The notes under the pieces are model-generated. The model was not told the DNA's origin and did not search any database. It saw only the letters and a list, made by a program, of their open reading frames with translations. 64,000 nucleotides of DNA from Stenotrophomonas maltophilia (GTDB lineage: Bacteria > Pseudomonadota > Gammaproteobacteria > Xanthomonadales > Xanthomonadaceae), in assembly GCF_006970445.1 (NCBI RefSeq), contig NZ_CP033877.1, positions 504,750 to 568,749 on the forward strand, written 5' to 3'. A program made the translations under genes and the position numbers. Within the stretch, counting starts at the first letter, position 1, and the number at the start of each line of letters is the position of its first letter. This document shows positions 1 to 64,000 of the stretch, one piece after another.

Positions 1-84
1 CTTTCCCGGCCTTCGTCGCAGCCCGCTTGCTTGCCCGGCGGGCCGCCCTATGCTCGGCTCACCCCCTTCCTCCAAGGCGCCGCC

Positions 85-1344
85 GTGTTCGCCAGCCTCT
101 CTCTCCTGATCCGCCACCTGCTGGCCTGGGCCGCCGCGCTGGTTGTCGCCGGCATGGTCTGGAGCGGCATCTTCAGCGGCATGAACGATGGCCCGGGCTG
201 GGTCTTCGGCCTGCTGGCGATGTTCCTGATGATCTCCGCGCTGGGCAGTGTGATCACCCATGTACGCCGGGTGTGGTTGGTCGCGGGCCGCCTGGATGCA
301 ACTACGTTGTCCGGCCGCCAACGCCGGCAGGTGGAACTGCCGATGGATGCCGGCCACGCCTTCTCGGTGGTGGAAGCGGCCATCGCTGAACTGCCGCGCG
401 TCGAAGACGTGGAAAGTTCGGCCGGCAGCCTGCAGGTGCGGGCCTACGTGCGCCGGGTGGATGCCTGGAATGGCCGCCAGCCGTCGCGCTGGAACCTGCC
501 CGCGCGATTGGCGATCAAGCGCAACAGTGTGCTGGCCACCGTCACGCCAGGGCAGGGCACAAGCACCGTCACCCTGCTGTTCGAACCCGATGCCGGCTGG
601 TGGGCCGACTTGCTGGCGCTGGACGAGGGCAGCAACTTCGAGAACGCTGAAGCGGTCACCCGTGCCATCAGCCGCCGTGTCGCCGACCAGCGCCGCGACG
701 AACAGGCCGCAGCCGAACAGACCCAGGTGGAAAAGGAACTGTCGGTGGCACGCTTGAGTCTGCTGCATGCGCAGGTGGAACCGCACTTCCTCTACAACAC
801 GCTGGCCAACGCACAGGTGCTGACCCGCACCGATCCGGCGCGTGCCGAGCAGATGCTCGGCCACCTCATCCAGTACCTGCGCAGTTCGTTGCCGCAGGTG
901 GACGAATCGGTGTCGACGCTGGGCGTGGAGCTGGAACGCACCCGCGCCTATCTGGAGATCCTGCGCATCCGCATGGGCGCACGGCTGGCGGTGGAAGTGC
1001 AGGTACCCAACGAACTGCATGGGGTGCACCTGCCGGCGATGGCACTGCAGACGCTGGTGGAAAACGCGATCAAGCACGGCCTGGAACCCAAGCCCGGCGG
1101 TGGCACGATCTGGATCCTGGCGCGGGCCTTCGATGACCACGTGACCGTAACCGTGGCCGACGATGGGCTCGGCTTCGGCCAGGGCACCAGCGGCACCGGC
1201 ATCGGCCTGAAAAACCTGCGCGAGCGCCTGCGCCTGACCTGCGGTGAGCAGGCCGGCGTGGCGATCGTCGCCAACTTCCCCAGCGGCGTGGCCGCGACCA
1301 TGACCCTGCCGCAGTCGCACAAGGAGCGCAGCCATGCCGCTTGA
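85..1344 (+). CDS. LytS/YehU-type sensor histidine kinase
   Basis: A membrane sensor kinase of the His_kinase (LytS/YehU) family that should phosphorylate the regulator encoded directly downstream. The N-terminus has two hydrophobic segments (about residues 1-25 and 40-60). The family phosphoacceptor motif EPHFLYN is at about residue 233, with His 234 the likely phosphorylation site. A C-terminal HATPase domain carries VENAIKHG (N box) and DDGLGFG (G box). The frame is open to the window edge, so the start is uncertain. I chose GTG 85 because AAGG lies 7 nt upstream; TTG 31 and ATG 154 are alternatives. The end overlaps the next gene by 11 bp, which indicates translational coupling. The signal sensed cannot be read from the sequence. 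Confidence 0.88.
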   Translation: MFASLSLLIRHLLAWAAALVVAGMVWSGIFSGMNDGPGWVFGLLAMFLMISALGSVITHVRRVWLVAGRLDATTLSGRQRRQVELPMDAGHAFSVVEAAIAELPRVEDVESSAGSLQVRAYVRRVDAWNGRQPSRWNLPARLAIKRNSVLATVTPGQGTSTVTLLFEPDAGWWADLLALDEGSNFENAEAVTRAISRRVADQRRDEQAAAEQTQVEKELSVARLSLLHAQVEPHFLYNTLANAQVLTRTDPARAEQMLGHLIQYLRSSLPQVDESVSTLGVELERTRAYLEILRIRMGARLAVEVQVPNELHGVHLPAMALQTLVENAIKHGLEPKPGGGTIWILARAFDDHVTVTVADDGLGFGQGTSGTGIGLKNLRERLRLTCGEQAGVAIVANFPSGVAATMTLPQSHKERSHAA

Positions 1345-2104
1345 AGCCCTGATCGCCGAAGACGAGGAACTGCTGCGGCAGTCACTGGTGGAGCAGCTGG
1401 GCCGGCTGTGGCCGGACCTCAAACTGGTGGCCGAGTGCGAGGACGGTGCCAGCGCGCTGGAGCAGCTGGCCGAGACGCAGCCGGACATCGCCTTCCTCGA
1501 TATCCGCATGCCCGGCATCAGCGGCATCGAGGTCGCGCGCTCGCTGTCCGACCTGAGCCCGCGCACCCAGGTGGTGTTCGTCACCGCCTACGACCAGTAC
1601 GCCATCGACGCGTTCGAGCAGGGCGCGATGGACTACCTGTTGAAGCCGGTCAGCGACGAGCGCCTGCTGGCCACCCGCGAGCGCATCCTGTCGCGGCTGC
1701 CATCGACGCGCCAGGACGATGCCGTGCTGGAGCGCCTGCTGCAGCGGCTGGGCCCGTCGCAGGGTGCAGCGGAGCGCCCACCACTGGCCTGGATCACCGC
1801 CAGCAACGGCCGCGAGACGCAGCTGATCATGCTGGAAGACGTGGCCTACTTCCGTGCCGACAACAAGTACACCACCGTGGTCACCGCCGCTGGCGAAAGC
1901 CTGCTGCGCACACCGTTGCGCGAGCTGCTGGAAGTGCTCGATCCGCAGCACTTCCGCCAGATCCATCGTTCGACCATCGTCAACATGAAGGCAGTGGCGG
2001 CGGTGAGCCGCGACGACACCGGGCGTGGCGTGCTGCGCCTGCGCGGGCGCACGGAAACGCTGGTGGTCAGCCAGCCGTTCATGAGCCTGTTCCGCGGCAT
2101 GTAG
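1334..2104 (+). CDS. LytTR-family response regulator (AlgR/LytR type)
   Basis: A response regulator with an N-terminal receiver domain and a C-terminal LytTR DNA-binding domain (about residues 150-256). The receiver shows the acidic pocket near residues 9-11, the phosphorylatable Asp 56 in FLDIRMPG, and the conserved Lys in YLLKPV. Its length of 256 aa is normal for AlgR/LytR-type proteins. The ATG overlaps the kinase gene by 11 bp, so the two form a cognate pair. LytTR regulators usually act on exopolysaccharide, autolysis or virulence genes; the target here is unknown. The 2136-2480 lipoprotein gene follows closely and may be co-transcribed. Confidence 0.92.
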   Translation: MPLEALIAEDEELLRQSLVEQLGRLWPDLKLVAECEDGASALEQLAETQPDIAFLDIRMPGISGIEVARSLSDLSPRTQVVFVTAYDQYAIDAFEQGAMDYLLKPVSDERLLATRERILSRLPSTRQDDAVLERLLQRLGPSQGAAERPPLAWITASNGRETQLIMLEDVAYFRADNKYTTVVTAAGESLLRTPLRELLEVLDPQHFRQIHRSTIVNMKAVAAVSRDDTGRGVLRLRGRTETLVVSQPFMSLFRGM

Positions 2105-2135
2105 CCGCAGCATCCCCTTGCACCGAGGAATGAAC

Positions 2136-2480
2136 ATGCCCCGTCTGCTGATTGCGTGCGTTGTCGTGCTGGCGCTGGCCGGCTGCGAAAAATCCCGCAA
2201 CACCTCGATCACCCGCACCCAGGCCAACGGCGTGGATACGCTGTACAGCAAGGGTACCGTCGTCGATGGCGAGGCACGCTTCCAGTGCATCGCCAGCAGT
2301 AGCGGCGCCTGCCACTACCTGGTACTTGATCCAACCTGCAGCCCCGATGCCGCGTGCGCCACACCGCCGCTGCGCCGGTTCGCGGTTGCGGCCGGCAAGA
2401 CCGAGGCCATGCGTGGCCTGCCCGACGGCTTCCGCCAGTGCGTCAGCCAGGACCCGATAGAACAATGCCACCGTGAGTGA
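2136..2480 (+). CDS. Small predicted lipoprotein
   Basis: A 114-residue exported protein of unknown function. It begins with a short signal sequence ending in the lipobox LALAGC, so it is probably a lipid-anchored envelope protein. The mature part contains four further cysteines, two of them in the PTCSPDAAC stretch, which suggests disulfides. ATG 2136 is preferred over ATG 2130 because GAGG (2125-2128) is then 7 nt upstream instead of 1. It lies 31 bp after the LytTR regulator on the same strand. Its stop codon sits inside the hairpin at 2463-2494. Confidence 0.72.
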   Translation: MPRLLIACVVVLALAGCEKSRNTSITRTQANGVDTLYSKGTVVDGEARFQCIASSSGACHYLVLDPTCSPDAACATPPLRRFAVAAGKTEAMRGLPDGFRQCVSQDPIEQCHRE

Positions 2481-2494
2481 TCACGGTGGCATTG
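2463..2494 (+). terminator. Perfect 14-bp hairpin at the end of the lipoprotein gene
   Basis: CAATGCCACCGTGA (2463-2476) and its exact complement (2481-2494) enclose a 4-nt loop that holds the TGA stop. No T-tract follows on the + strand, so this is more likely a transcript-end stabiliser or Rho-assisted stop than a classic intrinsic terminator. Confidence 0.5.
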
Positions 2495-2519
2495 TGGGTC
2501 CCCCCGCTTCCCCGAAGGG

Positions 2520-3134
2520 TCAGTAGGCAGGTTGCAGCGTCAGGTCGTGATGGTGCTCGGTCTCGCCCACATGGTTGAGGCGACCGACCAGTTCGGAGTG
2601 CTGCTTCATCCGCCCGATCTCGGTCATGATGCGGATGTCCTCGTGGCGCAGTTCGCGCTTGGCGGTGACCGCCTGCTTGTAGTCCAGCACTTCCGGGTAG
2701 TGCTCGGCCAGGTCCAGTGCCTCGGCGACATGCTCGACGCTGTCAGCCTTGGAGCTGATGCGGGCGCGGCTGTTGAAGGCCTTCATCCAGCGCTCGAAAC
2801 CAGCGGTGCGATCGAACATGTTGGCCATGAACCAGATCACGAACAGGATCGAGATCCACGAGCCGAACACCACGACCACGCGGGTGAAGGTGATGTGGTA
2901 ATCGTCGCGCCACAGGTAGTTGGTGATCAGGCCGAGGATCAGCAGCGAAGCCGCCTGCCAGCCGACGATCGAGGCGATCAGCCACTGGCACTTGGCCTGG
3001 GCCAGCACAGCCACTTCATCGCGGATCTGCTGCTCGCTGAGGCTGCGCCAGTGCGCGACCTGTTTTTCGAACGGGCTGCTGTAGAGCTCGTTGTCGCGAA
3101 GCAGTAGTCCCAAACCCTTGAACAAAGCAATCAT
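2520..3134 (-). CDS. Uncharacterised two-TM membrane protein
   Basis: A 204-residue protein I do not recognise. It has two hydrophobic helices (about residues 48-70 and 85-108), separated by a short charged loop and flanked by soluble segments. The C-terminal half is helical and charged and ends with a His-rich stretch (ETEHHHD). The open frame runs far upstream, but ATG 3134 is supported by AAGGAG close before it and by the MIALFKG N-terminus; the upstream extension is out-of-frame shadow of the next gene. It is a single gene, convergent with the 2136-2480 lipoprotein gene. Confidence 0.75.
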   Translation of the reverse strand: MIALFKGLGLLLRDNELYSSPFEKQVAHWRSLSEQQIRDEVAVLAQAKCQWLIASIVGWQAASLLILGLITNYLWRDDYHITFTRVVVVFGSWISILFVIWFMANMFDRTAGFERWMKAFNSRARISSKADSVEHVAEALDLAEHYPEVLDYKQAVTAKRELRHEDIRIMTEIGRMKQHSELVGRLNHVGETEHHHDLTLQPAY

Positions 3135-3443
3135 GGCTGGCTCCTTGTGGAACGTGCGTCGATCAGCGTTGGACGGTGTGGCGGGTTCAGTTCTAGCACT
3201 TCCAGCGAGCCGTGCAATGGGCGGAATGCCAAGCGGCGTAAGGGTTTTGTCTGAATGGGTGAATCCTGTTGCGTCGCAACATTGCGGTCGCAGCCTGCGA
3301 CAGGATGTCGCAGGGTGAAACGTGCTGCGGCCGCACATGAAACCGTGGCTGAGTGCGGAGACTCGCCGCCGCCGCCGTGATCGCCCAGAATCGGGGGCGA
3401 CCGCGCAACCTGCGGCCGTTCTTCCGCCTTTCCTGGATCTGTG

Positions 3444-4373
3444 ATGCCGGCTCTGCTGCAGCGACTCTCCCGCCCCGTCACCGCGCCGATCCGGCGCTGG
3501 GTACTGGAGGCCTTTCCACGTGGCCAAAGCGGCATCGATTACGACCATCCGCAGGGCGACCCGGGCTGGTTCGGCCCGGACAGCGTCACCTGGCGGCTGC
3601 ACGCCGAATTCCCCTCGATGCTGGCCGGTGGCCTGTGTGCGCTGATGCTGCAGACCCTGCACCCGCGCGCGCTGGCCGGGGTCTACGACCACTCCAATTT
3701 CCGCCAGGACCTGGTGGGTCGCCTGCGCCGCACCACGGCCTTCGTTGCCGGCACCAGCTATGCGCCCAGCGGCGAGGTGGAGGCCCTGGTGGCCAAGGTG
3801 CGCCGCATCCATGCGCAGATCCGCGGGCAGACCGGGCAGGGCGAGCCCTACGCAGCCGACGATCCGCAGCTGCTGACCTGGGTGCATGTGACCGAGGCCT
3901 TCGGTTTCCTGCAGGGCTTCCGCCGTTACGGGCGCGAGGTGCCGGAGCACATCGCCGATCGCTACTACGACGAATACCGCTGCGTGGCCGAGGCACTGGG
4001 CGCGGTGGATGTGCCGCGCAGCGAAGCGGAAGTGGCGGCGTACTTCTGCGCCCGGCAGCCTGAGCTGCGCGTCGACGAACGCTCACGCGAGGTGCTGGAG
4101 GTGTTGTCCGGGGTGCGCCTGCCGGTACCGGTGCCGGGGCTGTCGCGCGAAGTGTTCCTCGGCGCCGGTGCGGCGCTGCTGCCGGACTGGGCCGAAGGCA
4201 TGCTTGAACGCAATGCACGCCAGCGTGCGCAGGCTGCAGCGTCGGCGAAGCTGATGCAGGGCATGGCGCCGCTGTTCCGCCGAGCGCTGCCCGATGGCCT
4301 GGCCAGCCGCGCCTGCGCGCGCATGGGCGTGCCGGTGGCAGTGTTGCGCGAGTGGCCCACCATTCCCAGGTAG
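3444..4373 (+). CDS. DUF2236 / MpaB-type oxygenase family protein
   Basis: A 309-residue member of the DUF2236 family, which includes the fungal MpaB protein and bacterial latex-clearing-like heme proteins. Family-type signatures are visible: LHPRALAGVYDHSNF near residue 73 and a His-containing VTEAFGF stretch near residue 150. The family is thought to be oxygenases, but substrate and cofactor are not evident here. GTG 3441 directly precedes ATG 3444; I chose the ATG. The stop codon TAG (4371-4373) is part of the GTAG end of a SMAG palindrome, so the repeat contributes the last codon. Confidence 0.8.
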   Translation: MPALLQRLSRPVTAPIRRWVLEAFPRGQSGIDYDHPQGDPGWFGPDSVTWRLHAEFPSMLAGGLCALMLQTLHPRALAGVYDHSNFRQDLVGRLRRTTAFVAGTSYAPSGEVEALVAKVRRIHAQIRGQTGQGEPYAADDPQLLTWVHVTEAFGFLQGFRRYGREVPEHIADRYYDEYRCVAEALGAVDVPRSEAEVAAYFCARQPELRVDERSREVLEVLSGVRLPVPVPGLSREVFLGAGAALLPDWAEGMLERNARQRAQAAASAKLMQGMAPLFRRALPDGLASRACARMGVPVAVLREWPTIPR

Positions 4374-4475
4374 GTGCCAACCTTGGTTGGCACGCGTTGC
4401 GCGATGAAGCTCCATCCACGCATGGCGTGGATCTACTGACAGCATGGTTTTGGTGGGTGCCAACCAAGGTTGGCA
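4370..4475. repeat. Cluster of three SMAG-type GTAG palindromes
   Basis: Three short palindromes fill the gap between convergent genes: GTAG plus a GTGCCAACC/GGTTGGCAC hairpin (4370-4393), ATCCACGC/GCGTGGAT ending CTAC (4414-4436), and a GTGG variant with GTGCCAACC (4453-4475). Such GTAG-ended hairpins are the REP-like family typical of S. maltophilia. Confidence 0.75.
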
Positions 4476-4490
4476 GCTATCGGGAAATGA

Positions 4491-4512
4491 AACGGGCGCC
4501 TTGCGGCGCCCG
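4491..4512 (-). terminator. Hairpin downstream of the M13 peptidase gene
   Basis: ACGGGCGCC and GGCGCCCGT with a 4-nt TTGC loop form a strong GC hairpin about 12 bp beyond the stop codon of the minus-strand peptidase gene. On the minus strand it is followed by TTTCATTTCC, a weak T-tract, so it is a probable terminator. Confidence 0.6.
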
Positions 4513-4523
4513 TTCGGGTTACA

Positions 4524-6635
4524 TCACCACACCTTGACCCGCTTGTCCGGGGCCAGGTACAGCTTCTGGCCTTCCTTCACTTCGAACGCCGGGTACCAGG
4601 CGTCGATGTTGCGCACGGTCAGTGCGCGGAACTGGCCCGGTGCATGCACATCGGTCAGCAGCGAGTTGCGCAGTGCCTGCTCGCGGCTCTTGCTGCGCCA
4701 CGCCTGGGCGAAGCCGAGGAAGAAGCGCTGGTCCGGGGTGAAGCCTTCCAGGGTCTGGCCCGGCTTGCCCTGCAGCGACAGCTGGTAGGCATCGTAGGCG
4801 GTACCCAGGCCAGCCACGTCGGCGATGTTCTCGCCCAGGGTCAGCTTGCCGTTCACGTGCACGCCGGGGAACGGCTCGTAGCTGCTGAACTGCGCGGCCA
4901 GCGCATCACCGGCAGCGTTGAACTGCTTCAGGTCCTCGGCGGTCCACCAGTTGTGCAGCTTGCCGGTTTCGTCGAACAGCGCGCCGGCATTGTCGAAGCC
5001 GTGGCTGATCTCGTGGCCGATCACTGCGCCGATGGCGCCGTAGTTCACTGCGTCGTCGGCAGCACCGTCGAAGAACGGCGGCTGCAGGATCGCGGCCGGG
5101 AACACCAGGCGGTTCTCCAGCGGCACGTTCATCGCATTGATGGTCTGCGGCAGCATCGCCCACTCGCTGTGGTCGACCGGCTTGCCCAGCTTGGCGATGT
5201 TGCGCTGGTACTCGAACAGCTCGGCGCGCTGTGCATTGCCCAGCGGGTCATCACGGCGGATTTCAAGGCCGGTGTAGTCACGCCACTTCTCCGGATAGCC
5301 CATGCCCACGGTCAGGCCGGTGACCTTGGCCTTGGCATGCGCCTTGGTCTGCGGCGACATCCACGACAGCGCGTCGATGCGCTTGGCGAAGGCGGCGATG
5401 ATGTTCTTCGCCATCTCGTCCGCGCGTTCCTTGGTCCTGGCGTCGAAGTGCTTCTCGACATAGCGCTTGCCGATGGCTTCGCCGACGGCATGGTTGGCAT
5501 CGTCCACCGCGCGCTTCCAGCGGTCGCTCTGCTGCGGCGTGCCGCTCAGTGCGGTGCCATGGAAGGCGAAGCGTGCATCGGCGAACTTCTTCGGCAGGTA
5601 AGCGGCGGCACGGTCCAGTGCGTGGAAGGCCAGGTAGTCCTTCCAGGCGTCCAGCGGCTCGGTGGCGACCAGCTTGGACAGGCCGGCTACGGCCTTGGGC
5701 TGCCACACGATGAAGTCCTGCTGGTTGCCCAGCGCGGCCGCATCGAGGAAGGCGTTCCAGTCCATGCCCGGTGCCTTGGCATTGAAGTCGGCCTGGGTCC
5801 AGGGGTTGGCACCCTTGGTCACGTCGTTGGTTTCTTCCTGGGTGGCATGCGCCTGCGCGATCTTGGTCTCCAGCGCGAGGATGCGCTGCGCCTTGCCGGC
5901 CGGGTCGGCGACGCCGGCCAACTGCAGCATCTGCGCGATGTAGGCCTGGTACTGCTTGCGCAGCTCGGCCATGCGGCCATCGCCCAGGTAGAAATCACGG
6001 TCGGGCATGCCCAGGCCGCCCTGCACCAGGTACGGCGCGGTGCGGTCCGGCTGCAGCATGTCCACCGACACCCACAGGCCGAACAGGCGGTCGGTGTAGA
6101 AGTTGGTGGCGTTGAGCAGATCGACGTCGGCGCGCACGTCGCCGCCGAGGGCGCGGGCCAGCCCGGCCTTGTCGGCGATCGCATCGATGGCCTTCAGCTG
6201 CGGCTGCACCGGCGCGAGACCGTGCTGCTCGATGCCGGCTTCGTCCATGTAGGCGGCATAGTAGTCGCCGATCAGCTTGTCGTCACCGCTGGCCTGGGTG
6301 TTGCCGGCCGCCCCTTCCAGGATGGCGCGGGTGTCGGCCAGCGTCTTCTCGGCAATGACATTGAAGCTGCCGAAGCGCGAGCGGTCGGCCGGAATCTCGG
6401 TGTTCTTCACCCAGGTGCCGTTGGCGAAGCCGAAGAAGTCATCGCCGGCAGCGATGCTGCGGTCCATGCCGCTGGCATCGAAGCCGAAACTGCCCAGCAT
6501 CGGCTTGGCCGCAGCAGGGGCGGCATCGGCCGGCGCGGTGGTACCGGCGGCCGGGTCGGCCGGGCGGTCACAGGCGGCCAGGGACAGGCTGGCAACAATG
6601 GCCAGCGCCAGGATGGGACGGCGCAGCTTGGACAT
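4524..6635 (-). CDS. pepO: M13 (neprilysin/PepO) family zinc metallopeptidase, lipoprotein
   Basis: An endopeptidase of family M13 that cleaves short peptides, predicted to be anchored in the envelope. The signal sequence ends in a lipobox (SLAAC, about residue 22). The zinc site is intact: VIGHEISHGFD near residue 540 and ENIADVAG near residue 601. The substrate-binding region carries NAMN where most M13 enzymes have NAYY or NAFY, followed by the conserved FPAAILQPPFF. The usual C-terminal CxxW is reduced to KVW without the cysteine. The length of 703 aa is typical. It is monocistronic, with a hairpin downstream. The fold is clear; the physiological substrate is unknown. Confidence 0.93.
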   Translation of the reverse strand: MSKLRRPILALAIVASLSLAACDRPADPAAGTTAPADAAPAAAKPMLGSFGFDASGMDRSIAAGDDFFGFANGTWVKNTEIPADRSRFGSFNVIAEKTLADTRAILEGAAGNTQASGDDKLIGDYYAAYMDEAGIEQHGLAPVQPQLKAIDAIADKAGLARALGGDVRADVDLLNATNFYTDRLFGLWVSVDMLQPDRTAPYLVQGGLGMPDRDFYLGDGRMAELRKQYQAYIAQMLQLAGVADPAGKAQRILALETKIAQAHATQEETNDVTKGANPWTQADFNAKAPGMDWNAFLDAAALGNQQDFIVWQPKAVAGLSKLVATEPLDAWKDYLAFHALDRAAAYLPKKFADARFAFHGTALSGTPQQSDRWKRAVDDANHAVGEAIGKRYVEKHFDARTKERADEMAKNIIAAFAKRIDALSWMSPQTKAHAKAKVTGLTVGMGYPEKWRDYTGLEIRRDDPLGNAQRAELFEYQRNIAKLGKPVDHSEWAMLPQTINAMNVPLENRLVFPAAILQPPFFDGAADDAVNYGAIGAVIGHEISHGFDNAGALFDETGKLHNWWTAEDLKQFNAAGDALAAQFSSYEPFPGVHVNGKLTLGENIADVAGLGTAYDAYQLSLQGKPGQTLEGFTPDQRFFLGFAQAWRSKSREQALRNSLLTDVHAPGQFRALTVRNIDAWYPAFEVKEGQKLYLAPDKRVKVW

Positions 6636-6922
6636 GGACTTCTCTTGCAGCGGAAAACCCCAAGTCTAATCCGCTCCGCTGCCACTGGCCGCCCCCAGAC
6701 GGGGCCCGCCCTGTGCAGGATCTGGCTGAACGCGCAGACGCGATCTTCACGCCGTCACCGGGGTGGTGCATGCTGGACCCTGGAGCCCTGCGTGGACACG
6801 GGGAGGTGGCCATGCAGGACGGGGTCAGGCGTCAAGAATGGCGTCCGCCGGCCGTTGAGGTCGGGGACGTGGAGGATTCGTTCGCGCATGAAGCCAGCCG
6901 ACTGCACAAGGAAGATCAACCG

Positions 6923-9874
6923 ATGCCCGCGCTGAAACGGGCGTTGGCCCGGCCGCTGCGCGCCATCACCTGGGGCGGCGTGCTGCTGGGCGTACTGCTG
7001 GTGACCGGCCTGACCCTCATGCTGGTCAACGACCACCACCGCCGTCTGGAAGCGGCGCAGCGGCAGAGCCGGGCGCTGGCGGTGGGCAGCGAGCGCCTGC
7101 TGGCGCTGGAGCTGCGCAACCTGGAGCGGGCCATGACCGGCATCGCTGCCGACGCCGCCGAGGTGTTCCGCAGCGTGCCGGCGCAGGCGCCGGCCTTGCT
7201 GGATGCCTCCATCGGCGGCGTGCTGCGGCGGCATGCCGAGCTGCACAGCATCGTGGTGCTCGACAGCTATGGCCGAGCGCTGACGGCCGGCAAAGGTGAC
7301 CTGAACCTGCCGCTGTGGACCGATCCGCAGCGTCGTGGCCTGGGCAGTGCGCTGTACATCGGTCCGCCGCAGCGGGCCAGCGATGGCGGCTGGGTGGTCC
7401 CACTGGCGCTGCCGATGGCCGGTGAACGCTGGCTGCTGGCGCGGCTGCGCTGTGGCGAACTGCAACGCATCGTCGGCGGCCTCGATGTCGGCCCCAACGG
7501 CCTGGTTTCGATCAGTGATGCCGAGGGCTACATGCTGGCCCGCGTACCCGATCCACACGGCACGGTCGGCCGCCGCTACGACCTGCCGCATCGCGACCTG
7601 CTCGGCAAACAGGCGGTGGTCGAGCTGGGCAGCCTGCCGGGTGCGGTCGACGGCGTGCCGCGCATCATCACCATCAGCACGCTGGAGCGCAGCCCGCTGG
7701 CGGTGCAGGTTGGCCTGGCCGACGAGGACGTGCTCGCGCCCTGGTGGCCGTACCTGCAGGCGTCGGTGGCGATCGTACTGGCCTATATCGCGGTGTTGCT
7801 GGTGCTGCTGTACGCCGTGCGCCGCAGCACCCGCAGCCAGCAGGCGATGGCCGAGGAACTGAAGACGGGCCACGCCGAGCTGCGTCTTGCGCACCAGGTC
7901 GGTCGTGTCTGCACCTGGTACGTGGATGAGGACGCCGCACTGCTGCGCTGGTCGCCGCTGGCGCGCGAGATCTTTGGTGTGCAGACCGATGCGTTGCCGG
8001 TCGCCGATTTCTTTGCGCGGGTGCATCGCGATGATGCCGCGCGCCTGCAGCAGGCCTTTGACCAGGCCTTCGCCGGCGGCGCTGTGCTCGACCAGGTGTT
8101 CCGCCTGGTGCTGCCCGGGGGCGAGGTGCGCTGGGTGGGCGCGCGCGGGCAGCGGGTGGAAGTGGCCGACAGCGAGCGGCGCATGATCGGTGCGCTGACC
8201 GACCTGAGCGAGCGCTACCAGGCACGCGAGCAGGTGAGCGAGGTGGAACGCCGCTTCCGCCTGCTGTTCGACCGGAATCCGGCGCCGTTCTGGGTGTTCG
8301 ACCCGGATACGCTGCGCTTCATCGAGGTCAACGATGCCGCGGTGCGCCAGTACGGCTACAGCCGCGACGAGTTCCTGGCGATGAGCATCCTCGACATCCG
8401 TCCGCGCGAAGGCTGGGATGAGGTAAAGGGTGCGATCGCCAAGGCCCGCGTCGGCGAGCTGCAGGACGCCACCGTGCGCCTGCATCGGCGCAAGGATGGC
8501 AGCGTGTTCGAAGTGCGCGCTCACCTGTCCAGGCTCGATTTCGACGGCCAGCCCGCCTGCCTGGTGCTGGCCGAGGATGTCAGCGAACGGCTGGCCTACG
8601 AGCGTGACCTGGCCTACCAGGCACGGCACAACCCGGCCACCGGCCTGCTCAATGTGCGCGCCCTGACCGAGCAGCTGGACGAGCAGGACGAGGGCTACAC
8701 CATCGCCTTCGTGCAGCTGCGCGGCCTGCAGCTGGTGGCCGATACGCTGGGCCGCGAGATCGGCGATGCGGTGCTGCAGTCGATGGCGACCCGGCTCGGT
8801 GGCCTGGGCGCGCGCTGTGGCACGCTGGCGTTCCAGCCGGCGGAGGACTTCGTGTTCGCCATCGGTGCCGAGCACGATACCCAGCGCGTGCTGGACGACC
8901 TGCTGCAGATCGTGTCGGCGCCGATGCGTGGCAAGGATTCACTGCACCAGTTCGAGCCGCGTATCGGTGTGGCCGTGCACATCGCCGGTGACGGCCACAG
9001 TGCCGAGCAGGTGATCGGCATGGCCGCGCAGGCCGCGCACGCGGCACGCGCCGAAGGCAACGTGGTGGTCTGGTTCGATGCGGCGGTGACCACGCGGCTG
9101 GCCGACCGGCTGCGCCTGGCCGGACGCATCCATGCCGCCATCGACAACGAATTCCAGCTGTACTTCCAGCCGATCCGGCATGCCAGCGATGGCAGCCCGG
9201 CGGCACTGGAAGCACTGCTGCGCTGGCCGCAGGCCGACGGCAGTTTCATCCCGCCCAACGAGTTCATCCAGCTGTGCGAGGAAACCGGGCTGATCCTGGC
9301 GCTGGGCCGCTGGGTGATCCGCGCGGCGGCGAAGGCACAGCGCCGGCTGGTCGAGGCCGGTTGGGGCGAGCTGCCGATCGCGGTCAACGTGTCTGCCGTG
9401 CAGTTCTTCAACAGCGACCTGGTGGCCGAATTCACCCGTGCGCAGCAGGACTTTGGCCTGGCCCGCGGTGCGCTGCACGTGGAGCTGACCGAGAGCAGCC
9501 TGATGCGCAAGCCGGCGCAGGCGATGCAGACCATGCAGCGCCTGCACGAGCAGGGCATCAGTGTGTCGCTGGATGATTTCGGCACCGGCTATTCCAGCAT
9601 GTCCTACCTGCAGCACCTGCCGCTGGACATCCTGAAGATCGACCGCAGCTTCGTCGCCGACGTGGAAACCAATCCACGCAATGCCTCGATCTGCCGCGCG
9701 CTGTTGTCGCTGGGCCACAGCATGGGCCTGACCATCATCGCCGAGGGCGTGGAAACGCCGGGGCAGCTGGACTGGCTGGCTGCGCACGGTTGCGACCAGG
9801 TGCAGGGCTATCTGTTGGGGCGGCCTGCGCCGCTTGAACAGATCATCGACGCGCTGGATGAAGTGGCCGCCTAA
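6923..9874 (+). CDS. Membrane PAS-GGDEF-EAL protein, predicted c-di-GMP phosphodiesterase
   Basis: A 983-residue signalling protein. Order: TM helix (about 12-32), periplasmic sensor region, second TM helix near residue 280, two PAS domains, a GGDEF domain and a C-terminal EAL domain. The GGDEF signature is degraded to PAEDF, so cyclase activity is not expected. The EAL domain keeps its catalytic and metal ligands: EALLR, NVSAVQF, ELTESS, DDFGTGYSS, LKID and AEGVE. It is therefore likely an active c-di-GMP phosphodiesterase, possibly tuned by GTP binding to the degenerate domain. Start ATG 6923 follows AAGGAAG by 8 nt; longer frames upstream lack such a site. Confidence 0.92.
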   Translation: MPALKRALARPLRAITWGGVLLGVLLVTGLTLMLVNDHHRRLEAAQRQSRALAVGSERLLALELRNLERAMTGIAADAAEVFRSVPAQAPALLDASIGGVLRRHAELHSIVVLDSYGRALTAGKGDLNLPLWTDPQRRGLGSALYIGPPQRASDGGWVVPLALPMAGERWLLARLRCGELQRIVGGLDVGPNGLVSISDAEGYMLARVPDPHGTVGRRYDLPHRDLLGKQAVVELGSLPGAVDGVPRIITISTLERSPLAVQVGLADEDVLAPWWPYLQASVAIVLAYIAVLLVLLYAVRRSTRSQQAMAEELKTGHAELRLAHQVGRVCTWYVDEDAALLRWSPLAREIFGVQTDALPVADFFARVHRDDAARLQQAFDQAFAGGAVLDQVFRLVLPGGEVRWVGARGQRVEVADSERRMIGALTDLSERYQAREQVSEVERRFRLLFDRNPAPFWVFDPDTLRFIEVNDAAVRQYGYSRDEFLAMSILDIRPREGWDEVKGAIAKARVGELQDATVRLHRRKDGSVFEVRAHLSRLDFDGQPACLVLAEDVSERLAYERDLAYQARHNPATGLLNVRALTEQLDEQDEGYTIAFVQLRGLQLVADTLGREIGDAVLQSMATRLGGLGARCGTLAFQPAEDFVFAIGAEHDTQRVLDDLLQIVSAPMRGKDSLHQFEPRIGVAVHIAGDGHSAEQVIGMAAQAAHAARAEGNVVVWFDAAVTTRLADRLRLAGRIHAAIDNEFQLYFQPIRHASDGSPAALEALLRWPQADGSFIPPNEFIQLCEETGLILALGRWVIRAAAKAQRRLVEAGWGELPIAVNVSAVQFFNSDLVAEFTRAQQDFGLARGALHVELTESSLMRKPAQAMQTMQRLHEQGISVSLDDFGTGYSSMSYLQHLPLDILKIDRSFVADVETNPRNASICRALLSLGHSMGLTIIAEGVETPGQLDWLAAHGCDQVQGYLLGRPAPLEQIIDALDEVAA

Positions 9875-9877
9875 GTG

Positions 9878-9950
9878 GTAGTGCCGGCCGCTGGCCGGCA
9901 TTCGCCCAGGACCGGGATGTGTCTGATTGCCGGCCAGCGGCCGGCACTAC
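9878..9950. repeat. Inverted pair of SMAG palindromes
   Basis: GTAG plus TGCCGGCCGCTGGCCGGCA (9878-9900) faces its mirror copy ending CACTAC (9928-9950), separated by 27 nt. The pair lies between two convergent genes, where it may form one large stem in RNA. Confidence 0.85.
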
Positions 9951-9969
9951 CGGCAAGCGCCAGACTCGG

Positions 9970-10851
9970 CTACACCCCGGCCTCCACCAGGTGGTCGATG
10001 AAACTGCGCACCTTCGGTGCCAGGTGGCTGCGGCTGGTATAGACCGCGAAGATGCCGATCGGCGAGGCCTCCCATTCCGGCAGCACGCGCACCAGGCGAC
10101 CATCGGCCAGCGCGTCTTCCAGCAGGAAATCCGGCTGCAGGATCACGCCCATGCCGGCGATCGCCGCTTCACGCAGCACGTCGCCGTTGTTGGCGTGCAG
10201 CAGGCTGCTCACCGCCACCTTCACGTCACCGCCGGGCCCCTGCAGCGGCCAATGGTCGCCCGCGGCCCAGTAGCTGTAGCTCAGGCACGCATGATCCTGC
10301 AGGTCCTGCGGCGCCTGTGGCGTACCGCGTGCAGCCAGGTAGGCCGGCGCGGCGCACAGGCTCACCCGCGATTCGCCCAGGCGGCGGGCGATCAGGGTAG
10401 GGCCCGGCTCGCGGGTGATGCGGATGGCCACGTCGTAGCCTTCCTCGACCATGTCCACCAGGCGGTCGGACAGGGCCAGGTCCAGTTCGACCTGCGGGAA
10501 GCGTTCGCGGTAGCTGGCCAGCAGCGGGCCGAGACGGGCGATGCCCCAGCTGACCGGTGCGTTGATGCGCAGCGTGCCGGAGGGCTCCAGCGCCTGCGCA
10601 CCGATGCTGGCCTCCAGCGCGTCGAACTCGGCCAGCAGGCGCACGCATTGGGCGTAGTAGGCGGCGCCGGTGCTGGTGGGGCTGACCCGCCGCGTGGTGC
10701 GGTGGAGCAGGCGGGTGGACAGGCGCTTTTCCAGCGCGGCGACCTGGCGGGTGACGCCTGCCGTGGACATGTCCAGGGCCTGGGCGGCGGCGCTGAAGCC
10801 ATTGCGCTCGACCACCGCCACGAACACGCGCATCGCCTCGAGGGTATCCAT
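9970..10851 (-). CDS. LysR-family transcriptional regulator
   Basis: A 293-residue LysR-type regulator with an N-terminal winged helix-turn-helix (FSAAAQALDMSTAGVTRQVA, about residues 19-38) and a C-terminal substrate-binding domain. It is divergent from a DoxX/extradiol-dioxygenase pair, with a clean inverted repeat (10868-10895) between them; this is the usual arrangement for a LysR regulator and its target. ATG 10851 was chosen over the longer frame because AAAGG precedes it by about 8 nt. The inducer is unknown; an aromatic or quinone compound would fit the neighbours. Confidence 0.9.
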   Translation of the reverse strand: MDTLEAMRVFVAVVERNGFSAAAQALDMSTAGVTRQVAALEKRLSTRLLHRTTRRVSPTSTGAAYYAQCVRLLAEFDALEASIGAQALEPSGTLRINAPVSWGIARLGPLLASYRERFPQVELDLALSDRLVDMVEEGYDVAIRITREPGPTLIARRLGESRVSLCAAPAYLAARGTPQAPQDLQDHACLSYSYWAAGDHWPLQGPGGDVKVAVSSLLHANNGDVLREAAIAGMGVILQPDFLLEDALADGRLVRVLPEWEASPIGIFAVYTSRSHLAPKVRSFIDHLVEAGV

Positions 10852-10867
10852 TGTTGCGCCTTTTGAA

Positions 10868-10895
10868 ATAAATACGGTCAATCGATCGTATTTAT
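10868..10895. promoter_or_regulatory. LysR-type operator candidate
   Basis: ATAAATACG and its exact complement CGTATTTAT are separated by 10 nt, forming a symmetric AT-rich site in the divergent intergenic region. It contains the T-N11-A pattern expected of LysR binding sites. Its position near both start codons suits autoregulation and control of doxX. Confidence 0.6.
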
Positions 10896-10947
10896 CGTTC
10901 CGTGAAGGCGCAATAACCTGTACCCACTCCCTTCAAGGTGCTTTGCC

Positions 10948-11358
10948 ATGCACACCACGACCGCTCCTGTTTCGCCGCTGGCCCCGTACGGCGCCACCCT
11001 GCTGCGCCTGGCCCTGGGCGTGCTGTTCCTGGTCCATGCGCTGACCAAGCTGCTGGTATTCACCCCGGCCGGTACGGCGGCGTTCTTCGAGTCTCTGGGC
11101 CTGCCCGGTGTGCTCGGCTACCTCACCATCGGCGTCGAGCTGGTGATCACCGTCGCGCTGCTGCTGGGTATTTACGCGCGCTGGGTGGGCCTGGTCGGCG
11201 TGCCGCTGCTGCTGGGCACCATCGTCACCGTGCACGGCGCCAACGGCTTCGGTTTCGCCAATGCCGGCGGCGGCTGGGAATACCCGGCGTTCTGGGCGCT
11301 GGCGCTGGTGGTGCTGTTCCTGGTCGGCGACGGCAAGTGGACCGTGCGTTCGCGCTGA
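10948..11358 (+). CDS. DoxX family membrane protein
   Basis: A 136-residue integral membrane protein with four hydrophobic segments, matching the DoxX family. It begins a two-gene unit with the extradiol dioxygenase at 11390. DoxX-like proteins paired with ring-cleaving dioxygenases are seen in catechol and quinone stress loci (for example catDE of Bacillus), so a role in handling electrophilic aromatics is an inference from context. AAGG lies upstream of ATG 10948. Confidence 0.87.
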   Translation: MHTTTAPVSPLAPYGATLLRLALGVLFLVHALTKLLVFTPAGTAAFFESLGLPGVLGYLTIGVELVITVALLLGIYARWVGLVGVPLLLGTIVTVHGANGFGFANAGGGWEYPAFWALALVVLFLVGDGKWTVRSR

Positions 11359-11389
11359 TCGCCGCCTGATCCTGCAACTGGAGAATTCC

Positions 11390-12178
11390 ATGTCCCGCCT
11401 GCCTTCGCTGTACATCTCCCATGGTTCGCCGATGACCGCCCTGCATCCGGGCCAGGTCGGTGTGCGCCTGGCCGAGCTGGCGCGCGACCTGCCGACGCCG
11501 CGTGCCATCGTGATGGCCTCGGCGCATTGGCTGGGCCGGCAACCGCTGGTCGGCGCGCATCCGCAGCCGCCCACCATCCACGACTTCGGTGGCTTCCCGC
11601 GCGCGCTGTTCGAACTGCAGTACCCGGCGCCGGGTGATCCGGCGCTGGCCGAAGAGGTGGCCGGCCGCATCGCCGCCGCCGGCCTGCCGGTGGCACTCGA
11701 CCCGCAGCGTGGCCTCGACCATGGCGCGTGGGTGCCGCTGCGGCTGCTGCGCCCGCAGGCCGACATCCCGGTGGTACCGCTGTCGATCCAGCCGCTGCTC
11801 GGCCCCGAGCACCAGTTCGCGCTGGGCCGCGCGCTGGCGCCGCTGCGCGAGCAGGGCGTGCTGCTGGTCGGCTCGGGCAGCATCACCCACAACCTGCACG
11901 ACTGGGGCGACTACCAGGACGGCAAGGAAGCGCCGTACGTGCGGCCCTTCATCGAGTGGGTGGAGCAGCGCCTGGCCGCCGACGACCGCCAGGCCTTGCT
12001 CGATTACCGCCGGCAGGCGCCGTTCGCCGAACGCGCGCACCCGACCGATGAGCACCTGCTGCCGCTGTTCTTCGCGATGGGCGCGGCCGGCGAGGGCGGT
12101 TTCGGTGCACGCCGCATCGACGCCGGCATCGATGCCGGCTTCCTCGCCATGGATCTGTACCGCTTCGACGGGGCATGA
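11390..12178 (+). CDS. ygiD: DODA-type (class III) extradiol ring-cleavage dioxygenase
   Basis: A 262-residue LigB/DODA-type dioxygenase related to YgiD. Likely metal-ligand and active-site histidines are visible: His 11 in ISHGSP, His 46 in ASAHW, His 111 in LDHGAW and His 167 in SITHNL. The family opens catecholic rings using Fe or Zn. It lies 31 bp after doxX and is probably co-transcribed under the divergent LysR regulator. ATG 11390 follows GGAG by about 7 nt. The exact substrate is not predictable. Confidence 0.87.
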   Translation: MSRLPSLYISHGSPMTALHPGQVGVRLAELARDLPTPRAIVMASAHWLGRQPLVGAHPQPPTIHDFGGFPRALFELQYPAPGDPALAEEVAGRIAAAGLPVALDPQRGLDHGAWVPLRLLRPQADIPVVPLSIQPLLGPEHQFALGRALAPLREQGVLLVGSGSITHNLHDWGDYQDGKEAPYVRPFIEWVEQRLAADDRQALLDYRRQAPFAERAHPTDEHLLPLFFAMGAAGEGGFGARRIDAGIDAGFLAMDLYRFDGA

Positions 12179-12295
12179 GCCGGGGCTGACGCGCGGCGGC
12201 CCCGGCCGTCGCGGTCATGGCCGCATGTGGTAGTTTTTTCCGGGTTTCCGGCGCTGGCCCTCGAGCCTCCCCGCGCGCCGCTTCCTGGAAGAAGC

Positions 12296-13945
12296 ATGCA
12301 TACCATTGAAGTCGTCCTGGCGATGCTGGTGGCCGTTGTCGCCAGCGGCTACCTGGTTCGCGTCCTCCCGTTCTCGTTGCCGCTGCCGCTGGTGCAGATC
12401 GGGCTGGGCGCGGTGATCGCCGGGGTGTTCAACCGCGGCCATGCGCTGGAGCCGGAGGTGTTCTTCCTGCTGTTCCTGCCACCGTTGCTGTTCCTGGATG
12501 GCTGGCGCATCCCCAAGCAGGGCCTGTTCCGCGACAAGGGCGCGATCCTCGAACTGGCGTTCGGCCTGGTGGTGTTCACCGTGATCGGTGCCGGCCTGCT
12601 GATCCACTGGATGATTCCGGTGATGCCGTTGGCGGTGTGCTTCGCGCTGGCGGCCATCGTCTCGCCGACCGACCCGGTGGCGGTCGGGGCGATCGCCTCC
12701 AAGGCACCGATCCCGAAGCGGCTGATGCACATCCTGGAAGGCGAGTCGCTGCTCAACGATGCGTCCGGCCTGGTCTGCTTCCGTTTCGCGGTGGCGGCGG
12801 TGATGACCGGCTCCTTCTCGCTGGCCACGGCCTCGCTGACCTTCCTGTGGGTGGCGGTGGCCGGCCTTGCCGTGGGCGTGGCGGTCACCCTGGGCGTATC
12901 CACGTTCCAGCGCTGGTTGTGGCGCCGCTTCGGCGAGGAGCCGGGTGCGGCGATGCTGGTCAACCTGCTGATCCCGTTCGCGGCCTATCTGCTGGCCGAA
13001 GAAATCCATGCCTCGGGCATCCTCGCCGCCGTGGCGGCCGGTATCGCGATGAGCTATGTGGAGCTGACCGGCCGTGTCTCGGGCAGCATGCGCGTGCAGC
13101 GTGCGGGGGTCTGGAACATGCTGCAGTTCAGCTTCAACGGCATCATGTTCGTGCTGCTGGGCGAGCAGCTGCCGGGCATCGTAGAACGCGCCACCACCAC
13201 CATGAACGAGTCCGGCCACCAGAGTGCGTGGTGGCTGGTGGTGTACGTGGTGGTGATCAACCTGGCGTTGATTACATTGCGCCTGTTGTGGGTATGGCTG
13301 TCGCTGCGCTGGAACCTGCTGCGCGCGCGTCGGCGTGGCCTGGAGCGGGGCGAGGCACCGAACTGGCGCATCGTGGTGGCGACTTCGGTGGCCGGCGTGC
13401 GCGGCGCGATCACCCTGGCCGGTGTGTTGACCCTGCCGCTGTTCCTGCCCGATGGCAGCGCGTTCCCGGCACGCGACCTGGTGATCTTCCTGGCGGCGGC
13501 GGTGATCCTGTTCTCGCTGATCGGCGCCAGCGTGGCGCTGCCGCAGCTGCTGAAAGGCCTGCAGCTGCCTGCCGATTCGGGCGAGCGCAAGGAAGAGGAC
13601 CTGGCACGCAAGCTGTCCTCCAAGGCTGCGCTGGCCGGGGTCGAACGCATGCGCCAGCAGCTGGTGATGAACCAGAACACCGAGAACGTGCAGCTGTACA
13701 ACGACGCCGCCTCGCGGGTGAGCCTGCTGTACCAGCGGCACCTGGAGAAGGACAACGACGGGCCCGACGTGGACCCGGAGAAGGTGCGGCGCATGGAACT
13801 GGGTTACCGCCAGCTGCGCAGCGCCGGCCTCAATGCCGAGCGCGAGGAGCTGTTCCGGTTGACCCGGCGCGGGGTGATCTCCGATGAGATCTCGCGGCGC
13901 CTGATCCGCAACCTGGACCTGCTGGAATCGCGCAAGCGCGAATGA
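12296..13945 (+). CDS. CPA1-type Na+/H+ antiporter
   Basis: A 549-residue cation/proton antiporter of the CPA1 (NhaP/YjcE-like) family in the inner membrane. About twelve hydrophobic segments occupy residues 1-420, including the family stretch SPTDPVAVGAIASKAP near residue 122 and LNDASGLVCF near residue 154. A charged cytoplasmic tail of about 130 residues follows. ATG 12296 was chosen because GGAAGAAG stands just before it; the longer frame has no such signal. It is monocistronic and should support pH and sodium homeostasis. Confidence 0.9.
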   Translation: MHTIEVVLAMLVAVVASGYLVRVLPFSLPLPLVQIGLGAVIAGVFNRGHALEPEVFFLLFLPPLLFLDGWRIPKQGLFRDKGAILELAFGLVVFTVIGAGLLIHWMIPVMPLAVCFALAAIVSPTDPVAVGAIASKAPIPKRLMHILEGESLLNDASGLVCFRFAVAAVMTGSFSLATASLTFLWVAVAGLAVGVAVTLGVSTFQRWLWRRFGEEPGAAMLVNLLIPFAAYLLAEEIHASGILAAVAAGIAMSYVELTGRVSGSMRVQRAGVWNMLQFSFNGIMFVLLGEQLPGIVERATTTMNESGHQSAWWLVVYVVVINLALITLRLLWVWLSLRWNLLRARRRGLERGEAPNWRIVVATSVAGVRGAITLAGVLTLPLFLPDGSAFPARDLVIFLAAAVILFSLIGASVALPQLLKGLQLPADSGERKEEDLARKLSSKAALAGVERMRQQLVMNQNTENVQLYNDAASRVSLLYQRHLEKDNDGPDVDPEKVRRMELGYRQLRSAGLNAEREELFRLTRRGVISDEISRRLIRNLDLLESRKRE

Positions 13946-13973
13946 CGCTGTGGTCGGGTACCGTTGATCGGGA

Positions 13974-14004
13974 TCAGATCCCTTTCCGCAGGAAAGGGAT
14001 CTGA
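13974..14004. terminator. 14-bp inverted repeat after the antiporter gene
   Basis: TCAGATCCCTTTCC and its perfect complement are separated by GCA and followed by CCCC. It lies between the antiporter gene and the convergent DUF3297 gene and could stop transcription from either side. A similar TCAGAGCCC element occurs at 19107-19137, suggesting a dispersed hairpin family. Confidence 0.55.
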
Positions 14005-14026
14005 CCCCAGGATCCGGGAGCCGTGC

Positions 14027-14275
14027 TTATTCCGGCTTCGTTTCCAGGAAGTACGCCTCGACCTTGCCCTTGACCTTGATGGTCATCGGGTTGCCGCGGC
14101 GGTCACGGGCCTTGCCGGCCTGCACGCGGATCCAGCCTTCGCTGACCGAGTATTCCTCGACGTTGTCGCGCTCGACATCGTTGAAACGCACGCCGACGCC
14201 GCGCTCCAGCGCCTGCGCATCATGGAAGGGGCTGGCCGGGTTGATCGCCAGGTGGTCGGGAGGGGTATCGCTCAT
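14027..14275 (-). CDS. DUF3297 family protein
   Basis: A small 82-residue protein matching DUF3297, an uncharacterised family common in proteobacteria. The sequence is soluble, with no signal peptide, and includes HDAQALERGVGVRFND and a basic central stretch. A longer reading frame continues upstream, but ATG 14275 with the MSDTPPDHL N-terminus is the family-like start. The gene is divergent from the acidic protein at 14366. Function is unknown. Confidence 0.82.
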   Translation of the reverse strand: MSDTPPDHLAINPASPFHDAQALERGVGVRFNDVERDNVEEYSVSEGWIRVQAGKARDRRGNPMTIKVKGKVEAYFLETKPE

Positions 14276-14365
14276 CGCTTCATTCACAGTGACGGCCACC
14301 AAGGCCGGCTTCAGCGGCACAGGATAAACCGTAGAATGCCGGCCTGCCCCAGAGGAAGTTCCGCC

Positions 14366-14908
14366 ATGCCCGACAACAGCGACTATTTCGACTTCGAGGA
14401 AGACGCCCACGATTTCGACGAGGACGATTTCGAGGCGCGGGTCTGGAACCTGCTGGTGCTGATCAACCCGGGCGACGAAGAGCTGGCCCTGCAGCAGTTC
14501 AACCGCTGGCGCGAGCACTTGGCCGAGGACGGGCAGCCGCTGGAGGCGGACAGTGACTGGGTGCCGGCGCTGTTCACGGCCATTGCCTGGCAGTCCGGCT
14601 TCGAGGTCGAGCGCGATGACCTGGAATCGCTGCAGTCGGCGGTGAACGAGCTGTCGGCGCGCTTCAACCTGCAGCTGGATTGGGGCGGCGACCTGGATGA
14701 CGAGGATTTCGCCGCCGACCTGGATGGCGTGCAGCTGATGTCCACTGCCTTCGACCGCCTGCGCGAGCACAACTACACGCTGTGGAGCGTCGACGCGGGG
14801 AGTGATGGCTTTACCGGCTGGATGGCGCTGACCCGCGACGACGATGCGCTGCTGGCACTGTGTTCGCTGCTGAACCTGGAAGTGCGGCTGGGCAGCGACC
14901 CGTTCTGA
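14366..14908 (+). CDS. Acidic cytosolic protein, DUF6630-like
   Basis: A 180-residue strongly acidic protein. The first 30 residues are rich in Asp and Glu, and a second acidic patch (DLDDEDFAADLD) lies near residue 115. It has no signal or membrane segment. It resembles the DUF6630 family, with no assigned function. ATG 14366 follows AGAGGAAG by 7-8 nt, although the open frame extends far upstream into the DUF3297 region. It is a single gene between divergent and convergent neighbours. Confidence 0.78.
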   Translation: MPDNSDYFDFEEDAHDFDEDDFEARVWNLLVLINPGDEELALQQFNRWREHLAEDGQPLEADSDWVPALFTAIAWQSGFEVERDDLESLQSAVNELSARFNLQLDWGGDLDDEDFAADLDGVQLMSTAFDRLREHNYTLWSVDAGSDGFTGWMALTRDDDALLALCSLLNLEVRLGSDPF

Positions 14909-14964
14909 GCAGGGCAGGTGGGTAGCCCCAGTCACCACAGCAAGCGGTAGCCCCCAACGCCTGC

Positions 14965-15240
14965 CTATGGCTGGTATTGCGCCCTGGCGTTGGCGATCAC
15001 GGCTTTGACCAGCTCGCGGTCGGTGTGCCGGGAAATCGCCCGCGCACCGAGTGCGATCGCCTGCCCGCGCAGCTCGGCCGTGACATCGTAGTGGGCGCCG
15101 CTGGCCTTGTTCTGGAAGGCCCGCGGGGGGATGCCGAGCTGCGCCGCCATCGCGTGCAGCTCGGCCAGGGTGTCGGCCATCAGGTGCGCCCAGCGCTGTC
15201 CGCGCCAGGGATGCACCGCGTCATCGACGTAGACCGCCAC
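14965..15240 (-). CDS. DUF4031 domain protein
   Basis: A 91-residue protein carrying the DUF4031 signature: VYVDDAVHPWRG at the start, LGIPPRAFQ in the middle and HYDVTAELR followed by GARAISRH. Start GTG 15240 is inferred because the family domain begins immediately after it; no ATG is available before the domain. It lies 13 nt after the preceding gene (15254-15742) and is probably translated by coupling. Function is unknown. Confidence 0.78.
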   Translation of the reverse strand: MAVYVDDAVHPWRGQRWAHLMADTLAELHAMAAQLGIPPRAFQNKASGAHYDVTAELRGQAIALGARAISRHTDRELVKAVIANARAQYQP

Positions 15241-15253
15241 CGCCGCAGCCGGT

Positions 15254-15742
15254 TCAGGCCTGCGGCTTGCTGTCGCTGTCAGCGGCCGGGGTGGCCTCGG
15301 CAGCGGCGTCTTCGGCCACCTCGGCCTCGGCGGCTTCGCCTTCCTCGCCCTCTTCGGCGTCGACGCCTTCGAACTCGGCGACCAGCTTGTCCAGGTACTC
15401 GTCAGCGGTCTGGCCAGCGTCGGCAGCCAGGGTGTCCAGCAGCTTCTGCAGCAGCTCGGAGTATTCCAGGTTGACCTTGCGGCCTTCCTTCTCCTGGACG
15501 TTGGCCAGGTGCTTGAGCATGGCCAGCATCGGCACCGGGTTCTCGGCGTTGCCCATGGTCTGGCCGCCGATGGCCAGCAGCCACTCACGGCCCTGCAGGC
15601 CGATGGCCGCGACCACCTGGCCGTCTTCGCTGGTCAGCACGGCATGGTTCTGCACCTGCTGCTGGGCGTTCAGGCGGAGGAACGGGCGCTTGCCCTGCTG
15701 CTTCTTGCGCTTGTCGCGCTTGGCCTTGGAGGACTGGGACAT
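15254..15742 (-). CDS. Hypothetical protein with basic N-terminus and acidic C-terminus
   Basis: A 162-residue protein I cannot assign. Residues 1-25 are rich in Lys and Arg, the middle (about 30-110) looks like a compact alpha/beta domain, and the C-terminal 45 residues are a low-complexity Glu/Ala tail. The charge asymmetry could suit nucleic-acid or ribosome contact, but that is inference only. Start ATG 15742 gives the N-terminus MSQSSKAKRD; the upstream extension lies in a palindromic repeat. It is coupled to the DUF4031 gene downstream. Confidence 0.72.
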   Translation of the reverse strand: MSQSSKAKRDKRKKQQGKRPFLRLNAQQQVQNHAVLTSEDGQVVAAIGLQGREWLLAIGGQTMGNAENPVPMLAMLKHLANVQEKEGRKVNLEYSELLQKLLDTLAADAGQTADEYLDKLVAEFEGVDAEEGEEGEAAEAEVAEDAAAEATPAADSDSKPQA

Positions 15743-15818
15743 GGGGTGGGTCACCTGAAAACGGAAAGACCGCCATTGTAGCGGGTGCTGCAGCGTGCGC
15801 TCGCCGGGCATGGCCTTG

Positions 15819-15880
15819 GTGGGTGCGGACCTTGGTCCGCACGCTCTGTGCCCGATGTGCGGACCAAGGTCCGCACCCAC
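15819..15880. repeat. Facing pair of GTGCGGACC palindromes
   Basis: Two 20-bp perfect palindromes (15823-15842 and 15857-15876), GTGCGGACC with GGTCCGCAC, are flanked by GTGG and CCAC respectively and form an inverted pair. They are SMAG-like variants lying directly after the motB stop codon. Confidence 0.7.
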
Positions 15881-15883
15881 CGT

Positions 15884-16822
15884 TTACTTTGCCGGCCCTT
15901 GCGCGGCCTGCACGTCCGGGTCGGCGCTGGGCGCCGACAGCCCCACCTGCGGCCCGGCGCCGGCCAGAGCCGCAGCTTCGGCGGCCTGGGTCATCACCAC
16001 GATGCTGATGCGGCGGTTGATCGGGTTCTGCGGGTCGGCCTTGTCGAACAGCACCGACGAAGACAGGCCGACCACGCGGGTGATCTTGCTGTCCTCCAGG
16101 CCGCCGTCCACCAGCGCGCGGCGTGCGGCGTTGGCACGATCGGCGCTCAGTTCCCAGTTGCCGTAGCCGCGCGCAGCCGAATAGGCGGTGATGTCGGTGT
16201 GGCCGGTCAGGCTGATCCGGTTCGGCACATGGTTCAGGTAGTTGGCCAGCTCGTGCAGGATCTGCTGCGTATAGGGCTTCAGCGTGGCGCTGCCGAGGTC
16301 GAACATCGGCCGGTTCTGCTTGTCCACGATCTGGATGCGCAGGCCTTCCGGGGTCAGGTCCAGCAGCAGCTGGTCCTTGAACGGCTCCAGTGCCTGGCTC
16401 TTGCTGATCGCTTCCTGCAGTTCCTTCATCAGCGCTTCCAGCTGCTGCTTGTCGCGCTGCTGCTGGTCCACCGGCTGCGGCACCGCTTCCTTCTGGTTCT
16501 GGAAGGGATCGTTGCTGCTGCCCCGCGAAATATCGGTGGCACCGCCCAGCTTGATCATCGAGGTGCTGGCGCCGCCCGGGCCGGCCATGCCGGGTGCCGG
16601 CGTGGCGTTCTGCCCGCTCAGCGGGCTGGGGTTGCGGAAGTACTCGGAAATGGCCGCACGGTCGTTCTTGTTGGTGGTGGCCATCAGCCACAGCACCAGG
16701 AAGAACGCCATCATCGCGGTCACGAAGTCGGCATAGGCCACCTTCCACGAGCCGCCATGATGGGCGGCGTGGCCGGCCTTCTTGACCCGGCGGACGATGA
16801 CGGTGGGCTTGGTCTCGGCCAT
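15884..16822 (-). CDS. motB: Flagellar motor stator protein MotB
   Basis: MotB, the peptidoglycan-anchoring subunit of the proton-driven flagellar stator. The single membrane helix (about residues 29-48) contains the proton-carrying Asp 32 in YADFVTAMMAF. A linker with a predicted plug region follows, then a C-terminal OmpA-like peptidoglycan-binding domain with LTGHTDITAYS and NRRISIVV. Its 312 residues match the family. It starts 3 nt after the motA stop, so motA-motB form one operon. No other flagellar genes are nearby. Confidence 0.95.
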   Translation of the reverse strand: MAETKPTVIVRRVKKAGHAAHHGGSWKVAYADFVTAMMAFFLVLWLMATTNKNDRAAISEYFRNPSPLSGQNATPAPGMAGPGGASTSMIKLGGATDISRGSSNDPFQNQKEAVPQPVDQQQRDKQQLEALMKELQEAISKSQALEPFKDQLLLDLTPEGLRIQIVDKQNRPMFDLGSATLKPYTQQILHELANYLNHVPNRISLTGHTDITAYSAARGYGNWELSADRANAARRALVDGGLEDSKITRVVGLSSSVLFDKADPQNPINRRISIVVMTQAAEAAALAGAGPQVGLSAPSADPDVQAAQGPAK

Positions 16823-16825
16823 GGC

Positions 16826-17680
16826 TTACTTGACCGTCTTCAGGTGCTGCTCGAAATCGGAGAAGGCCGGGCGCACGTTCGACGGCAGCGTCTTGCGGGC
16901 GAACTCCAGCGCGATCTTCGGGTTGTAGCCGCGCAGGCAGGCCAGCAGGGCGGTCTTGACCGATTCGTAGATGCGGCTGTCCTGCTCGGCGCGGGCCTCC
17001 ATCGCGGCCGCCATCGGGCCGACGAAGCCGTAGCCCAGCAGAATGCCGAGGAAGGTACCGACCAGCGCGCCGGCCACGTGGCCACCGACCTCGACGATGT
17101 CGCCGCCGATCGAGCCCATGGTGATGACGATGCCGAGCACCGCCGCGACGATGCCGAAACCGGGCAGTCCGTCGGCGACCTTGGTCAGCACCTGTGACGG
17201 CGCCATGGCCTCGGCATGGTGCTTTTCCAGCTCCAGTTCCAGCAGCGGCTCCAGCTCATGCGGCTCGATGTTGCTGCCGATCATCAGGCGCAGGCAGTCA
17301 GTGATGAAGTCGATCAGGTGGTGGTCGGCCTGCACCTTGGGGTAGTTGCCGAACAGCGCGCTCTCGGCCGGGCGCTCGACATGGTCTTCCAGCGCCATGA
17401 AACCTTCGCGGCGGGCCTTGTTGAGCAGTTCATAGAGCAGGCTGAGGACATCGATGTAGTCCTGCTGCTTGTAACGCGGGCCCTTGAACACGCCCACCAT
17501 GGCCTGCAGGGTCTGCTTGACCGTCTTGGCCGGGGTACCGACCAGGAACGCGCCCAGTGCTGCACCGCCGATGATGACCAGTTCGTAGGGCTGCCAGAGG
17601 GCACCCAGGCGTCCGTGGGCCCCGAGGTAGCCCCCGAGCACGCTGATGATGACGACCAGGAATCCAACGATGATGAGCAT
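16826..17680 (-). CDS. motA: Flagellar motor stator protein MotA
   Basis: MotA, the four-helix ring-forming stator subunit that couples proton flow to torque. With ATG 17680 as start, the torque-interface residues fall at Arg 90 and Glu 98, the same numbers as in E. coli MotA, which supports this start over TTG 17692. The conserved prolines are present in DGLPGFG and GYGFVGPMA. The first gene of the motAB operon. AAGGAG lies unusually far upstream of the ATG, so translation initiation deserves checking. Confidence 0.95.
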   Translation of the reverse strand: MLIIVGFLVVIISVLGGYLGAHGRLGALWQPYELVIIGGAALGAFLVGTPAKTVKQTLQAMVGVFKGPRYKQQDYIDVLSLLYELLNKARREGFMALEDHVERPAESALFGNYPKVQADHHLIDFITDCLRLMIGSNIEPHELEPLLELELEKHHAEAMAPSQVLTKVADGLPGFGIVAAVLGIVITMGSIGGDIVEVGGHVAGALVGTFLGILLGYGFVGPMAAAMEARAEQDSRIYESVKTALLACLRGYNPKIALEFARKTLPSNVRPAFSDFEQHLKTVK

Positions 17681-17771
17681 GGGGCGACGCAAGGAGAGGG
17701 GATATCTCCTTGTCGGCCCGTCGCCCGGTTTTCTGAAGAGGGAATTCTGTGAAATCGGTCAGCGGGGTGTT

Positions 17772-18239
17772 TCAGCCCGCCACGCCGCTTTCTGCGCCGC
17801 CACGCCGCAACGGGTCGGGCCAGGGCTCGCCATTGCCGGTGAACGAAAGTGAGACGGAGTTCAGGCAGTGGCGCTCGTAGGTGGGCGGAGGACCGTCCGG
17901 GAACACGTGGCCGAGGTGGCTGCCGCAGCGCGCGCAGGTGATCTCGGTGCGCACCATGCCATGGCTGGTATCGCGGATCTCGCGCACGTGCGCCGGGTCG
18001 AACGGGGCAAAGAAGCTGGGCCAGCCGGTGCCGGAATCGAACTTGGTGCTGGAGCGGAACAGCGGCAGCGCACACAGCCGGCAGCAGTAGACACCCTCGC
18101 GCTTGTTGTCCAGGAATACGCCGCAGAACGGCGCCTCGGTGCCGTGCTGCAGCAGCACGCGGCGCTCCTCGCTGCTGAGGCCGGCGATCAGCGCCTCGGT
18201 CTGGGTGGCAGTGGGGGGCGTCAGGTCGAAGGCAGTCAT
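17772..18239 (-). CDS. msrB: Peptide-methionine (R)-S-oxide reductase MsrB, cytosolic
   Basis: MsrB reduces the R-diastereomer of methionine sulfoxide in proteins. The SelR domain carries two zinc CxxC pairs (CRLC near residue 53 and CARC near residue 102) and the catalytic Cys 125 in RHCLNS. There is no signal peptide, so this is the cytoplasmic copy; a second, exported MsrB lies at 46136-46711. Start ATG 18239 follows GGAG. The length of 155 aa is normal. It is monocistronic next to the motAB promoter region. Confidence 0.95.
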
Positions 18240-18379
18240 GCCGGCTCTCCGTGGGGTCGATGGCCTGGGGATGCCGGAAAACGTGGGGGTGCCGGCGCCC
18301 GCTTGCAAGTGTGATGGCCGTTCATGGGCGGCACACAGGTGCAGGCGCAAGGTGAATGCGATCCACGCCGGAGCGTGCC

Positions 18380-18754
18380 ATGAAACCGACCCTTCCCCTG
18401 CTGTTGTTGGCCCTGTTGCCTGCGTTGGCGACGGCCCAGGTTCCCACCGCCGACCCGACCGCCACGCGCAGTGCGACCACCGTGGCACCGCCACCGGTGG
18501 CGCCACCGCCGCAAGCGGCCCGCCCGCAGCCGCAGGTGCTGCCGTCGCCGCAGCCGGCGCAGCCGATCAGGTCCACCGGTCCTGCCCAGGTCGCGCCGGC
18601 GTCGGTACCGAAGCCGGCCGACAAGGTCTATGACCGCAATGGCCGCATCGTGCCTGGCGTGCGCCCGGCCGGCCCGAACCGCGTGTTCGATTCACGCACC
18701 GGCCGCTATTACGACAGCGTGCCGGCCGGCGACGGCCAGCAGATCAAGCGCTGA
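18380..18754 (+). CDS. Exported proline-rich small protein
   Basis: A 124-residue secreted or periplasmic protein of unknown function. The signal peptide ends near ALATAQ (residue 20). The middle (about 25-75) is a Pro/Ala/Gln/Val-rich low-complexity stretch of the kind that spans the periplasm, and the C-terminus ([17 protein letters not shown]) may be a small folded motif. ATG 18380 follows GGAG. It is divergent from msrB; no family is recognised. Confidence 0.68.
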
Positions 18755-18925
18755 CCTCGGGTGCCAGGCAAGGTTGGCAGCGACTGCGCGCCGTGCGGGC
18801 TGAACGCACGAAAACGGCTTCCTGCCAATCACTGCTTTTTCGCCTGCGATTAACCGTTCCGGGACCACCGTGGCCCTGCGCCGGCATCCCGCCGCCGCAT
18901 GTCCTTCGTCCACTGGATCGCGATC

Positions 18926-19096
18926 ATGAAAAACCAGCAGAACCGTCATCCCGGCAAGGAACCGCAGGGCCGCAACCCGCAGCAACAACAGCAGCAACAA
19001 CAGCAGCAACAACAGCAGCAGATGGAGCCGCAGCAGCCGCACAAGGGCGGCAAGCAGCAGGAACAGCGCTCGCAGAAGCATCCGCAGCAGCGCTGA
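18926..19096 (+). CDS. Small glutamine-rich protein with a polyQ tract
   Basis: A 56-residue predicted protein, hydrophilic and without a signal. A run of 14 glutamines is encoded by mixed CAG/CAA codons in a 9-nt repeating pattern (about 18980-19021), flanked by basic Lys/Arg/His segments. Whether it is translated is uncertain, but ATG 18926 fits, the frame ends just before a strong hairpin, and the codon mixing preserves Gln while the DNA repeat could vary in length. Function is unknown. Confidence 0.5.
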   Translation: MKNQQNRHPGKEPQGRNPQQQQQQQQQQQQQQMEPQQPHKGGKQQEQRSQKHPQQR

Positions 19097-19106
19097 GACG
19101 GACTCC

Positions 19107-19138
19107 GGGTCAGAGCCCGCGTTGCGGGCTCTGACCCC
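19107..19138 (+). terminator. Strong hairpin after the polyQ gene
   Basis: GGGTCAGAGCCCGC (19107-19120), loop GTT, then its exact complement (19124-19137). It separates the polyQ gene from the convergent Lrp gene and could end both transcripts. It belongs to the same TCAGA...TCTGACC hairpin type as 13974-14004. There is no T-run. Confidence 0.55.
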
Positions 19139-19153
19139 AACCGTTTGCCGGTC

Positions 19154-19633
19154 TCAATCCGGAATCGGCAGGCTCAGCGTCTCCTTCACCTCTTCCATCA
19201 CGATGTAGCTCTTCGACTCACGTACGTGCGGCAGTGTCAGCAACGTGCTGCCGAGCAGCTTGCGATAGGAGGCCATTTCACTGATCCGCGCCTTCAGCAG
19301 GTAATCGAAGTCGCCCGACACCAGGTGGCACTCCAGTACGTTGGGCAGCTTCAGCGCCGCGCGCCGGAACTCCTCGAAGATGTCACCGGACTTGTAGGCC
19401 AGGCTGATCTCCACGAATACCAGCAGGCTGGCCTTCACCGCAGCCGGGTCGAGGTGGGCGTGGTAGCCGGTGATCACCGCTTCGCGCTCCAGCCGGCGCA
19501 CGCGCTCGGTGCACGGCGTGGTCGACAGGCCGACCCGCTCACCCAGTTCGGTGAAGGAAATGCGGCCCTCGGCCTGCAGGATGCGCAGGATCTTGCGGTC
19601 GATCTTGTCCAGTTCGCGGGTACGGGTGGCCAT
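19154..19633 (-). CDS. Lrp/AsnC-family regulator, likely of dadA-alr
   Basis: A 159-residue leucine-responsive-type regulator with an N-terminal helix-turn-helix (ISFTELGERVGLSTTPCTER, about residues 25-44) and a C-terminal RAM ligand-binding domain. It is divergent from dadA. In several proteobacteria an Lrp-like activator in this position responds to alanine and turns on D-amino-acid dehydrogenase, so the same role is likely here. ATG 19633 is preferred over TTG 19642. Confidence 0.9.
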   Translation of the reverse strand: MATRTRELDKIDRKILRILQAEGRISFTELGERVGLSTTPCTERVRRLEREAVITGYHAHLDPAAVKASLLVFVEISLAYKSGDIFEEFRRAALKLPNVLECHLVSGDFDYLLKARISEMASYRKLLGSTLLTLPHVRESKSYIVMEEVKETLSLPIPD

Positions 19634-19679
19634 GGCCGTCAACCTTGGGGAATGAATTGCAGGAGAACATCCTGCCGGT

Positions 19680-19723
19680 TGATTTCAAATCAGGCAAATC
19701 AACTGGTATTGGCTGTCTATACT
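19680..19723 (+). promoter_or_regulatory. Lrp-type operator and dadA promoter
   Basis: A 13-bp palindrome TGATTTCAAATCA (19680-19692) and a half-copy CAAATCAA lie just upstream of a good -10 box TATACT (19718-19723) that has no recognisable -35. That layout fits a promoter needing activation by the adjacent Lrp-family protein. Confidence 0.5.
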
Positions 19724-19782
19724 TCCCCAATTATGGTCCCGGCACGCTCCAGTGCAGGGAATGATCGGGTTGGAGAAGTCCC

Positions 19783-21087
19783 ATGCGAGTCCTAGTTCTC
19801 GGCAGCGGCGTGATCGGCACCACCAGTGCCTGGTACCTGCGACAGGCCGGGTTTGAAGTCACGGTCATCGACCGCCAACCCGGCCCGGCGCTGGAGACCA
19901 GCTTCGCCAATGCCGGCCAGCTGTCGTTCGGCTACACCTCGCCCTGGGCCGCCCCGGGCGTGCCGAAGAAGGCCATCGGCTGGCTGTTCGAGAAGCACGC
20001 GCCGCTGGCGATCAAGCCGGGCATGGACCTGGCCCAGTACCGCTGGCTGTGGCAGATGCTGCGCAACTGCACCCACGAGCGCTACGCGATCAACAAGGCG
20101 CGCATGGTGCGCATGTCCGAGTACAGCCGCGACTGCCTGAACGAGCTGCGCGCGCAGTTCGGCATCGAGTTCGAAGGCCGCGACCTCGGCACCACCCAGC
20201 TGTTCCGCACCCAGCAGCAGCTGGATGCCTCGGCGCAGGACATCGAGATCCTGGCCCAGTACGGCGTGCCGTACGAGGTGCTGGACCGCGCCGGCATCAT
20301 CCAGGCCGAACCGGCCCTGGCCCATGTCGATGGCCTGGTCGGCGCGCTGCGCCTGCCGCGTGACCAGACCGGCGACTGCCAGCTGTTCACCCGCCGCCTG
20401 GCACAGATGTGCGTGGATGCCGGCGTCGAATTCCGCTTCGACCAGGACATCACCGGCCTGGAGTTCGATGGCGACCGCATCACCGGCGTGCGCATCGACG
20501 GCAAGCTGGAAACCGCCGACCGATTCGTCGTCGCGCTCGGCAGCTATTCGCCGGCGCTGGTCGCACCGCTGGGCATGCGCCTGCCGGTGTACCCGCTGAA
20601 GGGCTACTCGCTGACCCTGCCGATCACCGACCCGGCGATGGCGCCGACCTCGACCATCCTCGATGAGAGCTACAAGGTGGCGGTGACCCGCTTCGACGAC
20701 CGCATCCGTGTCGGTGGCATGGCCGAAGTGGCCGGCTTCGACCTGTCGCTGTCGCAGCGCCGCCGCGAGACCCTGGAACTGGTGGTCAGCGACCTTTATC
20801 CGAAGGGCGGTGACCTGTCGCGCGCGCAGTTCTGGACCGGCCTGCGCCCGGCCACGCCGGACGGTACGCCGGTGATCGGCGCCACGCCGTTCCGCAACCT
20901 GTACCTCAACACCGGCCACGGCACCCTGGGCTGGACCATGGCCTGCGGCTCGGGCCGCTACCTGGCCGACCTGATGAGCGCGCGCCAGCCGCAGATCAGC
21001 ACCGAAGGCCTGGATATTTTCCGCTACGGCCAGTACGGTCACGCCCCGCAACATGAGAACCGCACATGCGTCCTGCCCGCGCGCTGA
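19783..21087 (+). CDS. dadA: D-amino acid dehydrogenase, small subunit
   Basis: DadA oxidises D-alanine and other D-amino acids to the 2-oxo acid and ammonia, passing electrons to the respiratory chain at the inner membrane. The FAD-binding Rossmann motif [11 protein letters not shown] opens the protein (about residues 7-17), and the C-terminal DAO signature includes [15 protein letters not shown] and [12 protein letters not shown]. The 434 aa length is typical. It overlaps alanine racemase by 22 bp, forming the classic dad operon that converts L-alanine to pyruvate. Regulated by the divergent Lrp protein. Confidence 0.96.
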
Positions 21088-22136
21088 TCGATCTGGGCGC
21101 CCTGCGCAGCAACTACCGGCTCGCCCGTGAACTGGGCGGTGGCAAGGCCCTGGCGATCATCAAGGCCGATGCCTATGGGCATGGCGCGGTGCGCTGTGCG
21201 CAGGCGCTGGAAGGCGAGGCTGATGGTTTCGGCGTGGCCACCATCGAAGAGGCCCTGGAGCTGCGCCAGGCCGGTATCCGTGCGCCGATCCTGCTGCTGG
21301 AAGGCATCTTCGAGCCCAGTGACATGGCGCTGGTGGCCGAACACGATTTCTGGTTCGCCGTAGGTTCGCCGTGGCAGCTGGAAGCGCTGGTCGCGTTCGA
21401 CAGCCCGCGCCCGCTGACGGTGTGGCTGAAACTGGACAGCGGCATGCATCGCCTCGGCCTGGACGTGGACAGCTTCCGCGCGGCGCATGCACGTCTGTCG
21501 GCGCTGCCGCAGGTCGAGCGCATCGTGCTGATGACCCACCTGGCGCGCGCCGACGAGCTGGACAGCGAACGCACCCACGAGCAGGCCGCGACCTTCGCGC
21601 GGGCCATCGACGGCCTGGACGGCGAGACCAGCGTGTGCAATTCGCCGGCGCTGCTGGGTTGGCCGGATGTACGCAGCGACTGGGTACGCCCGGGCCTGAT
21701 GCTGTACGGCGCCAACCCGCTGCCGGACAACACTGCCTTGACCGAGCGCCTGCGCCCGGTGATGACGATGCAGTCCAGGGTGATCGCCGAGCGCTGGATC
21801 GAAGCCGGCGAACCGGTGGGCTATGGCGCCCGCTTCGTGGCCAAGGCGCGCACCCGCGTGGGCGTGGTCGCGCTCGGCTATGCCGACGGTTATCCGCAGT
21901 TCGCTCCGAATGGCACCCCGGTGCTGATCGACGGCCAGCCCGGCGCACTGATCGGGCGCGTGTCGATGGACATGTTGACGGTGGACCTGACCGCGCATGC
22001 GCAGGCCGGCATCGGCAGCGTGGTGGAACTCTGGGGTTCGGCGCCGACACTGTCGGAACTGGCGCCGCGCTGTGGCGTGAGTGCCTACCAGCTGCCGTGC
22101 GCGGTCAAGCGCGTGGCGCGCGTGTACCAGGATTGA
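21066..22136 (+). CDS. alr: Alanine racemase (catabolic, DadX type)
   Basis: A PLP-dependent alanine racemase. Lys 33 in [11 protein letters not shown] is the PLP-binding residue, and the opposing catalytic Tyr lies in YGARF (about residue 253). Family stretches LDSGMHRLG and [11 protein letters not shown] are intact. Overlap with dadA and shared control imply the catabolic function of supplying D-alanine to DadA, though it may also feed cell-wall synthesis. The length of 356 aa is standard. Confidence 0.95.
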
Positions 22137-22150
22137 CGTAACGCTGGCCG

Positions 22151-22410
22151 TGCATGGCTCTGGTAGCGGCCGACCTTGGTCGGCGCTGTGAATGCGTGTC
22201 GACCACAGGGTCGACACCTACCGATGGGGCCTGGTCGCCACGCATGGCTCTGGTAGCGGCCGACCTTGGTCGGCGCTGTGAATGTGTGCCGACCAAGGTC
22301 GACACCTACCGGTAGGGATTGGTCGGCGTGCACGGCTCTGGTAGCGGCCGACCTTGGTCGGCGCTTTGGATGCGTGTCGACCAAGGTCGACACCTACCGG
22401 TAGGGCGTCC
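22151..22410. repeat. Three tandem copies of an 88-90 bp SMAG-pair unit
   Basis: Units start at 22151, 22241 and 22329. Each contains GTAGCGGCCGACC with its GGTCGGCGC partner, and then an inverted palindrome GTCGACC/GGTCGAC ending CACCTAC. Copies differ by a few bases, for example ACAG versus AAG in the loop. They fill the gap between alr and the convergent DUF3016 gene. Confidence 0.85.
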
Positions 22411-22419
22411 TGCCCGGGA

Positions 22420-22986
22420 TCATCGTGCTGCGGTGGCCTGCGCTGTCAGCTGCCGCTTCACCCAGTCGTCGATCAGGCGCTTCTCGTAGCGCAGCGGGTC
22501 GCTGTCGCTCTTCAGCCCCAGGTTGTGCAGGTAGCCGGTATCGCTGAGCTTGGCTTCGCCCTCATCGACGATGCGGCCGTTGGCGTCCTTCAGCGTGTAC
22601 TGCAGGGTGATCCGCGGCGGATAGATGTCGCGCATGATCCGGATGTCACTGCCGCGCGGGCCGTGCCAGGGCTCGTAGTCGCCGGCGCGCTTGATGTCGA
22701 CCAGCGTCACGTCCAGGGTCTGCCCGGGCTGCAGCGGCTTGGCCGCCGTGGTCTGCACGTAGCTGGCCAGCTGCTGCACCCAGTTGCCGCGTTCGGCCTC
22801 GAAGCGGTTGGTGCTCTGGCGGATTTCGGTGAATTTGGCCGGATCGTCCCACTTCACGCTGACCGGGCCATTGGCCTGCAGTGCACGCGGCGCATCCGGA
22901 TCGGCGACGGCGCGCGGCGCGGCGTTCGCGCTGCCCGCCATGAGGGCGCCTGCCAGCAGCAGGGCAGTGGCCAATGAGCGGTTCAT
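22420..22986 (-). CDS. DUF3016 domain exported protein
   Basis: A 188-residue protein with a signal peptide (cleavage near GSANAAP, residue 22) and a DUF3016 domain, including VKWDDPAKFTEIR and a DVTLVDIKRAGDYEPW stretch typical of the family. Probably periplasmic; function unknown. ATG 22986 follows AGGAG closely. The longer open frame upstream is not supported. It is convergent with alr across the tandem SMAG array. Confidence 0.83.
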   Translation of the reverse strand: MNRSLATALLLAGALMAGSANAAPRAVADPDAPRALQANGPVSVKWDDPAKFTEIRQSTNRFEAERGNWVQQLASYVQTTAAKPLQPGQTLDVTLVDIKRAGDYEPWHGPRGSDIRIMRDIYPPRITLQYTLKDANGRIVDEGEAKLSDTGYLHNLGLKSDSDPLRYEKRLIDDWVKRQLTAQATAAR

Positions 22987-23230
22987 GACGGTCTCCTGCG
23001 CCCCTTCGATGGGGGCGATGCGGTTTACAGATCGAGTGTGATCCCGCTTTCCCGTCGCCGCAACGGCCGATTGCGACATCCGCAAGAGTGGTTGCCGCCA
23101 ATTCATCGTCGTCAACCGTGACTGACGGCGCTTGACGCTGTGAATACGCCCTTTGGAAGATGCTGTGCCTCCAACCTGGCCTGCACAGACGCCCTTGTCC
23201 ACACTGCCGCCCCTCGTGGAGCGCCCACCG

Positions 23231-25219
23231 ATGATGGTGCCGGCGCCCGAACCCGACCTGCATCATGGCGTGCTTGAGCGCATCAACGCCGGTTTCTGCG
23301 TGATCCAGGTGCTGTTCGAGGGCGACCGTGCGGTCGACTATCGTTTCATCGAGGTCAACGACGCCTTCGAGCGCCACACCGGCCTGAAGGACGCGCGCGG
23401 CCAGCGCATGAGCCTGCTGGAGCCGCACCACGAGGAAGACTGGTTCCGCATCTACGGCGAGGTCGCACGCAGCGGTCGCCCCGCCCAGTTCGAGATGGAA
23501 GCGCGCGCGCTGGGCCGCTCGTTCGCGGTTGACGCGGTGCGCGTGGGCCGGCCGGGCGAGGACAAGGTCGGCATCCTGTTCTTCGACATCACCGCGCGCA
23601 AGCAGATGGAAGTGGAGTTGGGCGAGAGCGAAGCCCGCTTCAGCGCGCTGGCCGATGGCCTGCCGATGCCGGTGTGGGTGCTCGACGAGCGCGGCCACGC
23701 CCGTTTCGTCAACAGCGCCTTCAGCGAGTTCTTTGGTGGCGATGAGACACGCGTGCCGGAAGATGTCTGGCGCGGCCTGGTGCATCCGGACGACGCGTCA
23801 GTATTCGAGTACGAACTGCAGGAAGCGCTGAAGGCGCAGCGCTCGATGCATGCGCTGGTGCGTGCGCGCCGCGCTGATGGCCAGTGGCGCTGGCTGGAGA
23901 TGAACGCCCGCCCGCGCTTCTCGCGCATGGGGCGCTTCATCGGCTTGGCCGGCAGCAGCCCGGACGTGACCGAACGCCGCGAGATCGAGCTGGCCCGCGA
24001 GGAACTGCTGCAGTCCGAGCGGGCCGCGCGCAGTGCGGCGGAAAACATGGCGCGGCTCAAGGATGAGTTCCTGGCCACGCTGTCGCATGAGCTGCGTACG
24101 CCGTTGACCACCATTCTCGGCTGGAGTGAGCTGCTGCTGCAGCGCGTGGACAACACCAGCCCGCTGTACAAGGGCCTGAACGTGATCGCCAACAGCGCCG
24201 GTGCGCAGAAGCGGTTGATCTCGGACATGCTCGACCTCAGCAGCATGCTGCTGGGCAAGGTGCAGCTGGAGGTGGAAGTGCTCGACCTGCGCACGGTGCT
24301 GGGTGAGGCGATCGGCGCGCAGGAACTGGTGGCCGAAGGCAAGGCACTGGACGTGCACCTGCAGCTGCCCGAACACCCCAGCCTGGTGCTGGGCGATGCC
24401 ACGCGCCTGCAGCAGGTGTTCTGGAACCTGCTGTCGAACGCGATCAAGTTCACCCCGGCGGAAGGCCGCATCGACCTGCAGCTGCGGAGCGACGGCAACC
24501 ACTGGGAGATCACCGTGCGCGATACCGGTGATGGCATCGCGCCCGAATTCCTCAATCACCTGTTCAGCCGCTTCCGCCAGGCCGACGGCACCACCACCCG
24601 CCGCCATGGCGGCCTGGGCCTGGGTCTGGCGATCGTGCAGCAGCTGGTCGAACTGCATGGCGGCACTGTCGCCGCGGCCAGCGAGGGCCACGGCCATGGC
24701 GCTACGTTCACCGTGCGCCTGCCGCAGCACATTCCCGATGCCGAACGGCGGCCGCTGCGCGAAGTGATCAGCGGGCCGATCCTGGAGCCGGTGATCGTCG
24801 AGCCGTATCCGCTGCGCGGCATGCACGTGCTGGCGGTGGAAGACCAGCCGGAAGTGCTGGAGTACCTGCGGCGCATGCTGGAAGAGCAGGGTGCCAGCGT
24901 GTCTGCGGCCAGTTCGGCCGGCGAGGCGCTGGCGTTGCTGGCCGACACCGGCCACCTGCAGTACCACGTGATGCTGACCGACATCGGCATGCCGGGCATG
25001 GATGGTTATGGGCTGGTGCGCACGCTGCGCGAGGACATGGGCGTGGATGCCATGACCCTGCCCGCGGTCGCGGTGACCGCGCTGGCGCGTGCCGATGACC
25101 GGCGTCGTGCGCTGGCGTCGGGCTTCCAGGAGCACGTGGCCAAGCCGTATTCGGTGGCGCAGCTGGTGGCTGCGGTGCGCAAGGTGCAGGTACCCCGCGC
25201 GGACAGCGCGCTGCACTGA
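23231..25219 (+). CDS. Soluble hybrid histidine kinase (PAS-PAS-HisKA-HATPase-REC)
   Basis: A cytosolic hybrid sensor kinase without membrane segments. Order: PAS (INAGFCVIQVLF onward), second PAS, HisKA with phosphoacceptor His in LSHELRTPL (about residue 285), HATPase_c with NLLSNAIKF and GLGLGLAIV, then a C-terminal receiver with Asp in LTDIGMPGMDG. Start is ambiguous: ATG 23231 follows GGAG by 9 nt, GTG 23165 follows GGAAG by 5 nt, and the frame is open from TTG 23153. No phosphotransfer partner is encoded next to it. Confidence 0.9.
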   Translation: MMVPAPEPDLHHGVLERINAGFCVIQVLFEGDRAVDYRFIEVNDAFERHTGLKDARGQRMSLLEPHHEEDWFRIYGEVARSGRPAQFEMEARALGRSFAVDAVRVGRPGEDKVGILFFDITARKQMEVELGESEARFSALADGLPMPVWVLDERGHARFVNSAFSEFFGGDETRVPEDVWRGLVHPDDASVFEYELQEALKAQRSMHALVRARRADGQWRWLEMNARPRFSRMGRFIGLAGSSPDVTERREIELAREELLQSERAARSAAENMARLKDEFLATLSHELRTPLTTILGWSELLLQRVDNTSPLYKGLNVIANSAGAQKRLISDMLDLSSMLLGKVQLEVEVLDLRTVLGEAIGAQELVAEGKALDVHLQLPEHPSLVLGDATRLQQVFWNLLSNAIKFTPAEGRIDLQLRSDGNHWEITVRDTGDGIAPEFLNHLFSRFRQADGTTTRRHGGLGLGLAIVQQLVELHGGTVAAASEGHGHGATFTVRLPQHIPDAERRPLREVISGPILEPVIVEPYPLRGMHVLAVEDQPEVLEYLRRMLEEQGASVSAASSAGEALALLADTGHLQYHVMLTDIGMPGMDGYGLVRTLREDMGVDAMTLPAVAVTALARADDRRRALASGFQEHVAKPYSVAQLVAAVRKVQVPRADSALH

Positions 25220-25262
25220 GCATTCACGGTCGATCGGCGACCCTGCATGCAGGAGGTCGCCG

Positions 25263-25553
25263 ATGCCCCGCATAGCTCCCCGCATCCATACCGATCCGGC
25301 GCAGATTGCGCGCCTGGAAGCCCTGCTGCCGCAGCTGGAAGGCGAAACGCAGGTGGAACTGACCCTGCACGATGGTCGCCGCTTGCTCGGCACCGTCGCG
25401 GTGAAACCGACGGTGCAGCAGTACCGCAACGAGGCCGGCGACGAAGGCAGCAACGGCCAGCTGCGGCTGGATGACTACGACACGCCGGTGCAGCAGCACC
25501 ACGTGTGGCTGGACGAGATCGCCAGCATCCGCAGGTTGCCGCCCAGGGTCTGA
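25263..25553 (+). CDS. DUF3247 family protein
   Basis: A 96-residue protein of the DUF3247 family, found mainly in Xanthomonadaceae. The sequence suggests a small beta-rich fold (VELTLHDGRRLLGTVAVKPT) similar in style to Sm-like barrels, but this is inference. A perfect AGGAGG (25251-25256) precedes ATG 25263. It lies 43 bp after the hybrid kinase gene on the same strand and may be co-transcribed. Function is unknown. Confidence 0.82.
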   Translation: MPRIAPRIHTDPAQIARLEALLPQLEGETQVELTLHDGRRLLGTVAVKPTVQQYRNEAGDEGSNGQLRLDDYDTPVQQHHVWLDEIASIRRLPPRV

Positions 25554-25571
25554 CGGCAACCCGCCAACCCC

Positions 25572-25706
25572 ATCCACGCATGGCGTGGATCTACTGGAAA
25601 GGGCCACGCATGGATGTGCGTGACCTCGTCATCGGCCAGGCCTCATGCCATCCACGCATGGCGTGGATTTTCCAGAGGTTGCAGTAGAGCCACGCCATGC
25701 GTGGCT
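25572..25706. repeat. Three SMAG-type ATCCACGC palindromes
   Basis: ATCCACGC/GCGTGGAT ending CTAC (25572-25594), a second copy lacking a clean CTAC end (25650-25672), and GTAG plus AGCCACG/CGTGGCT (25684-25706). The same palindrome core occurs at 4414-4436. They lie between convergent genes. Confidence 0.75.
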
Positions 25707-25713
25707 GATGCGC

Positions 25714-25977
25714 TCAATGCTCGAACAACGTCGGCGTCGCCTCGAACCGGCGCGCGTAGGCGCGTTCTTCAGCGACCCGGGCCACCTCGTCATCGGCCAG
25801 GTCCGGCGCGCCGTACACCGCATAGGCCACGCTGCCGTCGGCGCCATGGCCGACTTGGTGCAGCCGGTAGCGCGAGTGGCCGCCGCCGGTGTCCTCGGGG
25901 TAATGCACGGGCGGATGGCTGCCTTCCAGGTCCATTTCACTGTTGTCGACCACGCCACCGACGAACAAGGCTCGCAT
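25714..25977 (-). CDS. Hypothetical small protein
   Basis: An 87-residue soluble protein that I do not assign to a family. It has a His/Gly-rich centre (EDTGGGHSRYRLHQVGHG) and an acidic, helical C-terminus. ATG 25977 follows AGGAG by about 7 nt, a convincing initiation site. It is divergent from rsmC and convergent with the DUF3247 gene. No signal peptide or membrane segment is present. Confidence 0.7.
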   Translation of the reverse strand: MRALFVGGVVDNSEMDLEGSHPPVHYPEDTGGGHSRYRLHQVGHGADGSVAYAVYGAPDLADDEVARVAEERAYARRFEATPTLFEH

Positions 25978-26096
25978 GCAGGTTCTCCTGGGTTTCCGGG
26001 GGAGCCTCTACCCTGAACGTTCCAATGTTGCTGGCGGATCAAGGCCCCGTTCGGGTTTCGCAAAGCGGCCTGCGGGGGCCGGCCCGGCCAAGCCGG

Positions 26097-26112
26097 TACA
26101 ATGGACGGCCCT
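26097..26112 (+). promoter_or_regulatory. TACAAT box upstream of rsmC
   Basis: TACAAT (26097-26102) looks like a -10 element 33 nt before the rsmC start. The surrounding GTACAATGGACGGCCC is identical to the sequence before gph (35890-35905). No -35 is obvious. Confidence 0.4.
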
Positions 26113-26134
26113 CACGCTTGAAGTACCCGCGCCG

Positions 26135-27199
26135 ATGGCCTCCAGCGACGACGCCCCCCTGCAGACCCTGCTCCTGCCGTTCTCCCAAGGCGCCCTGCGC
26201 TGGCCGGAGGGCCCGGTGGCCTTCCTGCGTGCCCGCGATGGCTGGCCGTTGCGCGAAGCGGCCGGCAACCGCGAAGTGCACTGCGAACAGAGCTTCGCCC
26301 CGTTCGCGCAGCCGCTGCAGCAGGCTGCCGGCTGGACCGTCAGTGGCCAGCTGGATGATGTGGCCGGCAAGGGCCGTTACCCGCTGGTGCTGGTGCTGCC
26401 ACCGCGCCAGCGTGAAGAAGCCCGTGCGCTGTTCGCCCGCGCGCTGGCGCTGGTCGCCGAAGGCGGCCGTATCGTTGCCTGCCAGTCCAACAACGAAGGC
26501 GCGCGCTCCGGTGAGGGCGACCTCAAGCAGCTGACCGGCCTCGGTGGCTGCCTGACCAAGAACCACTGCCGCGTGTACTGGACCGCCCCGCTGCAGGGCC
26601 AGCACGACGCCGACCTGGCCAAGCGCTGGTCGGCGCTGGATGCGGTGCGCCCGATCGTGGGCGGCCGCTTCCTCAGCCGCCCGGGTGTGTTCGCCTGGGA
26701 CCGCATCGATCCTGCGTCGGCGCTGCTGGCCGAGCACCTGCCGGCCGACCTGGCCGGCCGCGCCGCCGACCTTGGCGCCGGCTACGGCTATCTGTCGCGC
26801 GAGCTGCTGGAACGCTGCCCGAAGATCACCGCGCTGGACCTGTACGAGGCCGAGCAGCGTGCGCTGGCCCTGGCCGAGCTGAACCTGGCACCGCCGCCGC
26901 GCGCGCTGCCGCTGCGCTTCCTGTGGCAGGACGTCACCGCCGGCATCGAGCCGGGCTACGACGTCATCATCAGCAACCCGCCGTTCCACACGCCGTCGCG
27001 TGCCGATCGCCCGGACATCGGCCAGCGCTTCATCGCCGTAGCCGCGCAGGCGCTGCGCCCGGGCGGGCGCCTGTACGTGGTGGCCAACCGCCACCTGCCG
27101 TACGAGCACACCCTCAACGACAGCTTCGGTGCGGTGCGCGTGGTTGCCGAGCGCGACGGCTTCAAGCTGGTTGAAGCAGTGAAGGGGAAGGGCAAGTGA
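26135..27199 (+). CDS. rsmC: RsmC-like 16S rRNA guanine-N2 methyltransferase
   Basis: A class I SAM-dependent methyltransferase of the RsmC/RlmG group that methylates guanine N2 in rRNA (G1207 in E. coli 16S). The N-terminal half is the degenerate MTS domain of these enzymes. The catalytic half has the SAM motif ADLGAGYGYLSREL (about residue 211) and the catalytic tetrapeptide NPPF in SNPPFHTPS (about residue 285). ATG 26135 was chosen because the domain begins right after it and the TACAAT box excludes earlier starts. It overlaps rsuA by 4 bp. Confidence 0.88.
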   Translation: MASSDDAPLQTLLLPFSQGALRWPEGPVAFLRARDGWPLREAAGNREVHCEQSFAPFAQPLQQAAGWTVSGQLDDVAGKGRYPLVLVLPPRQREEARALFARALALVAEGGRIVACQSNNEGARSGEGDLKQLTGLGGCLTKNHCRVYWTAPLQGQHDADLAKRWSALDAVRPIVGGRFLSRPGVFAWDRIDPASALLAEHLPADLAGRAADLGAGYGYLSRELLERCPKITALDLYEAEQRALALAELNLAPPPRALPLRFLWQDVTAGIEPGYDVIISNPPFHTPSRADRPDIGQRFIAVAAQALRPGGRLYVVANRHLPYEHTLNDSFGAVRVVAERDGFKLVEAVKGKGK

Positions 27200-27897
27200 A
27201 GCTGGTCAAGCACATCGCCAACCTTGGCTATGGCAGCCGCAAGCAGGTGCAGTGGATGTTCCGCGAAGGCCGCGTCACCGACGCCGATGGCGAGGTGCTG
27301 TACGCCGACGACCAGGTGCCGCACGAGGCGATCCATGTCGATGGCGAGCCGCTGGACCCGCCGGTGGGGCTGTCGATCGCGCTGCACAAGCCGGCCGGCT
27401 ACACCTGCTCGACCAAGGACACCGGTCGCTTGATCTACGACCTGCTGCCACCGCGCTTCCGCGACCGCGATCCGGTGCTGTCCACCGTGGGCCGCCTCGA
27501 CCGCGAGACCAGCGGCCTGTTGCTGCTGACCGACGATGGCGGCCTGCTGCACCGGATCATCTCGCCGAAATCGAAGCTGCCGAAGGTCTACGACGTCGAG
27601 TTGAGCGACGACCTTCGCGGCGACGAGGTAGCGCTGTTCGCAAGCGGCACGCTGATGCTGGAGTCCGAGAAGACGCCCCTGCTGCCGGCTGAACTCGAAG
27701 TGCTGGATGCGCGTCACGCGCGCCTGGTGCTGCACGAAGGTCGTTACCATCAGGTACGCCGCATGTTCGCCGCCACCGGCAACCACGTGCAGGCCCTGCA
27801 CCGCAGCCGCGTCGGCGGGCTGGACCTGCAGGGACTGGACGAAGGGCAATGGCGGCAGCTCACTTCCACCGACCTGGATACGCTGTTCGCTCCATGA
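27196..27897 (+). CDS. rsuA: 16S rRNA pseudouridine synthase RsuA
   Basis: RsuA converts a uridine of small-subunit rRNA (U516 in E. coli) to pseudouridine. An N-terminal S4 RNA-binding domain (residues 1-50) precedes the catalytic domain, in which Asp 102 of GRLDRETSGLLLL is the nucleophile, at the same number as in E. coli. The GTG start overlaps the rsmC stop, and its own stop overlaps the next ATG. The operon thus pairs two 16S rRNA modification enzymes. Confidence 0.92.
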   Translation: MKLVKHIANLGYGSRKQVQWMFREGRVTDADGEVLYADDQVPHEAIHVDGEPLDPPVGLSIALHKPAGYTCSTKDTGRLIYDLLPPRFRDRDPVLSTVGRLDRETSGLLLLTDDGGLLHRIISPKSKLPKVYDVELSDDLRGDEVALFASGTLMLESEKTPLLPAELEVLDARHARLVLHEGRYHQVRRMFAATGNHVQALHRSRVGGLDLQGLDEGQWRQLTSTDLDTLFAP

Positions 27898-28577
27898 CCA
27901 CCATCGCTGCGCTGCCGTTCCTGCCCGACGCCGTCATCTTCGACATGGACGGCCTGATGATCGACAGCGAGCGGGTCTCGCTGGCCTGCTGGAGCGAGGC
28001 CGCCGACGAATTCGGCTTGGGCCTGGACGAGGCGGTGTTCCTGCGCATGGTCGGCCTGGGCGACCGCGATACGCACGCGCTGTTGCGCGCGCAGGGCATC
28101 GAGGACAGCGTGATCGACGCGGTGGCGGCACGTTGCCATGAGCTGTACGAAGCACGCACCCAGACCGGGCTGCCGCTGCGGCCGGGCATCCTGGAGCTTC
28201 TGGAGCTGCTGAAGGCGCATGCGATTCCGCGTGCAGTGGCGACCACCACGCGGCAGCCGCGCGCCAACCGCAAGCTGGCTGCTGCCGGCCTGCTGCCGTA
28301 CTTCGATGCCGTGATCACCAGTGGTGACGTGGCGCGGCCAAAACCAGCGCCGGACATCTACCTGCTGGCCGCGCAGCGGCTGGGCCAGGTGCCCGCGCGC
28401 TGCCTGGCGCTGGAAGACTCTCCGGCCGGCACGCGCGCCGCACTGGCCGCGGGCATGACCGTGATCCAGGTGCCGGACCTGGTGCATCCGGATGAAGAGC
28501 TGCGCGCGCTGGGCCACCGCATCGTCGGCTCGCTGGTGGACGCGCACGCACTGCTGTTGCCGTTGTTGCCGAGGTAA
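27894..28577 (+). CDS. HAD-superfamily IA phosphatase (phosphoglucomutase-like)
   Basis: A 227-residue HAD hydrolase with an inserted cap domain. The nucleophile motif FDMDGLMIDSE gives Asp 17 and Asp 19; motif II Thr is in ATTTRQP, Lys in ARPKPAPDIY, and motif III acid residues in LALEDSPAG. It is related to beta-phosphoglucomutase and YqaB-type sugar phosphatases; the substrate is unknown. The ATGA overlap with rsuA makes it the third gene of the coupled operon. Confidence 0.88.
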   Translation: MTTIAALPFLPDAVIFDMDGLMIDSERVSLACWSEAADEFGLGLDEAVFLRMVGLGDRDTHALLRAQGIEDSVIDAVAARCHELYEARTQTGLPLRPGILELLELLKAHAIPRAVATTTRQPRANRKLAAAGLLPYFDAVITSGDVARPKPAPDIYLLAAQRLGQVPARCLALEDSPAGTRAALAAGMTVIQVPDLVHPDEELRALGHRIVGSLVDAHALLLPLLPR

Positions 28578-28580
28578 CCG

Positions 28581-28605
28581 GTAGGTGCCGACCGTGGGTC
28601 GGCAC
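28581..28605. repeat. SMAG palindrome between convergent genes
   Basis: GTAG followed by GTGCCGACC/GGTCGGCAC, lying in the 39-bp gap between the HAD phosphatase gene and the fabB stop codon. Confidence 0.7.
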
Positions 28606-28616
28606 ACCTGCCCCCA

Positions 28617-29825
28617 TCACACCCGCCCGAACACCAGCGCGGCGTTGGTGCCACCGAAGCCGAAGCTGTTGGACATCACCGTATCCAGCTTCTGCTCGCG
28701 GCTCTCGCGCAGGATCGGGAAATCCACCACCTTCGGGTCCAGCTCGCCGATGTTGGCCGAACCGGCAACGAAGCCATCGCGCATCATCAGCAGGCAGTAG
28801 ATCGCCTCGTGCACGCTGGCAGCACCCAGCGAATGGCCGGACAGCGCCTTGGTCGAGGACAGCGGCGGCACCGCGTCGCCGAACACTTCGCGGATCGCGT
28901 TGAGCTCGGTGACGTCGCCCAGCGGGGTCGAGGTGCCGTGTGTGTTGAGATAGTCCAGCGGACGATCGACGCCCTGCAGCGCCATCTTCATGCAGCGCAC
29001 CGCGCCTTCACCGGACGGTGCGACCATGTCGGCGCCATCGGAGGTCACGCCATAGCCGATCAGCTCGGCATGGATGTGCGCACCGCGGGCCACGGCGTGG
29101 TCGTAATCCTCCAGCACCAGCATGCCGCCACCACCGGCGATGACGAAGCCGTCGCGGTCCTTGTCGTACGGGCGCGAGGCGCTGGCCGGGGTTTCGTTGA
29201 AGCTGGTCGACAGTGCGCCCATCGCGTCGAACATCACGCTCATCGACCAGTGCAGGTCTTCGCCACCACCGGCGAACATGATGTCCTGCGCACCGTGGCG
29301 GATCATGTCCGCGGCGGCGCCGATGCAGTGTGCCGAGGTGGCGCAGGCGGCCGACAGCGAGTAGCTGACGCCCTTGATCTGGTAGGCCGTGGCCAGGCAG
29401 GCCGAGACCGTCGAGCACATCGTGCGCGGCACCATGTACGGGCCGACCTTGCGTACGCCACGTTCGCGCAGCAGGTCGACCGCACCAATCTGCCACTCGC
29501 TGGAGCCGCCACCGGAACCGGCGATCAGGCCGGTACGCAGGTTGCTGACCTGCTCGGGGCTGAGCCCGGCGTCGGCGATGGCATCGCGCATGGACAGGTA
29601 GGCGAAGGCTGCCGCATCGCTCATGAAGCGCTTCTGCTTGCGGTCGATCAATGCGTCCAGGTCGAGGTCGACACGGCCGCCAACCTGGCTGCGCAGCCCG
29701 GCATCGGCATGGTCGGCCAGCAGGGTGATGCCCGAGCGCCCTTCGCGCAGCGCGGCCGATACGGTATCCAGATCATTGCCGAGGCAGGACGTGATGCCCA
29801 TGCCGGTGATGACAACGCGACGCAT
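28617..29825 (-). CDS. fabB: Beta-ketoacyl-ACP synthase I
   Basis: FabB elongates acyl-ACP by condensation with malonyl-ACP and is required for unsaturated fatty acids. The catalytic triad is present: Cys 161 in SAACATS, one His in LNTHGTSTP and the other in LSGHSLGAA. The length of 402 aa is typical. The start overlaps the fabA stop (ATGA), so fabA-fabB form the classical unsaturated fatty-acid operon. It acts in the cytosol. Confidence 0.96.
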
Positions 29826-30340
29826 CAGAAGCTCCCGGTTTCAGTGAACAGGCCGACGCGCAGGTCGCGCGCGCTGTAGATTTCGCGGTCATCCACGTAC
29901 ATGCGGGCGTCCGACTGGGCCATTACCAGCTTGCGGTTGATGACCCGGCTGATGTCGATCTCATAGCGCACCAGCTTGGCGTCCGGCAGTACCTGGCCGG
30001 TGAACTTTACCTCGCCGCAGCCGAGTGCGCGGCCCTTGCCGGGGGCACCCAGCCAAGTCAGGAAGAAGCCGGTCAGCTGCCACATGGCGTCCAGGCCCAG
30101 GCAGCCGGGCATCACCGGGTCGCCGATGAAGTGGCAGCCGAAGAACCACAGGTCCGGGCGGATATCCAGCTCGGCGCGTACCATGCCCTTGCCGTGCGGT
30201 CCGCCGTCCTCGTGGATGTCGGTGATGCGGTCGAACATCAGCATCGGATCGTTGGGCAAACGGCCGGCGGCGGCGCCGAACAGTTCACCGCGTGCGCTGG
30301 CCAGCAGCTGTTCGCGGTTGAACGCGTGGAGACGGGTCAT
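29825..30340 (-). CDS. fabA: 3-hydroxydecanoyl-ACP dehydratase/isomerase
   Basis: FabA dehydrates 3-hydroxydecanoyl-ACP and isomerises the double bond, the entry step to unsaturated fatty acids. The active-site residues His 70 ([10 protein letters not shown]) and Asp 84 (CLGLDAMWQ) fall at exactly the E. coli positions, which confirms ATG 30340 over an upstream alternative. Its 171 residues match the family. It is the first gene of the fabAB operon. A pair of direct repeats at 30420-30437 upstream is a possible operator. Confidence 0.97.
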
Positions 30341-30419
30341 GAAGCACAATCCTGGAAGCGGGGAAACGGGAAAACAAGTTCTCGAGGATGCCCGTGGAAA
30401 CTGTGCCGATCAAACATTT

Positions 30420-30437
30420 CAACCGTACGCAACCGTA
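30420..30437 (-). promoter_or_regulatory. Direct repeats upstream of fabA
   Basis: CAACCGTA occurs twice (30420-30427 and 30430-30437), one helical turn apart, in the divergent fabA-dinB gap, about 80 nt upstream of fabA. The layout fits a dimeric regulator, but no known fatty-acid regulator site is recognised. Confidence 0.35.
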
Positions 30438-30531
30438 GTGTTTTCAATGGAATACGCGCATCCTGTTGATGTGCAAAGACCATACTTGGGCGTGTGGCCC
30501 GCCCGGCCCGCCCCTGCCTTTTCCGCCTGAC

Positions 30532-31626
30532 ATGACCCGACTGCGCAAGATCATCCACGTTGACATGGACGCGTTCTACGCATCGGTGGAGCAGCGCGAC
30601 GATCCGTCACTGCGCGGCAAGCCGGTGGTTGTGGCATGGCGCGGCGCGCGCTCGGTGGTATGCGCGGCATCGTACGAGGCACGCGTGTTCGGCGTGCGTT
30701 CGGCGATGCCGGCAGTGCGCGCCGAACGCCTGTGTCCGGATGCGATCTTCGTGCCGCCGGACTTCGCACGTTACAAGGCGGTGTCACGCCAGGTACGCGA
30801 GATCTTCCTGCGCCACACCGACCTGGTCGAGCCGTTGTCGCTGGACGAGGCCTACCTGGACGTGACCGAGCCGAAGAGCGGCATCGAACTGGCCACCGAC
30901 ATCGCCCGCACGATCCGCACCCAGATCCGTGAGGAAACCCACCTGACCGCTTCAGCCGGGATCGCGCCGAACAAGTTCCTGGCCAAGATCGCCTCGGACT
31001 GGCGCAAGCCCGATGGTCAGTTCGTGATTCCGCCGCAGCGAGTGGATGCCTTCCTGCTGCCGCTGCCGGTGAATCGGGTGCCCGGCGTCGGCAAGGTGAT
31101 GGAAGGCAAGCTGGCCGCGCGTGGCATCGTCACCTGCGGCGATCTGCGGCAGTGGGCACTGATCGACCTGGAAGAGGCGTTCGGCAGCTTTGGCCGCAGC
31201 CTGTACAACCGCGCACGCGGCATCGACGAGCGGCCGGTGGAACCGGACCAGCAGGTGCAGTCGATCTCCTCGGAGGACACCTTTGCCGAGGACCTGCTGC
31301 TGGAAGACCTGGGCGAGGCGATCGTGCAGCTGGCGGAGAAGACCTGGAATGCCACGCGCAAGACCGAGCGCGTCGGCCACACCGTGGTGCTGAAGCTGAA
31401 GACCGCGCAGTTCCGCATCCTCACCCGCAGCTTCACCCCGGAACGCCCACCGGAATCGATGGAAGATCTGCGCGACATCGCGCTGGCCCTGCGCGCCCGC
31501 GTCGACCTGCCGGCGGAGACGCGTTTCCGCCTGGTCGGCGTCGGGCTCGGCGGCTTCCGTGAAAAGGAGGCGGTGGTGCAGGGGGAATTGTTCGAGCACG
31601 GATCGAGCGATTCCGCAGGCAATTGA
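30532..31626 (+). CDS. dinB: DNA polymerase IV (Y family)
   Basis: Pol IV performs error-prone translesion synthesis. Catalytic acids are visible in IHVDMDAFYASVE (Asp 11) and in SLDEAYLD (about residues 105-110). The palm, finger and thumb region is followed by the little-finger domain (VGHTVVLKLKT onward), and the C-terminus ends VVQGELFEHG, a possible beta-clamp-binding segment. ATG 30532 gives the normal 364 aa; the longer frame has no family support. No clear LexA box was seen upstream. Confidence 0.95.
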   Translation: MTRLRKIIHVDMDAFYASVEQRDDPSLRGKPVVVAWRGARSVVCAASYEARVFGVRSAMPAVRAERLCPDAIFVPPDFARYKAVSRQVREIFLRHTDLVEPLSLDEAYLDVTEPKSGIELATDIARTIRTQIREETHLTASAGIAPNKFLAKIASDWRKPDGQFVIPPQRVDAFLLPLPVNRVPGVGKVMEGKLAARGIVTCGDLRQWALIDLEEAFGSFGRSLYNRARGIDERPVEPDQQVQSISSEDTFAEDLLLEDLGEAIVQLAEKTWNATRKTERVGHTVVLKLKTAQFRILTRSFTPERPPESMEDLRDIALALRARVDLPAETRFRLVGVGLGGFREKEAVVQGELFEHGSSDSAGN

Positions 31627-31690
31627 TCGTTCGCCAAACAGCTCTCCCACCCGCTCGAACCCGTGGCGCTGACAGCAGCCTGGAGCGCCC

Positions 31691-32245
31691 CTAGGACTTC
31701 TTCAGTTCAATGGGGGCGGATAGAATGCGTCGCGCTTTCTGCTCCTCATCGACATGGGCTCTTTCGAAATCTGTGCTGGGCAGCTCCACAACAATCACAC
31801 CGCGCTGTCCGTCGATCATGATTCCCTGATGCTTCGGGAAAAGTTCTGCCACCTTTCCCGACGTCACTATCTGCTTCAGTTGCGTCAGAGAGTGGGTTGC
31901 CCCGACCGTGAAGCGGTAGGTGATGGTGCCATGGACAGTGCTCACGGTTCGGGATGGCACTGGCTCGGTCCCGGTTAAACGGACCGTCACGATCATCGGA
32001 TTCTCACTGAAGCTCTTGCCAGCGAAGCGATCAGGCATTCCTTCCAGAATGCGCGCAAGCTCTTCTCCTGCTGCAATTCGAAGTCTGAGCCGCCTGTCGG
32101 CTTCTTGGGTGGACAATCCCTCATGCTGCGCAAAGGCTTGAACAACGGGGTCGGTGGAGGGCGTCACCTGTTGAGAGAACGCGGGGGGCGCGGCCAGTAC
32201 AGTGATGGGCAGCAGGAGTTTGACCAACACACTCTTGATCTTCAT
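31691..32245 (-). CDS. Exported protein of unknown function, possible protease-proregion-like
   Basis: A 184-residue protein with a signal peptide (cleavage near PAFSQQ). The segment STQEADRRLRLRIAAGEE followed by MPDRFAG and VTVRLTG resembles the N-terminal regions of some secreted S1-family peptidases, but no catalytic domain follows. Base composition is visibly more AT-rich than in the flanking genes, which hints at acquisition or at a remnant. ATG 32245 is the natural start. It is a single gene between dinB and a SMAG repeat. Confidence 0.6.
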   Translation of the reverse strand: MKIKSVLVKLLLPITVLAAPPAFSQQVTPSTDPVVQAFAQHEGLSTQEADRRLRLRIAAGEELARILEGMPDRFAGKSFSENPMIVTVRLTGTEPVPSRTVSTVHGTITYRFTVGATHSLTQLKQIVTSGKVAELFPKHQGIMIDGQRGVIVVELPSTDFERAHVDEEQKARRILSAPIELKKS

Positions 32246-32331
32246 CGTGAATTCTCCGTTCCATCGGTTTACTCAACTACGCAATCCATCGTACAGCTGT
32301 TGACGTTCAGGCTGGCTTTGGATGTTGAGGG

Positions 32332-32379
32332 TGCCGGCCAGCGGCCGGCACTACCGCAGGTGCAGGGCGCAGCCCTGCA
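32332..32379. repeat. SMAG palindrome plus TGCAGGGC hairpin
   Basis: A SMAG palindrome ending CACTAC (32332-32354) is followed by TGCAGGGC/GCCCTGCA (32361-32379). The second hairpin type recurs at 63842-63862. Confidence 0.65.
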
Positions 32380-32396
32380 AAAGAAAACTCCCTACC

Positions 32397-33308
32397 TCAG
32401 GGCCACTGCATCTCGCCCTTGGCCACCTTCGCACTCAGCTCCAGCGATGCCACGCCGTCCAGCTTCGGGTAGCGCGCCTGCATCGCCTTCACCAGCGCCG
32501 CACTGTCCTTGGCCTTTGCCGTCTCGACGTCGAACGCGCGGATGTAGTCCGCGGTGAAGCGCAGCGCACTAGCATCCAGTGCCGCACCCGGCGCGTAATG
32601 CCCCGGCACCACCACCTTCGGCTTCAGTGCCTGCAACCGCTGCAGGGTCTGCAGCCAGTCGGTGTGCGACTTCGGCGTCTGCGTGTCGGCCATCCACACG
32701 TGCTCGCCGGCCACCACCGGAATGCCACCGACGATCGCGCGCAGAGACGGCACCCACAGCACCGTGCGGTCCGGGGTCGGGCCATCGAGGCCGATCAGCG
32801 GCAGGCGCTCGCCTTCCAGCTGCAGGGCGTCGCCGTCCAGTACCTGCGGCACCACGATGCGTGCCGGCACGTCGGCGCCCATCTTCGGTCCCCAGTAGGC
32901 CAGCTTGCCGGCCTGGGTCTGCTGGATGTGGGCGACGGTCTGCGCGGTGGCGACGATGCGTGCCTGCGGGAACGCGTCCTGCACGGTGGCCAGGCCGAAG
33001 TAGTAATCCGGATCGCCGTGGCTGATGTAGATCGTGGTCAGCTGCTTGCCGCTGGCGCGGATCAGCTCGACCAGCTTGCGCGCGTCACTGGCACCAAACT
33101 GCGCATCGACCAGGATCGCGTCGTGGCGGCCTTCGATCAGCACCGAGGACACCGAGAACATTGCCTGCGGGCCGGGGTGGAAGGTCTGCAGATGCAGCTG
33201 GGATTTCGTCGCCGTGGCGGGCGCTGCGGTGGCCGGCGCGGCCAGCAGCGGCGCACTGGTGAAGCTGGCGGCCAGGGCGAGGGGAAGCAGCAGGGCAGCG
33301 GTACGCAT
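32397..33308 (-). CDS. Exported metallo-beta-lactamase-fold hydrolase with atypical metal site
   Basis: A 303-residue MBL-fold protein with a signal peptide (cleavage near LLAAPA), so periplasmic. The usual HxHxDH metal motif reads SHGDPDYYFG, keeping the first His and the Asp but lacking the second His and the last His. Later ligands may be GEHVW and VVPGHYAPG. It may use one metal or be a non-canonical hydrolase. ATG 33308 begins a clean signal; the frame continues upstream only as shadow of the next gene. Substrate is unknown. Confidence 0.82.
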   Translation of the reverse strand: MRTAALLLPLALAASFTSAPLLAAPATAAPATATKSQLHLQTFHPGPQAMFSVSSVLIEGRHDAILVDAQFGASDARKLVELIRASGKQLTTIYISHGDPDYYFGLATVQDAFPQARIVATAQTVAHIQQTQAGKLAYWGPKMGADVPARIVVPQVLDGDALQLEGERLPLIGLDGPTPDRTVLWVPSLRAIVGGIPVVAGEHVWMADTQTPKSHTDWLQTLQRLQALKPKVVVPGHYAPGAALDASALRFTADYIRAFDVETAKAKDSAALVKAMQARYPKLDGVASLELSAKVAKGEMQWP

Positions 33309-33321
33309 CGGAATTCCTTGT

Positions 33322-33383
33322 GTAGAGCCGAGCCAATGCCCGGCTGCAGGTTCGCGTAGTGCCGAGCGCGGGCTCGGCGCTAC
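33322..33383. repeat. Two SMAG-like GCCGAGC palindromes
   Basis: GTAG followed by AGCCGAGC with a diverged partner (33322-33345), and GTAG plus TGCCGAGCGC with its mirror ending CTAC (33356-33383). Both lie between the MBL and NAD(P)-binding genes. Confidence 0.6.
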
Positions 33384-33399
33384 AAGGGACGCACGTGGA

Positions 33400-34038
33400 T
33401 CAATACGCCGCGGTGATGATCTGCTTCGGATACGCGTGCGCTTCCAGCTCGGCGACGAACGCCGCGCCGTAGTCGGCGTAGCTGATGCGGCTGTGGCCGC
33501 TGGCGTCGGCCAGGAACGCCTTGGGCTGCACGCGGTACTGGCCGCGCTCTTCGCCCGGGCCGATCTCGGCGGCCGGCGAGAAGAAGGTCCAGTCCAGGTC
33601 ATCCGTCGCCTGCAGGCGGTTGAACGCCTCACGGTGGGCCAGTGCGTACGGCTTGTAGGCCTCCGGGAAGGTGGGGGTATCGACCAGATGCACGCCGGGC
33701 GCGACTTCCAGGCTGCCGGCACCGCCGACCACGACCAGGCGCGGCACGCCGGCCTTGCGTGCGGCGGCCGCCAGCTGCGCGGCGACGTCGCCCACGCGGC
33801 CGATGTCATCGCCCGGGCGCGGGCCGTAGGCACTGGCCAGCACGTCGTGGCCGGCGATGGCGGCGACCAGCGCGTCCTGGTCATCCAGCGAGGCGATCAC
33901 CGGATGGGCACCGGCCAGCTCGGCCGGGAGGTCCTGCGCGCTGCGCACGATGACGGTGAGTTCGTGGCCGTGGGCCAGCGCGTGGCGGGCGATCTGGCGG
34001 CCGATGTTGCCGGTGGAACCAACGAGGGCGATCTTCAT
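33400..34038 (-). CDS. NAD(P)H-binding Rossmann protein (NmrA/YwnB-like)
   Basis: A 212-residue atypical short-chain dehydrogenase-type protein. The N-terminal dinucleotide motif VGSTGNIGRQIARHA (about residues 6-20) is of the GxxGxxG kind. It lacks an obvious YxxxK pair, like many NmrA/flavin-reductase-like proteins. It is divergent from a LysR regulator, an arrangement often seen for redox-stress reductases; the regulator probably controls it. The substrate is not evident. Confidence 0.83.
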   Translation of the reverse strand: MKIALVGSTGNIGRQIARHALAHGHELTVIVRSAQDLPAELAGAHPVIASLDDQDALVAAIAGHDVLASAYGPRPGDDIGRVGDVAAQLAAAARKAGVPRLVVVGGAGSLEVAPGVHLVDTPTFPEAYKPYALAHREAFNRLQATDDLDWTFFSPAAEIGPGEERGQYRVQPKAFLADASGHSRISYADYGAAFVAELEAHAYPKQIITAAY

Positions 34039-34104
34039 GGCAGGACTCCGTGGGGCGGTGTGGGCTGGGAATGGGGCCACTCTAGGCCGCTGCAGTCGAT
34101 CGAA

Positions 34105-34128
34105 AAACAGCGTATAACGCGCTTGTTT
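34105..34128. promoter_or_regulatory. LysR-type operator candidate
   Basis: Nested dyads AAACA/TGTTT and GCGT-ATA-ACGC occupy the divergent gap, 19-42 nt upstream of the LysR ATG. A plausible binding site for that regulator. Confidence 0.5.
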
Positions 34129-34146
34129 GTTGCATGGATCGAGCAT

Positions 34147-35076
34147 ATGGACCGATTGACCGCCATGACCGTGTTCGTCGAGGTCGCCGAGCGCGGCAGC
34201 CTGACCGCGGCCGCCGAGGTGCTGGACATGTCACGGGCGATGGTCAGCCGCTACCTCGCCGAGGTCGAGGGCTGGCTGGGTGCGCGCCTGCTGCACCGGA
34301 CCACGCGTCGGATCAGCCTGACCGGCCCGGGCGAGGCGGCGCTGGCGCGCTTCCGGCAGATGCTGGCGATCGGCGAAGAACTGCAGGGCGAGCTGGCCAG
34401 CGATGATCCCGAGCCGCATGGGACGCTGCGGGTGACCGCCAGCGTGTCGTTCGGGCAGAGCCACCTGGCACGGGCGGTGGCCGGTTTCGTCGCGCGTCAT
34501 CCGGCGGCACGCATCGAGCTGCTGCTGGTCGACCGCACGGTGAACCTGGTGGAGGAGCGGGTGGACCTGGCCGTGCGCATCGCGCGCCAGATCGACCCCA
34601 GCCTGATCGCGCGGCGGCTGGCCACCTGCCGCTCAGTGCTGTGCGCGACGCCGTCCTACCTGCAGGGGCGTGGCACACCGACCGCTCCCGAGCACCTGGC
34701 CGCGCACAACTGCCTGACCCACCACTACGTCGGCAAGAGCCTGTGGCAGCTGCACCGCGATGGCCGTTCGTTGTCGGTGGCGGTGGGCGGCAACATCAGC
34801 GCCAACGAGGCTTCGCTGCTGCTGGAGGCAGTGCGGGCCGGTGCCGGTATCGCCATGCTGCCGACCTACCAGGTGGCGCCGCTGCTGCGCACCGGCGAGC
34901 TGATCGAACTGCTGCCCGAATTCAGCCTGGACGAACTCGGCATTCATGCCGTGTACGCGTCACGACGCCAGCAGCCCGCTATCATGCGGCGATTCCTGGA
35001 CTACCTGGCCGAGTGTTTCGCCAGCCCGGCCTTCCAGGATCTGGATTGGCGCCCACCGGGCAAGGAGAACACATGA
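34147..35076 (+). CDS. LysR-family transcriptional regulator
   Basis: A 309-residue LysR regulator with helix-turn-helix LTAAAEVLDMSRAMVSRYLA near residues 19-38 and a C-terminal effector-binding domain. Divergent from the NAD(P)-binding protein and overlapping the following methyltransferase by 4 bp (ATGA), so it may co-express with that gene. ATG 34147 begins the domain correctly. The effector is unknown. Confidence 0.9.
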   Translation: MDRLTAMTVFVEVAERGSLTAAAEVLDMSRAMVSRYLAEVEGWLGARLLHRTTRRISLTGPGEAALARFRQMLAIGEELQGELASDDPEPHGTLRVTASVSFGQSHLARAVAGFVARHPAARIELLLVDRTVNLVEERVDLAVRIARQIDPSLIARRLATCRSVLCATPSYLQGRGTPTAPEHLAAHNCLTHHYVGKSLWQLHRDGRSLSVAVGGNISANEASLLLEAVRAGAGIAMLPTYQVAPLLRTGELIELLPEFSLDELGIHAVYASRRQQPAIMRRFLDYLAECFASPAFQDLDWRPPGKENT

Positions 35077-35864
35077 ACCATGGACAGGCCTTGATCGACC
35101 ACAACCGTGCTGCCTGGGACCGCCAGGCCAGCGAAGTGCGCGAATGGTCGCGCCCGGTGGAAAGTTCAACCATTACCGCCGCGCGCGAAGGCCGTTGGCA
35201 GGTGCACCTGACCCCACGCGCGCTGCCGCTGGATTGGCTGGGCGATGTACGCGGCCGCCGCATCCTGTGCCTGGCCTCTGGCGGTGGCCAGCAGGCACCG
35301 GTGCTGGCGGCGGCCGGCGCAGACGTCACCGTGTTCGATCTGTCCGACGGACAGCTGGAACAGGATCGCAGGGTCGCTGCGCGCGACGGCCTGCAGCTGC
35401 GCACGGTGCAGGGCGACATGCGCGATCTGCACGTATTCGCCAACGACAGTTTCGATGTGGTGTTCCATCCGATCTCCAACCTGTACGTACCCGATGTGCG
35501 CCCGGTGTGGACCGAATGCCGCCGCGTGCTGGCGCGTGACGGGATGCTGATGGCCAGTTTCTACAACCCGGTGCTGTTCGTCGGTGCGCGTGATCCGCAG
35601 CTGGATGCACAGGGTCTGATCCGGCCGCAGTACGCCATTCCCTATTCGGACCTGGAAGACCTGGCGCCAGCCGAGCGCGAGGCAAAGCTGGCGCGCGGCG
35701 ATGCGCTGACCTTCGGCCACAGCCTGACCGAACTGATCGGCGGGCAGCTGGATGCCGGCTTCGTCATCGATCGCTTCATGGAAGACTGGCAGCCGCAGCC
35801 GCGCTTCCTGATCGACCGCTACCTGCCCACGTTCCTGGCCACCCGCGCACGCAGGATCGGCTGA
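35073..35864 (+). CDS. Class I SAM-dependent methyltransferase
   Basis: A 263-residue SAM methyltransferase. The motif I region is LCLASGGGQQAPVLAAAG (about residues 66-83), with the acidic motif II residue in VTVFDLSDGQ, and later motifs in FDVVFHPISNLYV and GMLMASFYNP. It is related to small-molecule methylases of the Methyltransf_11 type; the substrate is unknown. AAGGAG stands before the ATG, and the start overlaps the LysR stop. Confidence 0.85.
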   Translation: MNHGQALIDHNRAAWDRQASEVREWSRPVESSTITAAREGRWQVHLTPRALPLDWLGDVRGRRILCLASGGGQQAPVLAAAGADVTVFDLSDGQLEQDRRVAARDGLQLRTVQGDMRDLHVFANDSFDVVFHPISNLYVPDVRPVWTECRRVLARDGMLMASFYNPVLFVGARDPQLDAQGLIRPQYAIPYSDLEDLAPAEREAKLARGDALTFGHSLTELIGGQLDAGFVIDRFMEDWQPQPRFLIDRYLPTFLATRARRIG

Positions 35865-35889
35865 GGCGGAGCTGCAGAAAAAGCGCGGC

Positions 35890-35905
35890 GTACAATGGAC
35901 GGCCC
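35890..35905 (+). promoter_or_regulatory. TACAAT box upstream of gph
   Basis: The TACAAT hexamer at 35891-35896 sits in the same GTACAATGGACGGCCC context as that before rsmC. If it is a -10, the ATG at 35895 is not transcribed and translation must start later, for example at TTG 35928. Confidence 0.4.
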
Positions 35906-35927
35906 CATGTCCTGCAGGTGCCGTCCC

Positions 35928-36584
35928 TTGTCGTATCCGTATCCGCTGGTTGTATTCGACCTCGATGGCACGCTGGTCGACAGCGCGGCTGACATCGCCG
36001 AAGCACTGAACCGCACGCTGGAGGACATCGGCGTGGCACGCGTACCGGAAGCCACGGTGCTGGGCTGGATCGGCGACGGCGTGCGCCGCCTGGTCGAACA
36101 GGCCGTGCATGCCGCGGGTTGTGAGGTCGACCTGGCCGAGGTCATGCCGGTATTCATGGTGCACTACCGTGAATGCCTGCTGCGCAGCCCGCGCCTGTTC
36201 GATGGCGTGGCCGAAGCGCTGACGCAGCTGCGTGCACGCCATGTGCCGCTGGCGATCTGCACCAACAAGCCCGAAGCGCTGGTGCCGCCGCTGCTGCAGC
36301 ACCTGGGCATCGGTGATGCGTTCGCGCTGGTGCTGGGCGGCGATTCGCTGCCGCAGCGCAAGCCCAGCGGCGAACCGCTGCGGCACATCGCTGCGCACTT
36401 CAGGCTGCCGGTCGACGCCTGCCTGATGGTGGGTGATTCGTTGACCGACTACCGCGCCGCCGAAGATGCGGGCATGCCGATCGCGCTGGTGCGCTACGGC
36501 TATCCGCGCGGCCTGGACCTGGCCACCGCGCATGCGGTGGCGGTGATCGACGACCTGCGTGAGTTGCCGGGGTTGCAGGGCTGA
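35928..36584 (+). CDS. gph: Phosphoglycolate phosphatase
   Basis: A HAD-family phosphatase that removes 2-phosphoglycolate, mainly arising from repair of oxidised DNA ends. Motif I VVFDLDGTLVDS gives Asp 10 and Asp 12; motif II Thr is in ICTNKPEAL; Lys in LPQRKPSGEP; motif III acids in VGDSLTDY. TTG 35928 is favoured, because AGGTG lies 8 nt upstream and the domain begins at once; ATG 35907 is an alternative. Its 218 residues fit the family. Confidence 0.88.
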   Translation: MSYPYPLVVFDLDGTLVDSAADIAEALNRTLEDIGVARVPEATVLGWIGDGVRRLVEQAVHAAGCEVDLAEVMPVFMVHYRECLLRSPRLFDGVAEALTQLRARHVPLAICTNKPEALVPPLLQHLGIGDAFALVLGGDSLPQRKPSGEPLRHIAAHFRLPVDACLMVGDSLTDYRAAEDAGMPIALVRYGYPRGLDLATAHAVAVIDDLRELPGLQG

Positions 36585-36634
36585 TGCAACGGATAACTCC
36601 GGTCGCCGGCCGGTAACCCGGGCCGACGCATCGG

Positions 36635-36801
36635 GTAGTGCCGGCCGCTGGACGGCAATCCGGAACGCGTTGCCGAAGGTCATGATGTTGCCGGCCAGCG
36701 GCCGGCACTACCATGACCGTCGCGGTCATTTCGGCTGGTAACGCATGCTCAGGTTGGCTGCGGGCATTCGGCTCTACAGTAGATCGACGCCATGCGTCGA
36801 T
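36635..36801. repeat. SMAG inverted pair and a third GTAG palindrome
   Basis: An inverted SMAG pair (36635-36657 and 36689-36711), then GTAG plus ATCGACGC/GCGTCGAT (36779-36801). They occupy most of the 255-bp gap between gph and btuB. Confidence 0.8.
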
Positions 36802-36812
36802 GGCATCAGGAG

Positions 36813-36833
36813 GCGCCGGGCGATGCCCGGCGC
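36813..36833 (-). terminator. Hairpin after btuB
   Basis: GCGCCGGGC and GCCCGGCGC around a GAT loop form a 9-bp GC stem 7 bp beyond the btuB stop codon. No strong T-tract is present, so it is a moderate terminator candidate. Confidence 0.5.
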
Positions 36834-36839
36834 GCGCCT

Positions 36840-38681
36840 TCATTTCGGCTGGTAACGTACGCTCAGCTGGTACTCGCGGCCGGGCTGGTTGAACCACGCC
36901 ACCGTCTCGTAGCGGCGGTCGAACACGTTGGCGGCACGTGCCAGCAGCGACCACTCCGGCGTCAACGCGTACTCGGCGCGCAGGTCCAGCGTTCCGTAGC
37001 CGCCCACCTTCACCGCGTTCGCGGCATCGTCATAGCGCTTGCCCGCACCCTGCACGGTCAGGCCGGCACGGAAGTCGCCGAAACGACGGTCGATGTCCAG
37101 GCGCGCGGTCTGCTGCGCGCGGCGCGGTAGCCAGTTGTCGAACTGGGTGCTGCCGTTGGTGCGGTTGCGCGGGTCGGTGTAGCTCAGTTGCGCGTTGATG
37201 TCGAAGCCGGCCAACAGGACGCCACCGGTCAGCTCGGCACCGCGGATGCGAGCCTTCTCCACCTGCTGCATTTTCATCGTGGACGCATCGTAGGTGATCA
37301 GGTCATCGATGCGGGTTTCGTACACGTCCAGGCCCCAATGCCAGCCCTGGCCCTGCTGTGAAACCCCCAGGTTGGCACTCTTTGACTTCTCCGGCTTCAA
37401 CGTCGGCACGCCGCTCCACGGGTCGTACAGGTCACTGAAGGTTGGCGCCTTGAACGCAGTGCCGTAGCTGGCATTGACGCGCAGGCCGTGGCCCAACTGC
37501 ATCGCCCAGCCGAGGCTGCCGGTGGCATGGTTGCCGAACTGCTGGTTGTCGTCGTTGCGCGCGCTGGCCTGCAGCTGGTGGCGGCCGAAGCGGCCCTGGT
37601 ACTGCACGAATACGCCGGTGTTGCGGCGGCTGTCGACCAGATACCCGGCGCTGCTGCCATCCAGGTTGTCTTCGCTCCAGTCCACGCCGGTGCTCAGCAG
37701 CTGGCCTTCGGCCAAGGTGAAGTCACCCTGCAGCGAGGCGCTGTCGCGGTGGGTCTGTGCGCTGCCACGGGCACCGAAGTCGCCGAAGTTGTCCGACTCG
37801 TTGTCGCTGCGGCCGACATTGGCGGTGAACGCCAGGCGTTCGGACGGGGTGTAGCGCACCTTGCCGGCCAGCACCTGCTGGCGGGTCTCGGAGTAGTTGT
37901 AGTAGCCGTCGTAGTGGTTCTTGCCGTCGGCACGCAATGCGCTGCCTTCCACGTTCCACTGGTCGTTGAAGGTGTAGCCGCCGCGCAGGCTCTTGGACAG
38001 GTTGCGGTAGCCGTCGCGGTCGGGTTCATCGGCGAAGCAGCCGGCGAACAGCGCCGCTGAGCCGCGGCAGGCATCGATGCCGTCGGAATGCTGGTAGGCG
38101 ATGTCGGCGCCGAACCAGCCGCGTTCGGTGCCACCACCGATGCCGCCGCTGGCTTCGCGCAGGCCGTTGCTGCCGCCACCGAGCTGGAAGTGCGGAGCAA
38201 AATCGCCCTGGTTGCGGCGGGTGAAAATCTGGATCACGCCACCGATGGCGTCGGCGCCGTACAGGCTGGACTGCGGGCCACGCACGATTTCCACGCGTTC
38301 GATCTGCGCCAGCGGCAGGTCCTGGTACATGGCCAGGCCGAGGTCGGCACTGTTGATGCGCACGCCATCGACCAGCACCACGGTGTGGCCCGAGTTGGTG
38401 CCGCGCAGGAACAGCGAGCTCTGCTTGCCGAGCCCGCCGGCATTGGTCAGGTTGATGCCGGCACGGCCGCGCAGCAGTTCCTGCAGCGAAGTGGCCTGGC
38501 TGGATTCGATCTGCGCGCGGTCGATCACCTGCGCCGGCGCGATGCTGTCCTGCAGGGCGATCGGAGTACGGGTGGCGGTGACCAGGATCTGGTCGAGCGC
38601 GGTGGTGTCATCGGCGGCCTGGGCCAGCGCGGGCAGGGCGGCCAGCACGGCCAGGGACAGCATTCGGGACTGCAGCTTCAT
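36840..38681 (-). CDS. btuB: TonB-dependent vitamin B12 receptor BtuB
   Basis: An outer-membrane cobalamin transporter. A signal peptide (about 20 residues) is followed by a TonB-box-like stretch (DQILVTATR), a plug domain (QELLRGRAGINL; SLYGADAIGG) and a 22-strand barrel ending in Lys rather than an aromatic residue (YQPK). Its 613 residues match BtuB. The identity is supported strongly by a cobalamin riboswitch in the leader (38800-38985) and by a CobC-like gene divergently placed. ATG 38681 follows GGAG. Confidence 0.95.
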   Translation of the reverse strand: MKLQSRMLSLAVLAALPALAQAADDTTALDQILVTATRTPIALQDSIAPAQVIDRAQIESSQATSLQELLRGRAGINLTNAGGLGKQSSLFLRGTNSGHTVVLVDGVRINSADLGLAMYQDLPLAQIERVEIVRGPQSSLYGADAIGGVIQIFTRRNQGDFAPHFQLGGGSNGLREASGGIGGGTERGWFGADIAYQHSDGIDACRGSAALFAGCFADEPDRDGYRNLSKSLRGGYTFNDQWNVEGSALRADGKNHYDGYYNYSETRQQVLAGKVRYTPSERLAFTANVGRSDNESDNFGDFGARGSAQTHRDSASLQGDFTLAEGQLLSTGVDWSEDNLDGSSAGYLVDSRRNTGVFVQYQGRFGRHQLQASARNDDNQQFGNHATGSLGWAMQLGHGLRVNASYGTAFKAPTFSDLYDPWSGVPTLKPEKSKSANLGVSQQGQGWHWGLDVYETRIDDLITYDASTMKMQQVEKARIRGAELTGGVLLAGFDINAQLSYTDPRNRTNGSTQFDNWLPRRAQQTARLDIDRRFGDFRAGLTVQGAGKRYDDAANAVKVGGYGTLDLRAEYALTPEWSLLARAANVFDRRYETVAWFNQPGREYQLSVRYQPK

Positions 38682-38799
38682 GGGGGACTCCAGGTGCCAC
38701 GCACGCCCGCGTGGCGAAGGGGAGGAGCCGCGAAGGCAGGCATGCGCCGACGCCGCAGCGCAGGCCGCGGTCATCCAGCGCCATGCCCACCGCATCGCG

Positions 38800-38985
38800 A
38801 CCTGAGGCTTCCTGGCCGGTCTCCGGGCTTGCCGCCGGGTGGCGCGAGGCCACCGTCCAGGCGCCTTCCCATGCCCGTGGCACAGTGGCGTTGTTGCCTG
38901 GAACTGGCGTGCTTACCGTTGCGGGGGCAGCGCCGGCATGGCGTGGAATCACGCGTCACCGGCTTCCCGTTTCAACCTGCCGGCC
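38800..38985 (-). promoter_or_regulatory. Cobalamin riboswitch (AdoCbl element)
   Basis: On the minus strand the leader carries the hallmarks of a B12 riboswitch in order: GGGAAGCCGGTG (about 38957-38968), the core GCTGCCCCCGCAACGGTAA (38913-38931) and the B12 box AAGCCCGGAGACCGGCC (38814-38830). It sits 130 nt before the btuB start and should repress btuB when cobalamin is plentiful. The region 38682-39161 otherwise holds only a SMAG-like palindrome and probable promoters. Confidence 0.93.
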
Positions 38986-39038
38986 GTGGCCGCAGGTCAC
39001 CTGGAAGTGCGCGCAGTCTACGGCATCGCAGGCGGCCC

Positions 39039-39060
39039 GTAGTGTCGAGCGTGCTCGACT
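39039..39060. repeat. SMAG-like palindrome
   Basis: GTAG followed by TGTCGAGC/GCTCGAC, between the riboswitch and the CobC-like gene. Confidence 0.55.
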
Positions 39061-39161
39061 GCCTTTGCTGTGCCCTTAGAATGGTCCCTCGATCCCGTGG
39101 TGCCGTTGCCGATGTCCGCCCGTTTTCCGCTGTTCCCGCGTTGCCTGCACAGGACGCACGC

Positions 39162-39740
39162 ATGATCCTCGACCTGGTCCGCCATGCCGGAAACGGTCGC
39201 GATGAGTTCCTCGATGGCCGCAGCGATCCACCGCAGCTGGCTCGCCTGCCGCAGGAACTGGTCGATGCCTACGCCGCGCAGCCGTGGGAGCGGGTGATCA
39301 GTTCGCCACGGCTTCGCTCGCTGCACACGGCGATGGCCCTGGCTACCCCGCGTGGGCTGGACGTGGAAGCGGACGAGGAATGGGAAGAGCTGGATTTCGG
39401 CGATTGGGACGGGCAGTCGCTGTTCGACCTGCCGGAGGACGCACTGGCGGCCTTCCATGCCGATCCGCATGCATTCCCGCCGCCGAACGGTGAAAGCTGG
39501 GGCCACTTCGAGCGGCGCATCGCGCGCGCGCTGGATCGCCTGCTCGATGATGATGATCCGGTGCCGACGCTGGTGGTCAGCCATGGTGGCCCGCTGCGCA
39601 TGGTGCTGTCGCAGGTCTGCGGCCTGCCGATGTCGCTGTGCTGGGCACTGCGCATCGACCACGGCACGCGCCTGCGGGTGTGGCTGGAGCGCGGCGAAGT
39701 CGGGCTGGTGGGCGAACTGCTGGAGCTGCAGCAGCCGTAA
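39162..39740 (+). CDS. cobC: Histidine phosphatase family protein, CobC-like
   Basis: A 192-residue histidine phosphatase. The catalytic motif usually written RHG reads LVRHAGN, with the nucleophilic His kept, and the second His is in VVSHGGPLRM. Position next to riboswitch-controlled btuB suggests alpha-ribazole phosphatase (CobC), which removes phosphate from alpha-ribazole phosphate during nucleotide-loop assembly, but sequence alone does not exclude a generic phosphatase. ATG 39162 begins the domain. Its 3' end marks one edge of the 232-bp triplication. Confidence 0.75.
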   Translation: MILDLVRHAGNGRDEFLDGRSDPPQLARLPQELVDAYAAQPWERVISSPRLRSLHTAMALATPRGLDVEADEEWEELDFGDWDGQSLFDLPEDALAAFHADPHAFPPPNGESWGHFERRIARALDRLLDDDDPVPTLVVSHGGPLRMVLSQVCGLPMSLCWALRIDHGTRLRVWLERGEVGLVGELLELQQP

Positions 39741-39831
39741 CCCATCGGTAGTGCCGGCCGCTGGCCGGCAGCTTCAGGAACGTTGAAAAGACCATGCAGT
39801 TGCCGGCCAGCGGCCGGCACTACCGGTGCAG

Positions 39832-39961
39832 TCAATCCTCGTCCGCGCGCTCGGCCATGCTGTCTTCCGCGTCATCGTCGGCATCGAAGCGCTGCTCATG
39901 CACCGGACCCGAAGCGGGGCCGGCCGCCTTCAGCGGATGCGCGGCGATGCGTGCTTCGTAG
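39832..39961 (-). pseudogene. 3' fragment of TfoX-C gene, copy 1
   Basis: Encodes in frame the last 43 or so residues of the TfoX-C protein (YEARIAAHPLKAAG to ERADED) with no start or upstream domain. Created by the 232-bp duplication. It carries an Asp where the intact gene has Gly in FDADDDAED. Confidence 0.8.
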
Positions 39962-40063
39962 TGCAGCCGTAACCCATCGGTAGTGCCGGCCGCTGGCCGG
40001 CAGCTTCAGGAACGTTGAAAAGACCATGCAGTTGCCGGCCAGCGGCCGGCACTACCGGTGCAG

Positions 40064-40193
40064 TCAATTCTCGTCCGCGCGCTCGGCCATGCTGTCTTCC
40101 GCGTCATCGTCGGCATCGAAGCGCTGTTCATGCACCGGACCCGAAGCGGGGCCGGCCGCCTTCAGCGGGTGCGCGGCGATGCGTGTTTCGTAG
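40064..40193 (-). pseudogene. 3' fragment of TfoX-C gene, copy 2
   Basis: The second truncated duplicate of the TfoX-C 3' end, with the same boundaries relative to the repeat unit as copy 1 and a few private base changes. It ends in Glu-Asn instead of Glu-Asp because of CAATTCTC, so it is drifting. Confidence 0.8.
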
Positions 40194-40295
40194 TGCAGCC
40201 GTAACCCATCGGTAGTGCCGGCCGCTGGCCGGCAGCTTCAGGAACATTGAAAAGACCATGCAGTTGCCGGCCAGCGGCCGGCACTACCGGTGCAG

Positions 40296-40658
40296 TCAAT
40301 CCTCGTCCGCGCGCTCGGCCATGCTGTCTTCCGCGTCATCGCCGGCATCGAAGCGCTGCTCATGCACCGGACCCGAAGCGGGGCCGGCCGCCTTCAGTGG
40401 ATGCGCGGCGATGCGTGCTTCGTAATCCTGCACCAGCGCCTCACGCTGCGGCTCGCTCAGTTCCTGCCAGTGGCAGTCCAGCAATGCGCCTTCCAGCGAG
40501 TACAGCAGGTTCAGGCTGGGCTTGAAGCCGGCCCGCTTGACCTTGACGAAGGCGCCGACTGCGCCGATCGCAACCAGGTCCTCGCGGCTGCGCAGGCCGA
40601 CCTGGCGCAGCCAGGCTGCACTCTTGGGGCCGATGTTGCGCAGCTTCGGCGTGCTCAT
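40296..40658 (-). CDS. TfoX/Sxy C-terminal domain protein
   Basis: A 120-residue protein with the TfoX C-terminal domain (MSTPKLRNIGPKSAAWLRQVG, a helix-hairpin-helix-like stretch) and a charged low-complexity tail. It lacks the N-terminal TfoX domain, so it is not a full competence regulator. ATG 40658 overlaps the fRMsr stop (ATGA). The 3' end has been copied twice downstream (39731-40195), but this copy is intact. Function is unknown. Confidence 0.82.
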   Translation of the reverse strand: MSTPKLRNIGPKSAAWLRQVGLRSREDLVAIGAVGAFVKVKRAGFKPSLNLLYSLEGALLDCHWQELSEPQREALVQDYEARIAAHPLKAAGPASGPVHEQRFDAGDDAEDSMAERADED

Positions 40659-41137
40659 CCCAGCGCCTCGACGAACACGCGGGCGATGGCTTCCAGGCCG
40701 GCCTGGTCATCGGCGTCGAAGCGGCCGACCTTCGGGCTGTCGATGTCGAACACGCCGATCAGTTCATCACCACGCAGCAGCGGCACCACCAGTTCCGAGC
40801 GCGAGGCCGAATCGCAGGCGATGTGGCCGGGGAAGGCATCGACGTCCTCTACGCGCTGGGTCACGCGCTGGCTGGCGGCGGCACCGCACACGCCCTTGTC
40901 CAGCGGGATGCGCACGCAGGCCGGCAGGCCCTGGAACGGGCCGACCACCAGCTCCTTGCCGTCATACAGGTAGAAGCCCACCCAGTTCAGGTCGGGCAGG
41001 GCGTGATAGACCAGTGCCGAGAGGTTGGCCGCGTTGGCGATGCGGTCGGACTCGGCGTAGACCAGGCCACGGGCCTGTTCCAGCAGCTGGGCGTATTGTT
41101 CCGGCTTGCTGCCGGTGAGCGAGGCATTGGCGAACAT
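40655..41137 (-). CDS. msrC: Free methionine-(R)-sulfoxide reductase (GAF domain)
   Basis: fRMsr reduces free, not protein-bound, methionine-R-sulfoxide. The GAF-fold protein of 160 aa keeps the three redox cysteines: Cys 74 and Cys 84 in LPACVRIPLDKGVCG and Cys 108 in HIACDSASRSE, equivalent to E. coli Cys 84, 94 and 118. It is translationally coupled to the TfoX-C gene downstream. It joins MsrB (17772) and the envelope Msr operon (43612-46711) as a third repair route. Confidence 0.93.
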   Translation of the reverse strand: MFANASLTGSKPEQYAQLLEQARGLVYAESDRIANAANLSALVYHALPDLNWVGFYLYDGKELVVGPFQGLPACVRIPLDKGVCGAAASQRVTQRVEDVDAFPGHIACDSASRSELVVPLLRGDELIGVFDIDSPKVGRFDADDQAGLEAIARVFVEALG

Positions 41138-41205
41138 GCCCGCAGTCTAGCAAGCGCGCCGGGCCGGCGATAATGCACGCTCTGTCGCCCTGTTGGAGCC
41201 CATCG

Positions 41206-41895
41206 ATGCCGTTGCCCGCTACGCTGCCGCCCGCCCTGTTCGTCACCGGCACCGATACCGAGATCGGCAAGACCGCGGCCAGCACCGCGCTGCTGCATGC
41301 GCTGCGCCGGCGCGGCCTGCGCGCGGTGGGCATGAAGCCGGTGGCCAGCGGCAGCGAGGATCTGGGGCAGGGCCTGCGCAACGAGGACGCACTGGCGCTG
41401 CAGGCGGCCAGCTGGCCGGTGCCGGACTATGCCGATCTGAATCCATACGCGCTGCGGCAGCCGCTGGCACCGGAGCTGGCCGCTGCCGAGGACGGCGTGC
41501 AGGTGGAGCTGGCACCGATCGTGGCCGCGTTCGCGCGGCTGCGCGCACAGGCCGACATCGTGGTGGTGGAGGGTGTTGGCGGCTGGTTGGCGCCGGTCTC
41601 GGCCACGCTGGACCAGCTGGACCTGGTGCGAGCACTGCAGTTGCCGGTGCTGCTGGTGGTGGGCATGCGGCTGGGCTGCGTCAACCATGCGCGGCTGACC
41701 GCGCAGTCGCTGCAGGCCAGTGGCGTGGAGTGCCTGGGCTGGATCGGCAACCACATCGACCCGGCGATGCAGCGCCAGGACGAGAACATCGCGACGTTGC
41801 AGCAGCGCCTGCCGATGCCGTGCTGGGGGCGGCTGCCACATCTGCCGGGTGCGGACGGTGCACAACTCGCAGTGCACCTTGGCGATGGCTGGTAG
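41206..41895 (+). CDS. bioD: Dethiobiotin synthetase
   Basis: BioD closes the ureido ring of dethiobiotin using ATP and CO2. The Walker A motif GTDTEIGKT (about residues 16-24) and family motifs MKPVASG and VEGVGGWLAP are intact. Its 229 residues are typical. ATG 41206 follows GGAG by 8 nt. The stop TAG (41893-41895) is the end of the GTAG of a SMAG element. Other bio genes are not in the window. Confidence 0.94.
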   Translation: MPLPATLPPALFVTGTDTEIGKTAASTALLHALRRRGLRAVGMKPVASGSEDLGQGLRNEDALALQAASWPVPDYADLNPYALRQPLAPELAAAEDGVQVELAPIVAAFARLRAQADIVVVEGVGGWLAPVSATLDQLDLVRALQLPVLLVVGMRLGCVNHARLTAQSLQASGVECLGWIGNHIDPAMQRQDENIATLQQRLPMPCWGRLPHLPGADGAQLAVHLGDGW

Positions 41896-41965
41896 TGCCG
41901 GCCGCTGGCCGGCAACTGCTTCGATCCGGTGAATCCCGATGTTGCCGGCCAGCGGCAGGCACTAC
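41892..41965. repeat. SMAG inverted pair overlapping both convergent stop codons
   Basis: The left palindrome (41892-41914) starts with the GTAG containing the bioD stop; the right one (41943-41965) ends in CACTAC, whose CTA (41962-41964) is the stop of the MocR gene on the other strand. The repeat pair therefore terminates both reading frames. Confidence 0.88.
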
Positions 41966-43410
41966 CGTGCTGCAGCCGCCAGCTCCCGCGCGATCGCACC
42001 CAGCCGCTCCACCGCGCCGATGAAGCGCGCATCCAGCGTCTGGCAGCACGACAGCCGCAGGCAGTGGCGGTAGCGCGCGCCACGCGAATACACCTGGCCG
42101 GGCATGAACACGATGTCCTCCTGCAATGCACGCTCGAACAGCTCGCGTGTATCCACGCCGGGCAGTTCCAGCCACAGCAGGAAGCCGCCCTGCGGTTCGG
42201 TGGCGCGGGTGCCTATCGGGAAGTGTTCGGCCACCAGCTGGCGCAGCCGTCCCACCTGTTCGCGGTACAGGCGGCGCATGCGATGCAGATGGTGCTCGTA
42301 GCTGCCCGCTTCCAGATACGCGGCCACCGCATCGCCGAGCAGCTGCGGCTCGCCGCCGGTGGACTGGAATTTCAGCAGCGCGATGCGTTCGGCGAAGCGG
42401 CCGCCATCCAGCCAGCCGATGCGGTAATCCGGCGCCAGCGTCTTGGAGAAACCGCCGACCACCATCACCCAGCCGTCGCGATCGAAGGCTTTCAGCAAGG
42501 GTGCCGGCGGTTCGCAGAACTGCAGTTCGGCGTACACCGCATCTTCGATCAGCGGCAGTTGCCGTGCGTTGACCAGCTCGGCCAGGCGCTGTTTGGCGGC
42601 AGTCGGCATGGTACAGCCGAGCGGGTTGTGCACGGTCGGCATCACCACCAGTGCGGCCAGCGGCGTGTGCTCCAGCAGCGCATCCAGCGCATCCACATCC
42701 AGTCCGAGCTGCGGATGGGTGGGCAGCTCGATGGCCTGCAGGCCGAGGTTGGCCAGCAACGGATACAGGTTGAAGTAGGACGGTGCCTCGATGCCCACCG
42801 CATCACCGGGCTGGGTGACCGCGCGCAGCGCCAGCTGCAGGGCCTCCATCGCGCCATGGGTCAGCAGCAGGCGTTCGCTGTGGGTGTGCAGCCCCATGCG
42901 CGGGCCACGCCGCACGATCTGCGCCAGCAGCCTTGGCGAGCCATTGGGGCGCGCGTAGGTCTCCACCGTCTGTTGGCCGTGGCGCAGTACCTGCGCGGTG
43001 TGACGGGCCAGCTGCGCGCCCGGATAGAACTGGCGCCCGCGCGGGCCGGCGAAGGCCAGGTCGATCACGCCCGGGCGGCGCTGTGCCTCCAGTACCCGGG
43101 CCATCAGCACCTGCTGCAGCGGTGCGGTCGGGGCTGAGGGCACATCGCGCAGCGAGCGTTCTGGTACCGACAACCGCGGCGCCACCTCGAAGCCGGCCTT
43201 GGGCCGCGGAATGACCAGGCCGGCATCTTCCAGCTGGCGGTAGGCAGCGATCACTGTGTTCAGGCTGAGCCTGCGCTGTGAGGCCATCTGCCGCAGCGAG
43301 GGCAGGCGGCTGCCGACCGGAAGGCGTCCGCCGTGGATGGCCTCGGCCAGTTCGTCGGACAGCCGTTGGTAGCGGGGTGGGATCATCGCGCTCTGGTCAT
43401 CTGTATCCAT
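41962..43410 (-). CDS. MocR-type regulator (GntR helix-turn-helix with aminotransferase domain)
   Basis: A 482-residue regulator with an N-terminal GntR winged helix (residues about 10-75, VGSRLPSLRQMASQRRLSLN) fused to a type I aminotransferase-like domain. The PLP lysine is in GGFSKTLAPDYRIGW, so it should bind PLP and may sense an amine or amino acid. Start ATG 43410 was preferred over 43425 because GGGA precedes it at a good distance. The target gene is not evident: no pdx or gab genes are adjacent. Confidence 0.88.
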   Translation of the reverse strand: MDTDDQSAMIPPRYQRLSDELAEAIHGGRLPVGSRLPSLRQMASQRRLSLNTVIAAYRQLEDAGLVIPRPKAGFEVAPRLSVPERSLRDVPSAPTAPLQQVLMARVLEAQRRPGVIDLAFAGPRGRQFYPGAQLARHTAQVLRHGQQTVETYARPNGSPRLLAQIVRRGPRMGLHTHSERLLLTHGAMEALQLALRAVTQPGDAVGIEAPSYFNLYPLLANLGLQAIELPTHPQLGLDVDALDALLEHTPLAALVVMPTVHNPLGCTMPTAAKQRLAELVNARQLPLIEDAVYAELQFCEPPAPLLKAFDRDGWVMVVGGFSKTLAPDYRIGWLDGGRFAERIALLKFQSTGGEPQLLGDAVAAYLEAGSYEHHLHRMRRLYREQVGRLRQLVAEHFPIGTRATEPQGGFLLWLELPGVDTRELFERALQEDIVFMPGQVYSRGARYRHCLRLSCCQTLDARFIGAVERLGAIARELAAAAR

Positions 43411-43461
43411 CGAATTTCCCGCCATCTGGTGCTGTACCCATGATGATGGCGAGCCTAGCAT

Positions 43462-43538
43462 GTCGTTGTCGGCCGGGCCTGATCGGGGCACGGCCGATAC
43501 TTCCCAAGCGCACGGCTGGATGGCCGTGCGTCTTTTTT
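43462..43538 (+). ncRNA. Candidate small RNA ending in an intrinsic terminator
   Basis: The + strand upstream of the MocR gene holds a dyad TCGGCC/GGCCGA (43469-43497), then a clear Rho-independent terminator: CGCACGGC (43509-43516), 6-nt loop, GCCGTGCG (43523-43530) and TCTTTTTT. No + strand gene precedes it; both neighbours run on the minus strand. A weak -10 TAGCAT (43456-43461) lies upstream. Existence is inferred from the orphan terminator. Confidence 0.4.
43509..43538 (+). terminator. Orphan intrinsic terminator
   Basis: An 8-bp GC hairpin with TCTTTTTT directly after it, one of the clearest intrinsic terminators in the window, pointing to the + strand. Confidence 0.8.
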
Positions 43539-43540
43539 AG

Positions 43541-43603
43541 GTAGTGCCGGCCGCTGGCCGGCAACCCCTGGATCCGCAGCTGCTGGCCAACGGCCGGCAC
43601 CAC
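43541..43603. repeat. SMAG inverted pair, right arm degenerate
   Basis: Left palindrome GTAG plus the usual core (43541-43563); right copy TGCTGGCCAACGG... ending CACCAC (43581-43603) has several mutations. It lies after the msrA stop codon. Confidence 0.75.
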
Positions 43604-43611
43604 CCGGGGCG

Positions 43612-44349
43612 TCAGCGCATCGGCACCAGCGCCGCGTCGCGCCGGTACAGCGCCGGGAACTGCTTGCCCAGTGCGGCCAGCTTCGGTGCGTCGTAGTAGC
43701 GGATGTAGGCCGCCTGCGGGTAGTTCGTCATGTAGTTCTGGTGGTAGCTCTCGGCCGGGTAGAAGCGCTGGCCGCTGACCAGCTGGGTGACGATCGGCGC
43801 GCGGTAGCTGCCGGCCTGGCCGAGCTGGGTGATGTAGGCGCGGCTGGCAGCCTGCTGGCGTGCGTCGTCACTGAAGATCGCCGAGCGGTACTGGCTGCCG
43901 TGGTCCGGTCCCTGTCGATCGAGCTGGGTCGGGTCGTGCACCACCGAGAAGAACACCTGCATCAGCTGGCCATAGCTGACCTGGCGCGGGTCGTAGTCGA
44001 TCTTCACGGCTTCGGCATGACCGGTCTGACCACCGCTGACGCGCTCATAGCGCGCGTTGGCCGCGCTGCCACCGATGTAGCCGGACACCGCATTGCTCAC
44101 GCCTTTCACGTGCTGGAACACGCCCTGCACGCCCCAGAAGCAACCACCGGCGAACACCACGCTGGCATGGGTGGCGTCATCGCGGAACGCGGCGTCGCCG
44201 CTGGGCGCAGGTAGCGCCTTGACCTGCGCGCTGGCCTCGACCGGTGCCGCGACCGCGCTGTGGTCGACCAGCAGCACGCCGGTGATCAATGCGGCAGCCA
44301 CCAATCCGGCGACACCGGCGGCGATGCCCTGTTCAAAGGAGAGTTTCAT
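43612..44349 (-). CDS. msrA: Peptide-methionine (S)-S-oxide reductase MsrA, membrane-anchored
   Basis: MsrA reduces the S-diastereomer of protein methionine sulfoxide. An N-terminal hydrophobic helix (about residues 8-28) directs it to the envelope. The catalytic Cys 70 lies in FAGGCFWG, followed by family motifs SGYIGGS and TGHAEAV. Likely no C-terminal resolving cysteines are present, so it may depend on an external thiol donor such as DipZ. The length of 245 aa is larger than cytosolic MsrA because of the leader. GGGAGG precedes ATG 44349. Third gene of the msrB-dipZ-msrA operon. Confidence 0.93.
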   Translation of the reverse strand: MKLSFEQGIAAGVAGLVAAALITGVLLVDHSAVAAPVEASAQVKALPAPSGDAAFRDDATHASVVFAGGCFWGVQGVFQHVKGVSNAVSGYIGGSAANARYERVSGGQTGHAEAVKIDYDPRQVSYGQLMQVFFSVVHDPTQLDRQGPDHGSQYRSAIFSDDARQQAASRAYITQLGQAGSYRAPIVTQLVSGQRFYPAESYHQNYMTNYPQAAYIRYYDAPKLAALGKQFPALYRRDAALVPMR

Positions 44350-44363
44350 GGTGTCCTCCCGGT

Positions 44364-46133
44364 TCAACCGAAGGTGAAGGCGTAGGCCTGCACGCCGGCA
44401 TCGAGGAATTCGATCTCGAAGCGATGCGGGCCGACCGCGCCGCGCTGGCGGACCAGCTGGTACAGGCGGTGCTCGTCGACCACGCCACTGCCATCGGTGC
44501 CGACATCACTGCCGGCATCGGCGGCGGGCAGCGGCTTGCCGTCCAGCCAGACGCGGAAGCGCACTGGCTTGCCGTCCTCGCTCGGTGCCAGCACCAGGTG
44601 CAGGTCGCGCGCATGGAACTGGAAGGCAATGCGGCCACCGGCCTGTTGCAGCTGTGCGTCTTCATCGGTGACGGTCCAGCGCCCGGACAGCCCCCACTGG
44701 TTCAACGCGAGGGTGGCTGGCAACGTGTAGTCGAACGCAGCGTCGCTGCGCTGCCCGCCGGGCGAGGCGAACTGCTCGGCACGGGCGTGGCCCAGGTAGG
44801 TTTCCGGCGAACGCAGGTTGCCCATGTCGGCCTGCGCGGCCACGCCCTTCAGGTCGGCGGCAGCGGGATCGGCCGGTGGCGGCAGATTGGTCTGGCCAGC
44901 TTCGGTCAGCAGGCGACGGATCATCTGTTCCGAGCGCGCGTAGTTGCCTTCGCCGAACTGGTGGCCGCGGATGTTGCCCTGCGCGTCGACGAAGTACTGC
45001 GCCGGCCAGTAGCGGTTGTTGAACGCGCGCCAGATCGTGTACTGGTTGTCGAGCGCCACCGGGTACTCGACCTTCAGCTGCTGCACCGCCTTCATCACAT
45101 TGCGTGGGTCACGTTCGAAGGCGAACTCCGGCGTGTGCACGCCGACCACCACCAGGCCGTGGTCGCGGTAGCGGCGTTCCCATTCGTGCACGAACGGCAT
45201 CGCGCGCAGGCAGTTGATGCAGGAGTACGTCCAGAAATCGACCAGTACCACCTTGCCGCGCAGCTGCTGTGCACTCAGCGGCGGGCTGTTGAGCCAGCCG
45301 GTGGCACCGTCCAGCGCGGGCAGGGTGCCTTCCACCGGCAGCGGTGCATCGGCCGCGGCGTTGGCATCGGCCATCATCATCATCGGCGGTGCCGCCGGCT
45401 GCGCGCCGGGTACCGCATCCAGCAGGCCTTGCTCGATGCGCGCGGTGCTGACCGTTGAAAGGCGGGTGAGCAGGCCGGTATCCCAGCCCATGCCGATCGC
45501 TACCACCGCCAGCAGGGCAGCCACACCCAACACCTTGCGCAGTGCATCGCCGAGGCCAAGCCGCGCCTGCAGTGCACGGAACACACGACCGCCCACCCAC
45601 ACCGCCAGTGCCAGCGCGGTGATCGCGCCCAGCGCATACGCCAGCAGCAGGGTACTGGTACCCACGCTGGCGCCATGCAGGGCGGCGCCGGTCAACACCA
45701 GGCCGAGGATCGGCCCGGCGCACGGTGCCCACAGCAGGCCGGTGGCGATGCCGATCAGCAGCGAGGTCCACGCGCCACCGTGCCCCGCGGCATCCGCTGC
45801 ATCGGCACGCGCGCTCAGGCGGGCACCCACGCGCTGGAATGGCGCCAGCAGATGATCGGCAAGTCGAGGCCACAGCAGGGCGACCGCGAACAGCGCCATC
45901 AGCAGCAGGGCGATCCAGCGTCCAACCTGATTGGCCTGTGCCACCCATTGGCTGCCCACCGCGGCCAGGCTGGCGACCACGGTGAAGGTCAGTGCCATGC
46001 CCAGCAGCAGCGGTAGCGTGCTGCGCAGGAACGGACGGTCGGCACGCGCGAACACGAACGGCAGCACCGGCAGGATGCAGGGGCTGAGCAGGGTCAGCGC
46101 GCCCCCCAGGTAGGCAAGCAGCAACAGCAGCAT
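44364..46133 (-). CDS. dipZ: DipZ: CcdA-type membrane domain fused to thioredoxin domain
   Basis: A 589-residue electron-relay protein. The N-terminal DsbD/CcdA-like domain has about seven hydrophobic helices and the membrane cysteines in LLSPCILP and WAPCAGPILG. A periplasmic thioredoxin-like domain follows with the redox pair CINC in WTYSCINCLR (about residues 300-307), and then a C-terminal beta-rich module typical of DipZ. It should carry cytosolic reducing power to envelope proteins. Starting 2 nt after the msrB stop and ending 14 bp before msrA, it probably reduces both enzymes. Confidence 0.9.
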   Translation of the reverse strand: MLLLLLAYLGGALTLLSPCILPVLPFVFARADRPFLRSTLPLLLGMALTFTVVASLAAVGSQWVAQANQVGRWIALLLMALFAVALLWPRLADHLLAPFQRVGARLSARADAADAAGHGGAWTSLLIGIATGLLWAPCAGPILGLVLTGAALHGASVGTSTLLLAYALGAITALALAVWVGGRVFRALQARLGLGDALRKVLGVAALLAVVAIGMGWDTGLLTRLSTVSTARIEQGLLDAVPGAQPAAPPMMMMADANAAADAPLPVEGTLPALDGATGWLNSPPLSAQQLRGKVVLVDFWTYSCINCLRAMPFVHEWERRYRDHGLVVVGVHTPEFAFERDPRNVMKAVQQLKVEYPVALDNQYTIWRAFNNRYWPAQYFVDAQGNIRGHQFGEGNYARSEQMIRRLLTEAGQTNLPPPADPAAADLKGVAAQADMGNLRSPETYLGHARAEQFASPGGQRSDAAFDYTLPATLALNQWGLSGRWTVTDEDAQLQQAGGRIAFQFHARDLHLVLAPSEDGKPVRFRVWLDGKPLPAADAGSDVGTDGSGVVDEHRLYQLVRQRGAVGPHRFEIEFLDAGVQAYAFTFG

Positions 46134-46135
46134 CG

Positions 46136-46711
46136 TCAGGCTCCGGAAACAGGGGAAGAACCGACCGGCACCCGCCAGCCGTCGGCAGTGCCGCCATCCG
46201 TGGCACCGGGAACGAACACCATCGCCGCACCGTTCATGCAGTAGCGGAGCCCGGTTGGGCGTGGGCCATCGTTGAACACATGGCCAAGGTGGCCGCCGCA
46301 GCGACGGCAGTGCACCTCCACCCGCAGCATCCCGAAGGTGACGTCGCGGTCTTCGCCGATGGCGTTGTGCAGCGGCGCCCAGAAGCTGGGCCAGCCGGTG
46401 CCGCTTTCGAACTTGGTGGAGGAGGAGAACAGCGGCAGTGCGCAGCCGGCGCAGGCGAAGGTGCCCTGCCGGTGTTCCTTGTTGAGCGGGCTGCTGTAGG
46501 GGCGTTCGGTGGCCTGCTGGCGCAGCACCGCGTACTGCGCCGGGGTCAGCTGCTGGCGCCACTGCGCATCGCTGTGCATGACCTCGAACTGTCGCGACGG
46601 ACGCGCTTCGGCGGCGGCCGGGGCGGCGCGGCTGCAGGCCCCCAGGCCAAGCAGGCCGGCGGCGGTGGCAACACCGCCCAGGCCCAGCAGGTGGCGACGG
46701 GACAGGGACAT
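46136..46711 (-). CDS. msrB: Peptide-methionine (R)-S-oxide reductase MsrB, Tat-exported
   Basis: An exported MsrB. The N-terminus has a twin-arginine motif (SRRHLLGLGG) and a possible lipobox (GLGAC, about residue 24), so it is probably a Tat-exported lipoprotein. The SelR domain has zinc CxxC pairs (CAGC and CRRC) and the catalytic Cys in LRYCMNGA (about residue 157). Its 191 residues exceed cytosolic MsrB because of the leader. First gene of the operon, divergent from a two-component system. ATG 46711 gives the Tat signal; an upstream extension does not. Confidence 0.93.
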   Translation of the reverse strand: MSLSRRHLLGLGGVATAAGLLGLGACSRAAPAAAEARPSRQFEVMHSDAQWRQQLTPAQYAVLRQQATERPYSSPLNKEHRQGTFACAGCALPLFSSSTKFESGTGWPSFWAPLHNAIGEDRDVTFGMLRVEVHCRRCGGHLGHVFNDGPRPTGLRYCMNGAAMVFVPGATDGGTADGWRVPVGSSPVSGA

Positions 46712-46763
46712 GGCGGACTCCGGGAAGGGGCGACGGGGCCATGCTGCGCCCGCCCGGGTCAAC

Positions 46764-46796
46764 GAATCCTCACGCAGGATTCAATTTTTCGTGAGG
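46764..46796. promoter_or_regulatory. Overlapping inverted repeats between msrB and the regulator
   Basis: GAATCCT/AGGATTC (46764-46782) overlaps CCTCACG/CGTGAGG (46768-46796). Two alternative dyads in a 145-bp divergent gap suggest an operator for the adjacent OmpR-type regulator. Confidence 0.45.
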
Positions 46797-46855
46797 TATC
46801 GACGGCCGTCCCGCGCCACAATGCGGGCAGCCTCCCCACTGGCCCCGAGCTGCCG

Positions 46856-47575
46856 ATGTCCGCCAAACGTGTCCTGATCGTCGAAGACGATGCCCACATC
46901 GCCGACCTGCTGCGCATGCATCTGGGCGATGAGGGCTACGACGTTGCCCACGCTGCCAGTGGCGATGCCGGCCTGCGCCTGCTCGAGCAGGACGGCCCGT
47001 GGGATGCGCTGGTGCTGGACGTGATGCTGCCCGGCGTGGATGGCCTGCAGGTGTGCCAGCGTGCACGCGCGATGGCGCGCTATGTGCCGATCATCATCAT
47101 CAGCGCGCGTGGCAGCGAAACCCAGCGCATCGTCGGCCTGGAACTCGGCGCGGATGATTACCTGGCCAAGCCCTTCTCGATGCCGGAACTGGTGGCACGG
47201 GTGCGCGCACTGCTGCGCCGCGCCGAGGCGATGGCGCAGAGCGCGCGCATCGATGCCGGCGCGATCGAACTGGGTGGGCTGCAGCTGGACCCGGTTGCAC
47301 GCACGGCCTCGGTGGACGGCAGCGCGCTGGAGCTGACCCCGCGCGAGTTCGACCTGCTGCTGTTCTTCGCCCGCCATCCAGACCAGGTGTTCGCACGCAT
47401 GGAGCTGCTCAACCAGGTCTGGGGCTACCAGCACGATGGCTACGAACACACGGTCAACACCCATATCAACCGCCTGCGCAGCAAGATCGAGCCTGATCCG
47501 GCCAATCCGCGGCGGCTGCTGACGGTGTGGGGCCGCGGCTACAAGCTGGTCGACCCGGCCGGGGCGGCGGCATGA
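46856..47575 (+). CDS. OmpR/PhoB-family response regulator
   Basis: A 239-residue regulator with receiver domain (acidic residues EDD at 10-12, Asp 55 in VLDVMLPG, Lys in YLAKPF) and a C-terminal winged helix ending RRLLTVWGRGYKLVDP. It overlaps its kinase by 4 bp. Located divergently to msrB-dipZ-msrA, it may control envelope oxidative repair in the manner of HprR, though that is inference. The long open frame upstream is shadow. ATG 46856 was chosen. Confidence 0.9.
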   Translation: MSAKRVLIVEDDAHIADLLRMHLGDEGYDVAHAASGDAGLRLLEQDGPWDALVLDVMLPGVDGLQVCQRARAMARYVPIIIISARGSETQRIVGLELGADDYLAKPFSMPELVARVRALLRRAEAMAQSARIDAGAIELGGLQLDPVARTASVDGSALELTPREFDLLLFFARHPDQVFARMELLNQVWGYQHDGYEHTVNTHINRLRSKIEPDPANPRRLLTVWGRGYKLVDPAGAAA

Positions 47576-49041
47576 TCAGGCCGAACCTGTGGCAGAAGCT
47601 GGCAGCAGTGATCGCCGCGCTGATGCTGACGTGCTGCATGGCGCTGCTGGCGCTGCAGATGCGTGCCAACACCCGCCACGAGCAGGAGGTGGTGCAGCGG
47701 CTGTCGCTGGGCCTGGCCGAGCACATCGCCCAGCGCAGCGAACTGATGGATACCAGCGGCATGCGCGATGCCGCGGTGCGCGCACTGTTCGGCCAGTTGA
47801 TGGCGGTCAATCCCAGTGTCGAGGTCTACCTGCTGGACGACCAGGGCCGCATCCTCGGCCACGATGCGCCCAGTGGGCACCTGGTGCGCAACCAGGTGGA
47901 CGTGGCGCCGCTGCGTCGCCTGCTGGCCGGTGCACCGTTGCCGATCCTGGGCGACGACCCGCGCAGCGCCGATGGCCGCAAGGTGTTCAGTGCCGCGCCG
48001 TTGATCGTGCAGGGCCGGCCGGCGGGTTACGTGTACGTGGTGCTGGTGGGCGAGCACCGGCAGATGCTGGCCGATGACCTTGCCGCTGGCAGCCAGTGGA
48101 ACACCACGCTGTGGTCGGTGGTGCTGGTCGGCGGCCTCGGCCTGCTGGCCGGGCTGGTGGCGTTCTACTGGGTGACCCGTCCGCTGCGGCGGCTGACCCG
48201 GCGCATCCAGGCCTTCGACATCGACGCACCCACGCCGTTGCCGCCGCCGGAGCCGCTGCGCCCCGGTGAGCGCGACGAGCTGGTGATCCTCGAACACGCG
48301 CACGCGCAGATGGCACAACGGCTGGGTGAGCAGTGGCAGCAGCTGCGCCAGCAGGACCTGCAGCGCCGCGAGCTGGTCGCCAACATCTCGCACGACCTGC
48401 GCACGCCGTTGTCGTCGCTGCATGGCTACCTGGAAACGCTGGCGTTGAAAGACGCCACGCTGTCACCGGACGAGCGCCGCCGCTATCTCGGCATCGCGCT
48501 GGCACAGAGCGCCAAGGTCGGCCGGCTGGCGCGCGCGCTGTTCGAGCTGGCCCGGCTGGAACATGGCGAAGTGCGGTTGGAGTGGGAGGTGTTCGCACTG
48601 CCGGAACTGCTGCAGGACGTGCTGCAGAAGTTCGAACTGGCGGCGCAGGCGCGCGGCCAGCAGCTGCACGCGGCATTTCCACCCGGCCTGCCGCTGGTGC
48701 GCGCCGACCTCGGCCTGGTCGAGCGCGTGCTGACCAACCTGCTCGACAACGCGCTGCGGCATGCGCCCGACGGCGGCCAGATCGAGGTGCGCCTGCGTGC
48801 GACCCCGGACAGCGTGGAGGTCAGCGTGGCCGATGACGGCCCCGGGGTGGCGCCAGCGCTGCGTACCCAGCTGTTCCAGGCACCGGCCGCGCTGGGGGCT
48901 CGGCGCGGGGAGAACGGTGGCTTGGGCCTGTTGATCGTGCAGCGCATCGTGCAGCTGCACGGCCGCCACATCGAACTGCGCGACAGCGAGCGTGGCGCGC
49001 TGTTCGTGTTTGCCTTGCCGCGTGCGGAACCGGCGGCCTAG
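47572..49041 (+). CDS. Sensor histidine kinase (HAMP-HisKA-HATPase)
   Basis: A 489-residue two-TM sensor kinase. First helix about residues 10-30, periplasmic sensor of about 150 residues, second helix near 185-205, HAMP, HisKA with His in NISHDLRTPLSSLHG, and HATPase with NLLDNALRHA and GGLGLLIV. The pocket motif DDGPGVA is present. Cognate of the upstream regulator (4-bp overlap). It is convergent with the second kinase: the two stop codons share bases at 49038-49041. Confidence 0.92.
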   Translation: MIRPNLWQKLAAVIAALMLTCCMALLALQMRANTRHEQEVVQRLSLGLAEHIAQRSELMDTSGMRDAAVRALFGQLMAVNPSVEVYLLDDQGRILGHDAPSGHLVRNQVDVAPLRRLLAGAPLPILGDDPRSADGRKVFSAAPLIVQGRPAGYVYVVLVGEHRQMLADDLAAGSQWNTTLWSVVLVGGLGLLAGLVAFYWVTRPLRRLTRRIQAFDIDAPTPLPPPEPLRPGERDELVILEHAHAQMAQRLGEQWQQLRQQDLQRRELVANISHDLRTPLSSLHGYLETLALKDATLSPDERRRYLGIALAQSAKVGRLARALFELARLEHGEVRLEWEVFALPELLQDVLQKFELAAQARGQQLHAAFPPGLPLVRADLGLVERVLTNLLDNALRHAPDGGQIEVRLRATPDSVEVSVADDGPGVAPALRTQLFQAPAALGARRGENGGLGLLIVQRIVQLHGRHIELRDSERGALFVFALPRAEPAA

Positions 49042-50390
49042 CAGGCCGCTTCGCACTCGACGATGCCGCCGGATTCCAGCGGCAGGTGCAGGCGGATACA
49101 GGCACCGCCCAACTCCGAATCGGTCACCTCGACGTGGCCACCATGCTTGTCGGCGACCACCTGCACCAGCGCCAGGCCAAGGCCGAAACCGGGGCTGCCC
49201 GGGTCCAGCCGGACATAGGGCTGCAGTACCTGGCCGCGCAGTTCGGGCGCGATGCCGGGGCCGTCGTCCTCCACCTGCACGCACAGCCAGCCGTCATTGA
49301 CCGTGCTGGCAATACGGATCTGCCGGCGTGCGTAACGCAGTGCATTGCCGAGCAGGTTGCGCAGCGCCAGCTCCAGCATGTGCCGGTTGACGTTGACCAG
49401 GCCCACCGGCGACAGCGCCTGTTGCACCGGCATTGGCAACGGTGCGAACTGGGCCACCACGCCGCGCACCAGCGCCGCCAGCTGCAGGCGCTGGCGCGTC
49501 AGTTGATGGCAGCGACCCAGCGCGGCGTACTCGACGCCGGCATCGGTCAGGTGCTGCAGCCGATCCACATCGGTGCGCAGCCCGCCCAGTGCATCGCGCT
49601 GCACATCATCAAGCGCGGTGTCCTCCAGGTCGGCCAGGCCGAAACGCATCCGCGCCAACGGCGTGCGGACTTCGTGCGCCACCGCCTGTGCCAGCACGCG
49701 CTGGCTTTCCAGCAGCTGCTGCAGCTGCTCGGCCATATGGTTGAAGGCATTGGCCAGCGGCCGCACCAGCGCGGTACCGGCACGCGGCGCGCGGGTATCC
49801 AGCTGGCCGTCGCGCATCTGCCGTGCCGCCTGGGCCAGCTGCGAGACGTCGCGCCACAGCCGATAGACCATCACGTACATCGGCAGTGCCACCGCCACCA
49901 TCAGGATCAGCAGCAGGATCGCCACACCGGATACTTCGCTGTCCTGCCAACCCTCGTCCGGCAACGCTTCGTCCAGCGGCCCCAGCATCACCGCATAGTC
50001 GCTGTCGCCGATCCGCTGCAGGCTGCGCATGTGCTCCAGGTCGATCTGCACGCGGCCATTGTTGAACGGCGGGCGTTGGCTGGCCGGCAACTCCTTCACT
50101 GCCTCGGCCAGCGGCACCATGCGCAGCGCGTAGGCGAAATCGGCGTCCAGTTCGCGTGCCAGCACCGGCCACTGGTCGCGCGGGGTTTCGGCGAAGCGAT
50201 GCTGCAGCAGCGCATGCGTGCCGCGCATCTCGGCCTGCAGTCCGGCTTCGGTGCGGTCTTCCAGCAGGGCATCCCAGGCCCACAGGCCCAGCACGATCAA
50301 CAACAGGTGGGCGACCAGGAAGCCGATGCCGTAGCGCAGGAAGTGGAAGGCGTGGCCGCGCATCGCCGATGGCGTGCGCTTCATCCCCAT
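49038..50390 (-). CDS. Sensor histidine kinase, RstB-like
   Basis: A 450-residue sensor kinase. TM helices lie near residues 19-41 and 155-177, with a periplasmic domain between; HAMP, HisKA with His in AVAHEVRTPLARM, and HATPase with NLLGNALRYA and FGLGLALV follow. The overall layout resembles RstB. It overlaps the rstA-like regulator (starts ATG 50390 or 50384; stop of the regulator at 50381). It is convergent with the other kinase, the stops overlapping by 4 bp. Confidence 0.88.
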   Translation of the reverse strand: MGMKRTPSAMRGHAFHFLRYGIGFLVAHLLLIVLGLWAWDALLEDRTEAGLQAEMRGTHALLQHRFAETPRDQWPVLARELDADFAYALRMVPLAEAVKELPASQRPPFNNGRVQIDLEHMRSLQRIGDSDYAVMLGPLDEALPDEGWQDSEVSGVAILLLILMVAVALPMYVMVYRLWRDVSQLAQAARQMRDGQLDTRAPRAGTALVRPLANAFNHMAEQLQQLLESQRVLAQAVAHEVRTPLARMRFGLADLEDTALDDVQRDALGGLRTDVDRLQHLTDAGVEYAALGRCHQLTRQRLQLAALVRGVVAQFAPLPMPVQQALSPVGLVNVNRHMLELALRNLLGNALRYARRQIRIASTVNDGWLCVQVEDDGPGIAPELRGQVLQPYVRLDPGSPGFGLGLALVQVVADKHGGHVEVTDSELGGACIRLHLPLESGGIVECEAAC

Positions 50391-51070
50391 GCCGAGCGGC
50401 TGAACAGGTAGCCGCGGCCACGGACGGTCTTGATCCGTTCCGGCTGCTCGGGGTTGTCGCCCAGCTTGCGGCGCAGGCGCGAGATGCGGGCATCGATCGA
50501 ACGGTCCAGGCCGTCGAAGGCGATGCCACGCAGGCCGCGCAGCAGCGCGTCGCGGTCCAGGATCTGGCCGGCGTTGCTGGCCAGCAGGAACAGCAGGTCG
50601 AACTCGGCCGTGGTCAGCTCCAGCAGGCCGCCCTGCAGGTGCACGTTGCGGGTGGACGGGTCGATGTTCAGCTCGCCGAAGCGCAGGCTGCCGTCACGCG
50701 GCTCGACCCGGCGGTGGCGGCGCAGGTGGGCCCGCAGCCGCGCCAGCAGCACCCGCGGTTCGATCGGTTTGCCGATGTAATCGTCGGCCCCCAGCTCCAG
50801 TCCCAGCACCTGGTCGATGTTGTCGGTGCGGGCGGTCAGCACGCAGATGATGCCGTCATAGTGGGGCCGGATCTGCCGACACACTTCGAAACCATCCTGA
50901 TCGGGCAGGCCGACATCGAGCAGCACCAGGGCTGGCTTCTCGGCCAGGATGCGGGCCACTGCGCGCTCGCCGCTGCGTTCGTGGGCCACCTGGTAGCCAT
51001 GCCGCTGCAGGTAGTCGCTGACCATCGTTCCCAGGCGGGCATCGTCTTCGACCAGTACGATATCCAGCAT
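50381..51070 (-). CDS. OmpR-family response regulator, RstA-like
   Basis: A 229-residue regulator: receiver with Asp 52 in VLLDVGLPDQDG and Lys in DYIGKPI, and a winged-helix effector domain ending TVRGRGYLFS. GGAGG stands about 9 nt before ATG 51070. It overlaps its kinase gene. Direct GTTAC repeats at 51243-51257 in the upstream gap could be its binding site. The target regulon is unknown. Confidence 0.9.
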   Translation of the reverse strand: MLDIVLVEDDARLGTMVSDYLQRHGYQVAHERSGERAVARILAEKPALVLLDVGLPDQDGFEVCRQIRPHYDGIICVLTARTDNIDQVLGLELGADDYIGKPIEPRVLLARLRAHLRRHRRVEPRDGSLRFGELNIDPSTRNVHLQGGLLELTTAEFDLLFLLASNAGQILDRDALLRGLRGIAFDGLDRSIDARISRLRRKLGDNPEQPERIKTVRGRGYLFSRSAWG

Positions 51071-51242
51071 TTCCAAGGCCTCCGTGGGCGCAAACGTACC
51101 TCCACGGCACGAGCGCGGCGATGCTATCCCAGCCTGCGGGCCGCCCGGGTCCCGGGGGCGGGCGCCATTCAGCCGGGGTTGCTGGCGCACGGGCCGGGTC
51201 TCAGTCCCGGCAACAACTTGGCGTCCAGCATAGCCTGTTGCT

Positions 51243-51257
51243 GTTACAAAACGTTAC
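51243..51257. promoter_or_regulatory. GTTAC direct repeats, possible OmpR-type box
   Basis: GTTAC at 51243-51247 and 51253-51257, ten bases apart, match the tandem-half-site style of OmpR/PhoB-family regulators. It sits in the 346-bp gap between the divergent regulator and the asparagine-synthetase-like gene; I see no other feature in that gap. Confidence 0.4.
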
Positions 51258-51416
51258 CTTCGTGATACGGCTGGTGACGATCGCTGACAGCAAAGCGACT
51301 GACGCCGCGCGGCCGGGCGCCGAGCATGGAGTCTCCTCCGTTCCGCGTGCCGTCCCCATGTCGCCCGCCGCCCCCTGCCTGCTGAACCCATCCCGCCGCC
51401 AGAGCGGAGGCTCCCG

Positions 51417-53318
51417 ATGAGCGGCGTGGTCGGGGCCTGGCTGCCGCCCGCCGAGGACGAGCAGCTGCTGCAGCAGCTGGCACCGATGCTGCGGGCCCTG
51501 CAGCAGCGTGGGCGTGGCCGCATCGGCTACTGGACCGACGCCGAAGCCGGCCTCGCGCTGGGCCACTGCCGGGCGCCGACCGATACGCCGTTGCAGCCGC
51601 TGAGCTCGGACTGCGGTCGCTACGTGCTGTGCCTGGACGGCCGCCTGTACAACCGCGCTGACCTGCAGGCGCAGTTGCGCGACCTGCCACGCAGTTGCAG
51701 CGATGCGCGGCTGCTGCTGCAGGCGATCGTCGAATGGGGCGTGCAGCGGGCGCTGTCGCGTATCGAGGGTGCCTTCGGTTTCAGCGTATGGGACCGGGAG
51801 TCGCGCGTGCTGTGGCTGGCCCGTGATCCGGTTGGCGAGCGACCGCTGTATTACGGCTGGTACCAGGGCCAGTTCCTGTTCGCCTCGGAGTTGAAGGCGC
51901 TGCAGGCCTTCGCCGGTTTCGCGCCGAGCATCGACCAGGATGCGCTGAGCCTGCTGCTGCGCCACGACTATGTGCCGGCCCCGCACACCATCTACCGCGG
52001 TATCCACAAGCTGGTGGCGGGCGCGATGCTGCGCATCGATCTCAGCGACCATGCCGCGGGTTACTCCAGCCAGGCCGCGCAGGGGGGCGCGCGTTACTGG
52101 TGCGCACGCGACGCGATGCAGAGTGCACTGCAGGAGCCGCTGCAACCGGCGCCGAGCCTGGAACAGGCCACCGACCAGCTCGAAGCGGTACTGCAGAAGG
52201 CCATCGCTTCACGCATGCACTCGCCACTGGCCTGTGGTGCATTCCTGTCCGGCGGCACCGATTCCTCGCTGGTGACGGCGATGATGCAGGCCCAATCCAC
52301 CCTGCCGATCGAAGCGTGGACGGTCGGCTTCGACGATCCTGGGCATGATGAGAGCGACTGGGCGTCGCAGGTCGCGCGCCATCTGGGTGTGCAACACCAC
52401 CTGCACCGCATGGACGCGCGTCAGGGCCTGGACCTGCTGCAGCGCCTGCCGCAGGTCTGGTGCGAGCCGTTCGCCGATGCCTCGCAGCTGCCGACGCTGC
52501 TGGCCAGTGAACTGCTGGGGGCGCGCAAGCCGGTCGCGCTGACCGGTGACGGTGGCGATGAACTGTTCTTCGGCCACCCCAGCTATGGCCGCGCGCTGCG
52601 CAATGCGCGCCTGTGCGGTGGCCTGCCGGACTGGGTACGCGACCTGGCGCGGCGCAGCGGCAACCGCATGAATGTCGAACGCGGCCGCCTCGGTGGCTGG
52701 CGCGCACTGGTGGCCGAGGTGGCTGCCAACGATGTGGAAGGTCATTACCTGCAGCGCGTGACCCGCTGGCGGCAACCGGCGCAGGTGGTGCTGGGTGCGC
52801 GTGAGCCGGTGACGATCTTCCAGCAGCAGGACACGGCGCTGCCGGCCGAGGCGCGTATCCAGCTGTTGGATTTCCGCATGGACCTGGCCGAAGGCATCCT
52901 TGCCAAGGTTGACCGCGCGGGCATGGCGGCGGGCGTTGAAACCCGTGCGCCGCTGCTGGACATGGAGGTGGTGCGCCTGGCCTGGCGCCTGCCGCAGCAC
53001 TTGAAGTACCACGACGGTGAGCACAAGCGGATTCTCAAGCACCTGCTGGCACGCTATCTCCCCGAGCCGCTGGTGTACCGCCCCAAGCGCGGCTTCGGCC
53101 CGCCGATGGCACGCTGGCTGGCGGGCCCTCTGCGCGACTGGGCCGAGGCGCTGCTGGACCCGCAGCTGCTGCGCAACCAGGGCTGCTTCGATGCAGCACG
53201 CGTGCGCGGCATCTGGGAAGCGTTCCTGCGTGGCGAACGCAAGTGGCACACGCACCTGTGGAACGTGCTGATGTTCCAGGCGTGGCACCAGCACTGGCAC
53301 GGTGGTCGCGGGCGCTGA
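51417..53318 (+). CDS. asnB: Asparagine synthetase-like protein with inactive glutaminase site
   Basis: A 633-residue protein of the glutamine-hydrolysing asparagine synthetase family. The N-terminal residue after Met is Ser (MSGVVGAW) where a catalytic Cys is required, and the substrate loop reads DGRLYN instead of NGEIYN, so glutamine hydrolysis is unlikely. The synthetase domain keeps its ATP-binding loop SGGTDSS and GDGGDELFFGH. It may use free ammonia or another amine donor. ATG 51417 follows GGAGG, so the Ser is not an artefact of start choice. Role and acceptor are unknown. Confidence 0.87.
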   Translation: MSGVVGAWLPPAEDEQLLQQLAPMLRALQQRGRGRIGYWTDAEAGLALGHCRAPTDTPLQPLSSDCGRYVLCLDGRLYNRADLQAQLRDLPRSCSDARLLLQAIVEWGVQRALSRIEGAFGFSVWDRESRVLWLARDPVGERPLYYGWYQGQFLFASELKALQAFAGFAPSIDQDALSLLLRHDYVPAPHTIYRGIHKLVAGAMLRIDLSDHAAGYSSQAAQGGARYWCARDAMQSALQEPLQPAPSLEQATDQLEAVLQKAIASRMHSPLACGAFLSGGTDSSLVTAMMQAQSTLPIEAWTVGFDDPGHDESDWASQVARHLGVQHHLHRMDARQGLDLLQRLPQVWCEPFADASQLPTLLASELLGARKPVALTGDGGDELFFGHPSYGRALRNARLCGGLPDWVRDLARRSGNRMNVERGRLGGWRALVAEVAANDVEGHYLQRVTRWRQPAQVVLGAREPVTIFQQQDTALPAEARIQLLDFRMDLAEGILAKVDRAGMAAGVETRAPLLDMEVVRLAWRLPQHLKYHDGEHKRILKHLLARYLPEPLVYRPKRGFGPPMARWLAGPLRDWAEALLDPQLLRNQGCFDAARVRGIWEAFLRGERKWHTHLWNVLMFQAWHQHWHGGRGR

Positions 53319-53334
53319 GCCGTTCCTGCATCGC

Positions 53335-53985
53335 GTGCGGTCGGTTCATTCTGCGCGGCGCAGAGCGGATGCCCTTGCGTACGAATGTCCTCCGGCGCCG
53401 GCCGTTGGCCGTCACCTCCCCCTTTACTTCGTACGCAAGGGCATCCGCCCTGCGTTCGAAATCTATCGGCGCTTTATTGAAGGCAGATTGATCGCCGCCT
53501 TACCCACCGCAAGCCGAGCCTCGTCGGGGCGGGCAGGGGTCTGGGCAAAGCAAAGGAGGAGGTGACGGCCAACAGCCGGTGCCGGGGGACATTTGCCCAG
53601 GCCCCTACCTGTCCCGGCTGGGCCCTTCAGTTTGCGGCGAATCAGGACGAAAACACGCGTGCGGCGGGTTCATTCTGCGCGGCGCAGAGCGGATGCCCTT
53701 GCGTACGAATGTCCTCCGGCGCCGGCCGTTGGCCGTCACCTCCCCCTTTACTTCGTACGCAAGGGCATCCGCCCTGCGTTCGGAGTTCGTCGGCGCCTCA
53801 TTGAAAGGCGCCCGCGCGCGCTGCGCTCTCCTCACCGCATGCCGAGCCTCGTCGGGGCGGGCAGGGGTCTGGGCAAAGTAAAGGAGGAGGTGACGGCCAA
53901 CGGCCGGTGCCGGGGGACATTTGCCCAGGCCCCTGCCTGTCCCGGCGGGGCCCATCAGTTCGCAGAGAGTCCAGACGAAGAAGCG
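53335..53985. repeat. Two tandem ~324-bp repeats with nested inverted repeats
   Basis: The segment starting GGTTCATTC at 53343 recurs at 53667, 324 bp later. Each copy contains a 21-bp inverted repeat (53365-53385 with 53428-53448 in copy 1; GCGGATGCCCTTGCGTACG core) and a longer imperfect inverted segment (53386-53427 against about 53549-53594). Copies diverge at their 3' ends. It fills most of the 53319-54090 gap; the reading frames inside are low-quality. Confidence 0.8.
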
Positions 53986-54006
53986 CTCTTCAATCCGAAC
54001 GCCAGG

Positions 54007-54044
54007 CAAAAAAAGACCCGGCAGAGGGAGGGATCTGCCGGGTC
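54007..54044 (-). terminator. Intrinsic terminator after phasin
   Basis: GACCCGGCAGA/TCTGCCGGGTC (54015-54044) is followed on the minus strand by a run of T (A-run at 54008-54014). A second hairpin ATTGCGTGGG/CCCACGCAAT (54048-54075) precedes it. Together they end the phasin transcript. Confidence 0.85.
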
Positions 54045-54090
54045 CGGATTGCGTGGGGGGAGGGACCCACGCAATGAGCGTTGCGTCGCG

Positions 54091-54438
54091 TCAGTGGTTG
54101 TTCGCGTCCGCCGTTGATTCGTTGTAGCCCTGCACCAGTTCGGACCAGGCCTTGCTGGCCTGCAGGCCGAGACCGACCACGTCCTGCTGGGCCTGGCCCA
54201 GCCGTTGCAGGTTGTCCTGCCACAGCTGTGCGCCCTTGTTGAGCGTCCCGGCCGCATCTTCGCCGCGGGCCAGTTCACCCAGCCAACCGCCGGTCGCGGT
54301 CAGGTTGCGCTCCATCACCTTCAGCTGCACGCCGAACATGCTTTCCGCGTTCTCCAACGCCAACCGGTTCGCACGCGTTGCCGCGGCGGCGAGCTGGCGG
54401 GTGGCATCACTGAAGCGATCGCTGAAGGCGGCGGCCAT
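54091..54438 (-). CDS. Phasin family protein
   Basis: A 115-residue amphipathic, Ala/Gln/Leu-rich helical protein of the phasin family, which coats polyhydroxyalkanoate granules. The start MAAAFSDRFSDATRQ and the helical middle (VMERNLTATGGWLGEL) are typical. No PHA synthase gene is in the window, so it could also have another surface-coating role. A good sigma-70 promoter lies upstream (54469-54496) and an intrinsic terminator downstream; it is monocistronic. Confidence 0.82.
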   Translation of the reverse strand: MAAAFSDRFSDATRQLAAAATRANRLALENAESMFGVQLKVMERNLTATGGWLGELARGEDAAGTLNKGAQLWQDNLQRLGQAQQDVVGLGLQASKAWSELVQGYNESTADANNH

Positions 54439-54468
54439 GGGGCATCAGGGAGTGGCTTGATGCAATGC

Positions 54469-54496
54469 AGCATACGCCCTTGATGCGGCAATGCAA
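54469..54496 (-). promoter_or_regulatory. Sigma-70 promoter for phasin
   Basis: Reading the minus strand: -35 TTGCAT (54496-54491), 16-bp spacer, -10 TATGCT (54474-54469), about 30 nt before the phasin ATG. Confidence 0.6.
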
Positions 54497-54499
54497 CAA

Positions 54500-54527
54500 A
54501 AATAACAAAGGCGCCCAGAGCGCCTTT
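54500..54527 (-). terminator. Terminator after queD
   Basis: AAAGGCGC/GCGCCTTT around a 5-nt loop (54507-54527), followed on the minus strand by GTTATTTTTG. A good intrinsic terminator for queD. Confidence 0.75.
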
Positions 54528-54554
54528 GAAATGCCTTTCAGATCAATGGGTTGA

Positions 54555-54917
54555 TCAGGCTGCCGGGCCGCGGTAACGGCAACCGGAGGTGCAGGTTTCG
54601 TGCACGGTGATCTCGCTCAGCGCCGGCAGGCTGGGCTTGAGTTCGTTCCAGATCCACACCGCCAGGTTCTCGCTGGTCGGGTTCTCCAGGCCCGGGATGT
54701 CATTGAGGTAGTGATGGTCCAAGCGATCGTAGATCGGCTGGAAGGCCGCCTTCACGTCGCCGAAATCCATGATCCAGCCGGTCTGCGCACCCGGCTCGCC
54801 CTCGACCTTCAGTTCCACCCGGAACGAGTGGCCGTGCAGGCGCGCGCACTTGTGCCCCGGCGGCACGTTGGGGAGGCGGTGCGCCGCCTCGAGCATGAAG
54901 ACTTTGAAGATTTCCAT
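54555..54917 (-). CDS. queD: 6-carboxy-tetrahydropterin synthase
   Basis: QueD converts dihydroneopterin triphosphate to 6-carboxy-tetrahydropterin in the queuosine (7-deazaguanine) pathway. Zinc ligands His 13 (AAHRL), His 28 and His 30 (LHGHSF), the catalytic Cys 24 (HKCARL) and the His 68/69 pair in DHHYL are intact. Its 120 residues match the family. It is divergent from the TonB receptor gene and ends at a good terminator. Confidence 0.95.
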
Positions 54918-54988
54918 GGCGCAATTGTACGCCGCGGGCAGCCGGGCAGCCTGAGTGGATGTTGGTCTTTCGTGAAGAAAGTCTTTTC

Positions 54989-55036
54989 ATCCGGATGAAG
55001 AGATGATAGCTTCTCTTATATCCGTATGAAGAGATG
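54989..55036. promoter_or_regulatory. Two 17-bp direct repeats upstream of the TonB receptor
   Basis: ATCCG(G/T)ATGAAGAGATG occurs at 54989-55005 and 55020-55036, 31 bp apart, differing at one base. A TTATAT-like -10 sits between them (55014-55019). Likely an operator for a regulator of the TonB receptor, queD, or both. Confidence 0.45.
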
Positions 55037-55109
55037 TTATTGGCCGAACCCCGGCCGGGCATGGACTACTGCGGAACTTCGTCGCCCTTACCACCTCCCC
55101 CACATCGTC

Positions 55110-57749
55110 ATGCCCAAGCACACCCTGCTCGTGGCGGCCCTGGCCGTCGCTCTGGCCGCGCCTTTGTCCGCCGCCGCCGAAACCTCCACCGACGCCAGTG
55201 GCGAAGCCAGCACCCTGGCTGCCGTGCGCGTCACCGGTTCCAACATCAAGCGCACCGATACCGAGGCCTCCAACCCGGTGCAGGTGATCGGCCGCCAGCA
55301 ACTGGAACAGACCGGCAAGGCCACCGTGGCCGATGTGCTGCGCTCGATCTCGGCCAACACCGGCAATGCCAGCAACGAAACCACCAACAACGGCTGGGCC
55401 TCCGGCTCGGCCGGCATCGGCCTGCGTGGCCTGTCGCAGAAAAACACGCTGGTGCTGCTCAACGGCCGCCGCCTGGCCAACTACGGCTTCCCGGCCGGTG
55501 GCCTGTCCGATACCTTCGTCGACCTCAACGCGCTGCCGCTGGTCGCGGTCGAGCGCATTGAAGTGCTCAAGGACGGCGCCTCCGCGGTGTACGGCTCCGA
55601 TGCCGTGGCTGGCGTGGTCAACATCATCACCCGGCAGAACTTCGAAGGCGCCGAGATCGGCGGCAGCTTCGGCGGTGCCGACCAGGGCGGCCTGCACGAG
55701 CAGAACCTGAAGTTCGTCGGCGGTCTCGGCGATCTCGACACCGATGGCTACAACATCCTCTTCAGCCTGCAGGGCTACAACCGCGAGCGCCTGGACCAGG
55801 ACGAGCGCAACCTGACCAAGAGCGGCATCTACACCGATGCACCGGGTGGCCGCTGGAACGGCTGGTCGGCCAAGGGCGCGCGCTATCTGGTCAACGGCGT
55901 GTCGGTGCCGATGCTCGATGCCAATGGCAACTGCCCGACCGGTACCACCCGCGTTGCCAGCGCACCGATCGACGGCCTGGCCGGTGACACCTGCGGTTTC
56001 AACCAGGCACCGTTCACCACGCTGATTCCTTCGACCAAGCGCTACCAGGCCTACGCCAACGGTACTTTCCGCCTGAACGACAACGTCGAAGCCTTCGGCG
56101 AAGTGCTGTACAGCCAGATCAAGAGCGCCGCGTGGTTCGGCAGCAGCCCGTTCTTCACCCTGGAGAGCGGCCGCTTCGCACTGAACGCGAACAGCGGCCT
56201 CGCCGAGCCGGTGTCGTCGCTGCTGCCGGCCAACAATCCGTACAACCCGTATGGCCGTGCGATTCCGATCGAATACACCTTCTTCGACCTCGGCGGCACG
56301 ATCAAGACCAACCGCTCAACCGCCTATCGCGGTGTGTTCGGCGTGCGTGGCACCACCGCCAACTGGGACTGGGAGGTGGCTGCATTCGGTGCGCGCAGCA
56401 GCGAGCGCGAGAGCGTGTCCGGCGGCTTCGCCAACCGCTGGGCGCTGGCCGATGCGCTGGCCACCGGCAGCTACAATCTGCTGGACCCGTCGGCCACGCC
56501 GCAGTCGGTGCGCGATTCGATCAACATCGCCACGCTGCGCCCGGCCGAGTCCAAGCTGCAGGGGATCGACGCCAGGATCTCCGGCAGCCTGGGCCACACC
56601 TGGGCCGGCGAAATTGGTTTCGCCGCTGGTGCCGAGTGGCGCCGCGAGAAGCTCGACTCCAACAACCCGTGGCAGATCGATGCCGGCCTGCAGGTGCGCC
56701 CGGCCATTGCCGAAGTGCATGGCCAGCGCCAGGTCAGTGCGGCCTACGCCGAAGTGAACGTGCCGCTGGCCTCGACCCTGGAGCTGTCCGCCGCCGCGCG
56801 TGCCGATCACTACGATGATTTCGGCGATGCGTTCTCGCCGAAGATCGGCCTGCGCTGGCAGCCGCTGGATTTCCTGCTGGTGCGTGCCTCCGCCTCGAAG
56901 GGCTTCCGCGCACCGTCGCTGTCGGAGAACTCCAACAGCACCAGCATCGCCTACGGCAGCGTGGTTGATCCGCGTGATCCGGACGTGCCGGGCTCGCGCC
57001 AGAACCCGACCTTCTTCACCGTCGGCAACAACGAACTGAAGCCCGAGCGAACCAAGAGCGTGAACTTCGGCGTAGTGCTGTCGCCGTGGGCCAACACCAA
57101 CCTGAGCGTGGACTACTACCGCATCCAGCTGGACAACCTGGTCGGCACCAACAACACCCAGACCCTGGTCAATGACAACGTGGCCGGTGCCGTGCAGCGC
57201 GATGAGCGCGGCAAGCTGCAGGCGGTCTACAACCGCTACCAGAACCTGAGCGAGCTGAAGACCTCGGGCATCGATGTCGAGCTGCGCCAACGCATCCCGA
57301 CCGCTGCGCTGGGTGACTTCACCGTGTCCTCGGCCTACACCCACGTGCGCGACTACCGTCGCCCGACCGTGGTCGGCGGCCCGCTGGTCGACTACGCCGG
57401 CAGCAACCTGGGCGCGACCCTGCCTAAGGACAAGGCGACCACCACGCTGGACTGGAAGTACGGCGACTTCAACGCAGCGGTGACGTGGTACTACACCAGC
57501 GGCTACCGCCAGGAAGCCAGCACTGCAGCGAAGGCCGTGCAGCAGCGTGTCGGCAGCTACAGCCAGTACGACCTGTACCTGGCCTACACCGGTATCGACA
57601 AGCTGACCGTGTACGCCAAGGTGCAGAACCTGGCCGACAAGACGCCTCCGTACGACGCCTCGTTCCCGGGCATCCGCGCGCCGTACGACTTCAGCCAGTA
57701 CGACCTGCGCGGCCGCTACTTCACGCTGGGCTTCGATTACCGCTTCTGA
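55110..57749 (+). CDS. TonB-dependent outer-membrane receptor
   Basis: An 879-residue receptor with signal peptide (cleavage near LSAAAET), a plug domain starting VRVTGSNIKRTDTEASN with LVLLNGRRLANYG and YGSDAVAGVVNIITR, and a large beta-barrel ending in Phe (GFDYRF). It is of the long Oar/catecholate-type class used by xanthomonads for varied nutrients. The gene for an M14 peptidase follows in the same direction, so peptide or amino-acid uptake is an attractive guess. ATG 55110 lacks a good ribosome site; ATG 55026 is open but lies in the regulatory repeat. Confidence 0.88.
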   Translation: MPKHTLLVAALAVALAAPLSAAAETSTDASGEASTLAAVRVTGSNIKRTDTEASNPVQVIGRQQLEQTGKATVADVLRSISANTGNASNETTNNGWASGSAGIGLRGLSQKNTLVLLNGRRLANYGFPAGGLSDTFVDLNALPLVAVERIEVLKDGASAVYGSDAVAGVVNIITRQNFEGAEIGGSFGGADQGGLHEQNLKFVGGLGDLDTDGYNILFSLQGYNRERLDQDERNLTKSGIYTDAPGGRWNGWSAKGARYLVNGVSVPMLDANGNCPTGTTRVASAPIDGLAGDTCGFNQAPFTTLIPSTKRYQAYANGTFRLNDNVEAFGEVLYSQIKSAAWFGSSPFFTLESGRFALNANSGLAEPVSSLLPANNPYNPYGRAIPIEYTFFDLGGTIKTNRSTAYRGVFGVRGTTANWDWEVAAFGARSSERESVSGGFANRWALADALATGSYNLLDPSATPQSVRDSINIATLRPAESKLQGIDARISGSLGHTWAGEIGFAAGAEWRREKLDSNNPWQIDAGLQVRPAIAEVHGQRQVSAAYAEVNVPLASTLELSAAARADHYDDFGDAFSPKIGLRWQPLDFLLVRASASKGFRAPSLSENSNSTSIAYGSVVDPRDPDVPGSRQNPTFFTVGNNELKPERTKSVNFGVVLSPWANTNLSVDYYRIQLDNLVGTNNTQTLVNDNVAGAVQRDERGKLQAVYNRYQNLSELKTSGIDVELRQRIPTAALGDFTVSSAYTHVRDYRRPTVVGGPLVDYAGSNLGATLPKDKATTTLDWKYGDFNAAVTWYYTSGYRQEASTAAKAVQQRVGSYSQYDLYLAYTGIDKLTVYAKVQNLADKTPPYDASFPGIRAPYDFSQYDLRGRYFTLGFDYRF

Positions 57750-57758
57750 TCCATCCGC

Positions 57759-57789
57759 CGCGGCCGGTCACCTGTAGGGACCGGCCGCG
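57759..57789 (+). terminator. Hairpin between the receptor and peptidase genes
   Basis: CGCGGCCGGTC/GACCGGCCGCG, 11-bp perfect stem, 9-nt loop, no T-run. It may set relative expression or stabilise the upstream transcript. Confidence 0.5.
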
Positions 57790-57823
57790 CGACCGTCTGC
57801 CGTTGTGTTCCAGGGGAGTCACC

Positions 57824-60418
57824 GTGTCCTTGCATCGCCGTGCCGTTCTTCCGTTGCTTCTTGCCGTCGCCGCCGTACTGTCCTCGCCGCAGCCGGCGCA
57901 GGCGCAGAGCGCGTACTTCTTCCCGCAGGCCACCGACGCAGCGGTGTTCGATGCGGCCGTGCCCACGCCGGAGCAGTTCCTCGGCTATCCGATCGGCAGC
58001 TGTTACACCCGGCACGACCAGCTGGTGGCGTACTTCCAGGAACTGGCCAGACACTCGGACAAGATCAGCGTGCGCGAGATCGGCCGCAGCTATGAGGGCC
58101 GCCCGCTGCTGATCGCCACGGTCACTGCCGCAGGCAACCACGCGCGGTTGGAGCAGATCCGCCAGCAGCACGCGACCCTGGCCGATCCGGCGCAGCCACG
58201 CAGTGCGGCGGGCGACAGCCCGGTGGTCGTGTGGCTGGGCTACAGCGTACATGGCAACGAGACCTCCAGTGCCGAAGCGGCGATGCTGACCGCCTACTAC
58301 CTGGTGGCCAATCGCAGCGCCGAAACCCAGCAGTGGCTGCAGCAGGCGGTGGTGCTGTTCGACCCGGCGCAGAATCCGGACGGCCGCGATCGCGCCGCCA
58401 ACTGGCATAACGCGTGGGCCTCCGATCCGGCCTCGGCCGACCCGGCCGACAAGGAACACGTCGAACCGTTCCCGCCGGGCCGTACCAACCACTACTTCAC
58501 CGATCTCAACCGCGACTGGCTGGCCCTGACCCAGCAGGACTCGCGGCCGAAGGTGGAGGTGTTCCACCAGTGGTATCCCAACGTGCAGATCGACTTCCAC
58601 GAGATGGGCAAGGACAGCACCTACTACTTCGAGCCCTCGCCGAAGAGCATGCACAGCCCGCTGATTCCGCCGGCGTCGTACGAGTTCAACAAGACCCTGG
58701 CCAAGTACCACGCGCAGGCGCTGGATGCGCTGGGGTCGCTGTACTACACCGGCGAGAATTTCGACAACTTCTCGCCGGTGTACGGCTCTACCTATCCGGA
58801 CTTCCATGGTGCTGTCGGCGTTACCGTCGAGCAGGCCAGCTCGCGCGGCCGCGTGCAGGAATCGGTGAATGGCCTGCTGACGTTCCCGTTCACCATCCGC
58901 AACCAGGTCGCCACCGGTCTGGGTACCGTGCGCGGTGCAGTGACCGAGCGCAGCGGCCTGTTCGACCTGCAGAAGCAGTTCTTCCAGAGTGCACTGAAGC
59001 AGGCCGCACAGCAGCCGGTGAAGAGTTTCGTGTTCGGTGATGCGCATGACCCGGCACTGACCCGTCGCCTGCTTGAACTGTTGCTGCTGCATCGCATCGA
59101 GGTGCGCGCGCTGGATCGTGCCGTCACTGTCGATGGCCAGCGCTTCGATGCCGGCAGCACCTACGTGGTGCCGGTGCAGCAGGCGCAGTTCCGCCTGGTG
59201 CATTCGATCTTTGCCGAGACGCCACCGATCAAGGGCGATGTGTTCTACGGCAGCACCAGCTACGCGATCGCACCGGCCTACGGCGTGGCCTTCGCCGGTA
59301 GCCGCAGCCGTGTCGACGGCGGTGCACGCGTGACCGTGCTGCCGGCGGAGCAGGGGGCCGTGCTGGGCGGCCAGGCCGGATTCGCCTATGCGATCGACTG
59401 GCGCGACTACAACGCCGGGCGCGCGCTGGCCGCGCTGCAGGAAAAGGGCGTGAATGTACGCGCGGCATTCCAGCCGTTCACCACCGCGACCACGCAGGGC
59501 GAGGTCAGCTTCGCCGCCGGCAGCCTGGTGATTCCGGTGGCCGGGCAATCACTGCAGGGCACGGCGTTGCTTGAAGCAGTGACGTCTGCCGCGCGCGCTG
59601 CCGGCGTGCAGGTGCACGCGCTGTCCAGCGGCCGCAGCCGCGAGGGCATCGACCTCGGCAGTGACGGTGTCAAAGCGCTGCGCAAGCCTGCGGTGGCACT
59701 GGTGATGGGCGAGGGCGTGGCCGCCACCGAAATCGGATCGGCGTGGTTCCTGCTCGACCAGCAGCTGCACCTGCCGGCCAGCAAACTGGACCCGCAGCAG
59801 CTGGGCAAGGTGCCGCTGGACCGCTACACCACCATCGTGCTGTCCGGTGGTACCTACACCGGCGTCGATGCCACGGCTGTGGCTGCACTGAAGCGCTGGG
59901 TGCAGGCCGGTGGTTCACTGGTGACCTACGGCAGTGCCTCGAAGTGGGCGATCGAACAGAAGCTCGCCGACGGCGAGGTGCTCGGCAAGGAAGAAGATGC
60001 AGCTGACGAGAGCCGTCGCGCGTTCGGCGATCAGCGCGACATCGCTGCGATCGAGCGGGTCAGTGGCAACATCCTCAGTGCCGACGTGGATACCAGCCAT
60101 CCGCTGGCATTCGGCGTGCCGCGCCGGCAATTGGCGATCAACAAGGAGAACACGGTGACGCTGCAGCCGAGCACGAACCCGTTCTCGACGGTGGTACGCA
60201 TCGACGCCCCGCCGCGGGTGAATGGCTATCTGTCCGAGCGCAATCGTACGCGGGTGGCAGGCAGCGCGTGGCTGCTGGTGTCGGCGCAGGGGCAGGGCAA
60301 CGTGGTGCTGTTTGCCGATGATCCGGCGCATCGCAAGTACTGGCACGGCACGGATCGGCTGCTGATCAACGCGATCTTCTTCGGGAATCTGGTGAATCCG
60401 AGTAAAGCGCGGGGTTGA
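57824..60418 (+). CDS. Secreted M14-family zinc carboxypeptidase-like protein
   Basis: An 864-residue exported protein (signal peptide to about residue 28). The M14 domain has the zinc motif SVHGNETSS (HxxE), substrate Arg in DLNRDWL, third zinc ligand in IDFHEMG and catalytic Glu in TVEQASS. A large C-terminal part of about 450 residues, including a GATase-like stretch (VALVMGEGV), follows. Start GTG 57824 sits after GGGGAG. It is probably co-expressed with the TonB receptor for scavenging peptides. Confidence 0.85.
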   Translation: MSLHRRAVLPLLLAVAAVLSSPQPAQAQSAYFFPQATDAAVFDAAVPTPEQFLGYPIGSCYTRHDQLVAYFQELARHSDKISVREIGRSYEGRPLLIATVTAAGNHARLEQIRQQHATLADPAQPRSAAGDSPVVVWLGYSVHGNETSSAEAAMLTAYYLVANRSAETQQWLQQAVVLFDPAQNPDGRDRAANWHNAWASDPASADPADKEHVEPFPPGRTNHYFTDLNRDWLALTQQDSRPKVEVFHQWYPNVQIDFHEMGKDSTYYFEPSPKSMHSPLIPPASYEFNKTLAKYHAQALDALGSLYYTGENFDNFSPVYGSTYPDFHGAVGVTVEQASSRGRVQESVNGLLTFPFTIRNQVATGLGTVRGAVTERSGLFDLQKQFFQSALKQAAQQPVKSFVFGDAHDPALTRRLLELLLLHRIEVRALDRAVTVDGQRFDAGSTYVVPVQQAQFRLVHSIFAETPPIKGDVFYGSTSYAIAPAYGVAFAGSRSRVDGGARVTVLPAEQGAVLGGQAGFAYAIDWRDYNAGRALAALQEKGVNVRAAFQPFTTATTQGEVSFAAGSLVIPVAGQSLQGTALLEAVTSAARAAGVQVHALSSGRSREGIDLGSDGVKALRKPAVALVMGEGVAATEIGSAWFLLDQQLHLPASKLDPQQLGKVPLDRYTTIVLSGGTYTGVDATAVAALKRWVQAGGSLVTYGSASKWAIEQKLADGEVLGKEEDAADESRRAFGDQRDIAAIERVSGNILSADVDTSHPLAFGVPRRQLAINKENTVTLQPSTNPFSTVVRIDAPPRVNGYLSERNRTRVAGSAWLLVSAQGQGNVVLFADDPAHRKYWHGTDRLLINAIFFGNLVNPSKARG

Positions 60419-60555
60419 GGCGTTTGGCGCAGGCTCCACGCTCCTGCGCCTGCGCCGCGTCAACCGTTCACTCCAAGACCATGCGGACAACTGGCAAAAG
60501 AGGGGCGAGGCGTAGACAACGTTCCTAGGCCACGCCCCCGCACAGCGGGCAGCAA

Positions 60556-61179
60556 CTAGAAGCTGGCGCGTACGCCCGCCCTGTACTCGGATGTGTCCTT
60601 GTCGAACTGGCCTTCCAGTACCACCCCCCACCTATCGGTGATGTTCAGCTGTCCGCCCACCACGCCGTACCAGCGGGCATCCTGCCCGTCACCGCCATTG
60701 GCGTAGCCGCCCTTCAGCCAGCCTTCGATCTGCTCGGTGAACCTGCCGCGCACACCCACCATGCCCACTACCTCGTTGAATCGAGAGGTCTGGCGGGAAC
60801 GTGCATCGCCGAGGCGGTAGTCCGACGTCGCCGAACGGTGATTCCAGGCAAACTCGCTGGTGAAGTCCAGACGGTCGCTGATCGGTGCGTGATATCCCAA
60901 GCCCAGGTACGGAACGTCGAGCGTGGTTTTTACCCGCGCAGCGCCCCGGCGGTCACTTCCGCTGACGCGTGACGCGCCGGCGATTACATGGAACTGTGGT
61001 GTGACCGCGAACGAACCGCGGGCATAGCCGCCATCTGTGGTGAAGTCAGCGGCGTTACCGGCATCGAGCTTCAGTCGGTTCCAGCCACCCTCCACATAGG
61101 TGTAGCTGAGCTCATCGCTGGCCGACGCCAGCAGCGGTGCTGCCAGCAGCAGGCAGGTTGGCAGGAGCATCTTGCGCAT
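60556..61179 (-). CDS. Ax21-family outer-membrane protein, copy 1
   Basis: A 207-residue small beta-barrel protein with a signal peptide (cleavage near LASAS). The mature N-terminus SYTYVEGGWN is the Ax21 hallmark, and the protein ends in Phe as outer-membrane barrels do. Ax21 proteins are exported on vesicles and are linked to biofilm and virulence in xanthomonads. The downstream neighbour of its paralogue at 61274 (about 94 bp apart); tandem duplication is likely. AAGGA precedes ATG 61179. Confidence 0.85.
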   Translation of the reverse strand: MRKMLLPTCLLLAAPLLASASDELSYTYVEGGWNRLKLDAGNAADFTTDGGYARGSFAVTPQFHVIAGASRVSGSDRRGAARVKTTLDVPYLGLGYHAPISDRLDFTSEFAWNHRSATSDYRLGDARSRQTSRFNEVVGMVGVRGRFTEQIEGWLKGGYANGGDGQDARWYGVVGGQLNITDRWGVVLEGQFDKDTSEYRAGVRASF

Positions 61180-61273
61180 CGTTCAAGTCCTTGTGTGAAG
61201 CGGGAGCGCGGTGAATTGCCGGCCCATGCCGCAGCGCCAGTCCGTGCAGTCACCGGATGAACAAAGGCTTCGA

Positions 61274-61900
61274 TCAGAAGCTTGCGCGAACGCCCAGGCG
61301 GTACTCGGCGAAGTCGTCGTAGAACTGGCCTTCGGCAACCACGCCCCAGGTGCGGTTGAAGCTGACCTGGCCACCGATGGTGCCCGTCCAGGTGCCGTCG
61401 AAGTTGTTGTTTCCGTCGATGTAGCCTGCTTTGATCCACGCTTCGGTCTTTGCCGAAGGCTTGCCGCGAAGACCGACATTGCCGACGGCGGTATTGACGG
61501 ATGCCTTGTTGGTGTAGGTCACGCCATCGAAGCTGACTTCGTCCTTGCCGCTGCGGCGGTTCCATGCCAGGTCGGCGGTGAAGTCCAGCCGGTCGCTGAT
61601 CGGCATGTGGTAGCCAATGCCCAGGTGGGGTTGGTCGAATGTGGTCTTGACGCTGGAGTAGGCGTAGCGGGTGGTATCGGTCACGCGCGACCAGCCACCG
61701 AACACGTTGACCTGTTCGGCGATGGCGAAGGAGCCACGTACATAGCCACCATCGGCCTTTGGATCGTTGAGGGCATTGGAGCTGATCTGGAGCTGGTTCC
61801 AGCCGCCTTCCACGTACGTGTAGCTCATGCCGTCGCTGGCCATGGCAGTCAGTGGAGCGCTGAGCAGCAGCGTGGATACCAGGAAAATCTTGCGCATCAT
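61274..61900 (-). CDS. Ax21-family outer-membrane protein, copy 2
   Basis: A 208-residue paralogue of the previous protein, with signal peptide (cleavage near TAMAS), the same SYTYVEGGWN start and a C-terminal Phe. The two share the barrel periodicity and end residues (GVRASF) but differ across most loops, so the duplication is not recent. Starts ATG 61900 and 61897 are both possible; AAGGA is 5-8 nt upstream. It is probably first in a two-gene transcript with copy 1. Confidence 0.85.
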   Translation of the reverse strand: MMRKIFLVSTLLLSAPLTAMASDGMSYTYVEGGWNQLQISSNALNDPKADGGYVRGSFAIAEQVNVFGGWSRVTDTTRYAYSSVKTTFDQPHLGIGYHMPISDRLDFTADLAWNRRSGKDEVSFDGVTYTNKASVNTAVGNVGLRGKPSAKTEAWIKAGYIDGNNNFDGTWTGTIGGQVSFNRTWGVVAEGQFYDDFAEYRLGVRASF

Positions 61901-62074
61901 GCTTGTCCTTAATCAGATAGCCATCCAGACCGGGACGTGCAGGGACGTGGCCCGGCTGCGACGTCATGTCGCCGGCCGAGTCTAGCGAAATTTCACGCGA
62001 CGTATACGTCGCCCATGACGGCGTTGACAGCGGGTATCGCTACATTCAGGAAGTGCCTGATTCCTGACGCGCAG

Positions 62075-62101
62075 AAAAAAAGGCGCAGCTTGCGCTGCGC
62101 C
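62075..62101 (-). terminator. Intrinsic terminator after rhlE
   Basis: GGCGCAGC/GCTGCGCC hairpin with a TTGC loop, followed on the minus strand by TTTTTTT (A-run at 62075-62081), 27 bp beyond the rhlE stop. Confidence 0.85.
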
Positions 62102-62127
62102 CCTTTGTGCGTTGCAGGTGCGGAGGA

Positions 62128-63549
62128 TCAGCCGGCGCGACCGCCGCCGTTGCCACCCTGGCCGCGGCCACGGCCGCCACCATTGCCGCCACCGCCACGA
62201 CGCTGGCCCTGACCGGCGCCTGCGCCTGCACGCTGCTGGCCATTGCCACCACCCTCGCGACGGCCGCCACCGGCCTTCTTCGGGCCGGCATGCGCATGGC
62301 GCGGCGCATCGCCGTGCGGACGGCGCGCGTGGCTCTTGCGCGGTGCGCGCTCGCCGGTATCGTGCTCGGCCTTGCCCGGCGCACTGTTGCCCCAGCGGAT
62401 CGGCGTCTGCAGCTCGAAGCCCGGCACATCGCGGATGTCCATGTCGCGGCCCAGCAGGCGGGTGATCGCGCGCAGCAGCTTCACTTCGTCCTGCGCCACC
62501 AGCGAAATCGCCTGGCCGGTGGCACCGTTACGGCCGGTACGGCCGATGCGGTGCACGTAGTCCTCGGCCACCATCGGCAGGTCGAAGTTGATGACCTTCG
62601 GCAGCTCATTGATGTCGATGCCACGCGCGGCGATGTCGGTGGCCACCAGCACGGTCACGCGGCCGGCCTTGAAGTCACCCAGTGCACGCAGGCGCTGGCC
62701 CTGGCTCTTGTTGCCGTGGATCGCCGCGGTCTTGATGCCGGACTTTTCCAGGAACGTGGCCAGCTTGTCGCTGCCGTGCTTGGTACGGGCGAAGACCAGG
62801 GTCTGCTCGCGGCTGTCCTGCGCCAGCAGGTGCAGCAGCAGGTCGCGCTTGCGGCTGCCATCGACCGGGTGCACGCGGTGGGTGATGGTCTCGGCCACGG
62901 TGTTCTTCGGCGTCACCTGGATCTGTTCCGGGTTGCGCATGAACTCCAGCGCCAGCTGGCGGATGTTGTCCTCGAAGGTGGCCGAGAACAGCAGGGTCTG
63001 GCGGTTCTGCTTCGGCAGCTTGGCCAGGATGCGCTTGATCGACGGCAGGAAGCCCATGTCGAGCATGCGGTCGGCTTCGTCCAGGATCAGCACTTCGATG
63101 CCGGACAGGTCGACGCTGCGGCGCTCAAGGTGGTCGATCAGTCGGCCCGGGCAGGCCACCAGCAGGTCCACGCCACGGCGCAGGATGTCCAGCTGGTTGC
63201 CCATGCCGACGCCGCCGTAGATGCAGGCGCTGGGGATGCGCAGGTACTTGCTGTAACCACGCAGGCTGTCATGCACCTGGGTCGCCAGCTCGCGGGTCGG
63301 GGCCAGGATCAGCGCGCGCGGCTTGCGCGGGCCGGCGCGCACTTCCTGCGAGGCGGTGCCCAGGTGCTGCAGCAGCGGCAGGCCGAACGCAGCGGTCTTG
63401 CCGGTACCGGTCTGTGCGCCGGCCAGCAGGTCGCGACCGGCCAGCGCCAGCGGGATCGCCTGCTGCTGGATCGGGGTCGGGTTTTCGTAGCCCTGCTCGG
63501 CGAGCGCGCGCAGCAGGAAGGGCGCCAGGCCCAGCGATTCAAAAGACAT
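62128..63549 (-). CDS. rhlE: DEAD-box RNA helicase RhlE
   Basis: An ATP-dependent RNA helicase of 473 aa. Motifs in order: Q motif NPTPIQQQAIP (about 23), Walker A AQTGTGKT (45-52), PTRELA, DEAD in LILDEADRML, SAT in LLFSATF, and HRIGRTGR. A Gly/Arg-rich disordered tail of about 80 residues ends the protein, typical of RhlE and involved in RNA binding and condensation. ATG 63549 follows GGAG by 8 nt. Likely role: RNA remodelling in cold and ribosome assembly. Confidence 0.95.
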   Translation of the reverse strand: MSFESLGLAPFLLRALAEQGYENPTPIQQQAIPLALAGRDLLAGAQTGTGKTAAFGLPLLQHLGTASQEVRAGPRKPRALILAPTRELATQVHDSLRGYSKYLRIPSACIYGGVGMGNQLDILRRGVDLLVACPGRLIDHLERRSVDLSGIEVLILDEADRMLDMGFLPSIKRILAKLPKQNRQTLLFSATFEDNIRQLALEFMRNPEQIQVTPKNTVAETITHRVHPVDGSRKRDLLLHLLAQDSREQTLVFARTKHGSDKLATFLEKSGIKTAAIHGNKSQGQRLRALGDFKAGRVTVLVATDIAARGIDINELPKVINFDLPMVAEDYVHRIGRTGRNGATGQAISLVAQDEVKLLRAITRLLGRDMDIRDVPGFELQTPIRWGNSAPGKAEHDTGERAPRKSHARRPHGDAPRHAHAGPKKAGGGRREGGGNGQQRAGAGAGQGQRRGGGGNGGGRGRGQGGNGGGRAG

Positions 63550-64000
63550 TGAGTTTGCTCCAAGTACAAGAAACGCCTGTCCGAACGGACAGACGGGGGC
63601 AGATCAAACTGATCGGCTGACTCGGAGCGTTCCCGTGAACCGCGCTGCGAGAATTGGGTGCAGCCGGCACGAAGCGCAGGCTGGAATGCGTGACGAACGG
63701 CGTCGGAGTGGGGGCGGGCGAAGAGGGCGGACCCTGGTCGCCGGCGATCCCGGAGGGAAACGGACGGCCGCTGCAGACCCTGCAAGTCTAAACGATGTTC
63801 GAGACTTCGCGCAAAAAGGCCTGTTCAGGTAGGGGGGTCTCTGCAGGGCTTGCAGCCCTGCACCCGCGGAGGCCAGAGCCACGTCAACGTCAACGTCAAA
63901 AGCTGGCTTCCTGAGGGTTGGCGGGGTGGGTCCGGTTGAGGGGGTGTGAGCGGCATGGATGCCGCGACCAAGCCCCCATGGATGGGTTTACGGCGTCCCC
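63550..64000. other. 451-bp intergenic region with hairpins and short repeats
   Basis: I see no gene here. It holds the rhlE leader with a CTGTCC/GGACAG hairpin, a TGCAGGGCT/AGCCCTGCA hairpin (63842-63862, same type as 32361-32379), a triplet GTCAAC-type repeat (about 63882-63900), and at the right edge palindromes GGCATGGATGCC and CCCATGGATGGG, which look like a dispersed repeat next to a gene outside the window. Confidence 0.6.

Follow-up and report, generated by a model that had tools for sequence, protein, structure and literature searches.

A putative Orh-type two-component module for thiol-based envelope methionine repair, with DipZ as candidate electron relay, in Stenotrophomonas maltophilia

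Introduction

In Streptococcus pneumoniae, CcdA-Etrx-SpMsrAB2 is an envelope methionine sulfoxide reductase (Msr) system fed by CcdA and thioredoxin (PMC3914529). In Haemophilus influenzae, a periplasmic Msr, a thioredoxin and CcdA are encoded in a single operon, CcdA-Trxe-MsrAB (PMC9404787). In Fusobacterium nucleatum, the msrAB2-ccdA-eTrx-modRS cluster joins Msr, CcdA, an extracellular thioredoxin and a two-component system (TCS) (PMC12288474), and the name PilB (Neisseria) appears in the same paper. A different chemistry is found in Escherichia coli CFT073, where OrhK/OrhR directly activates, on peroxide, an operon for cytochrome b561, a molybdenum (Mo) oxidoreductase and a methionine-rich peptide; the OrhR site there is a predicted one, and the EMSA used a 260-nt probe (PMC8550376).

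Herein, a locus in a 64,000-nucleotide stretch of Stenotrophomonas maltophilia DNA (the window) is compared with these systems. The locus resembles the pneumococcal system in its CcdA relay, extracytoplasmic thioredoxin and predicted exported MsrA and MsrB activities. It resembles the Haemophilus operon in grouping Msr, thioredoxin and CcdA, and the Fusobacterium cluster in the additional TCS, by arrangement only. With CFT073 it shares a homologous kinase and regulator, an adjacent Msr operon (c3566-c3568 in that strain) and an inverted repeat of 15-nt spacing (PMC8550376). Like E. coli MsrPQ/HprSR, it sets an envelope Msr beside a TCS that would control it. The thioredoxin domain of PilB, an MsrAB protein, is related to that of DipZ. 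A methionine-rich secreted segment beside an envelope Msr is also known from the sink peptides MrpX and BcrX (PMC8315932).

Results

The three repair genes are listed below, with coordinates in the window.

46136..46711, minus strand: msrB, 191 aa, predicted exported MsrB (Pfam SelR, 161.6 bits)
44364..46133, minus strand: dipZ, 589 aa, with a CcdA-like membrane part, a thioredoxin domain and a C-terminal PF17991 domain
43612..44349, minus strand: msrA, 245 aa, predicted exported MsrA (Pfam PMSR, 190 bits)

A preliminary description had proposed these genes as an operon, and the gene calls, the Pfam domains and the gaps of 2 nt (msrB/dipZ) and 14 nt (dipZ/msrA) confirm it. GGAG precedes the ATG of each gene. 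The triplet was also sought in other genomes, as that description had advised: msrB and msrA adjoin dipZ in 55 of 80 named DipZ loci, a set comprising the best 80 of 583 and biased toward Pseudomonas. In 48 of these 80, the TCS described below lies within 4.5 kb of dipZ. No relative was confirmed when IMG/VR was scanned with six DipZ peptide patterns.

The host genome holds two MsrA loci and two MsrB loci. It gave no match to Oxidored_molyb, the MsrP-type domain, for which a control match was obtained in E. coli. Repair without DsbD, as proposed earlier, is a conjecture in a genome that has one other DsbD_TM protein above cut-off. The earlier claim of a dedicated envelope set with its own relay, serving both sulfoxide isomers, is supported at the level of sequence.

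The MsrB of the window carries CxxC pairs at 87/90 and 135/138, a catalytic Cys158 and Thr105 at the resolving position. Threonine occupies this position in all 77 aligned MsrB rows, and 76 of the 77 domains have five cysteines, the remaining one being truncated by a contig end. Cys70 is the sole cysteine of MsrA, and exactly one cysteine is found in each of 67 MsrA domains; the second MsrA of the host genome has four. Judged by this cysteine inventory, MsrA and MsrB of the operon are 1-Cys enzymes.

DipZ matches Thioredoxin_10 at 165.4 bits, as well as Redoxin/AhpC-TSA. Its DsbD_TM match, 20.2 bits, is under the 27.1 cut-off; the CcdA part was accepted nonetheless because Cys19 and Cys138, in the contexts SPCI and PCAGP, are invariant in 14 of 14 aligned DipZ proteins. 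The thioredoxin domain contains C305-I-N-C308, and the proposed composition of DipZ, a CcdA part followed by a CINC thioredoxin domain, is thus borne out. The operon would accordingly encode both a CcdA-type relay and an extracytoplasmic thioredoxin, the DsbD_TM match remaining below the Pfam cut-off. The best sequence match of the thioredoxin domain is Mycobacterium tuberculosis DipZ (5cyy, E 9e-67); Etrx2 (2yp6, E 9e-8) and the thioredoxin domain of an MsrA/MsrB protein (2jzr, E 4.6e-5), which we take to be Neisseria PilB, are matched as well. This resemblance to domains that feed Msr enzymes suggests a similar partner for DipZ. CcdA, thioredoxin and PF17991 parts, with a soluble portion like 2hyx/5cyy, place the protein in the DipZ family; its structure model has a pTM of 0.42 and a TM-score to 5cyy of 0.52 (target length).

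The predicted twin-arginine leader of MsrB is present as SRRHLL, and an RR motif occurs in 76 of 77 MsrB rows; the only row that departs (L079) is truncated by a contig end. A lipobox, LGAC (Cys26), is also seen in the window MsrB, and just 3 of the 77 rows have one. The N-terminal hydrophobic segment of MsrA reaches 2.41 (Kyte-Doolittle), and a 19-mer above 1.6 on this scale is found at the N-terminus in 36 of 67 MsrA rows. In place of an anchor, this helix may be a Sec signal that is cleaved off. At the level of motifs, both enzymes are predicted to be exported, as in envelope Msr systems fed by CcdA and thioredoxin.

Divergent to the operon lies a TCS, with a putative operator between the two gene sets.

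46770..46794, no strand assigned: putative operator TCACG-N15-CGTGA, between the divergent msrB and regulator genes
46856..47575, plus strand: OmpR-family response regulator, OrhR homologue
47572..49041, plus strand: sensor histidine kinase, OrhK homologue with a PAS-like periplasmic sensor

The kinase is 43% identical to CFT073 OrhK over 484 aligned positions and the regulator 58% identical to OrhR over 236, and the homology includes the sensor domain. Against HprR, the regulator scored 153.8 bits (cut-off 353). Met77 of the kinase is conserved in 95 of 95 family rows. Cys21 in TM1 was rejected as a family feature: it is present in 54 of 54 DipZ-linked rows, but V, T or A stands there in MsrAB rows. 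The sensor model has a mean pLDDT of 85.7, and its Foldseek matches are weak (best a chemoreceptor model, E 9e-4; CusS, 1.4e-3; CitA, 3.6e-3).

The kinase sensor gave 45 matches in 44 of 299 Pseudomonadota genomes. Their neighbours are dipZ and msrB (7), an MsrAB fusion (16), b561 and Mo-oxidoreductase (3) or spondin-domain genes without Msr (13); six adjoin neither Msr nor spondin genes, some of them at contig ends. In the kinase tree, one branch (SH-aLRT 100) unites the DipZ-linked rows with five of the six Mo rows. L148 and L149, whose kinases adjoin neither Msr nor spondin genes, fall in the OrhK branch. For 22 matches there is an MsrA domain no more than 5 kb away, versus about 0.25 expected when one kinase per genome is assumed and contig ends are ignored. 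The expectation was derived from MsrA counts because the sensor half of another neighbouring kinase, the intended adjacency control, occurs in only 2 of 299 genomes.

The distance from the putative operator to the ATG is 58 nt on the msrB side and 61 nt on the response-regulator side. In its spacing and in the core of its half-sites it agrees with the putative OrhR site, taken from the text of PMC8550376, and it is an inverted repeat in an Msr promoter. Of 53 loci in which a TCS and msrB diverge, 39 gave an intergenic region that could be parsed and aligned, the window among them; the exact anchor is missing in two (L060, L066). Among the 37 training sites, the one in the window scores lowest (29.7; next 42.1). 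Loci of Pseudomonas, Burkholderiales and enterobacteria share the element. Beyond the training set, it occurs in L146, L147, L184, L185 and L053 and in six Burkholderia loci that have no adjacent TCS. MsrAB and spondin loci did not yield it (best 11.7), nor did the Mo locus L182 or, outside Burkholderia, the msrB/dipZ loci that lack a TCS. Since TCACR-N15-YGTGA is expected by chance 0.29 times per 64 kb, the weight of the operator rests on its conservation. The host genome contains one perfect palindromic site; five further sites with two mismatches are taken as chance (reversed-pattern control: 1).

Within DipZ, one segment is methionine-rich.

45294..45470, minus strand: DipZ periplasmic linker, residues 222-280, with MMMM at 251

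The pLDDT is below 50 for residues 218-261. Measured via alignment, the linker holds four methionines in the window and 0 to 13 across DipZ proteins, with fewer than three in 20 of 82 Msr-linked DipZ. Methionine makes up 6.5% of the linker in Msr-linked DipZ, versus 1.35% in the remainder of the same proteins, and 1.9% of the linker in DipZ without Msr neighbours. The raw difference (Mann-Whitney p 4e-7) was rejected as proof because the tree-based test, with five independent pairs, has no power; at thresholds 2, 3 and 4 nothing came near significance. A separate small methionine-rich secreted peptide was found in 1 of 100 DipZ loci (L053), whereas of the 40 other loci with a kinase of this family 22 have one, counted with the looser of two filters (the stricter one missed the L053 peptide). 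In the window, no separate peptide of the MrpX type was found. The link between the linker and such peptides is confounded by phylogeny.

Discussion

We consider it likely that the operon and the TCS form an Orh-type, oxidant-responsive, self-regulated five-gene module for thiol-based envelope methionine repair. The sequence shows how the genes are ordered, which export motifs and cysteines their products have, that the TCS is homologous to OrhK/OrhR and that the putative operator is conserved; the signal, regulator binding, electron path and substrates are the inferred parts of the module. Pseudomonas moorei, for example, also carries the five genes. Against the module weigh the 13 of 45 kinase relatives beside spondin-domain genes without Msr and the six beside neither, two of which (L148, L149) share the OrhK branch, as well as the loci in which the element was not found and the low score of the window site. 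The kinase would sense periplasmic oxidant damage, by peroxide or chlorine, and phosphorylate the regulator, which would then bind TCACG-N15-CGTGA and activate msrB-dipZ-msrA. The exported MsrB and MsrA would reduce R- and S-methionine sulfoxide, respectively, and, since each has one redox cysteine, would finish the catalytic cycle as sulfenic acid. Cys305 of DipZ may attack this sulfenic acid and Cys308 resolve the mixed disulfide, after which the CcdA part (Cys19/Cys138) would return these two cysteines to the reduced state, using electrons supplied by cytoplasmic thioredoxin.

It is improbable that the operon is merely one more thiol-based Msr set of the envelope, with an adjacent TCS that serves another purpose and stays nearby through inherited linkage. 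Among the 80 named loci (the best 80 of 583), dipZ does occur without a TCS, beside msrB only (10), msrB and msrA (9) or msrA only (3); however, kinase relatives with 32-38% identity in the sensor part adjoin MsrAB fusions and others a Mo-type enzyme, the six TCS-less Burkholderia loci keep the operator, and OrhKR provides a precedent (PMC8550376). We give equally little credence to a DipZ that works chiefly in the maturation of cytochrome c or in reducing periplasmic disulfides generally, with another reductant recycling MsrA and MsrB. Relatives of DipZ are named cytochrome c biogenesis proteins, and 10 of the 80 named loci (the best 80 of 583) have no Msr neighbour, but the short operon gaps, the relatedness of the thioredoxin domain to Etrx2 and the MsrAB domain, and the finding of no Ccm-type domain among eight operon and neighbour proteins scanned argue for Msr enzymes as its partners.

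For the linker, the chances are slightly better than even that it is a copper-binding segment or merely a low-complexity spacer, as its variable methionine content and the powerless phylogeny-corrected test would allow. Against this stand the enrichment over the rest of the protein and over DipZ without Msr neighbours, and L053, whose linker has no methionine yet whose separate methionine-rich secreted peptide adjoins the operator. A more doubtful reading takes the disordered linker, which joins the CcdA and thioredoxin parts, as a sacrificial methionine sink that takes up oxidant. MsrA and MsrB, themselves kept reduced by this DipZ, would then re-reduce it. As a sink, the linker would give one Orh-controlled operon a catalytic scavenging loop and would correspond, in fused form, to the separate peptides that accompany this kinase family where the Msr is of the Mo or MsrAB type; a true sink of this kind would be a tethered, self-repairing antioxidant.

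The proposed five-gene module connects the Orh regulator family, for which a single E. coli study is the source here, with methionine repair in the envelope across Pseudomonadota. Repair linked to this family spans two chemistries, thiol MsrA/MsrB (separate genes or fusions) and a molybdenum-type enzyme. The module also suggests envelope methionine repair as a function for DipZ, named a cytochrome c biogenesis protein in these bacteria, and offers a concrete putative operator, a candidate sensor residue and a cysteine chemistry.

PilB and MsrPQ had been named as the known precedents, an incomplete list. Neither is the nearest: PilB is a single fusion (thioredoxin, MsrA and MsrB in one polypeptide) and three genes are present here, while MsrPQ uses a Mo enzyme, of a type absent from the host genome matches. 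The CcdA/thioredoxin-fed sets of pneumococcus, Haemophilus and Fusobacterium are closer, so the logic of the envelope set already exists in CcdA-Etrx-MsrAB2, CcdA-Trx-MsrAB and msrAB2-ccdA-eTrx-modRS. S. pneumoniae has an MsrA-MsrB fusion and, as separate lipoproteins, its thioredoxins, whereas the window has separate 1-Cys Msrs and a thioredoxin fused to CcdA. Haemophilus likewise has an MsrAB fusion and a separate thioredoxin (PMC9404787), and MsrAB2 of Fusobacterium is reported to have no export signal (PMC12288474). CFT073 differs in its Msr, cytochrome b561 with a Mo-oxidoreductase, in its separate methionine-rich peptide and in the co-transcribed hemolysin genes (PMC8550376). MrpX and BcrX (PMC8315932) are separate peptides, whereas the segment here is a linker inside DipZ. 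DipZ and methionine sulfoxide reductase are both mentioned, once each, in PMC8396259. Work that brings DipZ and Msr together with an Orh-type system was not found in PMC open-access text, which does not prove its absence. Beside the known envelope Msr sets, the three-gene reading is only partly new; the preliminary description had overlooked the Orh-type TCS, its putative operator, the predicted 1-Cys chemistry and the methionine-rich linker.

Organization and distribution of the operon

The three-gene set of the preliminary description was borne out in the window (G000:C1:504750-568749, within a 4.55-Mb genome). The genes, the intergenic gaps of 2 nt (msrB/dipZ) and 14 nt (dipZ/msrA), the MsrB twin-arginine motif and the DipZ domains were all read from it.

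46711..46136, minus strand: msrB, with a twin-arginine motif and a lipobox
46133..44364, minus strand: dipZ, encoding a CcdA-like membrane part with two cysteines, a CINC-bearing thioredoxin domain and a PF17991 domain
44349..43612, minus strand: msrA, with a hydrophobic N-terminal segment
46770-46794: putative operator TCACG-N15-CGTGA, in the msrB/regulator intergenic region, 58 nt from the msrB start codon and 61 nt from that of the regulator gene

The lipobox of the window MsrB is an exception, as most MsrB relatives are without one. MsrA had been described as anchored by an N-terminal helix; the hydrophobic segment is present, and it may serve as an anchor or as a signal peptide. The other genomic MsrB (17838-18179, minus strand) and a GAF-domain protein of the kind termed fRMsr (40655-41137, minus strand) are both present in the window, in agreement with the preliminary description. 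The window DipZ shares 98% identity with a protein named for Stenotrophomonas geniculata.

DipZ was patchily distributed, with a match in 34/299 sampled Pseudomonadota genomes (E 1e-30), in a good part of which the thioredoxin part alone matches. A genome-collection scan was also performed, and the best 80 of at least 583 confirmed loci were taken; this list leans to Pseudomonas because the first query row came from locus L010. The two-component system (TCS) was counted as present when both of its genes reached >=50%/60% identity and lay no more than 4.5 kb away. Among these best 80 loci, dipZ was accompanied by msrB, msrA and the TCS in 46, by msrB and the TCS in 1, and by msrA and the TCS in 1; the loci without the TCS carried msrB and msrA (9), msrB only (10), msrA only (3) or none (10). 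The five-gene set is present in at least 11 genera (Pseudomonas, Delftia, Paraburkholderia, Paracidovorax, Caballeronia, Comamonas, Burkholderia, Rugamonas, Acidovorax, Duganella and Trinickia). One of 20 further DipZ loci was without a full DipZ; the other 19 had all five genes (5), msrB and the TCS (1), msrB and msrA (1), msrB (3), msrA (1) or none (8). Rhizobial DipZ without Msr neighbours (L138, L140-L142, L144) adjoin a different divergent two-component system.

The divergent two-component system

The CHARACTERISED relative of the window TCS is OrhK/OrhR of E. coli CFT073. According to PMC8550376, OrhK/OrhR responds to peroxide by direct activation of c3566-c3568, genes for a putative Msr of the b561/Mo-oxidoreductase type and for a Met-rich peptide, and the potential OrhR binding site is TCACA-N15-TGTGA. 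The comparison with CFT073 covered the two TCS genes only, giving 43% identity between the window kinase and OrhK (484 positions) and 58% between the regulator and OrhR (236 positions). In a quick kinase tree of 78 rows with Pseudomonas thinned, a single branch (SH-aLRT 100) unites the DipZ-linked kinases, 5/6 of the Mo-linked ones and three that have no Msr. On E. coli plasmids, genes for b561 and a Mo-oxidoreductase accompany a related TCS (73 ecoli_genomes records at >=99% identity, 70 of them covering >=80% of the query). On plasmid pKMi006_2 (L184, 2464-6464), the TCS relative, b561, Mo-oxidoreductase and a Met-rich peptide are found together. The window kinase sensor matches Klebsiella and Shigella plasmids too.

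The N-terminal 255 residues of the window kinase were searched against the same 299 genomes, giving 45 matches in 44 genomes. All seven matches with >=53% identity adjoin dipZ and msrB. The other 38 lie beside an MsrA-MsrB fusion (16), cytochrome b561 and Mo-oxidoreductase (3), spondin-domain proteins without Msr (13; L146-L183, e.g. L159:3841-5281) or none of these (6, several near contig ends). Spondin-domain proteins and Msr are both present at L155 and L156. An MsrA domain lies within 5 kb of 22/45 matches vs about 0.25 expected by chance, a count inflated by genome relatedness, with many fusion cases from one family (f32). The neighbours nevertheless come from several families and represent two Msr chemistries. 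Directly behind the window kinase, a second two-component pair lies end to end with it (49038-51190, minus strand); the sensor half of its kinase was found in only 2/299 genomes.

The putative operator

The anchor was present in 37/39 parsed divergent regions, with the consensus AgttaTCACgaaT..TTtAAcT...cGTGAGGAtT, and a weight matrix was trained on the 37 sites. The window site scored lowest in training (29.7; next 42.1), and 46770-46794 is the only perfect match in its genome. Outside the training set, four Mo-type loci (L146, L147, L184, L185) scored 41.7-50.3 and the DipZ locus L053 scored 38.2. The element was found in 6/6 Burkholderia msrB-dipZ-msrA loci without an adjacent TCS (33.6-49.7); maxima in five shuffled windows ranged from -18.5 to -10.0. 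Enterobacterial dipZ-msrA loci scored 37.7 in one case and 10.9 and 17.5 in two. No recognised msrB adjoins dipZ-msrA at L108, L118 and L123 (in Enterobacter and Pluralibacter), where the operator is full or partial.

Scores below 0 were obtained for the other TCS-less loci with Msr neighbours (e.g. Caballeronia L096 and L097, the Rhizobiales loci and L063, which belongs to the same family as the window) and for nearly all fusion and spondin loci (best 11.7); Mo locus L182 scored -6.6. On a Burkholderia pyrrocinia replicon, a related TCS has no annotated Msr gene closer than 6 kb, an arrangement that would be compatible with regulation in trans.

A candidate sensor residue

Met77 of the kinase is present in 95/95 family rows; of 20 invariant columns (26 N-termini, identities down to 27%), no other is a methionine. 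In the predicted model, Met77 lies within a PAS-like domain, on a helix. Because 19 other columns are equally invariant, Met77 is only a candidate sensing residue.

Cysteines and methionines

In alignments whose rows are not independent, many being closely related, MsrA beside dipZ has exactly one catalytic-domain cysteine in 67/67 (the window and 66 loci), and the MsrB domain has five in 76/77 rows, as two CxxC pairs and the catalytic RYC; the 77th (L079) is truncated at a contig end. The resolving cysteine of 2-Cys MsrB sits in the motif GCGWP (PMC8945050), and this position is threonine in 77/77 rows. The second MsrA of the window genome has four cysteines, two near the C-terminus. With single-Cys MsrA domains and threonine at the MsrB resolving position, both envelope enzymes seem, from their sequences, to need a thiol from another protein or molecule for resolution of the sulfenic acid. 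Because DipZ is encoded in the same operon, we infer that it is the natural thiol donor, and the electron path would run from it to MsrA and MsrB.

Small secreted Met-rich peptides were found at 22/40 non-DipZ loci of the kinase family (L146-L185): fusion loci 13/16, Mo loci 3/3 and both plasmid loci, spondin loci 3/13 (one weak) and others 1/6. No separate small peptide of this kind was found in the window, and DipZ loci have one in 1/100. This is L053, whose DipZ linker contains no methionine and whose peptide and regulator genes flank the operator. At the other DipZ loci, the linker is often rich in Met itself. The linkers of 82 Msr-linked DipZ (window included) average 4.84 Met in 74.7 residues (6.5%), vs 1.35% in the rest of the protein; those of 18 DipZ without Msr neighbours average 1.17 in 61.1 residues (1.9%). 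Residues 218-261 of the window DipZ have pLDDT <50 (AlphaFold). Fewer than three linker methionines were counted in 20/82 Msr-linked DipZ. These include 8 of the 55 TCS-bearing rows, and most of the eight are also without a separate peptide. A tree-based test had five independent pairs and no power. Thus, the linker as a fused methionine sink is put forward as a hypothesis, the boldest of the readings. A hypochlorite sink, MrpX, is cited in PMC8315932 and PMC8550376.

Comparison with known systems

Exported Msr enzymes fed via CcdA and an extracytoplasmic thioredoxin are already described in PMC3914529, PMC9404787 and PMC12288474. The window module differs from those systems in its separate 1-Cys MsrA and MsrB, in its relay, which is a DipZ fusion, and in its Orh-type TCS with a shared putative operator. 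The strongest new result is this last feature, the regulatory link that the sequence comparisons predict between an Orh-type TCS and an envelope Msr operon.
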